Below, piece by piece: positions 1 through 64,000 of a stretch of DNA of 64,000 bases (positions within the stretch are counted from its first letter, which is position 1; each line of letters starts with the position of its first letter). The position numbers and the translations under genes are program-made. The stretch is from Sporodiniella umbellata. Taxonomy: Eukaryota; Mucoromycota; Mucoromycetes; Mucorales; Rhizopodaceae. The notes under the pieces were generated by a model. The model ran no database searches. It saw only the letters and a program-made list of their open reading frames with translations, and was not told where the DNA came from. The stretch is from contig JAIXMR010000003.1 of assembly GCA_025677835.1 (NCBI GenBank), positions 1 to 64,000 on the forward strand, written 5' to 3'.

Positions 1-2375
1 CAAATAGTGAGGGCTGTAAATGTTTTGGCAACGTTTCGAAAAGAAAAGAAAAAGAAACTTTTTGGTTTAAATAAAGCCGAGTAGGCAAATTTAATAAGAG
101 AGGCTGTATATGAAGTTTCTGGGAAAGCCGTTAGTCAGGAATATGCTGTGTGATCTACTGGAAAAATAATTTACCTTTTTACAATTTAATAATATACAGT
201 CGCGAAAAAGTTTCTCCGTCTGTTTGAAGACAACCATAAAGGAAAAAAAAAGAAAAGTTACAGGGAATAGCCTCAATAAGATTTTTTTTGTAGCTGAAAC
301 AATTTGTTCAAGAGGCTGCCAACTAAATCAATTCATATTCCCCCAAAAATCACGTCGGTGAAATTTTTGTTTTCTTGTAATTCTATTCTTTTATGTTCTT
401 CTACTTGCAGTGAATTTTAAGTTTAATACTGTTTTAGCTGATGATGTCGTTACCTCTTAATGGTTCTGATTTATAAATACGTAATCGTCATATAGTATTA
501 GGTATTGGCCATAAAACTACAGTTATTAAAAAAAAATTATACTGATTTCATTTGATGGCTATAAGGAAATTAATGTAAATGTGTCGAATACAAGCTGTCA
601 GTTATGCTTGTGTTACCAGTATTGTAGTTTTGCTTTAATGTTGTGTAACAGTCTTTATGGTTTGGGGTAGTATTACAAAACATGGCGGGTGGGGCCAATG
701 GCCAACTTTTTTTTTTAAAAGATTTCTAATTTCGATTGTCAACGACGAAGCAATCCCATGGAGTAGAATATTTGGATTGTATGAACGCTTGATAAAAACG
801 CCCCATGATTTGTTCTAGATTGAAACAGACTACAAAACGTCAGTAAAGTCATTTTTTCTTTTTTGTGTTAAAGTAAATACGGATACTTCCAAACACAAGC
901 CAGTATATCGCTCATTGAATACAAAAATGCTTCATATGCGTTACTACAGGATTGATCAACAAAAACAAAAGTGGGCTAAGAAATTACGAAAAAAAGCTTT
1001 TCATGGAATTTGTTGTGAGAGCATGCAGACGTTGGTCGCTCCCATTAGTCTATCAACAGTAGTAAAAAACAATACTATACTATAACAGTAATATTTCTTT
1101 CTTTTTGATAGTGTGGGACTCGTCAATCCAAGATTTTTCTAGTTTTCCGCAATACTCAAAAGTCCTATATGGGTATTTAATGAAAACTGATATTTTTTTT
1201 AAAAAAAAACATTTGATATGTGTGAATAATTTATTATCTGCTTATAATTTGTAGTGTTATTGGTTATTTCCCCTTTGGCTTACAAAATGTGTTTTGGTTG
1301 ACGGTTCCTTTGCTTAAAATGACCGACTTTGTTAAGTCTTCTGTACAGCAGACTTCAAAATCATCAACTTTTTTTGTTAGTTTTTCCACATTTTCTTTGT
1401 TTTACTCGCAAAAAAATATACATGTCTCTTTTTCCCTAATAATAACCTCCATATTCAAGAGAATAAAGAACAAGCTAACCGAGGGAGAAAAAGCAGTAAA
1501 TGTTTTGTCGATTTAGTTTAAACTGATGCTTACAAGGTAAATGACGTTTGAGTGTAAACTCTTACTCATAAGATTGACTAACTGTAAACTGACTATTAAA
1601 GGTGAGGATTTATTGGTCAAACTGGTACATAGTGGAATATTTTTGCTTCCTCTTCTAGACATCTGCATACAACCAAAAAAAGACGTCCTGAAACGGACGT
1701 TGAAATTTACCAGAAACAGAGAAGCGCGCAACGGTTGCAATGCTTCTGTATCGAGTCCTGATTGGTTTTTTGAGTTTGTAGGATAGTGTTTTAAAAATGA
1801 ATCTCCAATGATCAATGCATACACAATGGTTTATTATTTGTTTACCTAATATTTCCCAAACTGGCAAATGTAAAGTTTGTATCGTATTCATACAACAGCC
1901 CAAATCAAATATTATTCAAATGCTCAGTTAGGCAGCTTCTAAAATAAAAAAATACGTATGTTTATATATCCTTTTCCTCTTTTTTTTTCTACCAAGAAAC
2001 CTCAATGTCATAAAAACAAAGAGCAAACCGGCTAATAGTCAAAAACTATTGCTTCCCGAAATATAGTGTTTTCCGCACAGACCACAACGTTTACGTATTG
2101 CCCTAAACCGAATTGGTTACTAAGCACTTTTTTTTTCACAGCTGCCAACGAAAGGAGGTATTTATCTTAGTTTTTATGTGAGGCGTGGCTATAGTGTTTT
2201 TCTTCTGCTGTGTCACATTACGTTTTTCAGGTTAAATCTGGATATTCGCACTAAAACAGAAACCCTCAAGGTGAACAGGAAAAAAGGTTGATGTACGTAA
2301 CTGAAATTTGATTGGCCATTGATATTTGCTTTTTTTTAGAGTACCAAAAGACAGCCTCGAGTTTTTTCTCTCAAC
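1..2375. other. Gene-free stretch, no supported feature
   Basis: The stretch is AT-rich with scattered A and T runs. Short open frames occur on both strands at 1289-1906 but overlap one another, lack family signatures and are not joined by convincing splice sites. A T-run followed directly by an A-run lies at about 1192-1209. I see no RNA gene. Confidence 0.5.
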
Positions 2376-3576
2376 ATGGCTAAAAAGCCAAAGAAAGATT
2401 ATAAAAAGGAATCAAAAAAAGAAAGGCAAAAAAAAAAAGTAGAGGCTTGTATGTAGTTGTCTTGAGGGTTTCTAACTAGCTTTTTGGTTCAGAAACACTT
2501 GATTTCTGACGACAATGGGGATCTAAACCAGCAGTTACGCGATCTTGGCTTACAGACGAAGGACATTGCTGGAGACGGCAACTGTCTGTTTAGGTAACAA
2601 CTATTTTCTGCTGTTCCTCTTAATAATATAAAAGATCGCTGGCAGATCAATATTTTGGCCATGACAACCAACACATGGTCATACGTCAAAAAGTCTGTGA
2701 CTATTTAGAAGAGAATGAAGAAACCTATCAGTTTTTTGTTGAAGATGACTTGTCTTTTGAAGATTACTTGAAAAATATGCGATGTGACGGTACTTATGGA
2801 GGAAACATGGTACTGGTTGCATTTGCCAAGTCTTACGAAGTGGATATCAAAGTCTATCAACCAGGGTTGATGTATGTATCCGTATGTATACATTTTCAAG
2901 TCTAACTCTTTTCAGTTATGTTATTGAAGCAAACGACAACCAAACATCCGACAGAACTATGCACATAGCCTACCATGACTGGGAGCATTATAGCTCGATC
3001 CGTAATAGGGATGGCCCCTTTGAAGGGCTTCCAGAAATCAATGTGGTATCGAGAGAAAAGGAGGAAGAGGAGACAATGGAAGAGGAGGCATATGATTCAA
3101 AGGAAAAAGCTGTCTTGAATGCATGTCCAGATGCTGGCATACGTCAAATACGTAGGCTATTAAGGAAGTACAAAGGAGATACAAATAAAGTAATTGACGA
3201 TTTGTATGAATCTCAAGACCTGTCTATCGATAACGACGGCCCCGCAATAGAAAGCAATACAAATAATCTGACAGACACAGTAGGCCAAGAACAAGTACCG
3301 ATCGCAAGGAGTGTGGAACCAGAGACAGCAAAGGGCGATCTCATTGGGGAGAAAGAAGATGAGGAACCAATTCAACTCAAGACAACTGAAACCTGCAGGA
3401 AAAGAGAAACAATAAACCCCAAAAGAATATCCGCGAGCGATCGAAAAAAAGAGGCGAAAAGAAAGCAAAAGGAAGCCAAGTTGGTCAGAGCTCAAGCACG
3501 AGCAGCCAACAGGGCTACTGCAAACAAAAGCGAAGTAGAACATACAGCACAACTTATGAAGGAAATGTATATCTAA
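2376..3576 (+). CDS. OTU-domain deubiquitinase, OTUD3-like
   Basis: Predicted cysteine protease removing ubiquitin from proteins. Exons 2376-2438, 2493-2593, 2635-2871 and 2916-3576 give 353 residues. The start is the first ATG and opens a lysine-rich tail. The OTU catalytic loop D-G-N-C is at about residues 49-52 (Cys52), followed by the family FRSLADQ helix start, and the catalytic His lies in an EHYSS motif near residue 158. After the OTU domain, residues about 190-225 (ending DDLYES) resemble the UBA-like helical segment that OTUD3 carries, then comes a charged tail rich in Lys, Arg and Glu. The domain order is that of OTUD3, not of the larger OTU proteases. Splicing inside the motif region is supported because the unspliced frames hit stops. 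Substrate linkage preference cannot be read from the sequence. Confidence 0.85.
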
Positions 3577-3929
3577 AAGAAAAGGGAGATGAATCTCGTC
3601 TTGCCCTGAAATAGACCTTTCCAGCCTGTCAACAAGCGATAGGCCTGGTTTCTTGCTCGTCTCCACCAATCAAAGTGTCTTATTATGTTTAACAAATTAA
3701 AAACTTTTTTTGCCGCACGCACTTGTAATTTATTTTGGTTAAGGCCAAAGGAGAGAGACAGACATTTGTTTTGGGTACGGACATTCAAAGTGACAAAATT
3801 TACTGTTTTCACTGTATAAGGAACTGGCCATTTCTTTCTCTTTTTTTCTTTTTTTCTTAATTTACTTTTTTGCAACACACACACACACAGCTCTGCTCTT
3901 TATTTCGAAAACATATATAACAAAAGACA
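3577..3929. other. Intergenic, CA microsatellite
   Basis: AT-rich spacer between two plus-strand genes. It holds a (CA)n tract at about 3877-3890 just before the next start. Nothing else is supported. Confidence 0.5.
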
Positions 3930-5391
3930 ATGACTCGACTGACTATTCATACTTCCAAATATTCCAACAAATCACTTGTGTTTTGTTTCTATGTCTCTGG
4001 TCACGGTAAGAAAATAATACACTAAATTAAATAGAGTAAGAAATTAATTGACTTTAGGCTGGGGACACGCCACTCGAGCCAACCAAGTGATACTCGATTT
4101 GCTTCAACTGCCCGCTCAGCACAGAGTCTATGTGATCTCGCCCGCATCCGATTTTATTTTTCAAGGGGTGATTGAGAAGGGAGCTATTTATAGGCAGGCT
4201 GATATAGATCCTGGTGTAGTCCAACCTCTCCCGTACACCGTAGACAGACAACAGACCATTGACAACTTGAGGCTATTTTTATCTAAACGGCCCATGTTAC
4301 TGAATAATGAAGTGAGTTGGCTGAAACAGGTTCAGGCAGATTGTGTTATTTGTGATGCACCTTTCTTACCTTGGTAAGTACTTTTTCTCCTTGACATTTC
4401 AAATATTAATTAGTATTTTAGTGCGGCCGCTGCTAAGGCGGGTATTCCAGCTGCTATTTCTAGTAATTTTACATTTGATGAAGTGTTTATGGGCTTATGT
4501 GAAGGAGACGAATTAGACAACGAAATAAAGCGACTTGTGACACATGTGGTGGACGACTATAGAAATGCCGATCTTCTAGTGCGTTTGCCCGGAGCTATCC
4601 GCATTCCATCCTTTGATGACACCACAGCCAACCTGGTACCAAGCACGCCATTTTTATTGCAACAAAAAGGCGTGGCCAATGGCAAGATTCAGTTACCCTG
4701 TACTAGTGTATCAAACGTGCAACAACCTCATGGTTTTGTGAGGAGTATTATTGACGTGCCTCTGGTATTTCGAAAGTATAGAACGCCTCGTGAAAAAGTG
4801 CTTGAACAAGTTGGTATACCTCCTGAAATCTATAACACCCATCGTATTCTTCTTTTATCCTTTGGTGGTCAACTGCTAGCCAACGGTCAATGGGGAAATC
4901 CTCTGCCGCCTGGTTGGATCTGTATTGTTTGCGCTGCTCCCGACTCAATTGAAATGCCGCCCTTATTCTATCGGGCTGCCAAGGACGCCTATGTACCAGA
5001 CCTTACAAACGCGTGTGATGTACTTTTGGGAAAGTTAGGTTACGGTACTTGCTCTGAATGTATAGGACATAGTGTGCCTTTTGTGTACGTATCAAGACCT
5101 CAGTTTATTGAAGAACGGGGCTTGCTTAAGCTTATGAAAGACCAGGGAAGTGCTGTTGAACTTTCGCGTGCTGACTTTGAAAGTGGTGATTGGGCAGATA
5201 CCATTTTAAAAGCATCCAAAACAAAAGGTAGCTGTGAAGATCCATTACTCAGAGTACCTCATAATGGTGGCGAAATAGCTGCACTCAGCATAGAACGTTT
5301 CGCTATCGAATGGACACGACAAAAGACGGTAAATGACCTATCCATTGCTCCTATTTTATCCGATGCTCAACCTGTGGCAGCTTCCACTTAA
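3930..5391 (+). CDS. GT-B-fold glycosyltransferase-like protein (arabinokinase N-domain type)
   Basis: Exons 3930-4005, 4058-4373 and 4422-5391 give 453 residues. Near the N-terminus, after a short beta strand, is the nucleotide-sugar-type glycine loop YVSGHGWGHATR (residues 21-32). A second half follows with SFGGQ (a GT-B C-domain entry) and a C-terminal LGKLGYGTCSECIGHSVPFVY segment, which matches the acceptor/donor region of MurG-like GT-B proteins. The same fold forms the N-terminal half of plant L-arabinokinase, but no GHMP kinase domain follows here, so this is a stand-alone version. The sugar donor and acceptor are unknown. It converges on NAA35, whose stop lies about 120 bp downstream. 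An alternative name would be a generic family-1/28 glycosyltransferase. Confidence 0.65.
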
Positions 5392-5511
5392 TACTATCAT
5401 CCTACCTTTCTTTTTTTATACCCTCTCTTTCCCCTTCCCCCCTACTCCTCAGAAAAAAAAAAACAGCAATGATAATAATAACAAGACAAGATGTCAAACA
5501 AATAAAATAAA

Positions 5512-7860
5512 TCATTCTTTTTTTCTTCTGATCACCGGACATGCATAATGTATAAATTCTAAACAAAGTGGCAAACCATCTTGAATACTCTTTAGATTTT
5601 CTTGGTTGGATTTACACGTCATGATCATCTTTTCAGTGTTCTACAACATGCATCAGAGACATAAACAATTCCTATACTATTTACCTGTCTAGAATACTCT
5701 GAACACAGTTCTGCTTTTTGTTCTTCGTTCGACCTTTGATACAGTTTTACAAACAGCGCCTGTGCCTTTGCAAGATGACGGCATAATGAGTCGATATCGT
5801 TCAACTGCCTCTGATTGTCCCTTAGGTACGCTTCATAAGGTGGCAAGGGAGATACTCTGGCAAAGCATTTAAGTCGTTGCCAGTATCGTGTCTTTTCATC
5901 ATCCATCAAAGGCCGATAAGGCTTCCACTGCCCTGTGAATTCTACCCATCGTATCATCTCGTATGTGCTTTTAACCAACAGCGACTTTGCGAGCGTCCAG
6001 CACATCTGCGATTCTAAATAACCTGAAGTAGAATGGCTTCGAATATCTTGCAGGAGGCGAAAGTGATCCTGGAGTAAACAAGAATAATACCAGAGTATCA
6101 TACGATATTCATGGGGACTATAGAGATCCAACTCAAACCCTAAAGTCAATACATCCTCCATCATTTCTTGCTTTATTCTCAAAGTCCATTGTGTAAAGTA
6201 AATTGGACCTCCCAAAGTCTGTTGGAATAGTTGATCAATCTTTATCGCCTGATGTTGAATCATCTCCCACTCATACATCATTTTCTTCAAACGCCTTCTT
6301 TGACGTGCCCTATTGTGCCCGTGTATCCTAAATAGTTCCAAAAAAGACTTGGATGTACATAAATAAACTTTGAGTACATGAGGCTTGATTTTCTCTTACG
6401 CTAGAGAGTATCTCTAAAAATAGTTTCAGCGTCTCCTGCGATTCCAAAAATAGCTTTGGGTTTGCACAGTTGACTGGACATGTGGGCGATAGCCATGCAT
6501 CTGGTATACCTATTGTTTCCCTCATATGTCTTTGAATTAAATGCATTGTATGTGTGCCAAGAACACATTTATCAGCAAACAGAGTGGTCTGATTATTTAA
6601 AATCATAAAAAATAAAAAACAAAAATAGTTTTTCTCTTTAGGCTTACAATCAATTTAGATCTAGAGAAAGCATCTGTCTGAGGCAAGGACCCGAAAGCCT
6701 TGAAAAAGTTCTATCCGTAGCTTGCTTAGTTTTTTCAGGCATTCAATAGAATCTAAACACAAACCAAAAGGGAAACAACAGAGGTATAGTTTAAAATATC
6801 GCATAGAGATATCAGTCTGTAAATCATCTGCCGATATTTCTGGTAGGCTTTGGCCTTGGTATCGAGTGAAGCGGGTCGCGGGGGTGTATAGGCACTAAGC
6901 TTCCGACTGATATTTGAATCAAATGCATCTTTCGTTGTATGGTCCGAAAAAGAAAGCTGACTTGCCATTTGAAGCGCATGTACCCATTCGTTTTTCGATT
7001 GTAAAAGATGACTCGCCTTGTTACGTGACATGTACATCAGTGCCAGCAGATAGGATCTACGCATTGCAACTCGACAAAGAACCGGACTAGCATCAATCTC
7101 TTTTAGGTGTAAGATGCTACTATCCAAATCATTCAAGACCCTCATATCTGGTAGTTGATGGTTAAAAGATAGGCCAAACAAGTGAGTAGTAAAGTCTTCT
7201 CCCTAAACAAAAGCATCAAGAAAAAAAAAACAATAAACCGTATAGTAATAAGAATATATGTATATATAATAAAACAGTTATCAATCATGGTCGCAGGAAA
7301 CCTTTTTTTTTTTTTCTTAGAAAGTACATCATATAGATTTCTTTGTGACATTTCAGACCAAACATAGTGGCAACACTTAAGGGTTGCTAACAGGTAGATT
7401 CTCAGTGCGGAATAAATAACGTCCTCGGTCTTTTTGGAGTCTATGATATCTGAAGAGAGCTGGTTGAGCTCTACCATATGATGAAAGTAAACACAGGTAA
7501 ATACGGTCTGTGAAATAGAGTGGCCTGAAATCCAGGACATTTCTCGAACCACCAAACTGTCCATCACATCTAAAGTGTCCTCTAAGCTCAGTCTCTTATA
7601 AACGTCGAAATGGGCTGTTTCCCTAAATAGGCCTGTATCCATACGCGGATCCATAATTTCTATAGCATTGATAGCATCATACAAGCTAAATCGATTGGAA
7701 GACAACAATTGGCCAATGTTTAAGTCTTTTTTTTATTTTTTTGTTGTTATTGTTGTTTTTCAGTATTTAGACTTTCGGTTAATTTCCTTTTTATTTCTTT
7801 TCGAATGAATGCTTCACCTTCAGTGGCAATTTCGGCAAGTTTTGTCACGTCTTTCCACAT
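5512..7860 (-). CDS. NAA35: N-alpha-acetyltransferase 35, NatC auxiliary subunit
   Basis: Scaffold subunit (Mak10 family) of the cytosolic NatC complex that acetylates N-terminal Met-Leu/Ile/Phe. Seven exons on the minus strand: 7860-7773, 7725-7328, 7202-6765, 6710-6648, 6588-6400, 6347-5685 and 5640-5512, giving 655 residues. Hallmarks are the N-terminal AINAIEIMDPRMDTG motif, FGLSFNHQ, VLGTHTMHLIQ and RIHGHNRARQRRRLKKM, all in the order known for NAA35/Mak10. The last exon is inferred: without splicing at 5684-5641 the frame ends early, whereas splicing gives a tail ending in LEFIHYACPVIR that fits the family C-terminus. The first exon, opening MWKDVTKLAE, also fits the family start. It is divergent from SF3A3 with only 130 bp between the start codons. 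Confidence 0.88.
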
Positions 7861-7990
7861 ATGAGTAAATCAAAAGAGAACACAGGCCTACCAAGGTTGA
7901 CTATAGGCCTATCAAGTGGCTGAGTTTTATTTGATTTTTTTCTTGTGCTCGTTTTTTTTTTTTTTTTTTTCAACCCTTTTTATTTAAACA
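7861..7990. promoter_or_regulatory. Candidate bidirectional promoter NAA35/SF3A3
   Basis: Only 130 bp separate the divergent start codons. The spacer carries a direct repeat AGGCCTAYCAAG at 7884-7895 and 7905-7916, spaced 21 bp apart (two helical turns), and a T-rich run of about 20 at 7950-7970. A regulatory role is inferred from position and repetition only. Confidence 0.4.
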
Positions 7991-9630
7991 ATGGACAACG
8001 TTCTTGAGAAACAAAGAAGGTAGAAAAGAAGCGGATGCAATGTAAACTCAACTTGTTAATAGCTCTCATGAAGACATTGAGCGTCTTGAGCAAGCCATTG
8101 TTGATACGTACATGGAGGATGCCAAAACGCATCGCGAACGCCTTTATAACGAACATTTAGTAGATAAATTCTTGACTCGCATCACTGAAAAAAGTCAAAC
8201 ACTTCTTCAGCTTTATGAAGATCATGATGGGTAAATGAAATTAGATTGTATAAGTGGACTAGAGCCTGACAGTGTATTTGTATATATATATATATTTATA
8301 TATTGAAAAAAAAAAGTACGCGCCAATCTGAAATCCAAGCCCTTTCCGCTAACAACGAGTTTGATGAATTTTATGAGCGCCTCAAGCTGATCAAAGAGCA
8401 TCATCGCAAGTTCCCTAATGAGCCTGTCGAGCCGCCTGAGATAGATTACATTTTTACAGCTCAAAAAAAAGAGGAGGAGGATTTTGAAGGTATTTTGTCA
8501 TTTCTACCTAGTCAAATAGCGATTGACTCTTGAAATGCCTTTTTTTTTAGAGCTAGAAAAGCTGTTTTCTGGAGAGGAAAGCTTAGGAAAATATCTTGAT
8601 TTAAACGTGCTTTATACTTTGTATCTTAACCTGAAGGGATCCAAGCGACTAGACTATCTTCAGTATCTGAACGATTTTGACGACTTTAGTACTCTCCCCA
8701 AGGGTATCAAAAGTACTGATAGCTATAAAGACTATTTGAATCAGCTTTTTGATTATCTACATGAATTTTTTCGCCGCTCAAGACCGTTGTATGATATTCA
8801 AAAGTTGGAAAACAGTGCACAGGGAGAATTCAACACGTTATGGGCTGCAGGTGAACTGGGAAATAAGGCAGATGAAGATCAAAGCTTATTCTGTAATGCC
8901 TGTCAAAAGCAGTTTACAAAATCCAGTGTCTATGACGCTCACCTGACTGGTAAGAAACACATTAAGGCCCAAAAAAATTTGGATCAGGGTAAAGAGCCCC
9001 AAGAAGATAAAAGAAAGGCAGTGGCGTGGAAAGAATACCTAATTAAAAAATACGGTGACGAATTGGCCAACTTCAAAGAGGAAACCAAATCCAATGTTGA
9101 ACGAAAGCAGGCATTAACAGATAAGGAACGTACATTAGAACAAGAGCAAGAGCAAGTGGAGTTGATTGAAGAGGATTCGGACGAAGAGGATAGTGAAAGG
9201 ATTTATAATCCACTTAAGCTGCCTTTAGGCTGGGACGGCAAGCCTATTCCTTATTGGCTTTACAAATTGCATGGTTTGGGTGTAGAATATCCTTGTGAAA
9301 TTTGCGGTAATTATGTGTATATGGGCAGAAAAGCCTTTGATAAGCACTTTCAAGAATGGCGACACGCGCATGGTATGCGATGTTTGGGTATCCCTAATTC
9401 TCGTTCGTTCCATGAAATTACCAAAATTGAAGACGCATATGCTTGTAAGTTTAGCCTAACTAGGTTTCGTTTTCGGCATTTAATTTTCTTTGTTAGTGTT
9501 TGAGAAGCAGAAGAGAGAAGGTGTAACAGAAGAAATAAAAGCAGAGACTGTGGAAGAGTTTGAAGACAACGAAGGAAATGTGTATAACAAAAAGACTTAC
9601 GAAGATTTGAAAAGACAGGGTATTCTTTAA
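7991..9630 (+). CDS. SF3A3: Splicing factor 3A subunit 3 (SF3a60/Prp9)
   Basis: Component of the SF3a complex of the U2 snRNP, needed for branch-site recognition in the nucleus. Exons 7991-8019, 8063-8230, 8317-8489, 8551-9444 and 9497-9630 give 465 residues. The N-terminus MDNVLEKQRR and the helices around NEFDEFYERLKLIKEHHRK match SF3A3. A C2H2 finger, C-N-A-C near residue 238 with HLTGKKH, is followed by an acidic stretch and the strongly conserved block LPLGWDGKPIPYWLYKLHG. The matrin-type finger CEIC (about residue 372) with HFQEWRHAHGMRCLGIPN comes next, and the protein ends YEDLKRQGIL. It is somewhat shorter than human SF3A3 between the two zinc fingers, where human has an extra SAP-like segment. 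It converges on the next gene, with stops 55 bp apart. Confidence 0.95.
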
Positions 9631-9685
9631 TAATAAATGCAGCCGCAAAAAAAAAAAAAAAAATACAAACACACTTTTATTATCT

Positions 9686-11486
9686 TCATTCCTCAAAGCG
9701 AGTAATTGTCTCCCCGTATTGTATTTTTTTAGCCGCTTCTAAGCCTTTTAAAACTGCAGGACCAGGACATTTATCAGGTGCAAAATGGACTATAAAATCT
9801 CCTGAAATATAGCGATTGGGTAGAGTGTTGAAAGTATGGTCGTCGTTCTCCAGCATAAGGACGTGTTTTGCGTACTTTGGTAGCTGCAACAATTCCCACA
9901 TAGCACCCTGTTCAAAAGACGGGGCAAGATTGTACCACTTTCTGTAGGCCTGAACCTCTTTCAAGAATTCCATTGACCAAGCAGTGTTACGCATGAAAAA
10001 CACGCCAGCATTGATCATCTTATCGCGAGTAGGTTTAGCAATCACCAGGTCAATACTCTCTTCAAACGCACGAGGTCCATTGGGGTATTGGGCACGCAAA
10101 GTATCAAGAACACGGTGAACAGTTATGTTGGGATTCATGATGACAGCATCCATGTCCATCCAAAAGATCCAGTCATACTTGGGAAGTACTTTCTGTACTG
10201 CATCGATTTTCCCCCATACCGTCCTTCGTCTGTCTTGACGTAAATCTTGTTGGGCAAACTCAGTAGAACGCGCAATGAAAGCGTAATCGTGAATTTGTGC
10301 ATATTGACGTTTGTTGTCAGCAGCAGACGGGGCTGCTTTTTCCATACATGAGTCGGGATAGATAAAGGAAGAAGTGACAAGCGCCAAATGAGGCTTATAA
10401 AACGATTGACAGAGTGGCCAAGGTTTCAAGCTCAATGTCTGAGCCAACAAGACAAAGTCAGATGCTTGGTAGATATCGCTCACTGACACTATTTGGTCTG
10501 AAATGGCTTCAATAGAGTTGTCCCAAGTGGTGTGCCGGCGGTCGTTTATGAAGGATGGTAATTTGAAATGATCTGTGAGTGAGTCCTTTTCCTTTTGCGT
10601 TTCTGAGACCTGTTGTAAAAAATCAACTGAGCGACTGAATTCATACAAATTCATGATAAGCGAGTGGTCAGGGATTATGTCTGCCACTTCGTCTTCGTAA
10701 TCCCATAACTTTTCAAATGCATCGGAGCCAGCCACTAATGTATTTTGGTACTGGGGAGAAAACCAGATGTAATCTTTAGATACTTGTGAATCTATTGTTT
10801 CTTTAAGACTATTTAGCTGAATGAATGAATAACCGTCTTGAATAATTAAGTGACCAAAACTAATATTGTTCTTTTCAAAATAGCTTCTTGCCTAGTGTAA
10901 TCTAGTTTTAGTTTTCTTGGTTTCCCTACAAAAAAGAAGACTTGCAATTTACCCAACGCAAAGCCTTGTCCTGATGAAAGCTGTCCGTTTCTATTTTTAT
11001 CATATCTGCCCATTCCATGTATTCAGTTTCGTAAGCACGTCGCTCTGGAGTTTTTTCATGAGGTATATCGCCATAGAGCCAAAACATATATTGGATCCCT
11101 CGATCTCTTTTCATGCAAGGCTCTATATTGTCTTGTAATCCAAAATAGTTCTGGCGAATTAATTGACGGCGGCTTATGTTACTTACTCTGGAAGCAATCA
11201 ATATAAAATATTCAAAGTGTTGTGGAGTTTGTGAGATAATGGGTTTTATCTCTTGTACTGAGCCCTTTCCTAGTGAGGGCTCTTCTTTCTGTTGCGGTAT
11301 ATATATTAGTTCAGGTTCTTCTTTTAATGCTTCCAACTCTTGTGTATTGTCTATATTGGAATTAAACCATAGTACAAAGAGCAATACAAAAAGCAAAAAT
11401 AATAGAGCAGTCCGCCTTCGTAAACTGAAGAGGAAAGGTCCGTGATGTGTCTCAGGTTTGTTGTAATAAGGTAGCCCAGATGCCAT
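9686..11486 (-). CDS. Type II membrane glycosyltransferase with GT31-like and GT34 domains
   Basis: Exons 11486-10953 and 10891-9686 give 579 residues. A short basic tail (SLRRRT) precedes one hydrophobic segment (about residues 28-42), the topology of a Golgi type II enzyme. Residues about 80-230 resemble a beta-1,3-galactosyltransferase (GT31) core: FILIASR..SRRQLIRQNYFG, then MFWLYG, an E-x(2)-Y block and D-x-F-H-Q-D-K-A-L-R-W. The position where GT31 has its DDD metal motif instead reads IQDGYSF. The C-terminal half is a GMA12/MNN10 (GT34) domain: LALVTSS, YAQIHDYAFI, then YDWIFWMDMDAVIMNPN containing a D-x-D, NAGVFFMRNT, and HFAPDK near the end. The likely role is mannan or other glycan elongation in the Golgi. 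GT34 activity looks intact, while the N-domain may be structural. The intron at 10952-10892 is needed to avoid a stop. Confidence 0.8.
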
Positions 11487-13805
11487 GGTAAGAGATGACT
11501 TGGAATAAAGAAAGAGTGAATATTTAGTTCTTTTTGTTTTGGTCCTCTTTTAGGTGTATCATGATAGAAGGAGGCTGGGTTTTTTGTTCTAAAAAAAAAA
11601 GTTAAGCCCAAGGGCTTGTGCTACTGTTTATTAGCCTGGTTTTCGGATCTTTTCTATTTCAATATCTTTTTTTTTTCTTTTTGGAAATCAACAAAATTAC
11701 CATTTCGGGCTTTTTCTTGTTTTCGCTTTCGGACTTTGTATGCTCCTTTTAATAACAAACAAAACCAGTAAAAGGTGGCCGTAATTTTTGCGTTTGTTGT
11801 ATATTTTACTTTGTGTAGTATTTAAAGCACTAACAACAAAAACTTAGTATCAAATGGTATAAGTTGTATACACTGTCAGAAAGAAAGTAACATCTGTTGA
11901 CATCAGCAAGCTATATGCATTACACTATTCTTTAAACAAACGAAAATAGTTCAAGAGAATACCGCTTTTAAAAGATATGTTATCATGTTAGTTTCATCGG
12001 ATAATTGTGTGAGGTTATATGATGCTTTTAAATAGTTGGAGAAATAAATCAAAGTAAAAAGTTGATATAGAAAAGAAAGAGCAAGTAGTTTACAGGCTAC
12101 AATGGACTTGAAAGGTCATTCCCTTTCTTAAGTCTATCTAAAGACCACTTTATGGTGCCTACAAAACAAGCGTAAAAATAAGGCAATCTACTTTCTGAAG
12201 GCTAACATTAACATCAGGGTCTGCCTTTTTTGCCACAGCTTCATTGGCTTTTTCTAGTAACTTCTTTCCTGTGTTCTATTTTCTTTTGCTTTTCGTGATT
12301 GAGAGAGAAAAAGCGACAATATGTTGGCTTATGTGACTTGTAGATTTATTTCAGTGTGCACACCCGGCTGTTTGTTGAAGAGTTGCTTTTGATGCGCCCA
12401 TAGTCGTGGGTAAAGGGAAACCATTTAATCAACCTTTAGTTTCTAGGAAGAACAAAAAGCTTATATGGATACAAGATACGCGGTACGCCCCATCCAGAGA
12501 AAAAATCTCGTAAATTTCTGTACATACGCTTACTCCGCTTCTACTTCGCTTACTTCAAGAGCTCAATGATATACCAAGCGATGAAGAAGCGGTTGATGTT
12601 GGCTTACCTAAAGTTTGGTTGGTTAAGTCATGCTGAAAATGACTTTTTTAAAAGAGAGTTCAACTGAGAGTCTTTCAAAATGATGGATTCTCGAAAACCA
12701 AAATACTGTAAAATTTCGTTTTTAACACCATTACCACACTAATATTATAGAATTATAAATATGTCATTCATCATTCTTAGAGTAATAGAATTCTCTTTCA
12801 GTACCTTTTTTTTTGAAAAAAAAAAAAACAAAAAATTCGTAGCATTTCTCAAAAACCTCTGAGTTTTTATTGGTTTACATATTTTCTTACGGTCCTCACC
12901 ATCTAAGGTGAAGTTGGTTTTACTAAAGAGTTTTCCATATATGTAGTTTTGAGGTGCTTTACAAAGCAAATATTCAGGCGTCGAGGTGAAAGGATATAAA
13001 TGCAATTATGTTTTGAAGGGTGAACAAAAGCGATTCCTAACGGCTTATGTGAGGCTAGTATTATGGAGAAAGAAAAAGAAATATGTGTAAAGAGCACACT
13101 GATAAAACGATCTTTAACGTAGATGATGAGTTTAATTGTATGTTTATAGCGTTTGCGTGTTTTTCTTTGCTAAAACTTCTATAGTAAGACATATACATAA
13201 TAAATTCGTTAATAAAATTTAAAACTTTCGAAGCTTTCTATTTTATTGAGAACAAAATGTATATCAGTTCCATCATAACTGGTTGTTTATCATTATGGAG
13301 TATATAACGCAAAAGAAAATAATCAGATCAAAACCAAAAAGCGATCCAAACCACCTTTGCAAGTTTCAAGACTCTATCAAAAGAAGGATAAAAAGATTAG
13401 GTACTGGTTAAGCCCACATATTTAAGTTAAAGGTTGATTAAGTGATTTTTAGAGACTTGATTCATGCAAGTAAAAAATATTTATAGATGACTGTTTTAAG
13501 CTATTGGGGTTATAGAGTTATAAACCTAAACAAGAGTATGCCCAAAGCATTTTCTTAATATTTATTTTTATATATTTATATAAAAACACACAGTGTGGTT
13601 CCCTCCAGATAATATCTCATATCTGTAACTTGTAGCCAGAATGAGTTTGGGTTGGCTATTTCTTGCATATGTAAAATAAAAGGGCAAATTCGATTGCCTT
13701 TTTATTGTCTTTGTTTACAAAATAATGCTTGTAACCAAAAATTGGGGCAAATAAGGAGAGAGAATATGTACCAATAAAGTAACTCTTCAAGAGAGTTAAG
13801 CAATT
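11487..13805. other. Gene-poor AT-rich interval
   Basis: A 2.3-kb interval without an intact gene. The only coding-like signal is the decayed frame at 12379-12636, listed separately. The rest holds short frames without family signatures and A/T runs. Confidence 0.5.
12379..12636 (+). pseudogene. Decayed coding relic, unidentified
   Basis: A single frame reads as ordinary protein for about 86 codons, interrupted by one TAA at 12511-12513. The first half contains APIVVGKGKPFNQPLVS and DTRYAPSRE, the second ELNDIPSDEEAVDVGLPKVW. Amino-acid composition and balanced codons differ from the surrounding AT-rich noise. No ATG opens the frame, a stop precedes it closely, and no splice sites rescue it. 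I do not recognise the family. It could also be an exon of a gene I failed to assemble. Confidence 0.3.
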
Positions 13806-14321
13806 TTAATACGTAGAGACACAGGTTGATCCATCTATGAATTCCCTATAAAGAAAAGTTAGTAATTTTTAAAGTTTCAGTAAAAAGACAACAACTACCA
13901 TTCATCATCAGCTATATCATTCATCATTTCATACTTTGATATAGCAAGTATGACATTATCTAAAGCGGTTTGTACAGAAGTAATGGAGTCACCATCGTTT
14001 ACAGACCAAAGGTGCTCTGAAAGAAGATCTTTACAGTTAAAGCATTGTTCGTATATTTCCTTTGGATATTATTAAAGTCCGTCACTTGCTTTGTTAACAG
14101 AAATTTAGAAAGTACATACCTGGACGGTTTCGTTTGATTTAGCTTGACGAGGCTCAATCATTTCAAGCATATCTACAAGCAAAGAGCTTGCTTTTTCGGA
14201 GCTTGCAATGGTCTCTTCTAAGCTCATGTTGAAAGGCATGGTCTGAAGATTATTAGCAAATAGCTCTGTGTCATTCAAATACCTTAGAAACAGTATATCC
14301 AGCTACGATACAAGAAGACAT
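13806..14321 (-). CDS. Small GAT-domain-like protein
   Basis: Exons 14321-14283, 14242-14120, 14059-13899 and 13845-13806 give about 120 residues. The body runs from SLEETIASSEKASSLLVDMLEMIEP through EIYEQCFNCKDLLSEH to ALDNVILAISKYEMM. This pattern of three amphipathic helices resembles the GAT domain of GGA/TOM1-type endosomal sorting adaptors, but the VHS domain and clathrin-box tail are absent. The last intron (13898-13846) has a strong ACTAAC branch site and TTTCTTTATAG acceptor. If it is retained, the protein stops after a Trp at 13898-13900. The first exon is short and less certain. A role in ubiquitin or cargo binding is inference only. Confidence 0.5.
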
Positions 14322-15376
14322 TTTAATAGAATTGCTTGATCAGGTCTTTGTCGATTTTTTTTCTGAAGAAAGTCTTCAAAGAGTTTAAGGAAAAGAAAAG
14401 AAGAAACGAAAAAAAAAACAAAAGGAGGTTTTTTTTTATAAGAACACCATCATGAAAAATTAAGCAAAATAAAGTAAAAATGAAAAACCGAAAAAACTCA
14501 CATGTAAATTTTGCATGTTCAACAGGCAGCCCTTTTGTTCAAGGACGTGTGAAAATAATGACTTTTTCTTTTTTTTAAAAAAAAGCCTAAGCTCGATTTG
14601 CTGACAAAAACATAGGCCTGGTCCACAAATCCGTTAGTTTCGTTTCTTTCGCTTTTATTTTTTTATTGGAAATAATATAAACTGAAACCTTTTTGCGTAT
14701 TGTATTGCAAATAGTATTTGGCTGCACTTATAAATTACTTCAAGAGATGAGTGCTGCATGTATGTATGAAAGGTAAAGCTTATTTTGTATCATCTGACTG
14801 ACTTTTATGTTTAATTGTCTTTGCGCTCTATTTTCGATAAAAGAAAAAAATTATGGGTGGAGAAAACAAGGTATGGTTATCCCTCCCTTACAGGGTGTAT
14901 ATCTCAACTACAAAAGGGACAATGGTAGCTGCAGACAAAAAGCTTAGATTTCTCATAAATATAAGCCTACATTCAGGCCATATTCCTTTTTTGAGTGTAC
15001 TATAGCGGCGAGTAGCTGTGAATTGACTACTGTGCACCGTTTTATTAGAGGCTGTTTTTTTGTTTAAAAAAAGCTACACAAAGTATCAGACAGTAGGCCT
15101 ACTTTAATCCCAGAAGTTGTCCTGAACTTGTACTGAACAAGTAACTAAAAACACCACTAAAAAAGCGAAAGCAAATTGTGCAAGTGTGTAAGTTTTTTCC
15201 TTAAATTTTTTAATAGTATCGTTTACTTATACATAGACTCCCTCAAATTCAAGCAAAACAAAACAAAGATATTTTACAGCCTAAATAATTCTCGTTTTTG
15301 ATTTTTGATTACCTCTGAGAAATTTAAAGAGCTACATTTGAAATTATTTTTATTGGTTTAAAAAGTTTTATATTAT

Positions 15377-15407
<31 letters not shown>

Positions 15408-15532
15408 CGTTTTCTTTTATCCTTCTGCTTTTTTTTTGTTATCGTTGTTAAAAGAAAAGGAAAAGAAAACAAAAAGAAAGCAGCTTTCTTCTAGACCATT
15501 TCTCAAAAAAAGATTTTCTTTGACTACTGCTT
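14322..15532. other. Intergenic region with long T run
   Basis: No gene is seen. It holds TAGGCCT at 14613-14619, the 12-bp palindrome AGTAGGCCTACT at 15092-15103 and a T run of about 30 at 15378-15407, the last 125 bp upstream of the next start codon. Confidence 0.45.
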
Positions 15533-18253
15533 ATGTCTTACAGAAAAGAAAGATCACCTTATCATCATCGCCCAGAGGTGTTTGAAAGACTGGGGCCATC
15601 AGGTGATGACAATAGGTATTACCACCAGCAACCCTTGCCTCCACCGCACCCTTCTTATTATTACGATACACCAAGACGTGACATGGGGCTAAGGATTGCA
15701 TCCAGACATCATTACTATGATAACCGTACTTCCTCTTCGCCAAGTTCCCGATACTATCCTGAAAAGCAGCAACTTAATTTTGTCAAAGAAAGAACAAGTA
15801 AGCCTACTATATCCTTTGTACCCAACAGAAGCAGTAGAAGTAGGAGCAATGGTAGAAGCAGTAGTAGGAAAAGGGATGAACGTGTTCTAGATGAGCCTAA
15901 AGAGGATAGAAACCGCGAAAAAACAGCTCGCTCAATTCAAATCACAGTCGACAGGGAATTACCAGAGAAAGAGGTTTCCAAAAGACCTGGCGATTCTGTC
16001 TCTAGAAAAATCACCATGCAGCCACAGGAATCGTCCCCTACAGAACCAGCTGCTATACGTAAAAAATCCTTGAGCGATCTCAAGATATCTACTCGAAAAA
16101 CAGCAGAGGAAAGTATTCTAAAAAAAACACAGGACTACTCAAAAAAGATAAAACAATTGGAAAGGACAGCTAGTGAAAAGACAAAAACGCTCCAAGAGCT
16201 TCAGCAACTGAAAGAAACTGAAATTCGCGCTCAGTTCAACAAAGAGTCTGACTGCGTTCGTAGCGACATTCTGGAAATAGAGGCTATGACGAAGGAAGGC
16301 AAAGAAAAGCTCGACAGCTTAATAGAGCAACTCGAAAAAAACCCAGGCAAAGTGCGACGTGACCACCTTTTTCGAGAGATGGAACACTCCAAAAAAATGG
16401 CAAGCACACTAGACGAGCAGCTGGTAGATCAGAGGAAAGTCCTGGAGGACTTGACCAAAAAATTCAATGATGACCTTGAATCAAACACTATTTACTATCA
16501 ACAGAAAATAGAATCGTCTCGCAAAATTTTTGAAAAAGAAAAGTATAATATTACAACTGCCTACGAAAAGAGTGTACAAGAGCAAGAAATGCCAGACACG
16601 GGTCTTCCTACACCTTCCCCAAGTATTTCTGATCTACAGGATACCATGAGCATATCATTCCTAAATAGAAAACTAGAGCAACCAGAGTCTACCTCAAATG
16701 CTCAAGATGTACCTCTCCCTCCTAAAAAGTCTCCTTTGAAGTCACAGGGCACACCAGATAAAAGGCAACCTGAAAAAAAACCGAAACACGACACGCCCAA
16801 GTTTGATATACCATCGCTGGCTCAAAATGAGCGAACACTAGAAAGACAACCAAAGCAGAATCCCAAGTCTCATACTGGATCAAAACCTGTTGCAACCATA
16901 TCTCAGCATACTCCGGATTGCCAATCACCCAACGCAAGAATTGAACCTAAGCATCAGCCCAAAGTTGAATTTAAACTTCAACAAAAGCAAGTAAGCTTGC
17001 CATCCACCTCTATCTCCCTTACATTGGTTTCAAAAGAGTCCAATGAACCGAAACCCAATAGTAAGGCAAAAATGGAAGAACTGTATAACAAGGATCGTGA
17101 TGAGAGCGCATCAAACCAGCCCGTACCTTCAACTACGCCAAAGCCGATGCAAGCGCTTGAAAAAGAAACTGAGTCTACTAAAATTCCTGAAATCATTATG
17201 TCTGAAGCACCGACTATAATTAACAGCTCTCTTGATCCAAAAGAAAAAGGAGAAGCTAGACAAAAAGCTTCTAAATATTTTGAAACGAAAGATGTAGTAG
17301 GCTTTCCCACGCTTAAAAAGCAATCTGAAGAGTTAGACAAAGAAAAACCTACAAAAAGAAGGAGGGTTTTTTCAAGCAATTCTGAGGATTCGTTTTCAGC
17401 CGCTCTAAATCGGAGTAAAAAAGCAAAGGAAGGGCTTCAAAATCCGTCAAATAAACAGTACAAGACTCAAGTGCTTCATGCTTCGTTTCCTGAAGCAGAA
17501 AACGCTCCAGGCTTGTTAAGAATACAGACGACGTCACTTCAAATTAGTAATAATTTGCCGAAAACAAGCAAGGATTTTACCAGCAGCATGGATGCTACAG
17601 CTAACATTCAGCAAAAAGACGACACTCATCAGCTTCAACAAAAAGAAGACAGTCCTTGCCTACGAGGCCAAAGAACGATGCAACAGGAAGTAGATAAAAT
17701 TAAATTACCTCCGTTTTCTACCTGTTCTCCCACAACTCAGACCTTGACAAAAGATGTGATTCATGCTCCTCTACAATCAAGGTTTTTGCCTATTGACGAA
17801 AGGGACGACGTAGTAATGGATGTGGTTGTTTGTAAACCGTGGATCCAAAAGGCAACCGCTCTGGAGCCTGGTTCCTTAGGGCTATCTAGCTCTCCAGAAA
17901 CTACACCGTTTACTTCAAAATCAGATGTATCGACATCTCATGCACTGTCGGCTACTCAGATGGATATAAAACGAACGGAGCTATCGCCATCGAGGCATAA
18001 CGTCAACGTAGAATCCACGAAAACGAGTGAAATAACGTCAAAAATATTGCATAAAACGAGCAAAGCCTCAAAGCCCGATGATGCATCTTCTCTTACTTCT
18101 CAGGTTGTTGCAAAACCGGTAGATACAGAGGATGCCACAACTTCTGAAATTTTGCGTACAGAGCTCTTAAAAGATTGGAAAATCACTTTACTTCCTAGTG
18201 GTGAATTTATTTACAAGCACAAGATAACAAACGAAACACGAGAAACGCTATAA
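15533..18253 (+). CDS. Large coiled-coil protein with SR-rich N-terminus, unknown
   Basis: Single-exon frame of 906 residues starting at an ATG after a long pyrimidine tract. I do not recognise the family. Residues 1-110 are rich in Tyr, His, Pro, Ser and Arg (RSSRSRSNGRSSSRKR), as in nuclear RNA-associated proteins. Residues about 170-350 are strongly coiled coil (Glu/Lys/Gln/Leu heptads). The middle is disordered and Pro/Ser/Lys-rich, with basic patches such as KPTKRRRVF that look like nuclear localisation signals. The last about 30 residues, with DWKITLLPSGEFIYKH and TNETRETL, look like a WW domain that keeps the first Trp, the G-E-F-I-Y strand and the T-x-x-T turn but lacks the second Trp. 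A nuclear scaffold is plausible but unproven. Confidence 0.75.
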   Translation: MSYRKERSPYHHRPEVFERLGPSGDDNRYYHQQPLPPPHPSYYYDTPRRDMGLRIASRHHYYDNRTSSSPSSRYYPEKQQLNFVKERTSKPTISFVPNRSSRSRSNGRSSSRKRDERVLDEPKEDRNREKTARSIQITVDRELPEKEVSKRPGDSVSRKITMQPQESSPTEPAAIRKKSLSDLKISTRKTAEESILKKTQDYSKKIKQLERTASEKTKTLQELQQLKETEIRAQFNKESDCVRSDILEIEAMTKEGKEKLDSLIEQLEKNPGKVRRDHLFREMEHSKKMASTLDEQLVDQRKVLEDLTKKFNDDLESNTIYYQQKIESSRKIFEKEKYNITTAYEKSVQEQEMPDTGLPTPSPSISDLQDTMSISFLNRKLEQPESTSNAQDVPLPPKKSPLKSQGTPDKRQPEKKPKHDTPKFDIPSLAQNERTLERQPKQNPKSHTGSKPVATISQHTPDCQSPNARIEPKHQPKVEFKLQQKQVSLPSTSISLTLVSKESNEPKPNSKAKMEELYNKDRDESASNQPVPSTTPKPMQALEKETESTKIPEIIMSEAPTIINSSLDPKEKGEARQKASKYFETKDVVGFPTLKKQSEELDKEKPTKRRRVFSSNSEDSFSAALNRSKKAKEGLQNPSNKQYKTQVLHASFPEAENAPGLLRIQTTSLQISNNLPKTSKDFTSSMDATANIQQKDDTHQLQQKEDSPCLRGQRTMQQEVDKIKLPPFSTCSPTTQTLTKDVIHAPLQSRFLPIDERDDVVMDVVVCKPWIQKATALEPGSLGLSSSPETTPFTSKSDVSTSHALSATQMDIKRTELSPSRHNVNVESTKTSEITSKILHKTSKASKPDDASSLTSQVVAKPVDTEDATTSEILRTELLKDWKITLLPSGEFIYKHKITNETRETL

Positions 18254-19499
18254 GCCTTTCTATTATCCCAGTCCCTTAATATTTTCCCTAGTCATTATTC
18301 AAAATGTACCTTCATCTGCAATCTTTATCTACTATCAACCCCTTTTGTCATACTAACATCTATTACCTACTTCTTTGTGCATATTCCCTTTTTATCCTCT
18401 GCTTTTCCTCAAGAAAAAAGAAACTAAATGTATCAGTAAATGAAATGTACATCACGATCTATGCCTGTCTATGTAAGTATATGCAAACTTACGCTGTGTC
18501 TGCAAAAATCTTTCTCTGGGCCCTGTATTTGTTTCCAAAAAAAGAAATGCCGCAAAAAGAAAAGTTTAAATTTTTTATTTTTTGTGCGCCTACATTGTAG
18601 TCTTTTATATATATAACGTTAAAAGTCTTAAAAAACGCTGACTTTGCACACTGTTTTATTGTAGGCTTTTTTTTATCCAAAGAATATAATAACATCTATA
18701 GGAGATAAAGGAGCTGGCTAAGAAAATCGCAGAAAACTATAAAGGAAACAGTTATCAGTCGAAAGTTTGTATCACTTTTAGAGTTTTTGCATTGAAGACT
18801 ATCTCTTGTTTTGTAACACTTCAAGTTTGAGATATGGACTGTTTATGATACACTTTTTTTTTTAATTATTTATTTGAATATATCTATGCAAATTATCAAG
18901 GAACTAGGCATTTAATGCCTTTTGCCTTTAAACTTTTGTATTACTTGGTTTTATAATAAGAGAAAGCAAGTATTGTGAATCGTTTCTCTAACAATACAAG
19001 GTGCGCCTAAAATGGCTGTTTTACAAATGTTCAGCACTATTTCTCAAATGATTTTTTAAGTTTGTCTTACCTTGCACATCATTTTATTGTACGCGCACGA
19101 AGCGTTTTTGAGTGATAGCCCGCTTTTTTAAAGCCTTTTTGTTTTTGTACTATAAACTGTTACAACCTAATCTACAAAAAAAAAAAGCACTCTAAAATCT
19201 CAAAGATGAAGCGTTCGGCGGTATTTATGAATTGGTAATCTCGCTAGTGCGAGTTATAACAAATAGTTTTACCTTCTTTTTCTGTCGTCCCCCTCTTCTA
19301 TTCCCAGCAAAATTCTTTAAAGAGAAAGTTTGCACCTAAAAAAAACTTGCTGAGCTTACACCAAATATCAAATAAAAGCGTGGTTTCGTGAGAATTAAAG
19401 AAACGTTATACACAAATGTCTATTTTATGTGACTAAAATGTTTATGCGCAATGCTGTAAAGATAATCTTAGATTGCAGTTTTCAAAACTCCGTTTAGCA

Positions 19500-19683
19500 C
19501 TTTCTGAAAACGAAGATTGGTATAGACGAAACAATAAGCAAGAAAGAAAAAAGGCCATCAAGGCATAAACAAAGGTTAAAAACAGAGCTGCCACTTTCAA
19601 AGGTCTTTTCAAAAAAAAAAAAAAATTAACTGGGTGGGCTTTTACTCTTTTTTTCTTTGAATTTGAAAGAGCATGAGCGATTG
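19500..19683 (+). repeat. Left arm of long inverted repeat
   Basis: 184 bp that match, in reverse complement, 20245-20429 almost base for base. The visible differences are one A/G change near the inner end and a length difference in the A-run. It starts at CTTTCTGAAAACGAAG and ends at the CGATTG inner border. Homology stops sharply at both ends. Confidence 0.9.
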
Positions 19684-20244
19684 CAAAATAATGGTTATGA
19701 AAACAAAGCGTAAATCATACATACACTTTTTTTTTTTGACAGTCAAAAACTAGGTATCAAACCAACAGTATGTCAGAATATTTAAGAATTAGCCACCATC
19801 ACAAACTAGATATTTGAGATACTGTTAGAAAGCCTAAGGGTTATAAATATAACAACATCTACGTTATCTCACATGTTATGGCTATAAATAACAGCTGAAG
19901 CCTTCGACTAACTATACTAATTTAAATATAAGTAGTTATAACTGTATAATATAAAGTGATAGACGGCTTGATGGCAAACGTGCAGATGTCTTACCTATCT
20001 GAACTACTGAACTGTTACAACCAATTTTTATTCAAAAATCAATAGCAAGCCTTATTCTCCTCTAGCTGCAACGGGGTGCTTCAGAACAGAACATATTAAT
20101 TGTTAGAGCTGAAATATAAAGCATCCTACTACTATATCAATACATGAGCTTGCTTTAAAGCTATTGATAGGTATAATCATTGAAATTATAAATGTTCCAT
20201 ACTGTCCTCATCACCATTGTTTTGTAGATGTATTTTTTCCTCTA

Positions 20245-20429
20245 CAATCGTTCATGCTCTTTCAAATTCAAAGAAAAAAAGAGTAAAAGCCCACCCAGTT
20301 GATTTTTTTTTTTTTTTTGAAAAGACCTTTGAAAGTGGCAGCTCTGTTTTTAACCTTTGTTTATGCCTTGATGGCCTTTTTTCTTTCTTGCTTATTGTTT
20401 CGTCTATACCAATCTTCGTTTTCAGAAAG
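20245..20429 (-). repeat. Right arm of long inverted repeat
   Basis: Reverse complement of 19500-19683 with very high identity. The inner edge is CAATCG and the outer edge CAGAAAG. The flanking sequences diverge immediately. Confidence 0.9.
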
Positions 20430-20815
20430 CGTCAAATGAACTTTTAAAAACCGTAATGTAGGACCGCGAACACTGGATTAGTGGTTTTATCTAAATTGAT
20501 CGCGGCTTTGAGTTTATTTATTTTGTCCTCATCTATTGTATCACTTGCTTCTTAATTCAGTCATACAAGTATGCGCATACTATTTGCGTCATGGTATGAG
20601 CCATTACTTACTGTGTCTTAAAAGAACGTATTCGATTTCAACCAAAAAAACAAAAAAAGAACGAAAAGCTAAGATAATGCTCTACACTACCCTCTTATTT
20701 TTCTTATTGAAACTCGTTCCCCTATTTTTTTTGGCTGTTTTTATTTGTAAATGATGTTTTGTATGTCCTAAAAAGAAAAAAGACAGAGAGAAGGATGGGC
20801 AAGGCGGTTTTTGTT

Positions 20816-20846
<31 letters not shown>

Positions 20847-20922
20847 GGGCTCTTGTTTAATCAATCATTTAAGGCGATTATTTGGTTGTAAATCAAGATT
20901 AAATACTAAAAAGCCAGAAACT

Positions 20923-23436
20923 TTAGAGGCGTTTGATAGAAATTTGTAAAAGGTAGTCGGTATCGTTCATACGGAATTGAACATTCTTGCTCATAACAAC
21001 GCTGTCCTCCACAGTAACATCAGAGTCATCGTTTGAAAAATCAGCGTTCTTGGGTTCTTGTTTTTTGTTTGAGATAACTCCTTTGGAGCCATAGAGCCTC
21101 TTTAATTTCTCAGCTATTTCCAAAGAGGCAAAGGCTTCTGTAGTAAAATCAAGTTCTTGGGAATCTGGTTTGTTCAATACCGTCTCGCTTGAACTGTCAG
21201 CTTCGTTGTCACCGTTTGGTTCGTTGTAGCTATTCAAGTTGGCCTCGCTATAACCATTTGATTCCTTGTAACCATTCGATTCATTGTGACTGTATGATTC
21301 GTTATAGCCGTTTGATTCGTTGCAGCTGTTAGTTTCACTGTAGCTGCTACTTTCGTTATAATGGGTTGTTTCGTTAGTTACGTTTGCTTCTTGATAGTTG
21401 TCAGTTCCGTGGTAGCCGTTTTGTTCAGTATTCTTCTCAGCATTGCTATTCGAATTACAATCAATATAATTCTTATGGTCAGAGTCGGTCTCGCTGTCTT
21501 CACGAGTCTTCTCGGCCGTTTCTGAACTAATCGTCTTTGTGGGTACTGATTTGGCTTTGGGAACCAGAGGGGGTTTTTCCTCATCAGAAGGTTGCATTCG
21601 TAACATGTTTTGCTTATATTCGACGCTATAGTGATCTATGGGCCGTTCAAAGTTATATTGTGGATCGCAGATGTACTCAAAAGAGTAGCCCTGCTCCAGA
21701 AGCCTGAGCGCTCTTTCAAATTCGTAACGGATAGCTTTGTGGCCTATGGGAGTACACGTTTCTCTATAAAAAAGAAAATATGGACTTTTAGTTCAGGGTG
21801 CACAAAAAAAAACATGTTTTACACAAGGTAATGTACGTCTGCTTACGCTAAATTCTTTTCAAGTAAAAAGGGGTCTTGGATTACAAAGGTAGCATCTTCG
21901 AACCTCTTTTTGAAAGCAAGTTCTTTTGTTTGTCCAGCAATGGGCGACAGGATTAGTTCTTTCTCTTGAGTCACAAAACGGAAAAACTCAATCAAGAGTG
22001 TGCTGTAGGTATAGTCATTCTTGCTTTCCCAGACAGTAGGGCGTGTTCTGTAGCTTTCCCCAAACGGCTTGTAATCACTCGTTGCCAGATTTTTGATTTG
22101 AGCACAAGTATGAAAACGAACGTCGCATCGGAACATGCGTCTGTGGTAAAGAGCAGGAGTTCGAATAGCGCGATTCCAATGGCAACTTTCTACCTCACAA
22201 TCGCCAGGCAATTTCTGCAGGCAAGGAAGCAGGGGTTTGTCCTCAATTTGCATCAAAAAGCAGAGAGCGAGAATAATATAAGCGTAGCTACTCATTGTAC
22301 CCTGTATCGCTACATGTACAAAAAGGGGGTTAGAAAACACGTAAAGAGACAAAAAAGAGGCTTACTCTTGTTAATGTTCTTTTGTTTGACAAAGTGTTTG
22401 ATAGCAATCAAAAATGGCTCAACTCGCGCATCGAGTCTGACATATTCATGAATCAACTGCGTGTTCTTTAGCCCAAGGGTATTCTGAACACTCAAATCGC
22501 AAGATACTTCGGTAACAGGGTCATAGAACCGACAAATAGGCACAAGGGCGTTGCAGACAGGCTCTACTCGCTCCATACCCAGGTTGGTCAAAAGAGAGGC
22601 AATGTGTTTCATGTTATAGATCGACCCTTCAATATCGTATATTTTAGTCCAATGATTCTTCACGTCTGCCTCATACTGCCCTGGCGGTACAACAATCGTC
22701 AAATCAAGGTCTGACTCCTTCAAGGATAATCCATTGGCGGATGATCTGATCAATTTTAGTAACGGTTCTTTTACTTTTTTTTTTTGTTTTGTTTACCCAA
22801 ACATAAACACTTTAATATTACAACCAGGATAAAGTTCGTCTATTTCTGTTCTCATTCTGTTTTTTAAAGCCCTTCTTCTGTTGGCCATCGTTTCTTTCAT
22901 TTTATAGTGCTAAAAAAAAGTATAATTGTGTTAACCGCAGCTCTTTTTGTTTTTTTTTTTAGATAAAATTTTCACTTTACTTTTAGTGTGTGCAAGACTT
23001 CTCTGGAGAGTTCTTCGCTAGCCTTCATAGGTTTGTTTCTAGCGGCATACTCTTTGGAAAAGGCAACGCGACATCCGTCTCTATTACATAGGAACAGTTT
23101 TGTATCGTTGGTTATCTCTGCTGGCAGCTCAGAGAGGAAGCGATAACGAACTCGTGGGTCAGAGCGATATTCCTCAGCAGTACAGATCTCGTAAAACCAG
23201 CTCCACCATTCACCTAAAGGCGCAATTGCATGCTCTTGCTTTAAAAATTCTTCGATTGTTTCGCAAGATTCAGGTAGGAGATTAAGCAAGTTTTTTGACT
23301 CCAAGTGGGCTTTCAGTGAATCTAAGGTGACTACACGAGCAGAGCGCTGGAGAACAACACCAAGACTATTATTTTGGGCATATTCTCCACATGCTTGAAT
23401 AATTGGGCTTGTCTTTGTCTTTGGTACTTCTTCCAT
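20923..23436 (-). CDS. Non-canonical poly(A)/nucleotidyl transferase, Trf4/Cid1 type
   Basis: Exons 23436-22981, 22909-22797, 22745-22366, 22309-21847 and 21763-20923 give 750 residues. The nucleotidyltransferase signature is S-S-A-N-G-L-(x)5-D-L-D: Asp202 and Asp204 are the metal ligands, with a third carboxylate at Asp273 in EVSCDLSV. The central PAP/25A-associated part has LIHEYVRLD, AIKHFVKQK and, across an intron, TIQGTMSSYAYIILAL. This arrangement is that of Cid1/Trf4-like enzymes adding A or U to RNA 3' ends. Whether it adds A or U is not decidable by eye. An N-terminal extension of about 155 residues is unusual. The C-terminus carries a degenerate Asn-Glu-Ser-Asn-Gly-Tyr repeat (about 21230-21420) in an acidic disordered tail. 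All four splice junctions restore frame through conserved motifs. Confidence 0.85.
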
Positions 23437-23610
23437 GACTTGAGATTATTCTTCAAAAAAAAGTAAAAAATTAACAGCAACGGAAAACGAAAAACAAAAA
23501 AATAACAAAACAAAAAAAAAAAAGAACTTGTTGAAATTTTTATTCTATTTTTATTTCCAATTTTTTTTATGTGTTCACCTTTTTTTTTTAAAAAAAAAAA
23601 TTTGCTGGTA

Positions 23611-24521
23611 CTATTGTTTTTGTGCTTTTATTATGCAGAGCTCATGCTTTAGCTGAACAAGCTCATTTTTAAGGTTGTAATCATGACGTTTGAGCCAAGT
23701 GATGTATTCTATTGCTGGACTGAGAACCTTCCATTTACTTGCTTTCATTTTCTTTTCAACCAGCAAAAAATCACAAAACCCATTAAGCAAATACTTCATT
23801 TCCTTTCGTCTTTTACTCTCTGCTAACTTACGGATTACTCCAAGTATCAGACCACGCGAATAGAGATCCTGTTTTCATTCTTTTAGCAAAGGCTGTGGTA
23901 TAAGAGCTCTTTGGAGTAAAACGTCAGTTTTGAGTATCGTATTTACTCGGACTGGCGTCGGAATATATGGGAGACTCTGGGACAGGTTTGCGAAACCGAG
24001 AGGCTATGCATGACAAAGCAACAAAAAGAAGATTAAAATAAAGGGGAGAGAAGCACTTGTGCCCGAGAGCGATAATAAAGTATCGTTGGATAAAGTACCT
24101 TTTCGTTTAGAGTGTGCCACGCAGTGGAGGCTATTGTAAGAAGCAAATAGTTTGTTTTAAAAACTGTCAGAAAATACGGGTGCTTGTGAGCTTCTTGTAC
24201 CAAGAGTATAAGCCTCTTCAGCAAATCTTGAGGGTGAAAAGGAAGAGCATTCTGTAGCGGTCGGCCCCCCTTCTTTTAACAAAGCGGCTTGCAGTAGCTT
24301 CTCAACGGCTGGGCTCAAGAGAGTTAATAATATAACACTGCAAAACGCCTGTAGTTTTAGCAATATACGCTAGATTAGAAAGGTTTTGTAAAGAAGAGAG
24401 GCTCAACAAATTTATCAATTATTATTTGTTATTTTTGTTATTATTTCTTTATGAATACACGCTCTAATACTCTTTTGTTTTTAGCTATTTTTGTACTACT
24501 TGGAAATTTGTCTACACTCAT
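23611..24521 (-). CDS. bHLH-like transcription factor
   Basis: Exons 24521-24471, 24369-24178, 24003-23947 and 23868-23611 give 185 residues. The last exon carries a basic helix-loop-helix-like block: the basic stretch ESKRRKEM, helix 1 KYLLNGFCDFL, a loop with KKMKASKWKVL, then helix 2 AIEYITWLKRHDYNLKNEL running into a leucine-rich coil (LVQLKHEL). The helix 2 pattern K-x-x-x-L-x-x-A-I-E-Y-I-x-x-L is highly characteristic. The basic region is weaker than consensus, so DNA binding may be altered. The upstream exons are an inference from frame-compatible splice sites. The intron at 24177-24004 is long for this window and the N-terminal part is uncertain. Confidence 0.55.
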
Positions 24522-25089
24522 ACGTAGCTCTCGATAGTTTCTTTCCATCCTTTAGAAACACAAAGAAAAACACGAAAATAAAGAAAATCAAGAAAACAAA
24601 TGAAAGAAATAATAGATATAGCAAAACAAGAACTTTTATTTCTTTGCTCGATTGAGGGGTGAATTGAAAAAAAAATCAAAAAAGTAAAAAAAGATGACTT
24701 TTTTCCCACTGATACTGCGCCTACTTTTTTGCTTGATCCTTTTAGAAAATTAGAATAGCTCAAAAAAAAAAAGAAAAAAAAAGCCCAAGATGCACACGCA
24801 TACGTAGTTTATGTAGTTTGTACCCCTGATTGTCGAAAATTATGCGATTTAATTCTCCTCCCACAAACAACGCTAAAAAAAAGTTTATCCCCACTCCTCT
24901 CTAGTCAAGAAGCTTCCCTCTTTTAATGTTATCGTGCAACTTCTCATTTATTCTTTAGTATACAACACAGACATATGACTCGGCAAGGTTTTCTTTTTCT
25001 ATGTTCGGAGCACTACAACCTTTTTTTTTTTCTTAAAAAGACAAGAGTACTTGTTTGTTTATTTGTCAACTATTTCAGCTTCTGTCAAA
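24522..25089. other. Intergenic
   Basis: AT-rich spacer of 568 bp between two minus-strand genes. It has A runs at about 24760-24781 and a T run at 25020-25032. No supported gene or RNA. Confidence 0.5.
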
Positions 25090-27885
25090 CTACCATATCT
25101 TGCATTTGGCGGTGGGGTTCATAGGGCTTCCTTTCGGGCATTGGAATGCAACAGAAAAGGACTCAGAGTTTTGAATAGCCCCATTAACGATCCACTCGGC
25201 CGGAGAGCGATTTCTATTTTTTGTTGGTAGCTGAGGGTTGAATATAAATAATTACAATAAAAACAGATTTAGTGTGCGCATTTTTTTTACAAACACATGC
25301 AGCTTACATCCTGAGTAAATGCATTTTTGTTACACCAAACGCGACCATAGTTAATAAAGAAAAGTTGCTCAGGGGATAAACTGTTCAATCCAGGTAGTAA
25401 AAGGTGCTTTTGCTCCTTAGTTTGACTATTCCATGCTAAATAGGATAGTTTTAACCCGCCATTATCAGCCAAATTTTCAGCCAACGTGCGATTTTCATTT
25501 GTATAGATTGGCCTTTGGTCTATTTTTGTGAAATTGAATTGGTCATACTGCTTTATAAAGCATCGTGTTGCCTTATCGAACTTAGATCTGGTTTTGTCTG
25601 TCCACCAAGCTTTTTGTTTTCCTATTGCATCAAAAAGACCACCCTGGCGGTCGAAACCATGCTTTTGTTTTGTTCATAAATTTTTTTTTTTTTTTTTTTT
25701 TTTTTTGAAAACTTACAGTTAGTTCATGACCTATAAGTGCACCAATGCCGCCATAGTTAAGATACGCAGGATAGTTTTTTCCAAAAAAGGGATTTTGAAG
25801 GATCCCAGTAGGGAATACAATCTACATATAAAAATATAATAGTTGAGTATTCCTACCGATGTATGCATAGATGTCTGTATGCACAATAAAAGACCCGAAA
25901 AAAAAAAAGAGTGAAATGATGTACACTTATGAAAGGTATAAATGCAGATGCGTACAGTGTACCAGATCTAAGTGTACATATTGTGTATGTATAAATTTAT
26001 AGCATATGTGTCACTCACCTCGTTTAAAAAAGGATTGTAATAAGTGCTGACCTCCTGAGGTTTTGTAGTCCATTTCTTTCTATCGGTTTTGTATCCTATC
26101 TGACTCCACTCTTGGCGTATAGATAGTTGAAGACAGTTTAAGTGGTTCTTAAAAAAATCGGTGCTGTTTATTTCTAGATCTCCATAATACTCTGATAAAG
26201 AAATAGGAGATAACACATTGGGCGATGTGTCTGGATAGCCAATTTTGCTCGACAAGGCTCCCATTTTTTTCATAGCTGCTTGACGTGTCTCATTATCTAG
26301 CCATTCTAATTGCTGTAATCTTTGCAAAAACACTTTTGTTATAGAGCTTGTGATTCTCTCCACATCTTTCTTTACTTCTTTTCCGTTTGTTTTGTTTAAA
26401 ACGTAGTAGCGTCCCAATAAAAATCCAACTGAATCGCTCACATGGTCTACACAAACACTCCAACGGGGTTTCTCTGCAGTGTATCGCTTTTGGTTAAGAC
26501 GGACCCCAAGATTTTTTTTTGATTTCCGGATAGGCTCGCTCAAGACTTCTACAAACGCATCTATGGTTTTCCATACCAAATAAGCTTGAATATTGCGAAC
26601 AGGTTCATTGGATAAAAGGTCGTTGAGGTTTGTCAAGAACTGGGGAGATCTAACAACCATACGATTTGGAAAAGGTGCCATGTTAGGTAAACGTATTCTA
26701 AGGTAAGCATCCCAGTCAATTTGAGGGGTTTGTTTTTTAATGTCATCCAAAAACAAGGTATCAGTTCCTGAATCGTCATCACGAGTGATCTTTGCCAGTT
26801 TTTTCTCAAAGTCTACTGCCATGCGTGCGGTAACATTGGAACTGTACGGAGTCCATTCAAACTCTGTAGTTGAATGGAATACTATATTTAGAGTATGTAC
26901 GATGGTCTCATACAGTATCTGGATAGTATCGGGCTGATCGTAGTAAGTAGATGTAGATAGGGTGAGCGTGGGCTGCATTAAGTGAAGTATGTGACGTTGT
27001 GGATCATTGGGGTCTATATCGACCTGAACACGAAAGAAAGCGTTCACCCCTTGTTGGGCCAGATAGCCTAAGGTGTCTAACGGCTTTTGATCCCGAAGAG
27101 TTCTCATTAAGGGGTATATCGGCTGTGCACCACTAGCGTCTATTAGGGATTCATTTAAGCATGAAACATACAGGCCTTTAAGTTTGTCGAAATTTTGCTT
27201 ATCTAAAAGTTGCTCTGGATCAGGTAACCCAGATGGGGGTGTATACAAATCCTCAAAACTCCCAGAAAGAATGGATCGCATGGTTTCCTTGTTACGGTCT
27301 GTTAGCATAGTAAAAGAGTTCACGTTGGGTTGGTCATGGGGTATTGGATGCCTAGTTTGCCATTGATTGCCTATACAAAATCAGTCTCTGTCAAGTAACT
27401 ATATGGGATTACATGTAAACTGGTAAAAGTTATCACATGGATCCAAGTTAATGTCAATATCCTACTCGGACAGATAAAAGAGAGACAATTATATTATTGC
27501 TTCTTGTCAGTCTTAGACTTTTTAATGTTTTCGAAGTTATGTGACAAACCTGCAAGATCTGTGAAGCTGTCAAAATACATTCAGGAGTAAGACAGACAGG
27601 CTGTAGGGTTTTTGTTTAGTATCATTTCTTATGCAAAGTGATAAATAGCTTTACATCTGTTTTATTCTCTAAAGGAGGTAAGGGCTCCTTCAAAGGTGGT
27701 TGCTGTTTCTCGACAACACTTTGTACATAAAGTCCAGTAAGGATACACAAAACAATAAAAAAAGAACTGCAAAGAAGCAATAATATTTTCTCTAAAAGAG
27801 TGTATTTTCTATTGTCATTCTCGTCGTGATCTCTTGATTCTCTTTGAATCTGTTGCCCCAACAAAGAATCCCTTTCAGAGCTCAT
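25090..27885 (-). CDS. M13 family zinc metallopeptidase (neprilysin/ECE-like)
   Basis: Type II membrane endopeptidase with its catalytic domain outside the cytosol. Seven exons: 27885-27655, 27600-27550, 27461-27413, 27370-26019, 25821-25717, 25661-25308 and 25230-25090, giving 760 residues. A cytosolic tail precedes one hydrophobic segment ([19 protein letters not shown]). The family Cys-rich entry follows (CLTPEC, then [14 protein letters not shown]). The zinc site is H-E-L-T-H at 593-597 with E658-N-L-A-D662, and the protein ends with the M13-typical C-K-I-W. Exon 5 holds the upstream [14 protein letters not shown] motif. An in-frame ATG at 27957 would add 24 residues. 27885 is chosen because it gives a standard short tail. 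The intron at 25716-25662 falls between Thr and His of the zinc motif. Confidence 0.92.
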
Positions 27886-27996
27886 TGAATTATATAAAAT
27901 ACAAAAAGTAAAAAAAAAGTGTCTGGAAAGGGAAGGAAAGGGAATACTGGAAGGCAAGGAATTATTTATTTATCATATGTGCACCCCTTCCGAGCT

Positions 27997-29213
27997 CTAC
28001 TGTTCCTCTATAAAATCAACCAAAATCTCTGGCAATTCATAGTTGAGTTGTTTTTCTTCAATGAGTTTTTGAGCTCTTTTAATGACTCCCGTTGCTTTGT
28101 CGTAAATTGCATTTTGCTCATCAGCATCAAGCACTAGATTTGCTTCATTCAAATATATCTCGCCTAAATCAGCAAGTATTTGGGGCCCTAAGCTATCTCG
28201 TTCAACGAATTGCTTCTCTGCTAATTCGAAGAAAGTTTTGCTTTTTAGAATAAACTTGTAAGCTTCTTGCTCTTCTTGGCTTAGTTCAGTCTTGGCGCTT
28301 TCGTTGCCCTCCTCTTCCTCTTCTTCTTCGGGGGCTTTGTCCAACCAATAGTGTGCTACATGCAACTTGCATAGACCAAGCACATGGTTGGCTTGCGGGT
28401 GGCTGGGATCATCTACACGCAAAAATATGAAATGTCAGTTTAATAGTCTGCACTTTGTTATGTATGCAAAGTTCATCCTACCTTTCAATATAGGTTCCAG
28501 TGTTTTCTCAGACCACGCCAAAAACTTGTTGCGTGTTGCCAAATCATAAAAACTGGCTCCCTGTTGCTGTACAATATCTGACCACTGAAGTCTTTCTTTA
28601 GTGTCTAAATCCAATTCTTTTAAGGCTTCTAGAGAACGAATAGCAATTGTGTCATTTTCAGCTGTTAATGCTGCGGCTTGGGAGAACCAAACTTTGCATA
28701 AGGCCAATTGAATTTTCTTTTGCAATGTTTCGTCTTTAAGTTCTAGACCTTCTTGAAGGCGCTCTTCCGCTGCCTCCATAAACGCATCAAAGTCGTCTCC
28801 GTCTTCTAGTTGACCAAGTTCGTATAAAGCCAAGCCATAGCTATAAAAAAAAATAGCAGGAAGATCGCTAGTTGCTGTACGCAGGATCTGATCTGAACTA
28901 TGAATCGTACCCCGAAGTAAAGCGATCGCTTCTTCAGGATTTGTTTCTAGTTATGAACTAGTTAGAGAACCAGCCTCTTCTCTCTCTCTCTCTCTCTTTT
29001 TTTTTATACATAGTAACGGAACATACCCAACTTTTCCATTGCCATTTCTAGTAGCGCGATCATTTCACCCATTTCATCTCCCTCCTCTACTTCCTTCTCA
29101 ATCAGGATTGTTTGAGTGTTTTCTGGCAAATCAGAATCGCCTTCAACCTTTGTTTTTTTCGAAGCTTTATCAGCTGCGCTTTTCTTTAAGCCTCTTGCTC
29201 TCTTTTGTGCCAT
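27997..29213 (-). CDS. ETT1: Enhancer of translation termination 1 / Nro1-like
   Basis: Exons 29213-29027, 28946-28482 and 28412-27997 give 355 residues. The basic N-terminus MAQKRARGLKKSAADK is followed by helical TPR-like repeats. Family features include LLRGTIHSSD, the SYGLALYELGQLED block, HPQANHVLGLCKLHVAHYW and an acidic insert EEEEEEEG. Yeast Ett1 promotes translation termination, and fission yeast Nro1 regulates the hypoxic factor Ofd1/Sre1 pathway, so the role here is inferred from family. The upstream ATG at 29231 would add six residues. MAQKR is preferred. The first intron contains a (TC)n tract at about 28979-28997. The stop lies about 110 bp from the start of the M13 gene on the same strand. 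Confidence 0.75.
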
Positions 29214-29393
29214 GGTTATTGTAACTTTCAAAAATTGAAAAATTAAAAAGAGGTATCATAAAGGCGACAAAAACTTTCAAAAAATTTATTTTTTTACTAG
29301 GCTTTTTTTCTTTAAAAAAATAATAATTAAATGTGAAAGAAAAAATAAAAAGATATATATGTATATATATACAGCACACAGTTACAAGATAGC

Positions 29394-30336
29394 TTAAATT
29401 GGAGGTAAATCGTACATTGTCTCTTGCGTTTGATGTGAAAGTACTTCTTTTGGGTCCCAGCTTTGCATGATACTTTCCAGAAGATCGCTGGGCTGAAGCA
29501 GCTCTTGTTTGTAAGTATCTAGCATGTTTAAGTAGCTTGTTTTTTGTTCTCCAAAATCCTGAAAAAAGCTAGAGCGATCATCATATAAAGACTGCTGGAA
29601 ATCATGTACAGGAGAAGGTGTACTCTCCATACTTCCTACCAAAAGAGGAGTATACATCTGAGAACCAGCTACTGCTACAGCAGCAGCCGATTTAGCAGTT
29701 CCGTAAATGGCTTCGTAATTAAAATGGATAGATGAAGCAGGCGAAGCGTTTCCGTTAAAGTTGCACCCATTACGGCGAATTCTGCAAGTTGGACAGCAAC
29801 GTACAAACCTTGCAATCAGTTCTTTAGGAATCCAAGAGTATTGGCACTTGACCTAAGGTTAAAATAATAGTTGAGTATATGTACACAGCAAGAGTGTCTA
29901 TTCTTTTTCTTTCTTTCTTTCTTTTTTTTACTATTGCAGAGGTTTTATCTCGACCACCGTGGTTTGCTTCTCTATGTGCATCGACTAAGATTCCATAAAT
30001 ATCTTCTTTTGTAGCCACAGGCTTTCCATCATGACAGATGATGCGTTGAGATCCCCCAACAAAGTTGAACATTTTTTTCACCCAAAACCTAAACTGTGCA
30101 GTAGAAACAGATGTATCCTTAGGGTTGATTAAAACTTCTCTAATCATGCTATAACGTTCTTCATCAATAAGTGCTTTATCTCTCTTTTTGAGCGACAGAC
30201 GTGAAAGATAGTCACGTACAACGTTGCTGAACTCTTCGCTTGTGGGTACACCATAGGCCTCTTCTTCTGAAGGATAAGTGCGTCGAACAGCCGGTGGAAA
30301 CATAAAGTTGGAGTAGGGGATATGATATGGTTGCAT
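29394..30336 (-). CDS. Protein with H2C2 integrase-type zinc-binding domain
   Basis: Exons 30336-29932 and 29852-29394 give 287 residues. The core, split by the intron, reads H-R-E-A-N-H at one end and C-C-P-T-C at the other, the spacing of the HHCC zinc-binding domain of retroviral/Ty3-Gypsy integrases. It is preceded by EDIYGILVDAHREANHGG and followed by RIRRNGC. The catalytic DDE core of integrase, reverse transcriptase and LTRs are all missing from the flanks. The tail is rich in Ser, Gln and Asp, with an alanine run (SAAAVAVAG) and short acidic/hydrophobic motifs as in transcription activators. It is likely a domesticated integrase fragment acting as a DNA- or protein-binding factor. Function is not established. 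Confidence 0.7.
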
Positions 30337-31525
30337 TACTTCTTTATTTTTCTCTATGCTTCTTTTTTTTTACTTTGTTGCTGGTGTACACACTTTATAA
30401 CAATTTGGCGGATAGATCACAAAATAAGAGAATGGACAAGCAATGAAAAAAAAAAGAGAAAATAAGAAAATGAATCAAAAATAAAACAAAATCAACGGCA
30501 TTAAATATAAGATGAAAGATATTCTGTAAATATGTAACAAGGTATGTATTCTAAAGCAATTCTCTCATTGTTTCTCGGTGTTTAAAAGTTTTTTTTTTTG
30601 TTCCTGGAAGTATAATTGCTCGAAACGTCATCCGTACATTCTTGTTATAGAGATTTTTTACAGTATCAAAACATCTATAAAACAACACAAAAAACTGTAG
30701 TTATTCGGCTATTATACTTTACCATTTGTTCTACAGAGACTAAAGGAAAATATTTATGAAATTCCTTAGTTTTTAACTCTGAGTGTCCTCTTCTAAAACG
30801 ATTGCGTTTCTATAAATACATTTGATCAAAGTATAAGTCTCCGTTATTATTATTGTTTATTATTATGGCTACTATTAAATGAAAAAATATATAATAATAA
30901 CAATAATAACAACAATAATAACAAGGGCCTAGCACCGGCATTAATAAAACAACCGACTGTTGTCTACAAATAAAAATGTGTTTCTGTTCCTATGGGTAAT
31001 AGTAAGCCTGTGGTTGATAGATATATTTGACATCCTATTATTAAATAGTTCAGATACTGTAAAATGTGATTGTTTGGTAGGAGCCAGTGGATCAATTTGT
31101 TCACCCTTTTTTTTTTTTTTTTTTTTTTGTAAAATTCTCTTATGTTTTTTTTTTAGTTAAATATGTTGCTTTAAGAAAATGGGAGAATATTTTTTTTCTA
31201 CTCCTCAGCCATTTTTGTTGTTTTCTATTATTTTCTCTCAAGGAAATTGTTCTGGAAAATATTCGCTGGTTTTGGTAGGTGGAGAAAGAAAAAGTAAGTA
31301 TAAAGCCAACAATGGCGTTTCGTTTTTTTTTTTCATTTTCTATAGAAGGATATTATTAGACCAAAAAAAAACCCCTACTGTGGTCGTGACATAAGCAGTT
31401 AAACATTTGCTACTTTCTTTACTTAAATGAAACCAAAACAGTGCTTTTATATGTTTTTTCGAAAAATAAAATGTTTATGTGGTCTTTTGTTATATTTTTA
31501 TTTATTTATATGCGTTGTGATTAGA
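30337..31525. other. Intergenic, with AAT/AAC microsatellite
   Basis: 1.19 kb without a supported gene. A trinucleotide-like (ATA/AAC)n tract lies at about 30887-30925 and a T run of about 20 at 31108-31128. Short plus-strand frames here run through the T run and are not credible. Confidence 0.5.
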
Positions 31526-33363
31526 TTAGTTATCTTCAGGCTTCATGGCAGGGAACAAAAGAACTTCCTTGATGTTGTTTGAGTTGGTCAAGAACATAGC
31601 CAAACGATCGATACCCATACCCCAACCGCCAGTGGGAGGAAGACCAAATTCGAGAGATTGACAGAAGTTTTCATCAATCAATTGAGCTTCATCATCACCA
31701 GCAGCCTTATCATCAGCTTGTTGAGCGAAACGTTCACGTTGATCGAAAGGATCGTTTAATTCGGTGTAAGCATTACACAATTCTTTAGTGGCTACGAACA
31801 GTTCAAAACGTTCACAGATACCAGCACGGTCGCGGTGCTTCTTAGCCAAAGGAGACATCATTTGAGGATGGCCAGTGATGAAAGTGGGCGAGATGCAATC
31901 TACTTCAAGGTATTCACCAACCAATTTGTCCAACAAACGGGCGCTTGTACGGGGTGAAGAACAATCGATCTTTTGCTTGACGCAAAGGTCGTCCAAGAAT
32001 TTGGTACCTTCGGCAGTGTGGAGTATGTCGCCAGAGGGGAATTGAACATTCAATCTTTCTTCCAAAGTTTGGATCATGTCTAAACGCTTGAAAGGAGGGC
32101 TAAAGTCAATTTCCATGACAGGACCTTCGGGTCCTTGAGGATGATATTCAACTTTATATTGACCAAAGATACTCTTAACTAAACCAGAAACAAGCTCTTC
32201 TGTCATATCCATCAAGTCAAACATATCAGCATAAGCCATATAGAATTCACAAGAAGTGAATTCAGGATTATGTGTCATATCAATGGATTCGTTACGGAAT
32301 TGACGACCCATTTCGTATACACGATCAAGACCACCAACAACTAACATCTTCAAATAAAGCTCAGGAGCTACACGCATGTACATATCCAACTTCAAGTCAT
32401 TGTGGTGAGTAACAAAGGGCTTAGCAGTAGCACCACCGGCGATACGGTTCATCATAGGAGTCTCAACTTCCAAGAAATTACGTTGATCCAAGAAGGAACG
32501 GATATAACTAATGGCCTTAGCACGCACTTGGAACTTTTCGCGTACAAAGTTGTTCATGATCAAATCCAAATAACGTTGGCGGAAACGGAGTTCCATATCC
32601 TTAAAACCATAGTTGGCCTTGGGCAACATACGAAGACAAGGAGACAAAATAGTGACCTTCTTGGGGAAAATGGAAAGTTCTCCACGCTTAGTTTTACCGG
32701 GAACACCAGTGACACCAATCACGTCGCCACGTCTGAAGAGATCGTGCATTTGAGCAAAGTCTTCACCTTCATGGTCTTGAAGAGAAGCCATTACTTGAAT
32801 CTTGACACCTTCACCGTGTAAATCGTAGAATCTCAATTTGGCGCCAGAGGCACGCTTGTTGTGAATACGGCCTGCGACAGAGACTACTTGATCATCCAAA
32901 CGTTCTCCGATTTCAATGCTGTTAAACTTGGCAATGAATTCAGGAAGACTCAGCTCAACATGGAATTTGTGGGGATAAGGGTTAGGCTGAGCTGTTTCGC
33001 GGAGCTTGTTGATAGCTTTGGAACGTAATTCAAAGTATTGCTACAAAGTCCTTAAGTTAGCACACAAACATATACATCTTCTAAAAAGTTTTGATTTTTT
33101 ACGTTGGGGTTCAACTCTTCTTCTCCTTCTTCTGCACTCTTTTCTTTGGGTGCATTTTCTTTAGCAGGGGCGGCAGCAGCCTTAGCAGCCTTAGCGGCTT
33201 CTTTAGCGCGAAGCTTTTCACGTCTCTTAAGTTCACTAAAAGTAGTCTTAGAAATACATACTAGACCTTTTTGAAAAAACCTGAAAATACTTTACGATTT
33301 GGAGATCATTTCTCCGGTGACGGGGTCCTTTTGAAGGTTCTTTTGGTCGACAGCTTCAGACAT
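31526..33363 (-). CDS. Lysyl-tRNA synthetase, class II, cytoplasmic type
   Basis: Charges tRNA-Lys with lysine. Exons 33363-33296, 33235-33103 and 33040-31526 give 571 residues. The eukaryote-specific Lys/Ala-rich N-terminal helix ([17 protein letters not shown]) precedes an OB-fold anticodon-binding domain ([17 protein letters not shown]). Class II motif 1 includes [12 protein letters not shown], motif 2 [20 protein letters not shown], and motif 3 [21 protein letters not shown] residues near the C-terminus. Length and order fit fungal cytosolic KARS/Krs1. Codon use is less A-rich in synonymous positions than in its neighbours, as expected for a highly expressed gene. No mitochondrial presequence is visible from this start. 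Confidence 0.95.
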
Positions 33364-33727
33364 AGTCAATTTTTATCAAAGAAAAAAAAAATAAAAGAAA
33401 TCAATAAGCCTGCAAAATTTTTTTTTGAGCGATGGAGCGGAGTTTTCTATTTTTATCAAGATCGTTAAGTCACACACGTTTCCAAAGTTTAAAGCTAACG
33501 CTTTTGTGAAAGTATTTCACATATTGTCAGAAAAAGGTTTGGAGATAGCAAAGTCTAAGCAACTACTTTCCAAAGGAAAAGGTTTATTAGTTAGTCCTAT
33601 TTCTTCAAGAGCCAATCTGTTTTTTTTTAAAGACAAAATAATCAGCCACTGTAAAAAAATCAATATATGCTTTCTATATGTGCGTGACTGGAACTTTTTC
33701 TTCTGTTTATACTCTTTGTATTATAGA
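33364..33727. other. Divergent promoter region
   Basis: 364 bp between divergent starts of lysyl-tRNA synthetase and a small lysine-rich gene. It holds A/T runs only. An in-frame upstream extension of the small gene exists but has no conserved sequence. Confidence 0.4.
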
Positions 33728-34099
33728 ATGGCAAAAGCTAAAAAAGATCAAAAGAAAAAAGCAACGCCTTATACAAAAAAAAAGCCAATTACAAAAGCTG
33801 AAAAACTGAAAAATGCAGCTACCACTGAAGATTTGGACAAAGGTTTAGACGACTTAACTAGAGAGTTACAGCCAAAAAAGAAGAAACAGATTCAAATCAG
33901 AAACGAATCAATGCAGGATGTAGCTATGAAGTTTACAGATAAAAAAATTAACAAGAAAAGACACTAACATGCTTCATTTTTTCAATTTCACTGTATGTAA
34001 TTTTTAATTTAGGATGATATACTCGAAAAAGAACAACTGGAATACGAAAAAACACAAAACGACTTGGAAACTGCACTTGGCTTGCTCACACAATTGTAA
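33728..34099 (+). CDS. Small Lys-rich protein, unknown
   Basis: Exons 33728-33919 and 34013-34099 give 92 residues. The first exon is very basic (KAKKDQKKKATPYTKKKP), followed by an acidic/helical part (LDKGLDDLTREL, then QPKKKKQIQIRN). The second exon adds a helix EKEQLEYEKTQND and a leucine-rich end. An ACTAAC branch site lies at about 33963. Without splicing, the frame ends in KKINKKRH. I do not recognise the family. The composition suggests a nuclear or nucleolar protein. Confidence 0.5.
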
Positions 34100-34245
34100 A
34101 TATTCAGCAGAAGAACCATGACCCTACACCGATTTTTATATTTACAGTTACTGCTTGCGGAAACACTCACATTTTAAAGGAAGGAATCATTAAAAAAAAA
34201 AATCTTTTCTTTCAAACCAAAAAAAAAAAAAAAAAAACTGACTCA

Positions 34246-35585
34246 ATGATTCTTGTCACTAAGAGAGGCATTTTGTTCCAAAAGCAGATTCGCTTCATGT
34301 CCACTTTCTCTGAAGTTGATACCGCTCAGTACTATTTTGAAAACGGTAGATGCAAAAAAGAGCGGCCTCGGTTTTGAACTTAGATAGTATAGGCTTAAGA
34401 AAAGTTAAACCATATTACTATTATTTCCACACATTTGCCAAAAAAAGAATGATTGGACGTACCGTATTAAGTAATTTCTTGACAGAATACCGAGGGAGAT
34501 CTGAGGATTACTATGTAGGAAAAAAGAGACAATAGTCGTATAAAATAGTAATAATGAAAATGGTCAACTTTTTGACATGCAAGAAATATGCAATAGATCA
34601 CGGATTTGTGACAGTTAATGGGGATCGTATAGATTACAATCAAACGCTTAAACTTCATGATCAGATAGTCCATAAGGTACACCGGCATGAGCCACCTGTA
34701 ACAAATCAGCCCATCCAAATAATACATGAAGACAAAGAATTACTTGTCATTGACAAACCAAGCGGAATCCAGGTCCATCCAAGCGGAAGATATAGACATA
34801 ATACAGTAGCACATATTATGATGAAGGAAATGGGACATAGATCCCTTTATCGTAAGCCCGAGTAAATAAAAGGGCCATGAAAATAACCAACTTCAGCTAT
34901 CAATAGGCTAGACACTCTGACGTCTGGTCTCATGTTTTTTGCAAAAACCTCAGAGAAAGCAAATGGAATTATGAAAGAGATAAGGGAAAGAGAAGTGGAC
35001 AAAGAATATATTTGTAGAGTATCTGGTTATTTCCCAAGGTACATAGACTTACTAAAATATATTTTTACCTTAAAGCCCTATTGATTTTAAAACGACGTTG
35101 TTAGTGGACGCATTGAATGCGATGCGCCTATAAAACAGCTATCTTTTCTTGTCCCATTGAACTACGTGCACTCTACAGGAAAGCCTTGCTCTACAGTTTT
35201 TGAGAGAATCAGCTATGATGGCGAAACAAGTCTAGTAAAATGCCAACCTCTTACTGGTCGTACACATCAAATTCGGGTACATTTGCGGTATCTTGGATTC
35301 CCCATTGCCAACGACCCTGTATATGGCTTTTCGACACCATGGTCCAACTTATTCCCTCTAGGATCACTTGAAGACCCAGAGGAGATTGTTCGGCTTATGG
35401 TTGAATATACGCCATTTGATTATATGATGGACCCTTTCAGAGACTCAAGTTTACCAAGATGTCAAGAGTGTCACGTGCCTATCGTAGAAAAAGATTTGGC
35501 AAGTCTTACCTTGTGGCTTCATGCTGTAAAATATAATGGAGACAATTGGTCCTATAAATCTTCTTTACCAAGTTGGGCTAGATGA
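34246..35585 (+). CDS. RluA-family pseudouridine synthase (Pus9/Rib2/RPUSD2-like)
   Basis: Converts specific uridines of RNA to pseudouridine. Exons 34246-34345, 34393-34514, 34584-34851, 34897-35038 and 35105-35585 give 370 residues. The N-terminal part has YYFENGLRKVKPYY, typical of Pus8/9. An S4-like segment (AIDHGFVTVNG) leads to the hallmark HRHEPPV, then VIDKPSGIQVHPSGRYR and the catalytic block NRLDTLTSG with Asp169. LTGRTHQIRVHLRYLGFPI closes the active site. A second ATG at 34297 (MSTFSEVD) would give the cytosolic form, and the longer start adds a basic, possibly mitochondrial leader. The C-terminal C-x-E-C pair (RCQECHVPI) could bind zinc. Confidence 0.88.
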
Positions 35586-37085
35586 AAGTACAATCATTAG
35601 CCAAAAAAAAATATGAATTGTATACATCATTTTTACCCTCATAACTTAATCGTAGCCAAAGAGAAAACATACAGATATAAATACAGAAAGTTGTTCACAG
35701 CAATAAAGTTAGAAAGTATTGGATGTTTTTTCAGAGCAAAAAAATACATTGGTACTTGCAAATATTTAGAAGCCTAGCATAGTCATCACCTGGTCGTCTA
35801 CATTTTTTTTTTTTAGAAAAGTAATAAGCAGCACATCATAATTAACTTTGTGGTTGTTTCATATGAAAGTGATTTAGTTGTACGACCAATACTATTGAAT
35901 AGAAAAGTGCGTTGATAGTCCTCAGCATGGAGAGAATCCGTATTGTTTTGAAGTTATACCCAAAAAGTAGAAATGTTGTCTGCAATCTGATATGCCATGT
36001 AGTTATCGCATCTATATACAACAAGAAGCTTTTTGTCTTTGATTGATCCGGATTTTTAACCGCTCAGGCAATCTAGCTCACAAAAGCAATAAACAAATCA
36101 AAGTAACTGCTGTTTTTTTTTTTTTAAAAAAAAAAGAGTATGAATAATGGTTTTGATTGTGGCAGCTATGAATTGCTATTGAATTTTTTTTGAAAAGAAA
36201 ACCAAACATGTATATAAAAGAAACACGTATCTGTATTTGAGTACATTGTTCATATTAGAGTCTTGTTGTACCAATTTTTATCTTAAAGAATGTGTTTTAT
36301 ATACAGATAGTACCAACAGTGAACCATAGTTCTTGATACTTCAAAACAAATTCGGTATGACTGTACTATATACATACTGTTTTTGGAGCTGGTAGAGATA
36401 CTGTTAGGCTGGCATTTCATAATACAAAGTATAATAGGACCAGACAAAATGCAAGTTAACCAGCTTCGTTTACTTGTTTGACGCTATCAATGAAAGCGTA
36501 GTAAATATGCTTGGAGGAAATGGCAATTGGAATTGTGTTGCATGGGTAACTAATATGTTTTTTTTTGTATTACCTATCATTCATTCGACTACCAAGAAAA
36601 TCAATCTGAAATATAAACCCTCAAGTCAAAAGTATGTTACAGCAAGAGGTCTCTAAAGAAAAACCGTGTCATTTTCCTTTCTTCATATTGGTTTTATTGT
36701 AATTCTCTAAATCTCAACTCAAGAAAATAAAGTTATTGGGGCAAAAAAAAAAAAGTGGTTTCAAGATTAGTAACAGCGACATCAAGCTTTTTATATGAGA
36801 GCAAATACGGTGTTCGATTTCTATAACGAATTACAAGGTCATATATTTATACCAATTGGAGTATATAAAATTCGTTCACATGTGTGAGTGGGGCCAATGT
36901 ACCACATTGTTTGCGAACTTTTTAGAGTGCAAATAGCTTCTGTGTTTGTACGATCTTTTTTAAAAATAGTGCATGAAACCTATCATTTGATATTTTTCAG
37001 TAACCGAAAAACAATAATAAATAGAACAACAAACAGTTGGTCTTTGCTTTTCTTTCCTTTCTTCTTATCCGCCCCTTTTTTTTTT
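35586..37085. other. Intergenic
   Basis: 1.5 kb without a supported gene. It contains a T-run followed by an A-run at about 36113-36134. It is probably the 3' region of the pseudouridine synthase and the promoter of the next gene. Confidence 0.5.
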
Positions 37086-39994
37086 ATGGACACAATGTCT
37101 GAATTTGCAACTTTAACAGAGGAAAACTTTATTACTTGCGACTCACCTTCGGGCTCCTCCACCTCTGAGCCTCACGAAGATATCTTGGGAGCTTTTTCGC
37201 CTTTTTTTCAAAAAAACAACGAACGTTTAGATAGTACCTTTATATCACATAATCAATCGCCTATATCTCAAAACGCAGCTTTTTCTCCTGAGTTTGCAGA
37301 ATCATTACTATCCAATGGTAGCCCTATGATCGAACCCAATTTTTGGCCAGATTACAGCAACGTAATTTAAATGAAAAAAAAAAAAAAAATTTGGGAGATA
37401 TCCCCAACAACTCTTACCCAAAAAAAAAAAAAAAAAAAAAAATAGGTTATTCCCGAACTTGCCAAAAACTTCACAAGTCAAATGAATGAATACCAGTAAT
37501 ATCTAATACTAATAGTAGTCATTGAATACGAAATAATAATTTTATCTTTAGAGAGCCCACAACTACAAGTCTGCCTGGGTAAAACATACTTATTACAGAT
37601 CGAAGCGTCATGTAGCTAAACTGAATATAGAATGCAGATAAGAGTGTTGGGTGTGCCTCAAACAGGTGCAAAGTCTCGAGTAGAGACGCAGATAAAGCTA
37701 TGTATCCAATTAGTAACAGATGATGGAGACAAAGCACAGCGTTGGTCACACCTCAAACTGCCAGGCGATATGGTTGCCAAAGAAAAATTGAAACGGCCTG
37801 TTGTAATATCCAACAATGGTGCAACCATTGCAAGTCTAGATAATACGACATTACTACCTGAGAGTATGCTTTATTTGACAGCCAAAGTAATTTGCGCTAG
37901 CGACCCTAGTCGCAAAGTAACTATATGCTCAGGGTGCATACAAAGAGAAGTAATACTATGAGAAGTTACCCTCCAAAAACGTTTTGTATATTCATCTTTT
38001 TTTTTCCTTTTGTAGCATAAACGGTCACAAAGAAGAAAAGATAAAAAAGTGGACACAAACGAATTCGGGCTTGAGGAGGAAGCCACAGAGCAAAAAGTGC
38101 TTTTGTTTAATTGCTCAGAGGTAGTTGATTTTAGCTCCGGAGACGCCATTTTACCCACACGTATAACTTGCTACTGTCGACATCATAATGAGCGACTCGG
38201 CTTTTGCATCTACTTTGAAATGAGCGATCATCAAGGTCAAAAGGTCGCCTCCGGAATGTCTCCGCCTATCATGATCACCGATGACCATAAGTCGAACAAA
38301 GCAAAGCCGAACCGAAAACGGCCTCGCATCGATTCCGATGTACCTCAGCTATCATTGAATCCAAAGCAAAACAATCACCACCAAATCCAACCTCGCCCCA
38401 CTCATTCAACAGAGCCACCCCTATTTTCTTCGGAACGACCTTTGCTTCAGCGCCTGATTCCCAATGAAGGCCCAACATTCGGAGGAATAGAGGTTACGCT
38501 CTTGGGATCAAATCTTCGGGCGGGCCTTACTTGTATGTTTGGCGATGTAGCTGCCTCAAGTACTCACTTTTGGTCTCCGAATACTCTGGTTTGCGTATTG
38601 CCTCCAGCGGCTGTTGCGGGAACAGTAGTAGTCTCGTTTAAAGAGTATCCCATGGTAATGGAGGAGGTTACTTTGTTTACTTACTACAATGAAAATGATC
38701 GAGCTTTAATGGAGCTTGCTCTACAGGTGGTGGGTCTCAAGATGACAGGGAAGGTAGAGGATGCCAGAGAGATCGCAATGCGTATCGTTCAAGGGGGAGA
38801 CTCATCCTCTAATCCTCCTTCATCTAATAATTTAGAACATCATGTTATGCGAGTTTTGGATGTTATGACTACTCTATGCCATGTTAAGCGGGAGGACGTA
38901 TCTATTACTAGTGCCCCTGGACATAGCATGCTTCATCTAGCTGCTATGCTTGGTTTTCATTTACTCACAAAAAGGCTGATTGATATGGGGTGCGATGGAA
39001 ATATAATGGATCACAATGGCTATACTGCTTTGCACTATGCTGCTTGGTACCGACATACAGAAGTCGTTCGCTTGCTACTAGAAGATGCTAACGTCGACCG
39101 AGAAATTACAAATAAATGGGACAAAAAGCCTTTAGATCTTGCAGAAGACACTATAGTACAACAGCTGATTTTAAATTCTCCAGATTATGGTAGCGATGAC
39201 CTATCCTCAAACGAAAGCATATGGCAAGGCGATATAGAAGAAAGTGATGCTACGGAAGAGGTTCTTTCAGATTCTGACGTATCGGTTTCCTCTGACGAAA
39301 GCGACCCGCACCCCGTTATCCAATATCTCAATAAGACCGATGTTGTGTCTTATACACATGAAGACATTGTAGACGCACAGCCTTTCGAAGATATCTTGGA
39401 ATCCCCCACAGATGACGAAAAAGAGGCACCAAAAGATATGAGTTGGATGCAGCGCACCCTATCTCACTTCCAGCCCACTACAGCTTCTCACGATCTCTTG
39501 CAAAACATCAAAAACACCATTCCCGCCAAGCCTACTGAGCTCAATTTCAAAAACATTGCCGATCATGTTCTTCAGTTCCCAAGTCGGCCAGCTTCAATGG
39601 TATCTGGACTGTTTTCTACAAAAACAAACGAACAAGAGGACCCTCCTGCTGAAACTCTAGCATGGTATATGGCGTTGGCATATGCAATGGGAGCAAAAGG
39701 TTTGCTGTCAGAAGACGAAAAGGAAGAATCAGTAAGCAGCGCCAGACAAGAAGAGTGTACTGTATCAAAGAAGAAAGAACGAGACAGAATGTTGTACTCT
39801 TTCTGGGTTCCCATGCTATGTGGTAAGACCTTTTTTTAATTGTATTGGCGTATACAGCTATTAAGCGCATCTTTTTTTTTTATTTAGTTATGATAGTCTG
39901 GCTTGTATTCCAGATCGTTTCTTCCAATCCCGGTGTAACAGATACAATTATTAGTTTATCTGGAATTAGAAGACAATACTTAACTGTACATTAA
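37086..39994 (+). CDS. Membrane-tethered transcription factor, Mga2/Spt23 type
   Basis: In yeast such proteins sit in the ER membrane, are released by ubiquitin/proteasome processing and activate the fatty-acid desaturase gene. Exons 37086-37361, 37446-37495, 37552-37578, 37631-37949, 38016-39822 and 39888-39994 give 861 residues. An acidic Ser-rich N-terminus is followed by the family block MQIRVLGVPQTGAKSRVETQ. An IPT/TIG domain lies at about 362-450 (PNEGPTFGGIEVTLLGSNL) and two to three ankyrin repeats at about 525-610 (HSMLHLAAMLGF, GYTALHYAAWYRH). A single C-terminal membrane helix (VPMLCVMIVWLVFQIV) ends in a short tail. It is shorter than the yeast paralogues (about 1100). The 27-nt third exon is required to keep frame. 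The second intron carries long A runs. I could not find an obvious Rsp5-binding PPxY/LPKY motif. Confidence 0.9.
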
Positions 39995-40226
39995 CATACC
40001 CTATACTTTACTGAGGACTTAAAAGAGTATAAACAAAACACATAAAACAAATTAACTAATAAATATAATGCATTCAAACAACCCATACTATTGATAGCCA
40101 AAATAAATAAACTTTATTTTAATATTTCAAGGAAACATATACCCAAAGTGACTTTTTGCCAAGCCACATAAATTAAGATTTGATCTCTTTTCCAGTCCAC
40201 AGGTGTTTTTTTTCTAAACAGTTATT

Positions 40227-41454
40227 ATGTCTTCTTTGGACGCTCACATTTACAAATACCTTCTTTCAAAAGGATACAAAAAAGTTGCAGACTCTTTAAA
40301 AAAAGCTAACGGAAATGTAAGAATTCAAGCTAAGAAGTATTTTGAAACTAACATTTTCATTTAGGTGTCTGAAGAAAATGCTAGCAAAGATCTTGTAGCG
40401 ATCTTTGATAATTACCAAAAAAGGTATATATTTGCTATTCTATCAATCTTGTTCTTATTTTTATATACAAAAACAAAAAAGTGAGCTTGGCAAAAAGGAT
40501 GTTAAAGAAAGCAGCTCTTCAGATAGCTCCTCTTCAGATAGCTCCTCTTCAGATAGCTCCTCTTCAGATAGCTCCTCCTCTGATAATGAATCCTCTTCCG
40601 ACATCGAATCTGAAGACAGCAAGAAAGATGAAAAGGAAAGCAAAAGCGACAGCTCAGATTCTGATAGCGATTCTTCTGACAACGAAGAAGAAACTGAAGG
40701 AGCAAAAACAGATAGCTCTTCCTCCGAGAGCAGCTCTTCAGGCAACTCTTCTAGCAACGAAGACGTAACAATGAAAGAGAATAGTTCCAGTAGCTCCGAT
40801 TCTGACAGCTCTGACTCTGATAGCTCTGACTCTGACTCTGACAGCTCAAGCTCTGACTCTGATAGTTCAAGTTCTGACAGCTCTGACTCTGATAGCTCTG
40901 ACTCTGACTCTGACAGCTCAAGCTCTGACTCTGATAGTTCTGACTCTGATAGTTCTGACTCTGATAGTTCTGACTCTGATAGTTCTGACTCTGATAGTTC
41001 TGATTCTGATAGTTCTGACTCTAGTTCTGATAGCTCAAGTTCTGATAGCTCAAGTTCTGACTCTGATAGCTCTGACGATTCATCGAAAAGCGAAGAAAAA
41101 GAAGAGCCAAAGCTGAACAACTCTAAACGTAAAGCTGAAACCGAGATTGAAGAGCCAGTTCCTAAGAAGCCATACACTACCGATAGCGCTCCTAAAAAAA
41201 GAGGACCAAAAACCCATGGAACACCGTTCCAAAGAGTAAAAGTAGATGAGGTTGAGTTTGTAGATGATAGATTGAGAGACAATACATATGATGGAAAGGG
41301 TGGGTCCGATGTCACCTCTTATGGATGGAAAGCCTCTCAAGATCTGATTAAAGTTCGTGGAGACAAGTTTAGAGCCGAGAAAAATAAGAAGAAGAGAGGG
41401 TCATATCGGGGAGGCCAAATTTCTTTTGAAAGTCATAGTATCAAATTTGAATAA
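40227..41454 (+). CDS. SRP40: Nucleolar phosphoprotein Nopp140/Srp40
   Basis: Chaperones box H/ACA and C/D snoRNPs in the nucleolus. Exons 40227-40316, 40365-40423 and 40482-41454 give 373 residues. Residues 5-35 form a LisH-like motif (YKYLLSKGYKKVADSLKK). The middle is an almost pure Ser/Asp tract (casein kinase 2 sites) encoded by tandem AGYTCYGAY-type repeats. The C-terminal SRP40 domain is well conserved: PFQRVKVDEVEFVDDRLRD, then TYDGKGGSD, YGWKASQDLIKVRG and SYRGGQISFESHSIKF. Basic segments between the acidic blocks are fewer than in animal Nopp140, as in yeast Srp40. The long antisense open frame over the repeat is a compositional shadow. Confidence 0.93.
40510..41070 (+). repeat. Ser/Asp-encoding tandem repeat in SRP40
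   Basis: Imperfect 6-, 9- and 15-bp units built from TCTGAC, TCTGAT and AGCTCA encode (SD)n/(SSDS)n. Near-identical units at 40935-41015 suggest recent slippage expansion. It is coding, not a regulatory array. Confidence 0.9.
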
Positions 41455-41712
41455 GTATTTTGATTTGCTTCTTTCATTAGAAAACATTCATCACACAGCA
41501 TTGGTTAAGCGAAAAACAATAATAAAAACAAAACTAAGCATATTTTTCGACACACTGATCTATTCAATCCTCTTAAAAACATAACTTGTATAAATTTTCA
41601 GCATCAGCCCCTCCTTCTGCTTCTGTTTTTGAACAGGAATTTGTAAGATGTCCTCACAATAAGACGATGTTAGGTTCTGTGACTACAAAAGGGAAAAAGC
41701 AAAAAAAAAAAA

Positions 41713-41732
41713 GCTTGGTAGATCAAGCTTAA
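41713..41732. terminator. Palindrome at HP1 stop codon
   Basis: AAGCTTGGTAGATCAAGCTT, with 7-bp perfect arms and a 6-nt loop, overlaps the HP1 stop codon at its outer end and lies in the 3' untranslated part on the minus strand, next to an A/T run at 41700-41712. A role in 3' end formation is only a suggestion. Confidence 0.3.
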
Positions 41733-42328
41733 AAAAGTGTATCCTTTTGCAAATGACTTTCGTAAAAATCAATCATCTTTTGCGGGCATCTAACATTAAT
41801 TTGGCTAGAATGGTGAACAGATCGCTTGCCAGAATTCCTGTAAAACAAATGAGTCATAAACATCAAATACACGCTCTATCTTAACCATTGAACGTAAACT
41901 AAAAATCCAGGTAGCTTAGATTTTTCGATATAAACAATTTTATCAACTGCTTTCTCCCAGTCTTCAATGGCCTCCAGCTCATCAAAGAAAAGATCGTTTT
42001 CTTCTGAATTTGCAGTTGCAAAGTTATACATCTTGCTTGGCGCTTTTGCCTTTTTATCTTTCAAGTACTCGTCTAACAAATGAGGCCATTCTCTAAATTT
42101 CAATAACAAAAATCAGTTTTGTTTTCTAAAAGAAAAAAGCTATAAAATGCTGGCATACTCTTTGACAACTTCCTCCAGCTCCCAAGTTGAATCTTCACAA
42201 TCATATCCAACCCATTTCACTTGATGCATTTTTTCTCCATGCTAAAAAAAGTTTATTATGTTTGTACAACTAAATGCATTTACCTCACTTGTTCTGTGGT
42301 TACAAATGAATTCCGGGGTATCAACCAT
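41729..42328 (-). CDS. Heterochromatin protein 1 homologue (chromo + chromo shadow)
   Basis: Exons 42328-42284, 42241-42159, 42092-41886 and 41837-41729 give only 147 residues. The chromodomain has EFIC at the first strand, then MHQVKWVGYDCEDSTWELEE. The aromatic cage positions are Phe (usually Tyr), Trp and Tyr, compatible with methyl-lysine binding. A short hinge with KDKKAKAPSK is followed by a chromo shadow domain: DWEKAVDKIVYIEK, LVYVQWNSGKRS and the diagnostic CPQKMIDFYESHL. HP1 binds H3K9me and nucleates heterochromatin in the nucleus. It is recognisable only after splicing, because each exon is short, and all three junctions fall inside conserved motifs. It is divergent from bL28m, with 120 bp between the start codons. 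Confidence 0.87.
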
Positions 42329-42448
42329 TTTCGCTTGGATAAAAGAGATAAGAAACGGAAAAAGTTTGGGTGACTTAATGTGTGACTTATACCTTCACCC
42401 CTTCTTTTTGAATTTTTTTTTTTTACACTTTTTAATCTACCTGTCAAC

Positions 42449-42905
42449 ATGTTGTCCGCAGAGCCAGCTTATAATCTTGCTAGAGCAACATTCAAGCGTG
42501 CTCAACGTGGCTTGTTTGGAGGAAAGCACATTCAGTTCGGTAACAATGTATGGATAATTCAGTTTTTATAGAATTATATCTCACATTTAAAGCAAAAAGA
42601 ACCCTTTCTCGAAAAAGAAGACCAGACGTAACTGGTTACCCAACGTCCAAAACAAAAACTTGTTTTCAGCAACCCTCTCCAAATTCATCGAAGTCAAAGT
42701 GACTACAGCCGTCTTACGCACTATCGACAAAAAGGGTGGATTAGATAAATACTTGCTGGAAACCAAAGATAAAAATTTGTTTAGCGAGAAAGCACTCGAG
42801 TTGAAAGCCAAGATTAGTGCCCAGCAAAAGATCCAGGCAAAATCTTTAGCTAGAATTGAAGCCAAAAAAGCTGCTAAGGAAACCTCAGACACTGTTATTG
42901 TTTAA
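42449..42905 (+). CDS. Mitochondrial large-subunit ribosomal protein bL28
   Basis: Exons 42449-42547 and 42600-42905 give 134 residues. The bL28 signature is clear: ATFKRAQRGLFGGKHIQFGNN across the intron, then FSKKKTRRNWLPNVQNKNLFS, IEVKVTTAVLRTIDKKGGLD. In nuclear genomes this family serves the mitochondrial ribosome. The N-terminus is short and only weakly presequence-like, so import may use an internal signal. The C-terminal KAKISAQQKIQAKSLARIEAKKA forms a basic helix. The intron is 52 nt. Confidence 0.9.
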
Positions 42906-43016
42906 TTTTCTTCAAAAAGAAAAAAAGAAAAAATAAGAAAAAATAAGAAAAAAAAAAGAAATAAACTAATTATTTGGCTGTGACATGTAAAGCTACATTT
43001 CTTTTCTTAATCTAAA

Positions 43017-44145
43017 ATGGAGTTGCCTCAGGTGGGAAAATACTGCCAACTCCAAAACTGCAGCTCACTTGACTTTTTGCCAGTTACTTGCCCTTCTTGT
43101 CAAAAAACGTTTTGGTAAAACAACAAAAGACCACAAAACAGGACAAAACTTTATACTGATCTGATAAAAAGTGGAGATCACCGACTCCCCATCAATCATA
43201 ATTGCTTACAGCAAAACCAAATCGATGTTTTGAAATGCGAAAAGTGCTCTAAACTAATCAAGTCCCCACCGGGATTGAGCTCTGAAACCACAGTAACTTT
43301 AAATACATCTTGATATTTCTTTTGGTATCTTTTAACCCATAACGTAGCTTCGGGAACATATACAGTCAAACTGCGTTTTACATAGAGTACAAGAAATAGG
43401 AGCATTTAATAGAGAGTGTGCATTAAAAGGGTGTTGCGATGTTGATGTACGTGTTGGTCCTGTTTTATGTGAAGGATGCAACAGAAAATATTGTTTGAGG
43501 TACATACTAGTGTTGTTTGTATGTTCCTAATATATATTTGATAGACACAGGCACCCATCGTCGCATGAATGTACTTCTCTGTTGGCAAACGAAAAAAGAA
43601 AGTTAGAAAGAAAAGCTGCTGCACAAGAGCAAGTAGCTAAGGTCTTCAAATTGCCTAATCAGCCAGCAAAAGACAAAACAATCGCTCCATCAACAAAAAC
43701 TAATACAGGCAATATGGTGGAACTTATGAAATTGAAGTCAAAAGCCAAAGGCGACCCTTCCGTTTCTGTTACTTCACGTATTTATCTTTATACTGAATTC
43801 CCCTCATCATCAAAAATGGAACGTGTTTGCGTCTACTTTGACAAGGTAAAACAAAAAATTGAATATATTATGCTGAAGCTAAGATTTTTTTTAGAGTAAA
43901 TCGGTCGGTAGAGCACTTGATATTTTGGCCAACATGTCCAAAATGACGAATAAGAACAACGTTCTTTCTTCAAGCGACCCAGAGGTAAGATCGAAGCGAA
44001 TAGACTGACTAATTTATTTTATTAGCGTCTATGTTTGTACAAGTATCCTGAAATGACGATACTAGACAACTCTTTACCTTTGGAAGCAAACCTAAAAAAT
44101 ATGGATTTAATTTTGTTGGAAAAACAAAGCTTTATTTCACTTTAA
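43017..44145 (+). CDS. AN1-type zinc finger protein, ZFAND1/Cuz1-like
   Basis: In yeast and man this family links Cdc48/p97 and the proteasome during arsenite and stress-granule responses. Exons 43017-43114, 43172-43292, 43348-43499, 43545-43845, 43895-43984 and 44026-44145 give 293 residues. AN1 finger 1 runs from KYCQLQNC, FLPVTCPSCQKTFC to GDHRLPINHNC. AN1 finger 2 runs from ECALKGCC and LCEGCNRKYCLRHRH to SSHEC. The C-terminal ubiquitin-like part (RIYLYTEFP, VGRALDILANMSKMTNKNN) is also typical of Cuz1. The reconstructed splice junctions complete both zinc-binding sets, which supports the model strongly. Confidence 0.9.
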
Positions 44146-44405
44146 CTTTCTAAATCGAAGCTTTTCTTTCTTTTATAATGGCTTTTTCTATTCATCCATG
44201 TTTTTTTTTTTAGAGTAGCTACTTTAATTAAGGACGTAAAGAGATGTTGCGAGAATATGAATGGCTTTTTGCACTCAATAACAAACAATTCAGTTATCTT
44301 TCCTTAGTCGTTAACCCTGGCACAGTTTTCAGCTGTGCGGAGTTTTTCCTACTTTGATTATAAGCACCTGCCAGTAGATTTTCTTTCTTTAAATACATGT
44401 ACACC

Positions 44406-45854
44406 ATGTCTATCATAAGTAGAGAACGAGCGCTCTGCATGCTCCATTGTGCCCCTTTTACTAAGGAAAACGTAAAGAAGTATGCTCAAGTGATTGAGCG
44501 CTCAGAAAATTTAGAAATTTGCTACATGGAAAATCCAATGGAGCCCATGATTACATCAAATTTTAAAATAAATGGATGTCCTTTTCGATTTCATAGATAT
44601 CCTAGTGAGACTGTCTTAGTCCCAACTAATGAAACAAAAAAGACAGAATCAGAGGAAGCTGTAAAAGCAGTAATAAGGCCCACTACAGCGACAAAACCTA
44701 ATACAGTGAAGAAAGATGCTGCAAAGAAAAGAGCTGAAGAGAAAAACACTACCATTCCAGAAAATATCGAAAAGGGCACAACGGGAAAAGTTGATAGGGC
44801 ACTTCTCCTTAGTAAGAATTCTTTCTGTTTTCTGTTTTTTTAGTTTTCGAAAGCACTATTGTTAAGTTTTAATAATAGTCAACCATGCCCAAGTAGCCGA
44901 ATTCTTAAACGTAGTATATCTTACACAATATCCAAGAAATCCAGAACTATATGATTTCAAGAAAGTTAAATCCGAGGAAATATTAGATCTTGTCAGGTTC
45001 TACACCTATTTATTTGACAAAAAAAGTGTCAAAGGTTTGGTACGTTGGTTCGCGCGCGCATCGGTCAATATTTACAACGCAGAACTTTGCAGAGACAATG
45101 TATTATACAGTACAGAAAAACGCTTATCTTATTCCCGGGAGCTATATGTGATGAAGAAGGAATTTATAAGTAAGGATAGAGCTAAAATAATTCCAATAGA
45201 TTCATTAATGACGGGCAATACTTTAGTATATGCTTTGAAGGAAGTTGTTGCAACTATACCCACTTATCCAAAGCTTGTAAATAACTTCAAAGAAGAAGAC
45301 TGCTGTATTGTTGGCTACTTAAAACTTCCAAAACGCTTTTACAATACAGAGCTCTTTTTAAAAGCGTTAGGTAATATGTGCAGTAAATTAAGATCAAAAC
45401 TGCTGGTAGATCGCATCTTTGTATCTAAATCCGATAAGAGCTCTAGATACAGCGATAGCCAAATGAACGAGCTTTATGTTGTAAAATATCTACAGCTTGA
45501 AGGCAATACAGATGGTAGTTTTTTTTTTTTTTTTTTTTTTTGAAAAGCTACAAAAATAATGTTTTATCCATTTGATAGATATGTTGCAATTTATTAGAAA
45601 CAAAAAGAAAGTATGTCTGGTAACTCTGGCTAACCGTAGTAGTTTAATTGACTGGGAAAAAATACAATGGCTTACAAAGTAATGCAAAAAAAAAAAAAAG
45701 AATACAATATACAACAAAGCAAGAACTAATATTGGTAGCTAGAAACTATCAAAATATAAGCCAAATAATTATAAACGAGCCAAAAAATAGCAATGCAGTA
45801 GCCATATACGACAGTCAAAAATCATGGGATGATTTCGAGCTATTAGAAATTTAG
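44406..45854 (+). CDS. Tandem-family paralogue 1, resolvase-like C-domain, function unknown
   Basis: Exons 44406-44811, 44879-45514, 45579-45678 and 45743-45854 give 417 residues. The start was chosen by alignment with the two copies downstream; an ATG at 44397 adds three residues. Residues 1-75 form the shared N-module (RERALCMLHCAPF, NLEICYMENPMEPMI, NGCPFRFHRYPSE). A Lys/Ala/Thr linker spans about 76-135. The C-terminal alpha/beta domain has a first strand CCIVGYLKLP (about 277), helix then strand VDRIFVSKSD, DMLQFIR, and strand VCLVTLANRSSL. The order matches a serine recombinase catalytic domain, but the Y-x-R-x-S and D-R-L-x-R active-site motifs are lost here. Exon 4 begins after an inferred intron at 45679-45742 containing a poly(A) run. 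It is not a known enzyme by these residues. Confidence 0.75.
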
Positions 45855-46863
45855 TTATATACTAAGTCAATTTGTAATACTTTTTGAAAAGTAAAGAGAG
45901 CGTTTTTACAGTACTTCAGAAATTCTCAAAGTATTAGGGTTGTCCTTTTTGTTACTATTTCTAATTTTCAGATGAATTCTGTACTCTCCATTTTAAATGA
46001 TCTACACCTATTATTTCTAAAGACAAAGGGATTGGTTTTTGTTTGATACTCTTCTCGGCATAAAAAAGCGCAAATAAAAGATTCTTATCTGTTATAACAT
46101 TCAAATAAACTTGAACAAAAAACTACCTGTCAGGCAAATCTGAGTTTAGGGTGACATAATTTGAATGCTTTTTTTTTTTTTTAACAATAACCGAGCTATG
46201 TCTTGATCTCACTCTGAATTGATTATGTTCTTTGTTTTATCTCTAGCACGCTTTCATGCACAAATAGTGATCAATCTTCAGTTAACCCAACTGTCTTGGC
46301 CGTCTTTTTCCCTAAACACATATGTACCAGTGGCTCTTTTTTTTTTTTAGCTGTCCTACTAATATTGCTGTTTGGTCAGCAAGTAAAGGTGTAGTATTGT
46401 CCTTTTGTTTTCTTCCTACGCAACTGCTTTTTTTTTTTTTTGCTCTCGAAAAAAGAAGACAAATTGGGATTTATAATAGAAATCTAAAACTGATTATTTG
46501 TTTATTATGTTCTGTTTATCATAAAAGTCGTATTTTGAAGCGATTTTATAAGCTCGAATAGCCTCCCTCTCTATTTCCGTACAAAACGATGCTGGCCAAC
46601 CTATCAATGAAAAGCTCACTGTATAATACACCCTTTCAATTGAGAGTCCTCTAGAAACAATATGGATTTTTAATTCATTTCTTATGCTTGAATTTCAATT
46701 GATAAACAGATCTGAACTATTTGTTAAATCGCACCCTACACGGTTATAATATTCAAAGATGACAAAGGTCATGTATTAATTGAAAAGCTTTCGGAGTTTT
46801 ATAGTAGCTTTTCACTTTTTCCAACTGCGTTTAATTTTTTTTTTTTCTCTGAACTTGTCCCAA
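45855..46863. other. Spacer between paralogues 1 and 2
   Basis: 1.0 kb with T runs at 46170-46183, 46337-46349 and 46427-46441. I see no decayed extra copy of the family and no RNA gene. Confidence 0.5.
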
Positions 46864-48550
46864 ATGCCTACTCTAACCCGAGAGCAAGCACTCTGTATAC
46901 TTCATCACGCACCTTTCAATGAGAAAAATGCAAAAAAGTATGTTGAAATGCTCGACAATTCAGAAGGCTTAGAAGTTTGTTACATGGAAGACCCCTTGGA
47001 ACCCATAATTATGTCAAATTTCAGAATAAACAGACATCCTTTCCGATTCCAAAGATACTCCAATGAAAACCTTTCAAGTCCTATCAGCGAAGCGAGAAAA
47101 CTCAATTCAGCTAAAAAAGTGGATACAGTGAAACAAGTCGAAGCAGAGAAGCAGGTCGAATCAGCGAAAAAAGCTAGTATATTTAAACAAGTCGAGACAG
47201 TGAATCAAGCTAATGCAACAGATGAATTTGCTAAGCCAAAACAGCTCAATACATTAAAAACGGTTAGTGTAGCAAAACAGGCCACTGCAGCGACACTAGT
47301 AAAAAAAGAAAAACCGGCTGATAACAGAATTATAATCAAAAGGCAAACTTTGACCAGGACAAAAAAACATATATACAGAATAGCTAGTACCAATGGGGAA
47401 AAAGCTGTACTAAAAAAGGTTGATGAATCAATGCGTCTCGGTAAAGAAAAAGAAAAAGAAAAGGTCAATATCTGATTTTGATTTGAGTAGTTACTTGCGC
47501 CCAAGCGATTGAGCTTCTAAACTCAGTATACCTCCCGAACTGTCCAGAAGATCCAGAATCGTATGTGGTTAAACAAGTCAGATTAGATGACATTTTGCAG
47601 TTTTTGAAAAAATACAGCAATGTATTTGACAATACAAAACATAACTATCTCGGAACCTGGCTAAACTTAGCAAACGCTGCTCTTATGAAAACTCCAAAAT
47701 GTAAAGGGATGGAGATAAATCATGCTTTTGTTCAGAATACATACACTTTCCGGGAACTATTTGTGTTGGAAGAAAGCTTTCACAGTAAGACAGAGGTTTA
47801 TTTTTTTTTTTATTTTTCTAGAAAAAAAAAAAAAGACTTTAGCAATAACACATGTATTGTTGTAGTGGAACTACTACAAGACATTCTTTCTCATACATCC
47901 AATCATGTGGAACATATAAAAGCCTTGAAAGCCAACGATTATTGTATTGTTGGCTATACACGCAAATCTGCTTCTAAGATTAGCCATTTGTTTGCACTGA
48001 GAATATTAAAACGAATATGTAAAGCACTGAAGTCCGTTTCGTTGGTGGATCATGCTTTCTATAAGTGCTACTGCAGTAAAGTACACCGGGGCCTTGAATC
48101 AATAGCAACCGAAGAAGAAAATAGTAAAGTGTGGTTTGATGGTGAGGCAAAAGGTAAATGAGGGCTCTTGAAAAAGCAAATTCTAAAGCTCAGGAGACGT
48201 GATCTCTTTATAGAGATGAAAAAGCTCATTAGTAAGCAAAAAGGAAATGTTTGCCTTGTCGTTATAGATAGCCTGGGTACATCAGGCGATTACGAACATC
48301 TAAGAGAGATTGTCAAGTAAAATATAAAGCTTAAAACAAAATGATTAGTCGATAGCAAAACAGTCTAACAATGGCTAATAGAAATGCTCCAAACATTCAA
48401 GAGGTCATTATTAATTCGCTGCTTACAAATAACAGGACGTATATTTACAAGAGAAGTGATGTTCTAGAGGACCCAAACATATTTGAGAACCTCAAGCAAA
48501 TGAGAAAAAAATTTGGAGAATTCAAGCAATTTATCAATTTCAACGCATGA
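46864..48550 (+). CDS. Tandem-family paralogue 2, retains resolvase-like Y-x-R-K-S motif
   Basis: Exons 46864-47440, 47491-47784, 47836-48153, 48214-48316 and 48382-48550 give 486 residues. The N-module reads TREQALCILHHAPF, GLEVCYMEDPLEPII, NRHPFRFQRYSNE. The linker is longest here and contains loose repeats around KQVE and KKA (residues 80-190). The C-domain holds YCIVGYTRKS at about 326-335: Tyr331, Arg333 and Ser335 fall where serine recombinases have their catalytic Y-x-R-x-S. The later strand reads VCLVVIDSLGTSGDYEHL, aligning with the recombinase LVVxKLDRLGR strand but without the Arg residues. The intron 47785-47835 is a multiple of three, so a version retaining it stays open. An ATG at 46780 is in frame but outside the conserved region. 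Function unknown. Confidence 0.75.
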
Positions 48551-48724
48551 TACAGCTATTTTTATTAGACACTCTTCTAGTGTGACTTTTTTTTTTTTAA
48601 AAAAAAAAAAAAAAAGGTTGAGGAAGAGCATTAAATCTGTCAATTGTCTTTCTGCACTCCTTGTCCGCTGCTTTTTTCGTTTTTTTTTTTTTTTTTTTTT
48701 TTTTAGCTTGCTAACAACTGTTAT

Positions 48725-49819
48725 ATGGCCATTATAACCAAAGAAATAGCAATCTGTATACTTTACCATGTGCCTTTTAATGACCGCAATGTAAAAAAGT
48801 ATTTGCGGTTGCTTGAGGGCTTGGAAAATCTCGAAGTTTGTTACATGGACAACCCTTTGGAGCCTATGATTCTGTCAAATCTGAAAATCAACAGATATCC
48901 GCTTCGATTCAAAAAATACCCTGCTGCGATTGCTTTAAACTCTATTGATGTAATGCCTCTAGCTAAAAAGGCAGAGGAAGAGCCAAAGTTGACAAAAAAA
49001 GCCTCTGTTATAACAGCAGCGAAAAAAACCAAAGGAGATAAAAAAACTATGCTCGGTAAAAAAAAAAAAAAAAAAAAAACAAACAAATCTATGCCTCCAT
49101 GATATATAAACACACAGACATATGTTTTGTATTCAACTGACAAGTATTGGTTTTGAATAGCTCATTTACCAGAAATTCTGGAATTTGTAAACTCAGTATT
49201 TCTTCCCTATGATCCATGCAACCCCACAAAATATGAGTGCCGAGAAGTTACACGCGAGGAATATTTACGCTTTCTGGATGAAAACTCACTTATCTATCAA
49301 GGACCGTCGAAAACGTTAGAACATATGCTAAAGCTTGGTGGGGCTATTCTTATTGATAGCCCAATCCTTGAACTAGACTTTCAGCTCGTCAATGGTAAGA
49401 AAAAATGGTCATGGACGCGTCGACTGTTTGTATTGAAAGAAGAGTTTAGAAGTAATAATAACAATAAAAAAAAAAAGATACTTCTTTTCGTCGAGTTATC
49501 AACATTTATTCTTGTAGTGCTCATTTTAAAAAACATTGTTTCTTCTTTTAGTATACATAAGAACTTATTGAAAGCAATGAAAAAGCAAGATTACTGTATT
49601 ATTGGCTATGCATGCGTACCTCCTGGTATTTTGGATGAGGAAACCAAAGATAGATACATAAAACATGCTTGCATCACTCTGAGGGGAAGAGGCTATGCGG
49701 ATTACGTTTTTGCATCCTATGATGCTCACTATGATGGTTCGATCTATGATCGTGATCAGACAAAGCGCAATGTATGGGCACAAGACAGGCCGTTTGACGG
49801 AGATACAGCGGGTATATTG

Positions 49820-49850
<31 letters not shown>

Positions 49851-50236
49851 TCTGAAAGTATAAACTTGTTTTTGTTAGATATGCTGCAGCTCATCACAGA
49901 AAAAGAATTAGTATGTTTGAGTGTCGTGGGTTATTTCGGGTTATCAAGTAGTAGTTACGAATTTAAAGAATTTGTCGAGTAACGTAAAAAAAAAAAAAAA
50001 AAAAAAAAAAAGGGAAAGAGACGTTTTTATTGATAACTGGCAATAGAAATAATCCGAGTATCCAGATGATTTCTATAGGTTCTCTGTCTTTTAGTAAGAC
50101 ACCTTCTTTGTACGATAGAAAAAGTGTATTAGAAGATACGCAGATAATGGATATATTCGATAGCAAAGAGCATGATTGTTTTTTAGACCGTCAAAATTCA
50201 GTATTGAATAATACAAGTGGCTCTAGACCTGTGTAG
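48725..50236 (+). CDS. Tandem-family paralogue 3, resolvase-like C-domain
   Basis: Exons 48725-49055, 49161-49811, 49879-49978 and 50047-50236 give 423 residues. The N-module reads TKEIAICILYHVPF, NLEVCYMDNPLEPMI, NRYPLRFKKYPA. The linker is short. The C-domain has YCIIGYACVP (about 256), VFASYDAHYDGS, YDRDQTKR, DMLQLI and VCLSVVGYFGLSSSSYEF. The first motif keeps Tyr but has lost the catalytic Arg and Ser. Poly(A) runs occupy introns at 49820-49849 and 49985-50011. Exon 3 is exactly 100 nt, as in paralogue 1, and begins and ends in the same phases. A part of exon 2 (FRSNNNNKKKKILL) is low-complexity and may hide another small intron. It lies 174 bp after paralogue 2. Confidence 0.75.
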
Positions 50237-50395
50237 ACAGGGAGGTACTTTAGAAGAAGGTACCTTTTGTCTATTTCGAGCTCGTTTTCAAGTGAATACA
50301 ATCTCCGTTTGTTTTAATTATGATTGTAGTAAAGGATAACAACAGCCGTTGACGGAATATCGCTTTAATATTATTTTGGTTTGCTTATTTAGCTC

Positions 50396-50427
<32 letters not shown>

Positions 50428-50625
50428 ATGTGTATTTGTATGTGTTTGTACGATTATTTATTATTGCTATTAGTCTTTGCTTGAAACTTCTGCATTTTCT
50501 TTTAATGCAGCAGAACAGAGCTGTGTTAAACGAGCGTATTTTGAATTTTCTTCTTCCTGTTGTTTGTTTACGGGTTTCATTTCTGTAGATTTATATACAT
50601 ATAAAAGAATGACAAAGGTAAAGAC
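50237..50625. other. Intergenic with TA/TG microsatellite
   Basis: 389-bp spacer after the tandem family. A (TA)n(TG)n tract lies at about 50396-50440. No gene is supported. Confidence 0.55.
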
Positions 50626-51343
50626 TCAATGTGCTTTTCTGTTTATTTCTTTTCCAGTACCTTCTTTTGGCTCTTCTGTGGTTTGAGAGACGCCTGGGTA
50701 AGGCGAATACATGGGTAAGACATATTCTTGTATATGGTCTTTAGTGTAAGCGGTGTGAGAAGGCAGTTCGGAAGCAGTGGAGCCATAGTAACCGTATTGA
50801 TTGAGATTGGGAGGATAAGAATAAGCAGCGGGAGAAACGTCTTGCTTTATACCAGACGTATTGTTGTTATGATTGACGGGTTCTTTATGATCTGCTTGAA
50901 TTCTCGTTTGATCCTGCGTGCTTTCTTCTGTACAAGAGTTAAGGAGAAGAGCCAACATGATTGGATGAGGCGTACTTACGATTTGATTTCTGTCTCCTCT
51001 TGTAAGGACCACGCTTGATTCCTTTCTTACGTTCCTTTCTTACTGAACTCACACAGCTATCCGGTATACTGTATTTTACGCAACGATGACAAGGCCTTGC
51101 ATCGTCACATTTTTTGCAAGCTTTTTGACAATTGGCTTCATTTTATTTTTTGTTATTTTAACCTGACTTATTTCATATATAAAAAGAAGCCCAGGGACAC
51201 TTACTGCACGCATTTTTTACTTGTCTTCGCTTGCCCACTTGACTAGTGGAGTTCGGTTGCTCATTAGCTGATGAGTTTGTTTGTGGTTCGACATTGGCGT
51301 AAGATGGGTAAATGGAGGTATAGTAAACAGTCGTTGTCTGCAT
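50626..51343 (-). CDS. Zn2Cys6 binuclear cluster transcription factor
   Basis: Exons 51343-51205, 51135-50980 and 50927-50626 give 198 residues. The fungal zinc cluster is C-x2-C-x6-C-x5-C-x2-C-x6-C, read across the first intron as ACTNCQKACKKCDDARPCHRC followed by IPDSC. It is preceded by a basic linker KRRQVKNA and followed by RKERKKGIKRGPYKR, a conserved extension in one class of these factors. The rest is Gln/Asn/Tyr/Pro-rich (NLNQYGYYGST) and lacks the large fungal middle homology domain, so the protein is small. The in-frame upstream ATG (51412) precedes an unrelated hydrophobic stretch and is less likely. Targets are unknown. Confidence 0.85.
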
Positions 51344-52392
51344 ATTGTCTTTTTCTACATAAATATACGCAAGCAAAAAGTATGTAAAAAGTGGTGTATT
51401 TGTATATAGCAAAAAAAAAAAAAAGGAAAATGTTAAATTTCATCCAATTTCAAACCCTTCACCTTTCAAACCTTCTTTTGTTTTTAGCTTCAGTAACCGA
51501 AAAAAGAAGAAAGAAAAAAGTAATAAAAGAGAAAAAAAAAAAAAAAAGCGACTAAGCGGCGATAGAAACTGACCTACCCTTCTTTTTTATAACCCAAAAA
51601 AAAAAAAAAAAAAGACCAGATGACTGAAATTTTCTGTATCAAAACACGTTTTCCTTTTTTTTTTTAAAAAAAAAAAAAATATTTTCATCTTTCTTTGTTC
51701 TGATTTCAATTGGTTTACTTGTTACCGAAATAGAAAAAGGACTGTTTATACTCTATAAAGTGTTTATTTTATTTGGTGCATGTTTACGAAAACGCCCTGT
51801 TTTTCGCGAGAGAGTTTTTGATTGGATTAGAATTGTACACGTCATAATTTCCTGTATACATAATAAAGAAGAAGAAAAGAGAAATGGAACAAAGAAGAAA
51901 GATTGAGCTTTATTGTTTATTTGTTGAGAAAGTAGTATAGATGGCGGCGCTCAAATGATGAGGTGGTCCAAGCGATGGCAGAGAGTCTCCCAAAAAAAAA
52001 AAAAAAAAGGTGAGGATCTGCGTATTACTTTTAAAAGCCACCCAGTTGATGGATAGATGGTTTGAGTTTAGTCAAGAAGAGTGATGTCACGAAAAGAAAG
52101 AGAATAAATGGCTGTAAAAAAAAAAAAAAAACGTATACCCGGCTGGAAACGTCCTCAGAGAGATGTCATTGACATGTCACTGTTTGTACTATGAATTGAA
52201 CGTACTCTATGAGAATAATTGACGTCAGATGGTTCACTGACGATAACGTTTTGCCGACTTTTCAAGATTAAAAGAGAAAGAGAAAAGGTGTATCAAAGGC
52301 TTTTAAAAAGCTCAGTTTTTCTTTTTCTTTTTTGTTTTTTTTTTTTTTTTTTTGTTTTTCTTCAAACTTTTTACTCCCCACTCTCTTAAGCC
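51344..52392. promoter_or_regulatory. Long upstream region of cytochrome c gene
   Basis: 1.05 kb between divergent genes. Several A runs (51533-51547, 51596-51613, 51991-52008) and a T-then-A junction near 51656-51679 are present. A perfect cAMP-response-type palindrome TGACGTCA lies at 52220-52227, about 165 bp upstream of the cytochrome c start, with further TGACG/CGTCA-like half-sites nearby (52239, 51840). bZIP control is inferred. Confidence 0.4.
52220..52227. promoter_or_regulatory. CRE-type palindrome TGACGTCA in cytochrome c promoter
   Basis: Perfect bZIP palindrome about 165 bp upstream of the ATG. A second TGACG half-site follows at about 52238. Respiratory genes are often under bZIP or stress control in fungi, but the link here is inference. 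Confidence 0.35.
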
Positions 52393-52840
52393 ATGGCCAT
52401 ACCTGAAGGAAACGCTGCAGCTGGTGCTAAGCTATTCAAAACTCGATGTGCTACCTGTCATACTGTTGAAAAAGGAGGGGCCAACAAAGTAGGACCCAAT
52501 CTCCATGGTCTTTTTGGCCGCCACTCGGGTCAAGTGCCTGGTTTTGATTACACAGCAGCAAACAAAAACAAAGGTGTGGAATGGAATGAACAAACTTTAT
52601 TTGATGTAAGTCCTTTCCTATCTGCTCTACAGAGACCGCTAACAACGTATGTTTTAGTATCTTGAGAACCCAAAGAAATACATCCCTGGTACGAAAATGG
52701 CCTTTGCAGGCTTTAAGAAACCCAAAGACCGTGCTGACGTTATTGCTCACTTGAAAGTAAGAAAGAAAAAAAAAAAAAAAAAAAAAAGGGGATCTGTTGT
52801 TAGGTTTAACCGTTCCTGTTCTTTTTAGGAGGCATGTTAG
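52393..52840 (+). CDS. Cytochrome c
   Basis: Electron carrier of the mitochondrial intermembrane space. Exons 52393-52605, 52658-52756 and 52829-52840 give 107 residues. The N-terminus [18 protein letters not shown] leads into the haem-binding C-A-T-C-H, then [16 protein letters not shown], and the Met ligand in [14 protein letters not shown]. The last exon encodes only Glu-Ala-Cys and the stop, and the intron before it has a 24-nt A run. Length and all key ligands are standard. A Cys at the very C-terminus is shared with some other fungal cytochromes c. Confidence 0.97.
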
Positions 52841-53029
52841 GTGTTTTTTTTTTTTTTTTTTTTTTTTTGGGTCATTACTGTTACTCTATAAATATATAAA
52901 TCAGAAATAAAACTAAACCATCAAAACTAGTGTATTTTATTTGTATTTATTCTTCAGCTAAAAAATCAAGAAAAAAAAAAAAAAAAAATACATGTAAAGT
53001 TTATATACAAGCTTTTTCATTTCTATTTG

Positions 53030-54068
53030 TTATTTACCTCGCATGGATTGTCTATTGGAACGTGGCAAGGCGTTGAACGACTGCCTTTTCAAGTCCATGG
53101 ACACAGATCGACTGTTGATCGTTTTACGGTCTAACCAACTATGAATACAACAATCTCTGAAGGGAAGCTAACAAACCTTTCAAGAAATCCGTAGGTCCAT
53201 CGTAAGGGCGAATCTTGGCGAGGGCATTGGTAACATTATCGATATAGGCCTTTTTAGCTAGTGGTAAACAAGGGTTAGGAAAGAAAAGCATGTTGTTTTG
53301 GGTTACCAGTAGAAGGCTGTTCAAAAATGATAAGAGCACGCGTATCCGATAACCATTTGATCTTGTAACCACCACAGATACCTTCATAGGCTCTAAAGAT
53401 ATCGTGAAGATGATGGGTTTGGAAAGAGGGAGGGAAATCGTAACAGTCCAAGATAGTGGTAGGCTCTTCAGCTACAGGCACTTGAACTATAATACTTGAT
53501 TAGAGTTGTTTTTTTGTTTTTTTTTTAAAAAAGAAAAAAAAAGAAAAAAAAAGGCTTTACAAGTGGTATCAAAGTAAGATTCCAACAGACGGCTGGCTCT
53601 TTTACTCTTTCTTGCGTTTGTCTTGTCATCGTCAAAAGAACCGTAACGGTCATATTGTCTAAGGATGTTTTCCCAGTCTTCTTGAGGACAATCGTTCTCG
53701 TACTCATCCTTTCTGTTATCCTATAGATTGATGTGTTATTTTTTTCCCTTGCCCTTATCTGTGTTTTATATGCTTCATTCTATACAAACATAATCCAAGT
53801 CATCATCTGTCATGAAGCTATTCCGACTAAATCGGTTACTGTTCGGACGACGCGATTGCATTGAGGATCGCTTGGAGGATACGCTTGCCTCTACCAAAAC
53901 ATCACCCGATCGGTATTTACTGACACTGTTTCTTCTCGACCCTGTCTCATCTGTACCTTCTGTAGGCCATCCATTCTCAGTACGTCTATGAACAGGCACA
54001 TACGACATGCTGTTACGTTTCGACTTGTAATTCTCTTTTTCAGGAGAGCTTTGTCGTCTAGTGTCCAT
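53030..54068 (-). CDS. R3HCC1/R3HCC1L-like RRM-fold protein
   Basis: Exons 54068-53790, 53720-53561, 53486-53307, 53257-53177 and 53130-53030 give 266 residues. The N-terminal third is disordered and Ser/Arg-rich (SRRNSVSKYRSGD, SSKRSSMQSRRPNSN). The conserved core begins TTILDCYDFPPSFQTHHL and continues YKIKWLSDTRALIIFEQPS and NALAKIRPYDGP, matching the RRM-like C-terminal domain of R3HCC1/R3HCC1L, proteins linked to RNA-associated complexes. The last exon is inferred: if the intron 53176-53131 is retained, the protein stops at 53139; if spliced, it gains a basic Ser/Arg tail (KTINSRSVSMDLKRQS). Function in fungi is not established. Confidence 0.7.
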
Positions 54069-54412
54069 TCAAAAACCAAAAATAAAAGAAAAAGGAGTGG
54101 AAAAAATAATAATAATAATAATAAAAAAAACACAGGAAAAATAAAAAGAAAAAGAAAAAAAAAATTAATAAATAATAAAAGCCCTCTCCGTTGACTCTTT
54201 CTTGTTTTGAAATGACCGTTTCACAAGAAAATGAGAGCTTTATTAGTGCCTTTTGCTTAGGATGGTTAGGTCTTTATCCCTGTCATTGACAAGCTAAAGA
54301 AAAAAAAAAAAAAAAAGAGAAAGTCCAAACGTTTATTTAATCAAAGGCGTATGTGTTTGTGCGAGTGTGAGTGTGTAAGTGTGGTTGTGTGGTTGTGTGA
54401 AGTGACAGGTTC

Positions 54413-54495
54413 TTAATAAGGTGAATAGAAACCACCTCTGCCACGACTAGGTTTTGTTTAAAAGAGTTAAAAAGAGGCTAGCGGTAAATAAGAAG

Positions 54496-54529
<34 letters not shown>

Positions 54530-55539
54530 TTACCCTCGTCCACGGTAACCGTACATGGGAGAGTGGCCGTAGTAAGGTGCGAAACCACCTGGTCCTCCTA
54601 CACCCCCTCCGCCACGGAAACCTCCACGTCCTCTACCTCGGCCGCGTGCAGAGAAGCCAGGAACGTTTGTACGCTTGGCGCTCACTTTCAACAAACGAGC
54701 ACGGAATAAGCTGTTGTCCAAAGAAACGGCTGCGTTGATAAAGCTGGGTTCAGCAAATTCGACGTAGGCATACCTAATCAAGCGCGTTCAGAGTCTTTGG
54801 GTTGAATACCGTTATTATTTACCCCTTAGGATGGCCCGTAAACTTGTCACACAGAATAGTAACTCGGTTGATAGTACCGCAAGACTGGAAATGAGCTTGC
54901 AATTCTTCAGGTGAGGCTCCGTAATCAACCTAAGGTATTAAAAAGTGTTTAGTCAAAAAGGCAAACCAAAGAGTGTTTCTCCTTTATTTTTTTTCTCTGT
55001 TTTCTTTTCACTCTTTTTCACTCTTTTTTTTTTTTTTTTTTTTACGTTGCCAACATAAACCGAACGGCTATCAACAGCTTCTTTATCTTTTTATGGAGAA
55101 TTATTATTTTTTCCTTCTTTTCAATAAAAAAAAAAAAAAAAAAAGAGAGAGAGAGCAAAGAAAACAAGAGAAGAAACTGGTTCAGAAAAGCAAAAGCAGT
55201 TTCTTCTCTTGTTTTCTTTGTTCTTTCTTTTTTTTTTTTTTTTTTTTTTTTTCACAATCAACTCACCTTCTTCAGGGTGCATTGACTTTTCAACTTCGGC
55301 TTGCATGTCACGAAGTTTAGCAGCTTCATTTTCCATATCTTTGACACGTTGCTTCATAGCTTCTAACTCCTGGGAAACGGATCTCATTTAAGAAAAAAGA
55401 CCATCATCTTTTCATAAAGAGACTTTAATCTGTTTACCTTGTCTACTTCAGAAGAATCTTCAGCGTTGCTCAAAACATCGTTTTTAACAGTATCTGTAGA
55501 TTCTTGTGGTTTCAAAGTGGATTGATCGGCTTCACTCAT
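54413..55539 (-). CDS. PAB2: Nuclear poly(A)-binding protein, PABPN1/Pab2
   Basis: Binds growing poly(A) tails in the nucleus and feeds RNA to polyadenylation and exosome pathways. Exons 55539-55438, 55369-55267, 55086-55046, 54929-54823, 54773-54534 and 54446-54413 give 208 residues. A coiled coil ([20 protein letters not shown]) precedes one RRM, with RNP2 SVYVGNVDYGAS and RNP1 [10 protein letters not shown], and a Gly/Arg-rich tail ends in FYSPY, as in PABPN1. Phases agree at all five introns. Intron 2 (55266-55087) has a 24-bp perfect hairpin between an A tract and a U tract. The intron at 54533-54447 holds a pyrimidine run of over 30 T in the transcript, upstream of a very short last exon. 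Confidence 0.94.
55156..55220. repeat. Perfect 24-bp inverted repeat inside PAB2 intron
   Basis: 55156-55179 pairs perfectly with 55197-55220 across a 17-nt loop. An A run (about 55126-55144) and a T run (about 55229-55252) flank it symmetrically and could extend the stem after a short mismatch. It lies wholly within intron 2. Confidence 0.9.
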
Positions 55540-55741
55540 TTTTCTTTATAGAATTAAACGAAAAACAAATAAAAAGAAAAAAAAAAAAAAAAAAAATTAA
55601 AAATACGCGCAACTACCAAAAAAAAAAAAAAAAAAAAAAAAGTTTTTTCACGCCTACAGCTCATTTTTGGCTCATGGATTCTTTTTGGATTAGAGCCCAC
55701 CGCCACGGTGCTGACGTATGACACGCCAATTTAAACTCCTA

Positions 55742-56531
55742 CTATGAATAGGACGGAAGGTTCTGTTTATTGTGCTGAAGGATAGAGTCTAGATGCTGAT
55801 GGAAATAAGCCTGAAGGTCTAGAGAAAAAAGAGAGGGTTTAAAAAAGAAAAGGAGAGGCTTATGTATGTGTGTGTGTAAAAAGAGTGATAAGATTACCTT
55901 CTAGACTTGAGTTATAAGGAATAATCAAGACCTCGTTTGAAGTCTGCTGGAGTGATTTGTTTTGATCGGATACTACGATCAAAGGCACCTTATTCCACCA
56001 ACGTTCAGGCTGAAGATAGGGTAGCCAATGGCAGAGTGTTTGTGCACTTGAATCCTTAGGCACTTGCTCATCAAACAGAACCCAAGGATTATTCAGAAAG
56101 TCCTTGGGTGTCCAAGCCTGGTTTATTAAGAACGCATGCTCTTGATACAGTTGATCGGCAAACTCTTGACCTGGCAGCTTAGCAGATACCGGTGGTGCGT
56201 GCTGCTGGATCTCTTGCTGAACCGTACGTTGATCCAGAACACTGACAGGAATGCCAGAGTGCTCACATAACCTAAGAAACGTCTGGGCACGTTCCCATTC
56301 GTTATCCTTTGCGTTCACCTCAAACCTCACCGGTTTTGTCTGTCGCTTGAGGTAGAACAAGAGCGAACAGGTACTCGGTCGACTCGGTGCCTGAAATACG
56401 TCGTACAACCCTTGAAGTGATGCCGCATTGGTTCTCTTTTTGGTCAACTCTCGTTGGAAATAATCAGGGTGTGTCTGTAGTATGAACTTCTTTAGATAAC
56501 TCTTGATCAGTCCCTGACTCTTGTTCATCAC
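55742..56531 (-). CDS. TCAIM/DUF4460-like protein
   Basis: Exons 56531-55898 and 55818-55742 give 236 residues. The N-terminal block LIKSYLKKFILQTHPDYF with R-T-N-A-A-S-L-Q-G-L resembles the J-like DUF4460 domain of TCAIM, a mitochondrial protein of animals, and KPVRFEVN fits the strand after it. The middle part is helical and Gln-rich (QRTVQQEIQQHAPP). The C-terminal part (WWNKVPLIVVSDQ, EVLIIPYN) looks like a small alpha/beta fold. A start two codons in, at 56528, is equally possible. Fungal homologues are poorly characterised. It is divergent from the acidic protein gene, with 178 bp between starts. Confidence 0.55.
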
Positions 56532-56647
56532 AATCCAAAGAGAAAAAGAATAAAAAGAATTTTAGAAAAAAAGGTAACCGGAAAGATTGAAGTTTTGTCC
56601 GATCCGGACCTTTGGACCAAGCCGTTACCCCTCAGAACCTTTTACTA

Positions 56648-56682
<35 letters not shown>

Positions 56683-56709
56683 CATACACGCACTCACAGA
56701 TAGAAACTC

Positions 56710-57741
56710 ATGGTACAAACAGAGCCTGAAAATAAAACAATGCCAGCACAATATATTGTCTTACAGTCGCATACTCTAAACAACACGATTCTACATCACT
56801 CGTTTGGGCTGTAAGTATTTCTTTGTTCTTTTGTTGCTACTTGCTTTTTATTTGACACATTCCTGTGGTTGATTTTTACTTTTATTTGAAAACCCATGGG
56901 CAGGTACGAAGAGGAAGAGGAAGCGTATGCAGCTGCTCTGGTTCGACAGATGCAGTCCATAGAAGAGAGTAGTAAGCAGTGGCCAAAGAGTGTGATTGAC
57001 GATCATTGGCAGACGATTCATACATTATGCAAACACATGAAAGAAGCGCTCACGAGTTTCAAAGAACGCTGGACACATCTTCAGAGTCTAGCTCTGTTTG
57101 CTGTGCATTGCCCAGTCTCGTACCATGTCGTGGCGCTCCAGGCTGCTGAAGAACAACCTGGACTGAACGAATCTCTCTTTCGAACCAAAACACGTAACTT
57201 TATGGACGCCTTCCAGCCTTCAAAAACAGACGACGAGGTTGATTTGGCCAACAGCGAAGAAGAAGAGGACGACGATGAGGATGAGTTTTCAGAAGATGAC
57301 GATGAAGAAGAAGATATCGAAAACACAGAGGGCGAAGAGAGCGAAGAGGAGGTTGAGGAGGAAGACGATGAAGTAGGAGATGATGAAGACGAAGACGACG
57401 AGGAAGAGGACGATGAAAACAATCCGCCGCTGGAAGACAGTGAGAATCCAGTAGAAGAAGACGACTTTGGGCTGCCGTTAGAAGAAGACAGCGAGAATCC
57501 GTTACTGGAAGAAGACGAATTTGGACAACAGGTTGAAGAACACACAATACCAGAGACAGAAGAAGAAGACCAGATTCACGATGAACAGAGCGATGAAGAA
57601 GGCTCTGGAAACGAAGAAAACAACAGCCGCGGCCTGAAGCGCTCAAGGTCACTGCTTGAAGAAGAGGAAGAGGATGAGATCGATGAAGATGAACTGGACG
57701 AAGATGAGCCCATACCCAGAAGGAGAAAGACAGAAGATTGA
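56710..57741 (+). CDS. Acidic protein, unknown
   Basis: Exons 56710-56810 and 56904-57741 give 312 residues. Residues about 1-125 are folded-looking (ALVRQMQSIEESSKQWP, HWQTIHTLCKHMKEAL). From about residue 135, Glu/Asp runs dominate, with repeated ENP(L/V)xE(E/D)D(D/E)FG units, and the protein closes with a short basic patch PRRRKTED. Such long acidic tails occur in histone chaperones and nucleolar proteins, but I do not recognise a family. The long antisense frames here are Ser-rich shadows of the GAA/GAC codons. Confidence 0.6.
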
Positions 57742-57819
57742 TTCAAATAAACACGTACGATACCTTTTGTTCCTCTCTTACGTGTCAAGCCAATTTACAT
57801 TTCATAGATAAAGCACGTT

Positions 57820-57853
<34 letters not shown>

Positions 57854-57971
57854 TATTGATATTTCTTTATTGGGACTAGTGCCGATGCAAAGACTTTATG
57901 CTGCAGAATATAAGCACGATGATAATTTCTTTTTTTTTTTTTTTTTTTCTTTTGTATTTATTTATTACATA

Positions 57972-58831
57972 ATGGACACTGCACCACCTAATGAGATAAC
58001 ACACACCAAAGAAAACCCAGTGGACTTGATTACCCCTCCTGTCTCTCCCGTTAACCGATCCCTATCTTCCAGTCGGTCGCTACGTATCAAAGCAGGCCAG
58101 ACAGGTTTACCTTGGTTGACCAAAGACGCTGAGACAACCAGCCCTCATCCAGAAACCGAGACACCACCTCCAAAGTTCGCAGCCCAGCCTACGCTTGTAT
58201 CTGTTTTGCGTCTGCCCACTCAGAAAAGAGCAGGTCAGAAGCATGTCTATCGTATGGGCGACGGTATCAGCCCAATCAAAGTATTATGTCGACGTCTCAA
58301 AAGCTGGCAAGTGTCTGTCAAGTATCTGGTAAGAAGACAAAGAGAGGGAAATGACGGTGTACTGACATAGAGCAGATGAGTCTATTTAATCGAATCAAAA
58401 AAGTAGAAATCAAAAATGGTAAAAGCTATCGCAAGATTGACTCCAACTTTGCACTTCCCAGTGCTGTCCAAGATCAGTTCAAGTCCTCAAACGGTGTACA
58501 GGATGCCTGGGCAGCGTTTCGCCAGTTTGCCCGAGAAAACAGCCTGGTCCATCAAGATTTTGTAGGGTTTATCGAGAGCGAAATGATGCCTACCCTGAAC
58601 CAGATGCTGAAAGACATCCATCACTTTACGCAATCTTTGATTCACAACAGAAACCTGCAGACTAACACGCTGTACAATTACCGTAAACGGTCGGATAAAA
58701 TCATTACACAATTTAATAAGGAAATCTACAAGGCCGCCAATGATTATGAAGAATCCATCAAGACAGGCAAAGGCCCCTATTTTATTCCCAAAAAAGACCC
58801 ATTGCTAACTAAATATGGTAACTACCATGGC

Positions 58832-58877
<46 letters not shown>

Positions 58878-59930
58878 ATCCAATTCTTTTAGTGGTGGCC
58901 AACACGATTGAAGATCTCTACAAGCACGAAAACCAGCTACACAAAAACTTTCTGATAGCTCAAGACGACTATAGAAAGTTTGAACAAGAGAAGGTCATTG
59001 ATGCCTATACACAACTCTTCCAAAGCTTTGAAGCCTATCGACTTGAGCACGGACTTGAACGCTCAGAGGGTGTTTCCAAAATCGTTCAAATCTTTACGGC
59101 CATCGAAACCGATTCTGAGTGGCAAGAATTTTTACATCATCACCAGAACGAACTGGTCAAGACCTCTGCTTCCTTTAAAGAGGAACATGCACGCGATTTT
59201 CCAAATATGTCTCATCCTCTTGTGCAGCCTCTCTTGATAGGGGATATGAAACGAAAAGTGGGTTCATCCAAATGGCATAATCAATACTATGTGTTGAGCC
59301 CAGGTAACACATTACGCCATACCATTTTATGTCTGACTTTATTTTTGTGTAGCCGGTGTTCTCTACTGCTTCAAGTCAGAAAAAGACTTTCATCATCGCC
59401 CTCATCAGCCTATTTTTAGATCGTTTGTACCCGAAGCCTTTTCTATTCAAACAAATTCCACTACACAACTCTTGGATTTTAAGGGTAAAGTACTTGGTTT
59501 CTTTGGTGGCAAGAAGCATCTCGAGCTGACTACTACAAACCCTCAAGACATTGAACAGTGGGCCAATATCATGGGTGCCATGACCTCCAAACAATTCTCT
59601 CCTGTCGTCGCTTCTGAAGATGCTAACGTGCCTCCCCCAGCAAATGCACAAGAGGTACAACCACCTGTTGAACAGCCGCCCGTAGAACATGCACCTGTCG
59701 AACAACCACCAGCCATTCAGCAAGCACCCGGCACGCAACAAGAAACCAAGTCAAGCCCTACAGACGGGGGTCGTCTAGTAGAGGACTTGCCCGAAAACCA
59801 GAGTAAGCCACCTACCCCTAAATCAGAAGAACAGATCCTTGCAGAAAAAAAGAATAACGCACATCAACTGCCTCCTATCAAGAGAGAAGAAAGCGATGTG
59901 TTCTATGACACCGTGGCACAAAATGCTTAA
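57972..59930 (+). CDS. BAR-PH protein, Slm1/Slm2-like
   Basis: Plasma-membrane adaptor family acting with TORC2 and phosphoinositides in yeast. Exons 57972-58328, 58376-58817, 58893-59303 and 59353-59930 give 595 residues. A Pro/Ser-rich N-terminus precedes a helical F-BAR-like region that opens with ISPIKVLCRRLKSWQVSVKY and includes TLNQMLKDIHHFTQSL and the long helix EDLYKHENQLHKNFLIAQ. The PH domain starts LIGDMKRKVGSSKWHNQYYV and ends HLELTTTNPQDIEQWANIM. The tail has proline repeats (PPVEQPPVEHAPVEQPP) and a charged end. The intron at 58818-58892 contains about 36 consecutive A. Start context is an ATG just after a 20-nt T run. Confidence 0.8.
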
Positions 59931-60626
59931 TCGTCATTGGAACTTTTTTTTATCAATCATTGTCGCTTTCTTGGTGTAGAAATGATTTTAGTATCACCAA
60001 TACGGCAGACACCTTTTAATCAATATATATTAACAGTAATAATAAAGAACATCCATACACTGCGCCTGGTAAAATTCAAAAAAAAAAAAAAAAAAATTAA
60101 AAGGTCTGGTCTAATTGATGAACCATTGATTTCATGTCTACTTTTACCTATCCACTATCACCATTTCTCTAAATAATGTCAAGAATTTCCTTTCATGTAG
60201 CACAGACATTCATCCTAATATCTTCTAATAGCCTTTTCTTACTCTCCCAAAAAAAAAAAAAAAAAAAAACAGCAAGCAGCTTCTCTGACAAATCGTACTA
60301 CATAAATCAAGTAAAATCTAGACAATCAACCTTGCTAAAAGATGGAAAACGACTTTTTGATGTCATTACACAATTCAAAGACTTTTATGTTAAAAAATCA
60401 TGCTTTATATTCCTATTGACCTTGAAAAAAAAAAAAAAAAACCCCCCCATTTATCATTATTTTTAACATGCCGTAAAACAATAAGTTACTATTTTTTTTT
60501 TATTTAAAACAAAACAAACAAAAGAGACGATAGTGTATTGATTGTTTATTTATTGTACAATGAAAAAAAAAAAAAAATAAAAAGGGGGATATTAATATAT
60601 ACAAGATAACTTTCTAAAGAACTATT
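59931..60626. other. Intergenic between convergent genes
   Basis: About 700 bp with A runs at 60079-60097, 60249-60270, 60425-60440 and 60564-60577. Short frames through these runs carry no family signal. Confidence 0.5.
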
Positions 60627-61868
60627 TTATGCAGGGCAATAGGGAGCCGTGGCGCCACCTGCCTCTTTGGGATGAGCAAAGTTGTAGACAGTCACATAGA
60701 GTGTATAGACCATAATGCCCATACCAAAGAGCATCAGGAAGGCATCAATCAACTTGTCCCAAACTTTGGAGGATATTTTCCAGTGAAACATGCCAGGAAA
60801 GACAAAACACAGAGGAACACAAGCTACAGAACCGACCAAAGATACAAACTTGTCCAAGTTGTCTCCACCCACACCAAATGCAATGGCTGCGCATGCGACA
60901 GAGATCACTACTCGGTATACATTCTTGGACCATTTAGTCACGGCGCTTTCTCTACCTGACTTGAATCTACCAAAGATACCGTTCTCAATAATTTTCAAGG
61001 CCGGGAAAAGCATAAAGGGAGAAGTCAGACAAATAGCAAGAGAATAAAGCAGCTCGACAGCAATCGTGAGCTTATTGTCAGGGGGAAATTGTAGGTGACT
61101 GAGGCTTGAATCTTATCGCCATAAGCCAAATAAGACAAGGTGCCAATCAAAATATAGATGCCAGTGACAATCATCATGCCTACGGTGAGTACAAAAGGGA
61201 ATTTTTCGGGGCGTCGCATGGACTCTACAATGGGAATCACTATATCAATAGGGTTGTTTAGATTGGGAAATACTCAATAAGGACTATAGGATTGCTTACA
61301 TAAACCAATGCCCTCAAAAGAAAATGTAGCTGTTCCTATCATCAGAGCAAAGTTTTCAGGATTAACAGCTGCCACATTAGGACCAATTCCAGCGTTTTTC
61401 AGTTGGTCTGCAGTAAAGTAGATGACACAAAAAAGCCCAAACAGGATAAGAGCATCAGCCAAAATAATAGCAAACGATAAACGGGCAATGTGTCGAACGA
61501 GCGAAAAAGGAACCAGGACGATCAGAGGAAACCAAATATAATACTTTTCTAATATAGGGGAGGTGCAGTTGGAAAGCACGTCGACCGCATTCACCAAGTT
61601 TCCAGAGACAAAAATAAAATAAGAACAGACAAATCCGATTTGTGAAACCACAATAAAGAACAACACTGTCCAGCGCACCCATCGACCATAAAGAATACCG
61701 CCCATATCACCATAAGATCCCCAACAGAGAGTTGGGTATTCACTAGTCTTTGAAAAGCCAAAAGACAAATAGAAGCAATCAAAATGACCAAAACAATAGA
61801 AAGCGCTAAACCGCCGTTTTGAAAACTTTTTTTTTTTTAAAAAAAAAAAAAGAGGGCTTTAGTTTCTT

Positions 61869-61903
<35 letters not shown>

Positions 61904-62423
61904 ACGCTTTAGGTAGAAACAAAACACCAGATCCAATAAAAGCTTTCAAGAACATAAACATGGCTTTACCTACAGAGGCTCTGGGCATCGAGTCTTCAGA
62001 CGAAGTCATAGATTCTTCATCTGGTGGATGTTCAAATTTCTCTTGTGAAACGGCTGCTCTTTTGGACTCGCTCACAGACACCGGCCTTGACCGGCGAGAA
62101 GAAGATTGACGGTGGTGATGAGAATGGTCGTCCAGTCTTTCTCCAGCAAAGTTACTATAGAGAGAAAAAGTAGAGAGGTTCCTTGCCATTGATATTCGTC
62201 TAGCAGGTGAAGCAAAAGAGGTGGTTCGGCTAGAAGACTTTGGCCTCGAGTGAATTTGGCCGGTGGTATTTAGTCGAGTGTTCTGAGGCCGCAAAGCTTC
62301 ATTTGATTTTTCGCTTTCCATAAAGTGAGCATGACCTTTCAAAGTCGTGCGGGGAAGCTCTAGAGATCGACTCCTCACCTGTGACAAATCAACAGTCTCT
62401 TGAGCATGTTCTTTATTAGACAT
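60627..62423 (-). CDS. Vacuolar amino-acid transporter, Avt/AAAP family, two apparent frameshifts
   Basis: Exons 62423-61906, 61825-61300 and 61239-60627. The N-terminus is a Ser/Arg-rich cytosolic tail, then membrane helices begin with GKAMFMFLKAFIGSGVLFLPKA and FQNGGLALSIVLVILIASI. Conserved blocks are SYGDMGGILYGR, SLVRHIARLS, TATFSFEGIGLLIPI, ESMRRPEKFP and DNLDKFVSLVGSVACVPL, matching Avt1-type transporters. The frame must shift near 61719-61722 (a C4 run on the plus strand) and near 61081-61085 (a G5 run). In each case one extra base would restore the family sequence without loss, and both exon phases then fit. This may be base-calling error, or the gene may be inactive. Corrected length would be about 552 residues. 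Confidence 0.82.
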
Positions 62424-62521
62424 TTTTTTTTTTTTTTTTTTTTTTCAGATGTGTTGTTTGTTGTAGGGCTCAGTAAAAATAATAGGTAAGAGAAAGCCTA
62501 CCCTCACATTGTTTATATAAG

Positions 62522-62554
<33 letters not shown>

Positions 62555-64000
62555 TTACATCCAACCGTTGTCTGAGTTCCTGACGTCAACGTTTCACATG
62601 GCTGTCGTACAGTGCCCCTCTTCTGTTCAAGTAATTAAAGAAAGCAGAATAAGGGCATGTTTCACCTCTATATGTAGCTATTCATTTCACCTTTCTCTGC
62701 TAAGCAAAGAGAAAAACCGTATCTGCTGGCATGTTAACCTCCTAGAAAAAAAAAAAAAAAAAAAAAAAGGATAGCAAAGAGTTTTAACCGCAATTGAATA
62801 AAGTAGTGTCCAAATATGTCATATTGTCGTTTCATCGCTTTTGTCCCTTTTTGTTCTTATTCTACTTTCGCTTTCTGAGGTTAAAACGAGTTGCATGTTA
62901 CACGACGTGGAGGAAGAGCTACAGCAGCGGTTGGGAGTGACATCATTTTTTCCATACAAGGCAATTCTTATCCCTCTCCGGAAGATCTCTCTTTCAGTAA
63001 CCATCTTATAGAGCTATATGGAAAGTAAAGTTTGCTGATTTTGAGTTTAGTGTCGTGCAAAAAAAAAAAAAAAAAAAATACATGTTTAACAATGATGTCG
63101 ATTGAGCCAAAAAACAATGTTGTGCTCACGTGTTATGAGCTTCGTTTTTTTTTTTTTTTCCTTGTCGCTTAGCAGTTGCTCAATAAAATTTCGTGACATA
63201 AGCTATTATAGCAAAAAGAAAAAGCCAGTTCTTTATATCTGCATTGCTTCTACAGATTGTTTTTCAGACAAACAGGATATACCACTAGCTCTGACAAAGA
63301 CATTTATTTTTGCCCAGCCTGCTTGATGATTCTCAAAAAGTATTTCTTTACTGGATAAATGTTGAAGCACAGAAAAGCAAAATTTGGTGAATGTGTCGTC
63401 GCAGCCTTGCTATAAAAAGGCGCGGAGTAGCCGTTCTGGCATAGATACAGTAGGTTATATCCTAAATTAGACAGCCTTTTTCTACCAAAAGGCCCCTGAA
63501 CCACCGAGCTTGAAAGGCATTCTACCTTCAAGCGATTTGCTACCCTTTATCTCTCCGTATTGATACCCAAAGACCTTTGTGTTATATATGAACAGGGTTA
63601 TTTTTAAACACTAAATAGAATGCATTGTTTACACAAACTGCTTATGAACCTAATCTGCTCGTCTATGATGCGTTTCATTGTCTCGGTAACTGTGAAATTT
63701 GCGCCTTTATGAATAGACAGAAAAATGTGTTCCAAAACAGATACTATATATTTATGTGCTAACGAAAAATAAGAGAAAATCCGATACTTGACAAGATTTA
63801 AGTAAGCAACTCGTGGCAGTGCTATTGACGCGTACTTGAGACCGAAGTTGATTATAAAAAACTACTGGGTTTAATAGATGGTCAAAGCAACGTCTTGATA
63901 GAAAAAAAGCTCCCCATATGATCGTTCCTATTGCTTGTAAAATCAATTGTAGAAAAAAATGGAATGAAGTTCATGGCGCGACTTTGTTTTTGGATCAATC
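62424..64000. other. Gene-free end of window
   Basis: No supported gene. It has T runs at 62424-62446 and 62523-62551 and A runs at 62746-62768 and 63059-63078. TGACGTCA lies at 62581-62588, about 160 bp upstream of the Avt-like start. Short minus-strand frames at 62819-63946 show no motifs. Confidence 0.5.
62581..62588. promoter_or_regulatory. CRE-type palindrome TGACGTCA
   Basis: Perfect 8-bp bZIP (CREB/ATF) palindrome upstream of the Avt-like transporter. Expected by chance about once per 65 kb, so the site alone is weak evidence. Confidence 0.3.

Follow-up and report, generated by a model that had tools for sequence, protein, structure and literature searches.

Three adjacent genes of the mucoralean fungus Sporodiniella umbellata raise the question of whether a serine recombinase persists in this nuclear genome as a working enzyme or as a protein put to another use. 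They lie in a window of 64,000 nucleotides, the whole stretch of DNA analyzed here, and are referred to below as copies A, B, and C. To our knowledge, serine recombinases have rarely been reported in nuclear genomes. We think it fairly probable that the three copies, arranged in tandem, belong to a Mucorales family with a serine recombinase as its ancestor, and that these copies now act without catalysis.

Five-exon models with open frames could be rebuilt for all three copies.

44406..45854, plus strand: gene A, exons 44406-44811, 44879-45169, 45227-45514, 45579-45678, 45761-45854; 392 aa; rebuilt, with the first two joins matching public protein P0001
46864..48550, plus strand: gene B, exons 46864-47440, 47488-47784, 47866-48153, 48214-48316, 48364-48550; 483 aa; rebuilt
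48725..50236, plus strand: gene C, exons 48725-49055, 49161-49451, 49518-49811, 49879-49978, 50047-50236; 401 aa; rebuilt

Intron phases are 1, 1, 1, 2 in each copy, a likeness that is partly built in because the splice sites, picked by GT-AG, open frame, and mutual homology, were chosen with homology in view. The public S. umbellata model BY458DRAFT_497414 (P0001), which spans 71% of copy A, independently reproduces its first two joins. The proteins match one another far above chance (BLASTP E values of 1e-26 to 1e-51, 28 to 45% identity), which together with the rebuilt models bears out the description, in an earlier note made from the sequence, of three adjacent plus-strand genes of common architecture. 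The motifs quoted there are present, except that B has EMKK instead of DMLQ and C has MISIGS instead of III-N. By eye, the neighbors of the trio in the window resemble a cysteine-rich zinc-finger gene (43119-43950, plus strand) and a Zn2Cys6-type regulator (50939-51439, minus strand).

Exon profiles divided each protein into three modules.

44412..44603, plus strand: N-module (E1) of A, exon profile; predicted folded
46870..47061, plus strand: N-module (E1) of B, exon profile
48731..48922, plus strand: N-module (E1) of C, exon profile
44887..45165, plus strand: winged-helix-like domain (E2) of A, exon profile and weak fold comparison
47499..47780, plus strand: winged-helix-like domain (E2) of B, exon profile
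49172..49447, plus strand: winged-helix-like domain (E2) of C, exon profile
45235..45851, plus strand: recombinase-like domain (E3-E5) of A, first motif YLKLP; exon profiles, fold inferred from homologue P0002
47874..48499, plus strand: recombinase-like domain (E3-E5) of B, first motif YTRKS; exon profiles, fold inferred from homologue P0002
49526..50164, plus strand: recombinase-like domain (E3-E5) of C, first motif YACVP; exon profiles, fold inferred from homologue P0002

From the N to the C terminus, the proteins would thus consist of the E1 N-module, a disordered linker (residues 75-125 of A are predicted disordered, with pLDDT < 50), the winged-helix-like E2, and the recombinase fold. Exon 2 encodes an additional folded domain, unnamed in the earlier note, between the linker and the alpha/beta domain. 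The N-module probably makes protein-protein contacts, and E2 probably binds DNA.

A serine-recombinase (resolvase-like) fold for the C-terminal domain, proposed earlier, is supported by the modeled structure of homologue P0002, for which serine recombinases were the top 14 among the matches listed, ahead by 1.6 to 3.6 Z units. Profile-profile comparison of the family with serine recombinases also scored about twice the best shuffle. The aligner that ranked serine recombinases first was the second of two; unlike it, Foldseek against the PDB had nothing at E ≤ 0.001, and the 50 rows it listed contained no serine recombinase.

The family extends well beyond this species. A nine-sequence profile detected 33 relatives among 7994 candidates scored, and a 20-sequence core profile detected 192 among 1289 candidates, 120 of them listed; the two result lists overlap and include a few S. 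umbellata proteins. Many matched rows are unnamed metagenome proteins, and the genera that are named, three of which were looked up, presumably all belong to the Mucorales. These sequence matches support a large multi-copy family spread over that order. In a core tree of 121 sequences, into which three S. umbellata members entered twice, the S. umbellata members are split among several branches, and long branches lead to A, B, and C. Among the matches listed, named relatives almost always bear the annotation hypothetical, uncharacterized, or unnamed protein; for P0032 and P0116, the UniRef name reads “Resolvase/invertase-t...”. A Rhizopus arrhizus protein (among P0023, P0031, P0128, and P0004) is 90-91% identical to Thamnidium pieces, but the Rhizopus arrhizus and Thamnidium proteins are only 76-84% identical to Sporodiniella (76% for Rhizopus arrhizus), which belongs to the same family, Rhizopodaceae, as Rhizopus arrhizus. 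These identities could reflect horizontal transfer or contamination, the latter because the Rhizopus contig is only 1,839 bases long.

No named family model for the trio or its homologues was found in Pfam, NCBIfam, or PHROGs, as the earlier note had anticipated. A match to Resolvase (PF00239) is absent by sequence profile, both among the Pfam matches of A-C and among the 25 most-matched families of the 33 homologues; over the S. umbellata genome, PF00239 had no match at E ≤ 1, and 10 of 14 control genomes matched. PDB sequences yielded no named family (the best rows were AI-designed TIM barrels and a few chance rows), and 33 and 590 pattern matches in viral and prokaryotic contigs, respectively, included no relative. 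A search of the open-licence PMC literature found no paper on the family, which is apparently undescribed so far.

Within the 25.9-Mb assembly, the N-module of B matches at least 23 places and that from contig C128 at least 31 (E ≤ 0.01), the two lists overlapping. Exon profiles run over 26 stretches revealed whole genes, fragments, and single modules, with matches to exons 3-5 at 25 places. A system in expansion is plausible, although the copies detected are old and divergent and in many cases fragmentary. The window itself holds one more trace:

1285..1401, minus strand: remnant of a further family N-module (exon profile E1, 1e-9)

A weak E2 match (E 0.051) lies beside it at 877-966, also on the minus strand, and the N-module search likewise meets a remnant at 1327-1449 (E 0.009, one stop).

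Whether such proteins could recombine DNA depends on the active site. In the family alignment, the first-motif Y is present in all 140 rows, R in all 141 after rounding, and S in 96%, and the three occur together in 135 of 140 rows, although the motif is over-represented because words such as GYARK helped gather the rows. The register that pairs YARKS of the family with YARVS of serine recombinases is likely, on the modeled structure. Further conserved columns are R257 (95%) and D294 (82%; rows with a letter at the column, P0002 numbering). D-R-x-x-R is the catalytic motif in bacterial serine recombinases, where R68 and R71 are essential. At the place of R68, 93% of the family rows show Y or F and none of 121 shows R; at that of R71, 97% show L or I and a single row of 118 shows R. 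The equivalence is taken from the strand order of the model and not from residue-level superposition. D-R-x-x-R is absent from nearly all rows, and D-[YF]-A-G-[LI], itself conserved, stands in its stead. For LDYAGLTTN of the family, hhalign gives the fourth gamma-delta strand as the counterpart; the strand order of the model disagrees with this pairing and is followed here.

Among the trio, only B retains the first motif: the Y-R-K-S places read Y-K-L-P in A, Y-R-K-S in B, and Y-C-V-P in C. The second-motif aspartate is retained in B, whose second motif is altered, and is Gly in C; in A, the alignment has a gap there, and inspection by eye gives Ala. Across 14 places from the N-module search with a readable first motif, fragments included, Y-x-R-x-S is retained in nine (B, C187, a C187 fragment, C192, C134, C135, C155, the second copy at C125, and C79) and lost in five (A, C, C122 at 186 kb, C98, and C128). 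With D-R-x-x-R missing, and Y-R-S also lost in A and C, the idea that these three genes form a functioning recombinase system is not supported.

Because key catalytic residues are missing, A-C probably bind DNA or partner proteins and do not recombine DNA. The family would have arisen from the recombinase of a mobile element. Of the active site, Y-x-R-K-S and the conserved R-D, which make up the nucleophile half, are kept, and D-[YF]-A-G-[LI] takes the place of the arginine half. Since that half is replaced, strand exchange of the usual kind is unlikely, except where other residues make up for the loss. In A-C, E2 would hold DNA and E1 would self-associate or bind other members of the family, and the copies would in consequence be regulators or dominant-negative partners. 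Other members may work like a recombinase. We describe the family as serine-recombinase-like and do not file it within the superfamily because neither D-R-x-x-R nor PF00239 was found.

An alternative, which would hardly apply to A and C, is that the family is an active recombinase or transposase of an unrecognized element, in which the serine attacks DNA and the conserved residues K212, R236, and R257 (P0002) replace the arginines; we consider it unlikely. The near invariance of Y-x-R-K-S in a set partly gathered by that motif, the conservation of the replacing motif, the dispersed copies and fragments, the inverted repeats around several members, and the closeness of Thamnidium to Rhizopus arrhizus (though the Rhizopus contig is possibly contamination) would fit such activity; the absence of R68 and R71, and of evident common ends or target-site duplications at 8 repeat pairs viewed by eye, argues against it.

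Alternatively, A, B, and C could be decaying copies without function, as their lost catalytic positions (A and C), their long branches in the core tree, and the many fragments elsewhere in the genome might suggest. We consider this unlikely: each copy has five open exons with usable splice sites, and E1 is better conserved among A-C than among other members, with dN well under dS. Mean identity in exon 1 is 57% among A-C versus 36% among seven other S. umbellata members; the corresponding values are 31% versus 28% (eight members) in exon 2, 26% versus 38% (eight) in exon 3, 33% versus 43% (seven) in exon 4, and 30% versus 38% (five) in exon 5. Among A-C, E1 has dN of 0.24-0.28 and dS of 0.95-1.59, and the whole protein has dN of 0.66-0.67 and dS of 1.28-3.29; in three other members, dN is 0.39-0.61 for E1 and 0.53-0.59 for the whole, with dS mostly saturated. 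From these identities and rates, it is the N-module of A-C that seems to be under selection, with the recombinase core drifting. The term “domesticated” used earlier would agree with this pattern.

At 9 of the 25 places (C192, C187, C135, C167, C125, C196, C90, C36, and C128), an opposite-strand E1 faces the 3' end within 700 bases. Of the nine, five run from ATG to stop as open reading frames (ORFs) of 62-86 aa; a further two are open but lack an ATG, and the remaining two are partial.

C192:105810-106043, minus strand: E1-only ORF, ATG-to-stop
C187:111495-111719, plus strand: E1-only ORF, ATG-to-stop
C135:165635-165856, minus strand: E1-only ORF, ATG-to-stop
C167:112127-112315, plus strand: E1-only ORF, ATG-to-stop
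C128:127510-127770, plus strand: E1-only ORF, ATG-to-stop

Four are convergent with a family gene or its exons (stop-to-stop gaps of 75, 161, and 100 bases in the three pairs measured), and the C128 one adjoins an exon-3 remnant. Paired E1 copies are 76% (C192) and 92% (C187) alike in their 5' halves and 35% and 56% alike in their 3' halves, and the likeness stops near residue 50 in both. The solo E1 at C128 differs from its C125 relative by dN 0.12 and dS 0.59. No inverted E1 was found downstream of C98, C122 at 415 kb, C120, C134, C122 at 186 kb, or C79, and the window has none except a chance-level 31-residue match at 43247-43336 (E 0.037). We considered exchangeable first exons and set the idea aside, as five of the nine are ATG-to-stop ORFs and no strong splice donor was seen by eye; the ORFs favor a separate small gene, possibly a regulator.

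Around the family copy at C36, 42348-43043 and 44561-45256 form an inverted repeat of 696 bases, 99.9% identical, and a 423-base piece of its arm had no second place in the genome. Its sequence would fit a recent inversion, gene conversion, or inverted duplication. A reading of the inverted repeats as transposon ends was withdrawn: the C36 arm occurs only at C36, and those at C155 belong to a dispersed repeat, about 390 bases long, that might be a small non-autonomous element. This repeat, 71-96% identical, lies near members at C155:25-355 and 1421-1811, C122:355830-356218, C187:110484-111249 (split) and 88872-89101, and C36:43127-43463. Another repeat, of about 314 bases and 91% identical (C135:164118-164469 and C125:58174-58505), stops just before the full E1 at C125 and before residue 48 of the E1 remnant at C135.

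These arrangements might also be read as a eukaryotic nuclear DNA-inversion system, with an E2-E5 cassette between inverted copies of upstream region plus E1, either of which drives the cassette. C192, C187, C125, and C36 have a cassette flanked by two inverted E1 copies; at C135, C167, C196, C90, and C128, the detected E1 faces the cassette 3' end, as after inversion, and 16 residues of the other E1 survive at C135. In this view, the short ORFs would be idle first exons or separate regulators, and A-C fixed descendants. We regard this as very unlikely. Also very improbable is a merely convergent resemblance, in which the domain would be of another alpha/beta kind, for example that at the C terminus of sugar C-methyltransferases, given the Z-unit lead of serine recombinases and the profile-profile score reported above.

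A conserved, order-wide, multi-copy family in which the nucleophile motif is kept and the arginine motif rewritten would test the limits of active-site change and the possible reuse of a recombinase fold for regulation. Small serine recombinases (gamma-delta and Tn3 resolvase, Sin) carry their DNA-binding domain after the catalytic domain; the trio family has the opposite order and lacks two catalytic arginines, and P0002 is 11-20% identical to them in the structure rows. The best viral structure rows are COG2452 integrase-resolvases, which we take to be TnpA-like. Fanzor-associated serine recombinases, IS607-like and beside Fanzor2, occur in mobile DNA of eukaryotes and giant viruses (PMC3627910); they resemble the trio family as serine recombinase(-like) proteins in eukaryotes, and the sections consulted do not describe it: Rhizopus, Mucor, and Phycomyces are listed there with Fanzor1 but without a serine recombinase. 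In IS607 TnpA, according to the relevant sections of PMC6188088, a DNA-binding domain precedes a C-terminal serine-recombinase domain and the catalytic residues are well conserved. The trio family may have a similar order, with a putative DNA-binding E2 (weak fold comparison) ahead of the recombinase domain, but differs from TnpA in its replaced D-R-x-x-R, its extra N-module and linker, and its multi-intron genes, and from IS607 elements, which are without inverted repeats, in having such repeats at some loci.
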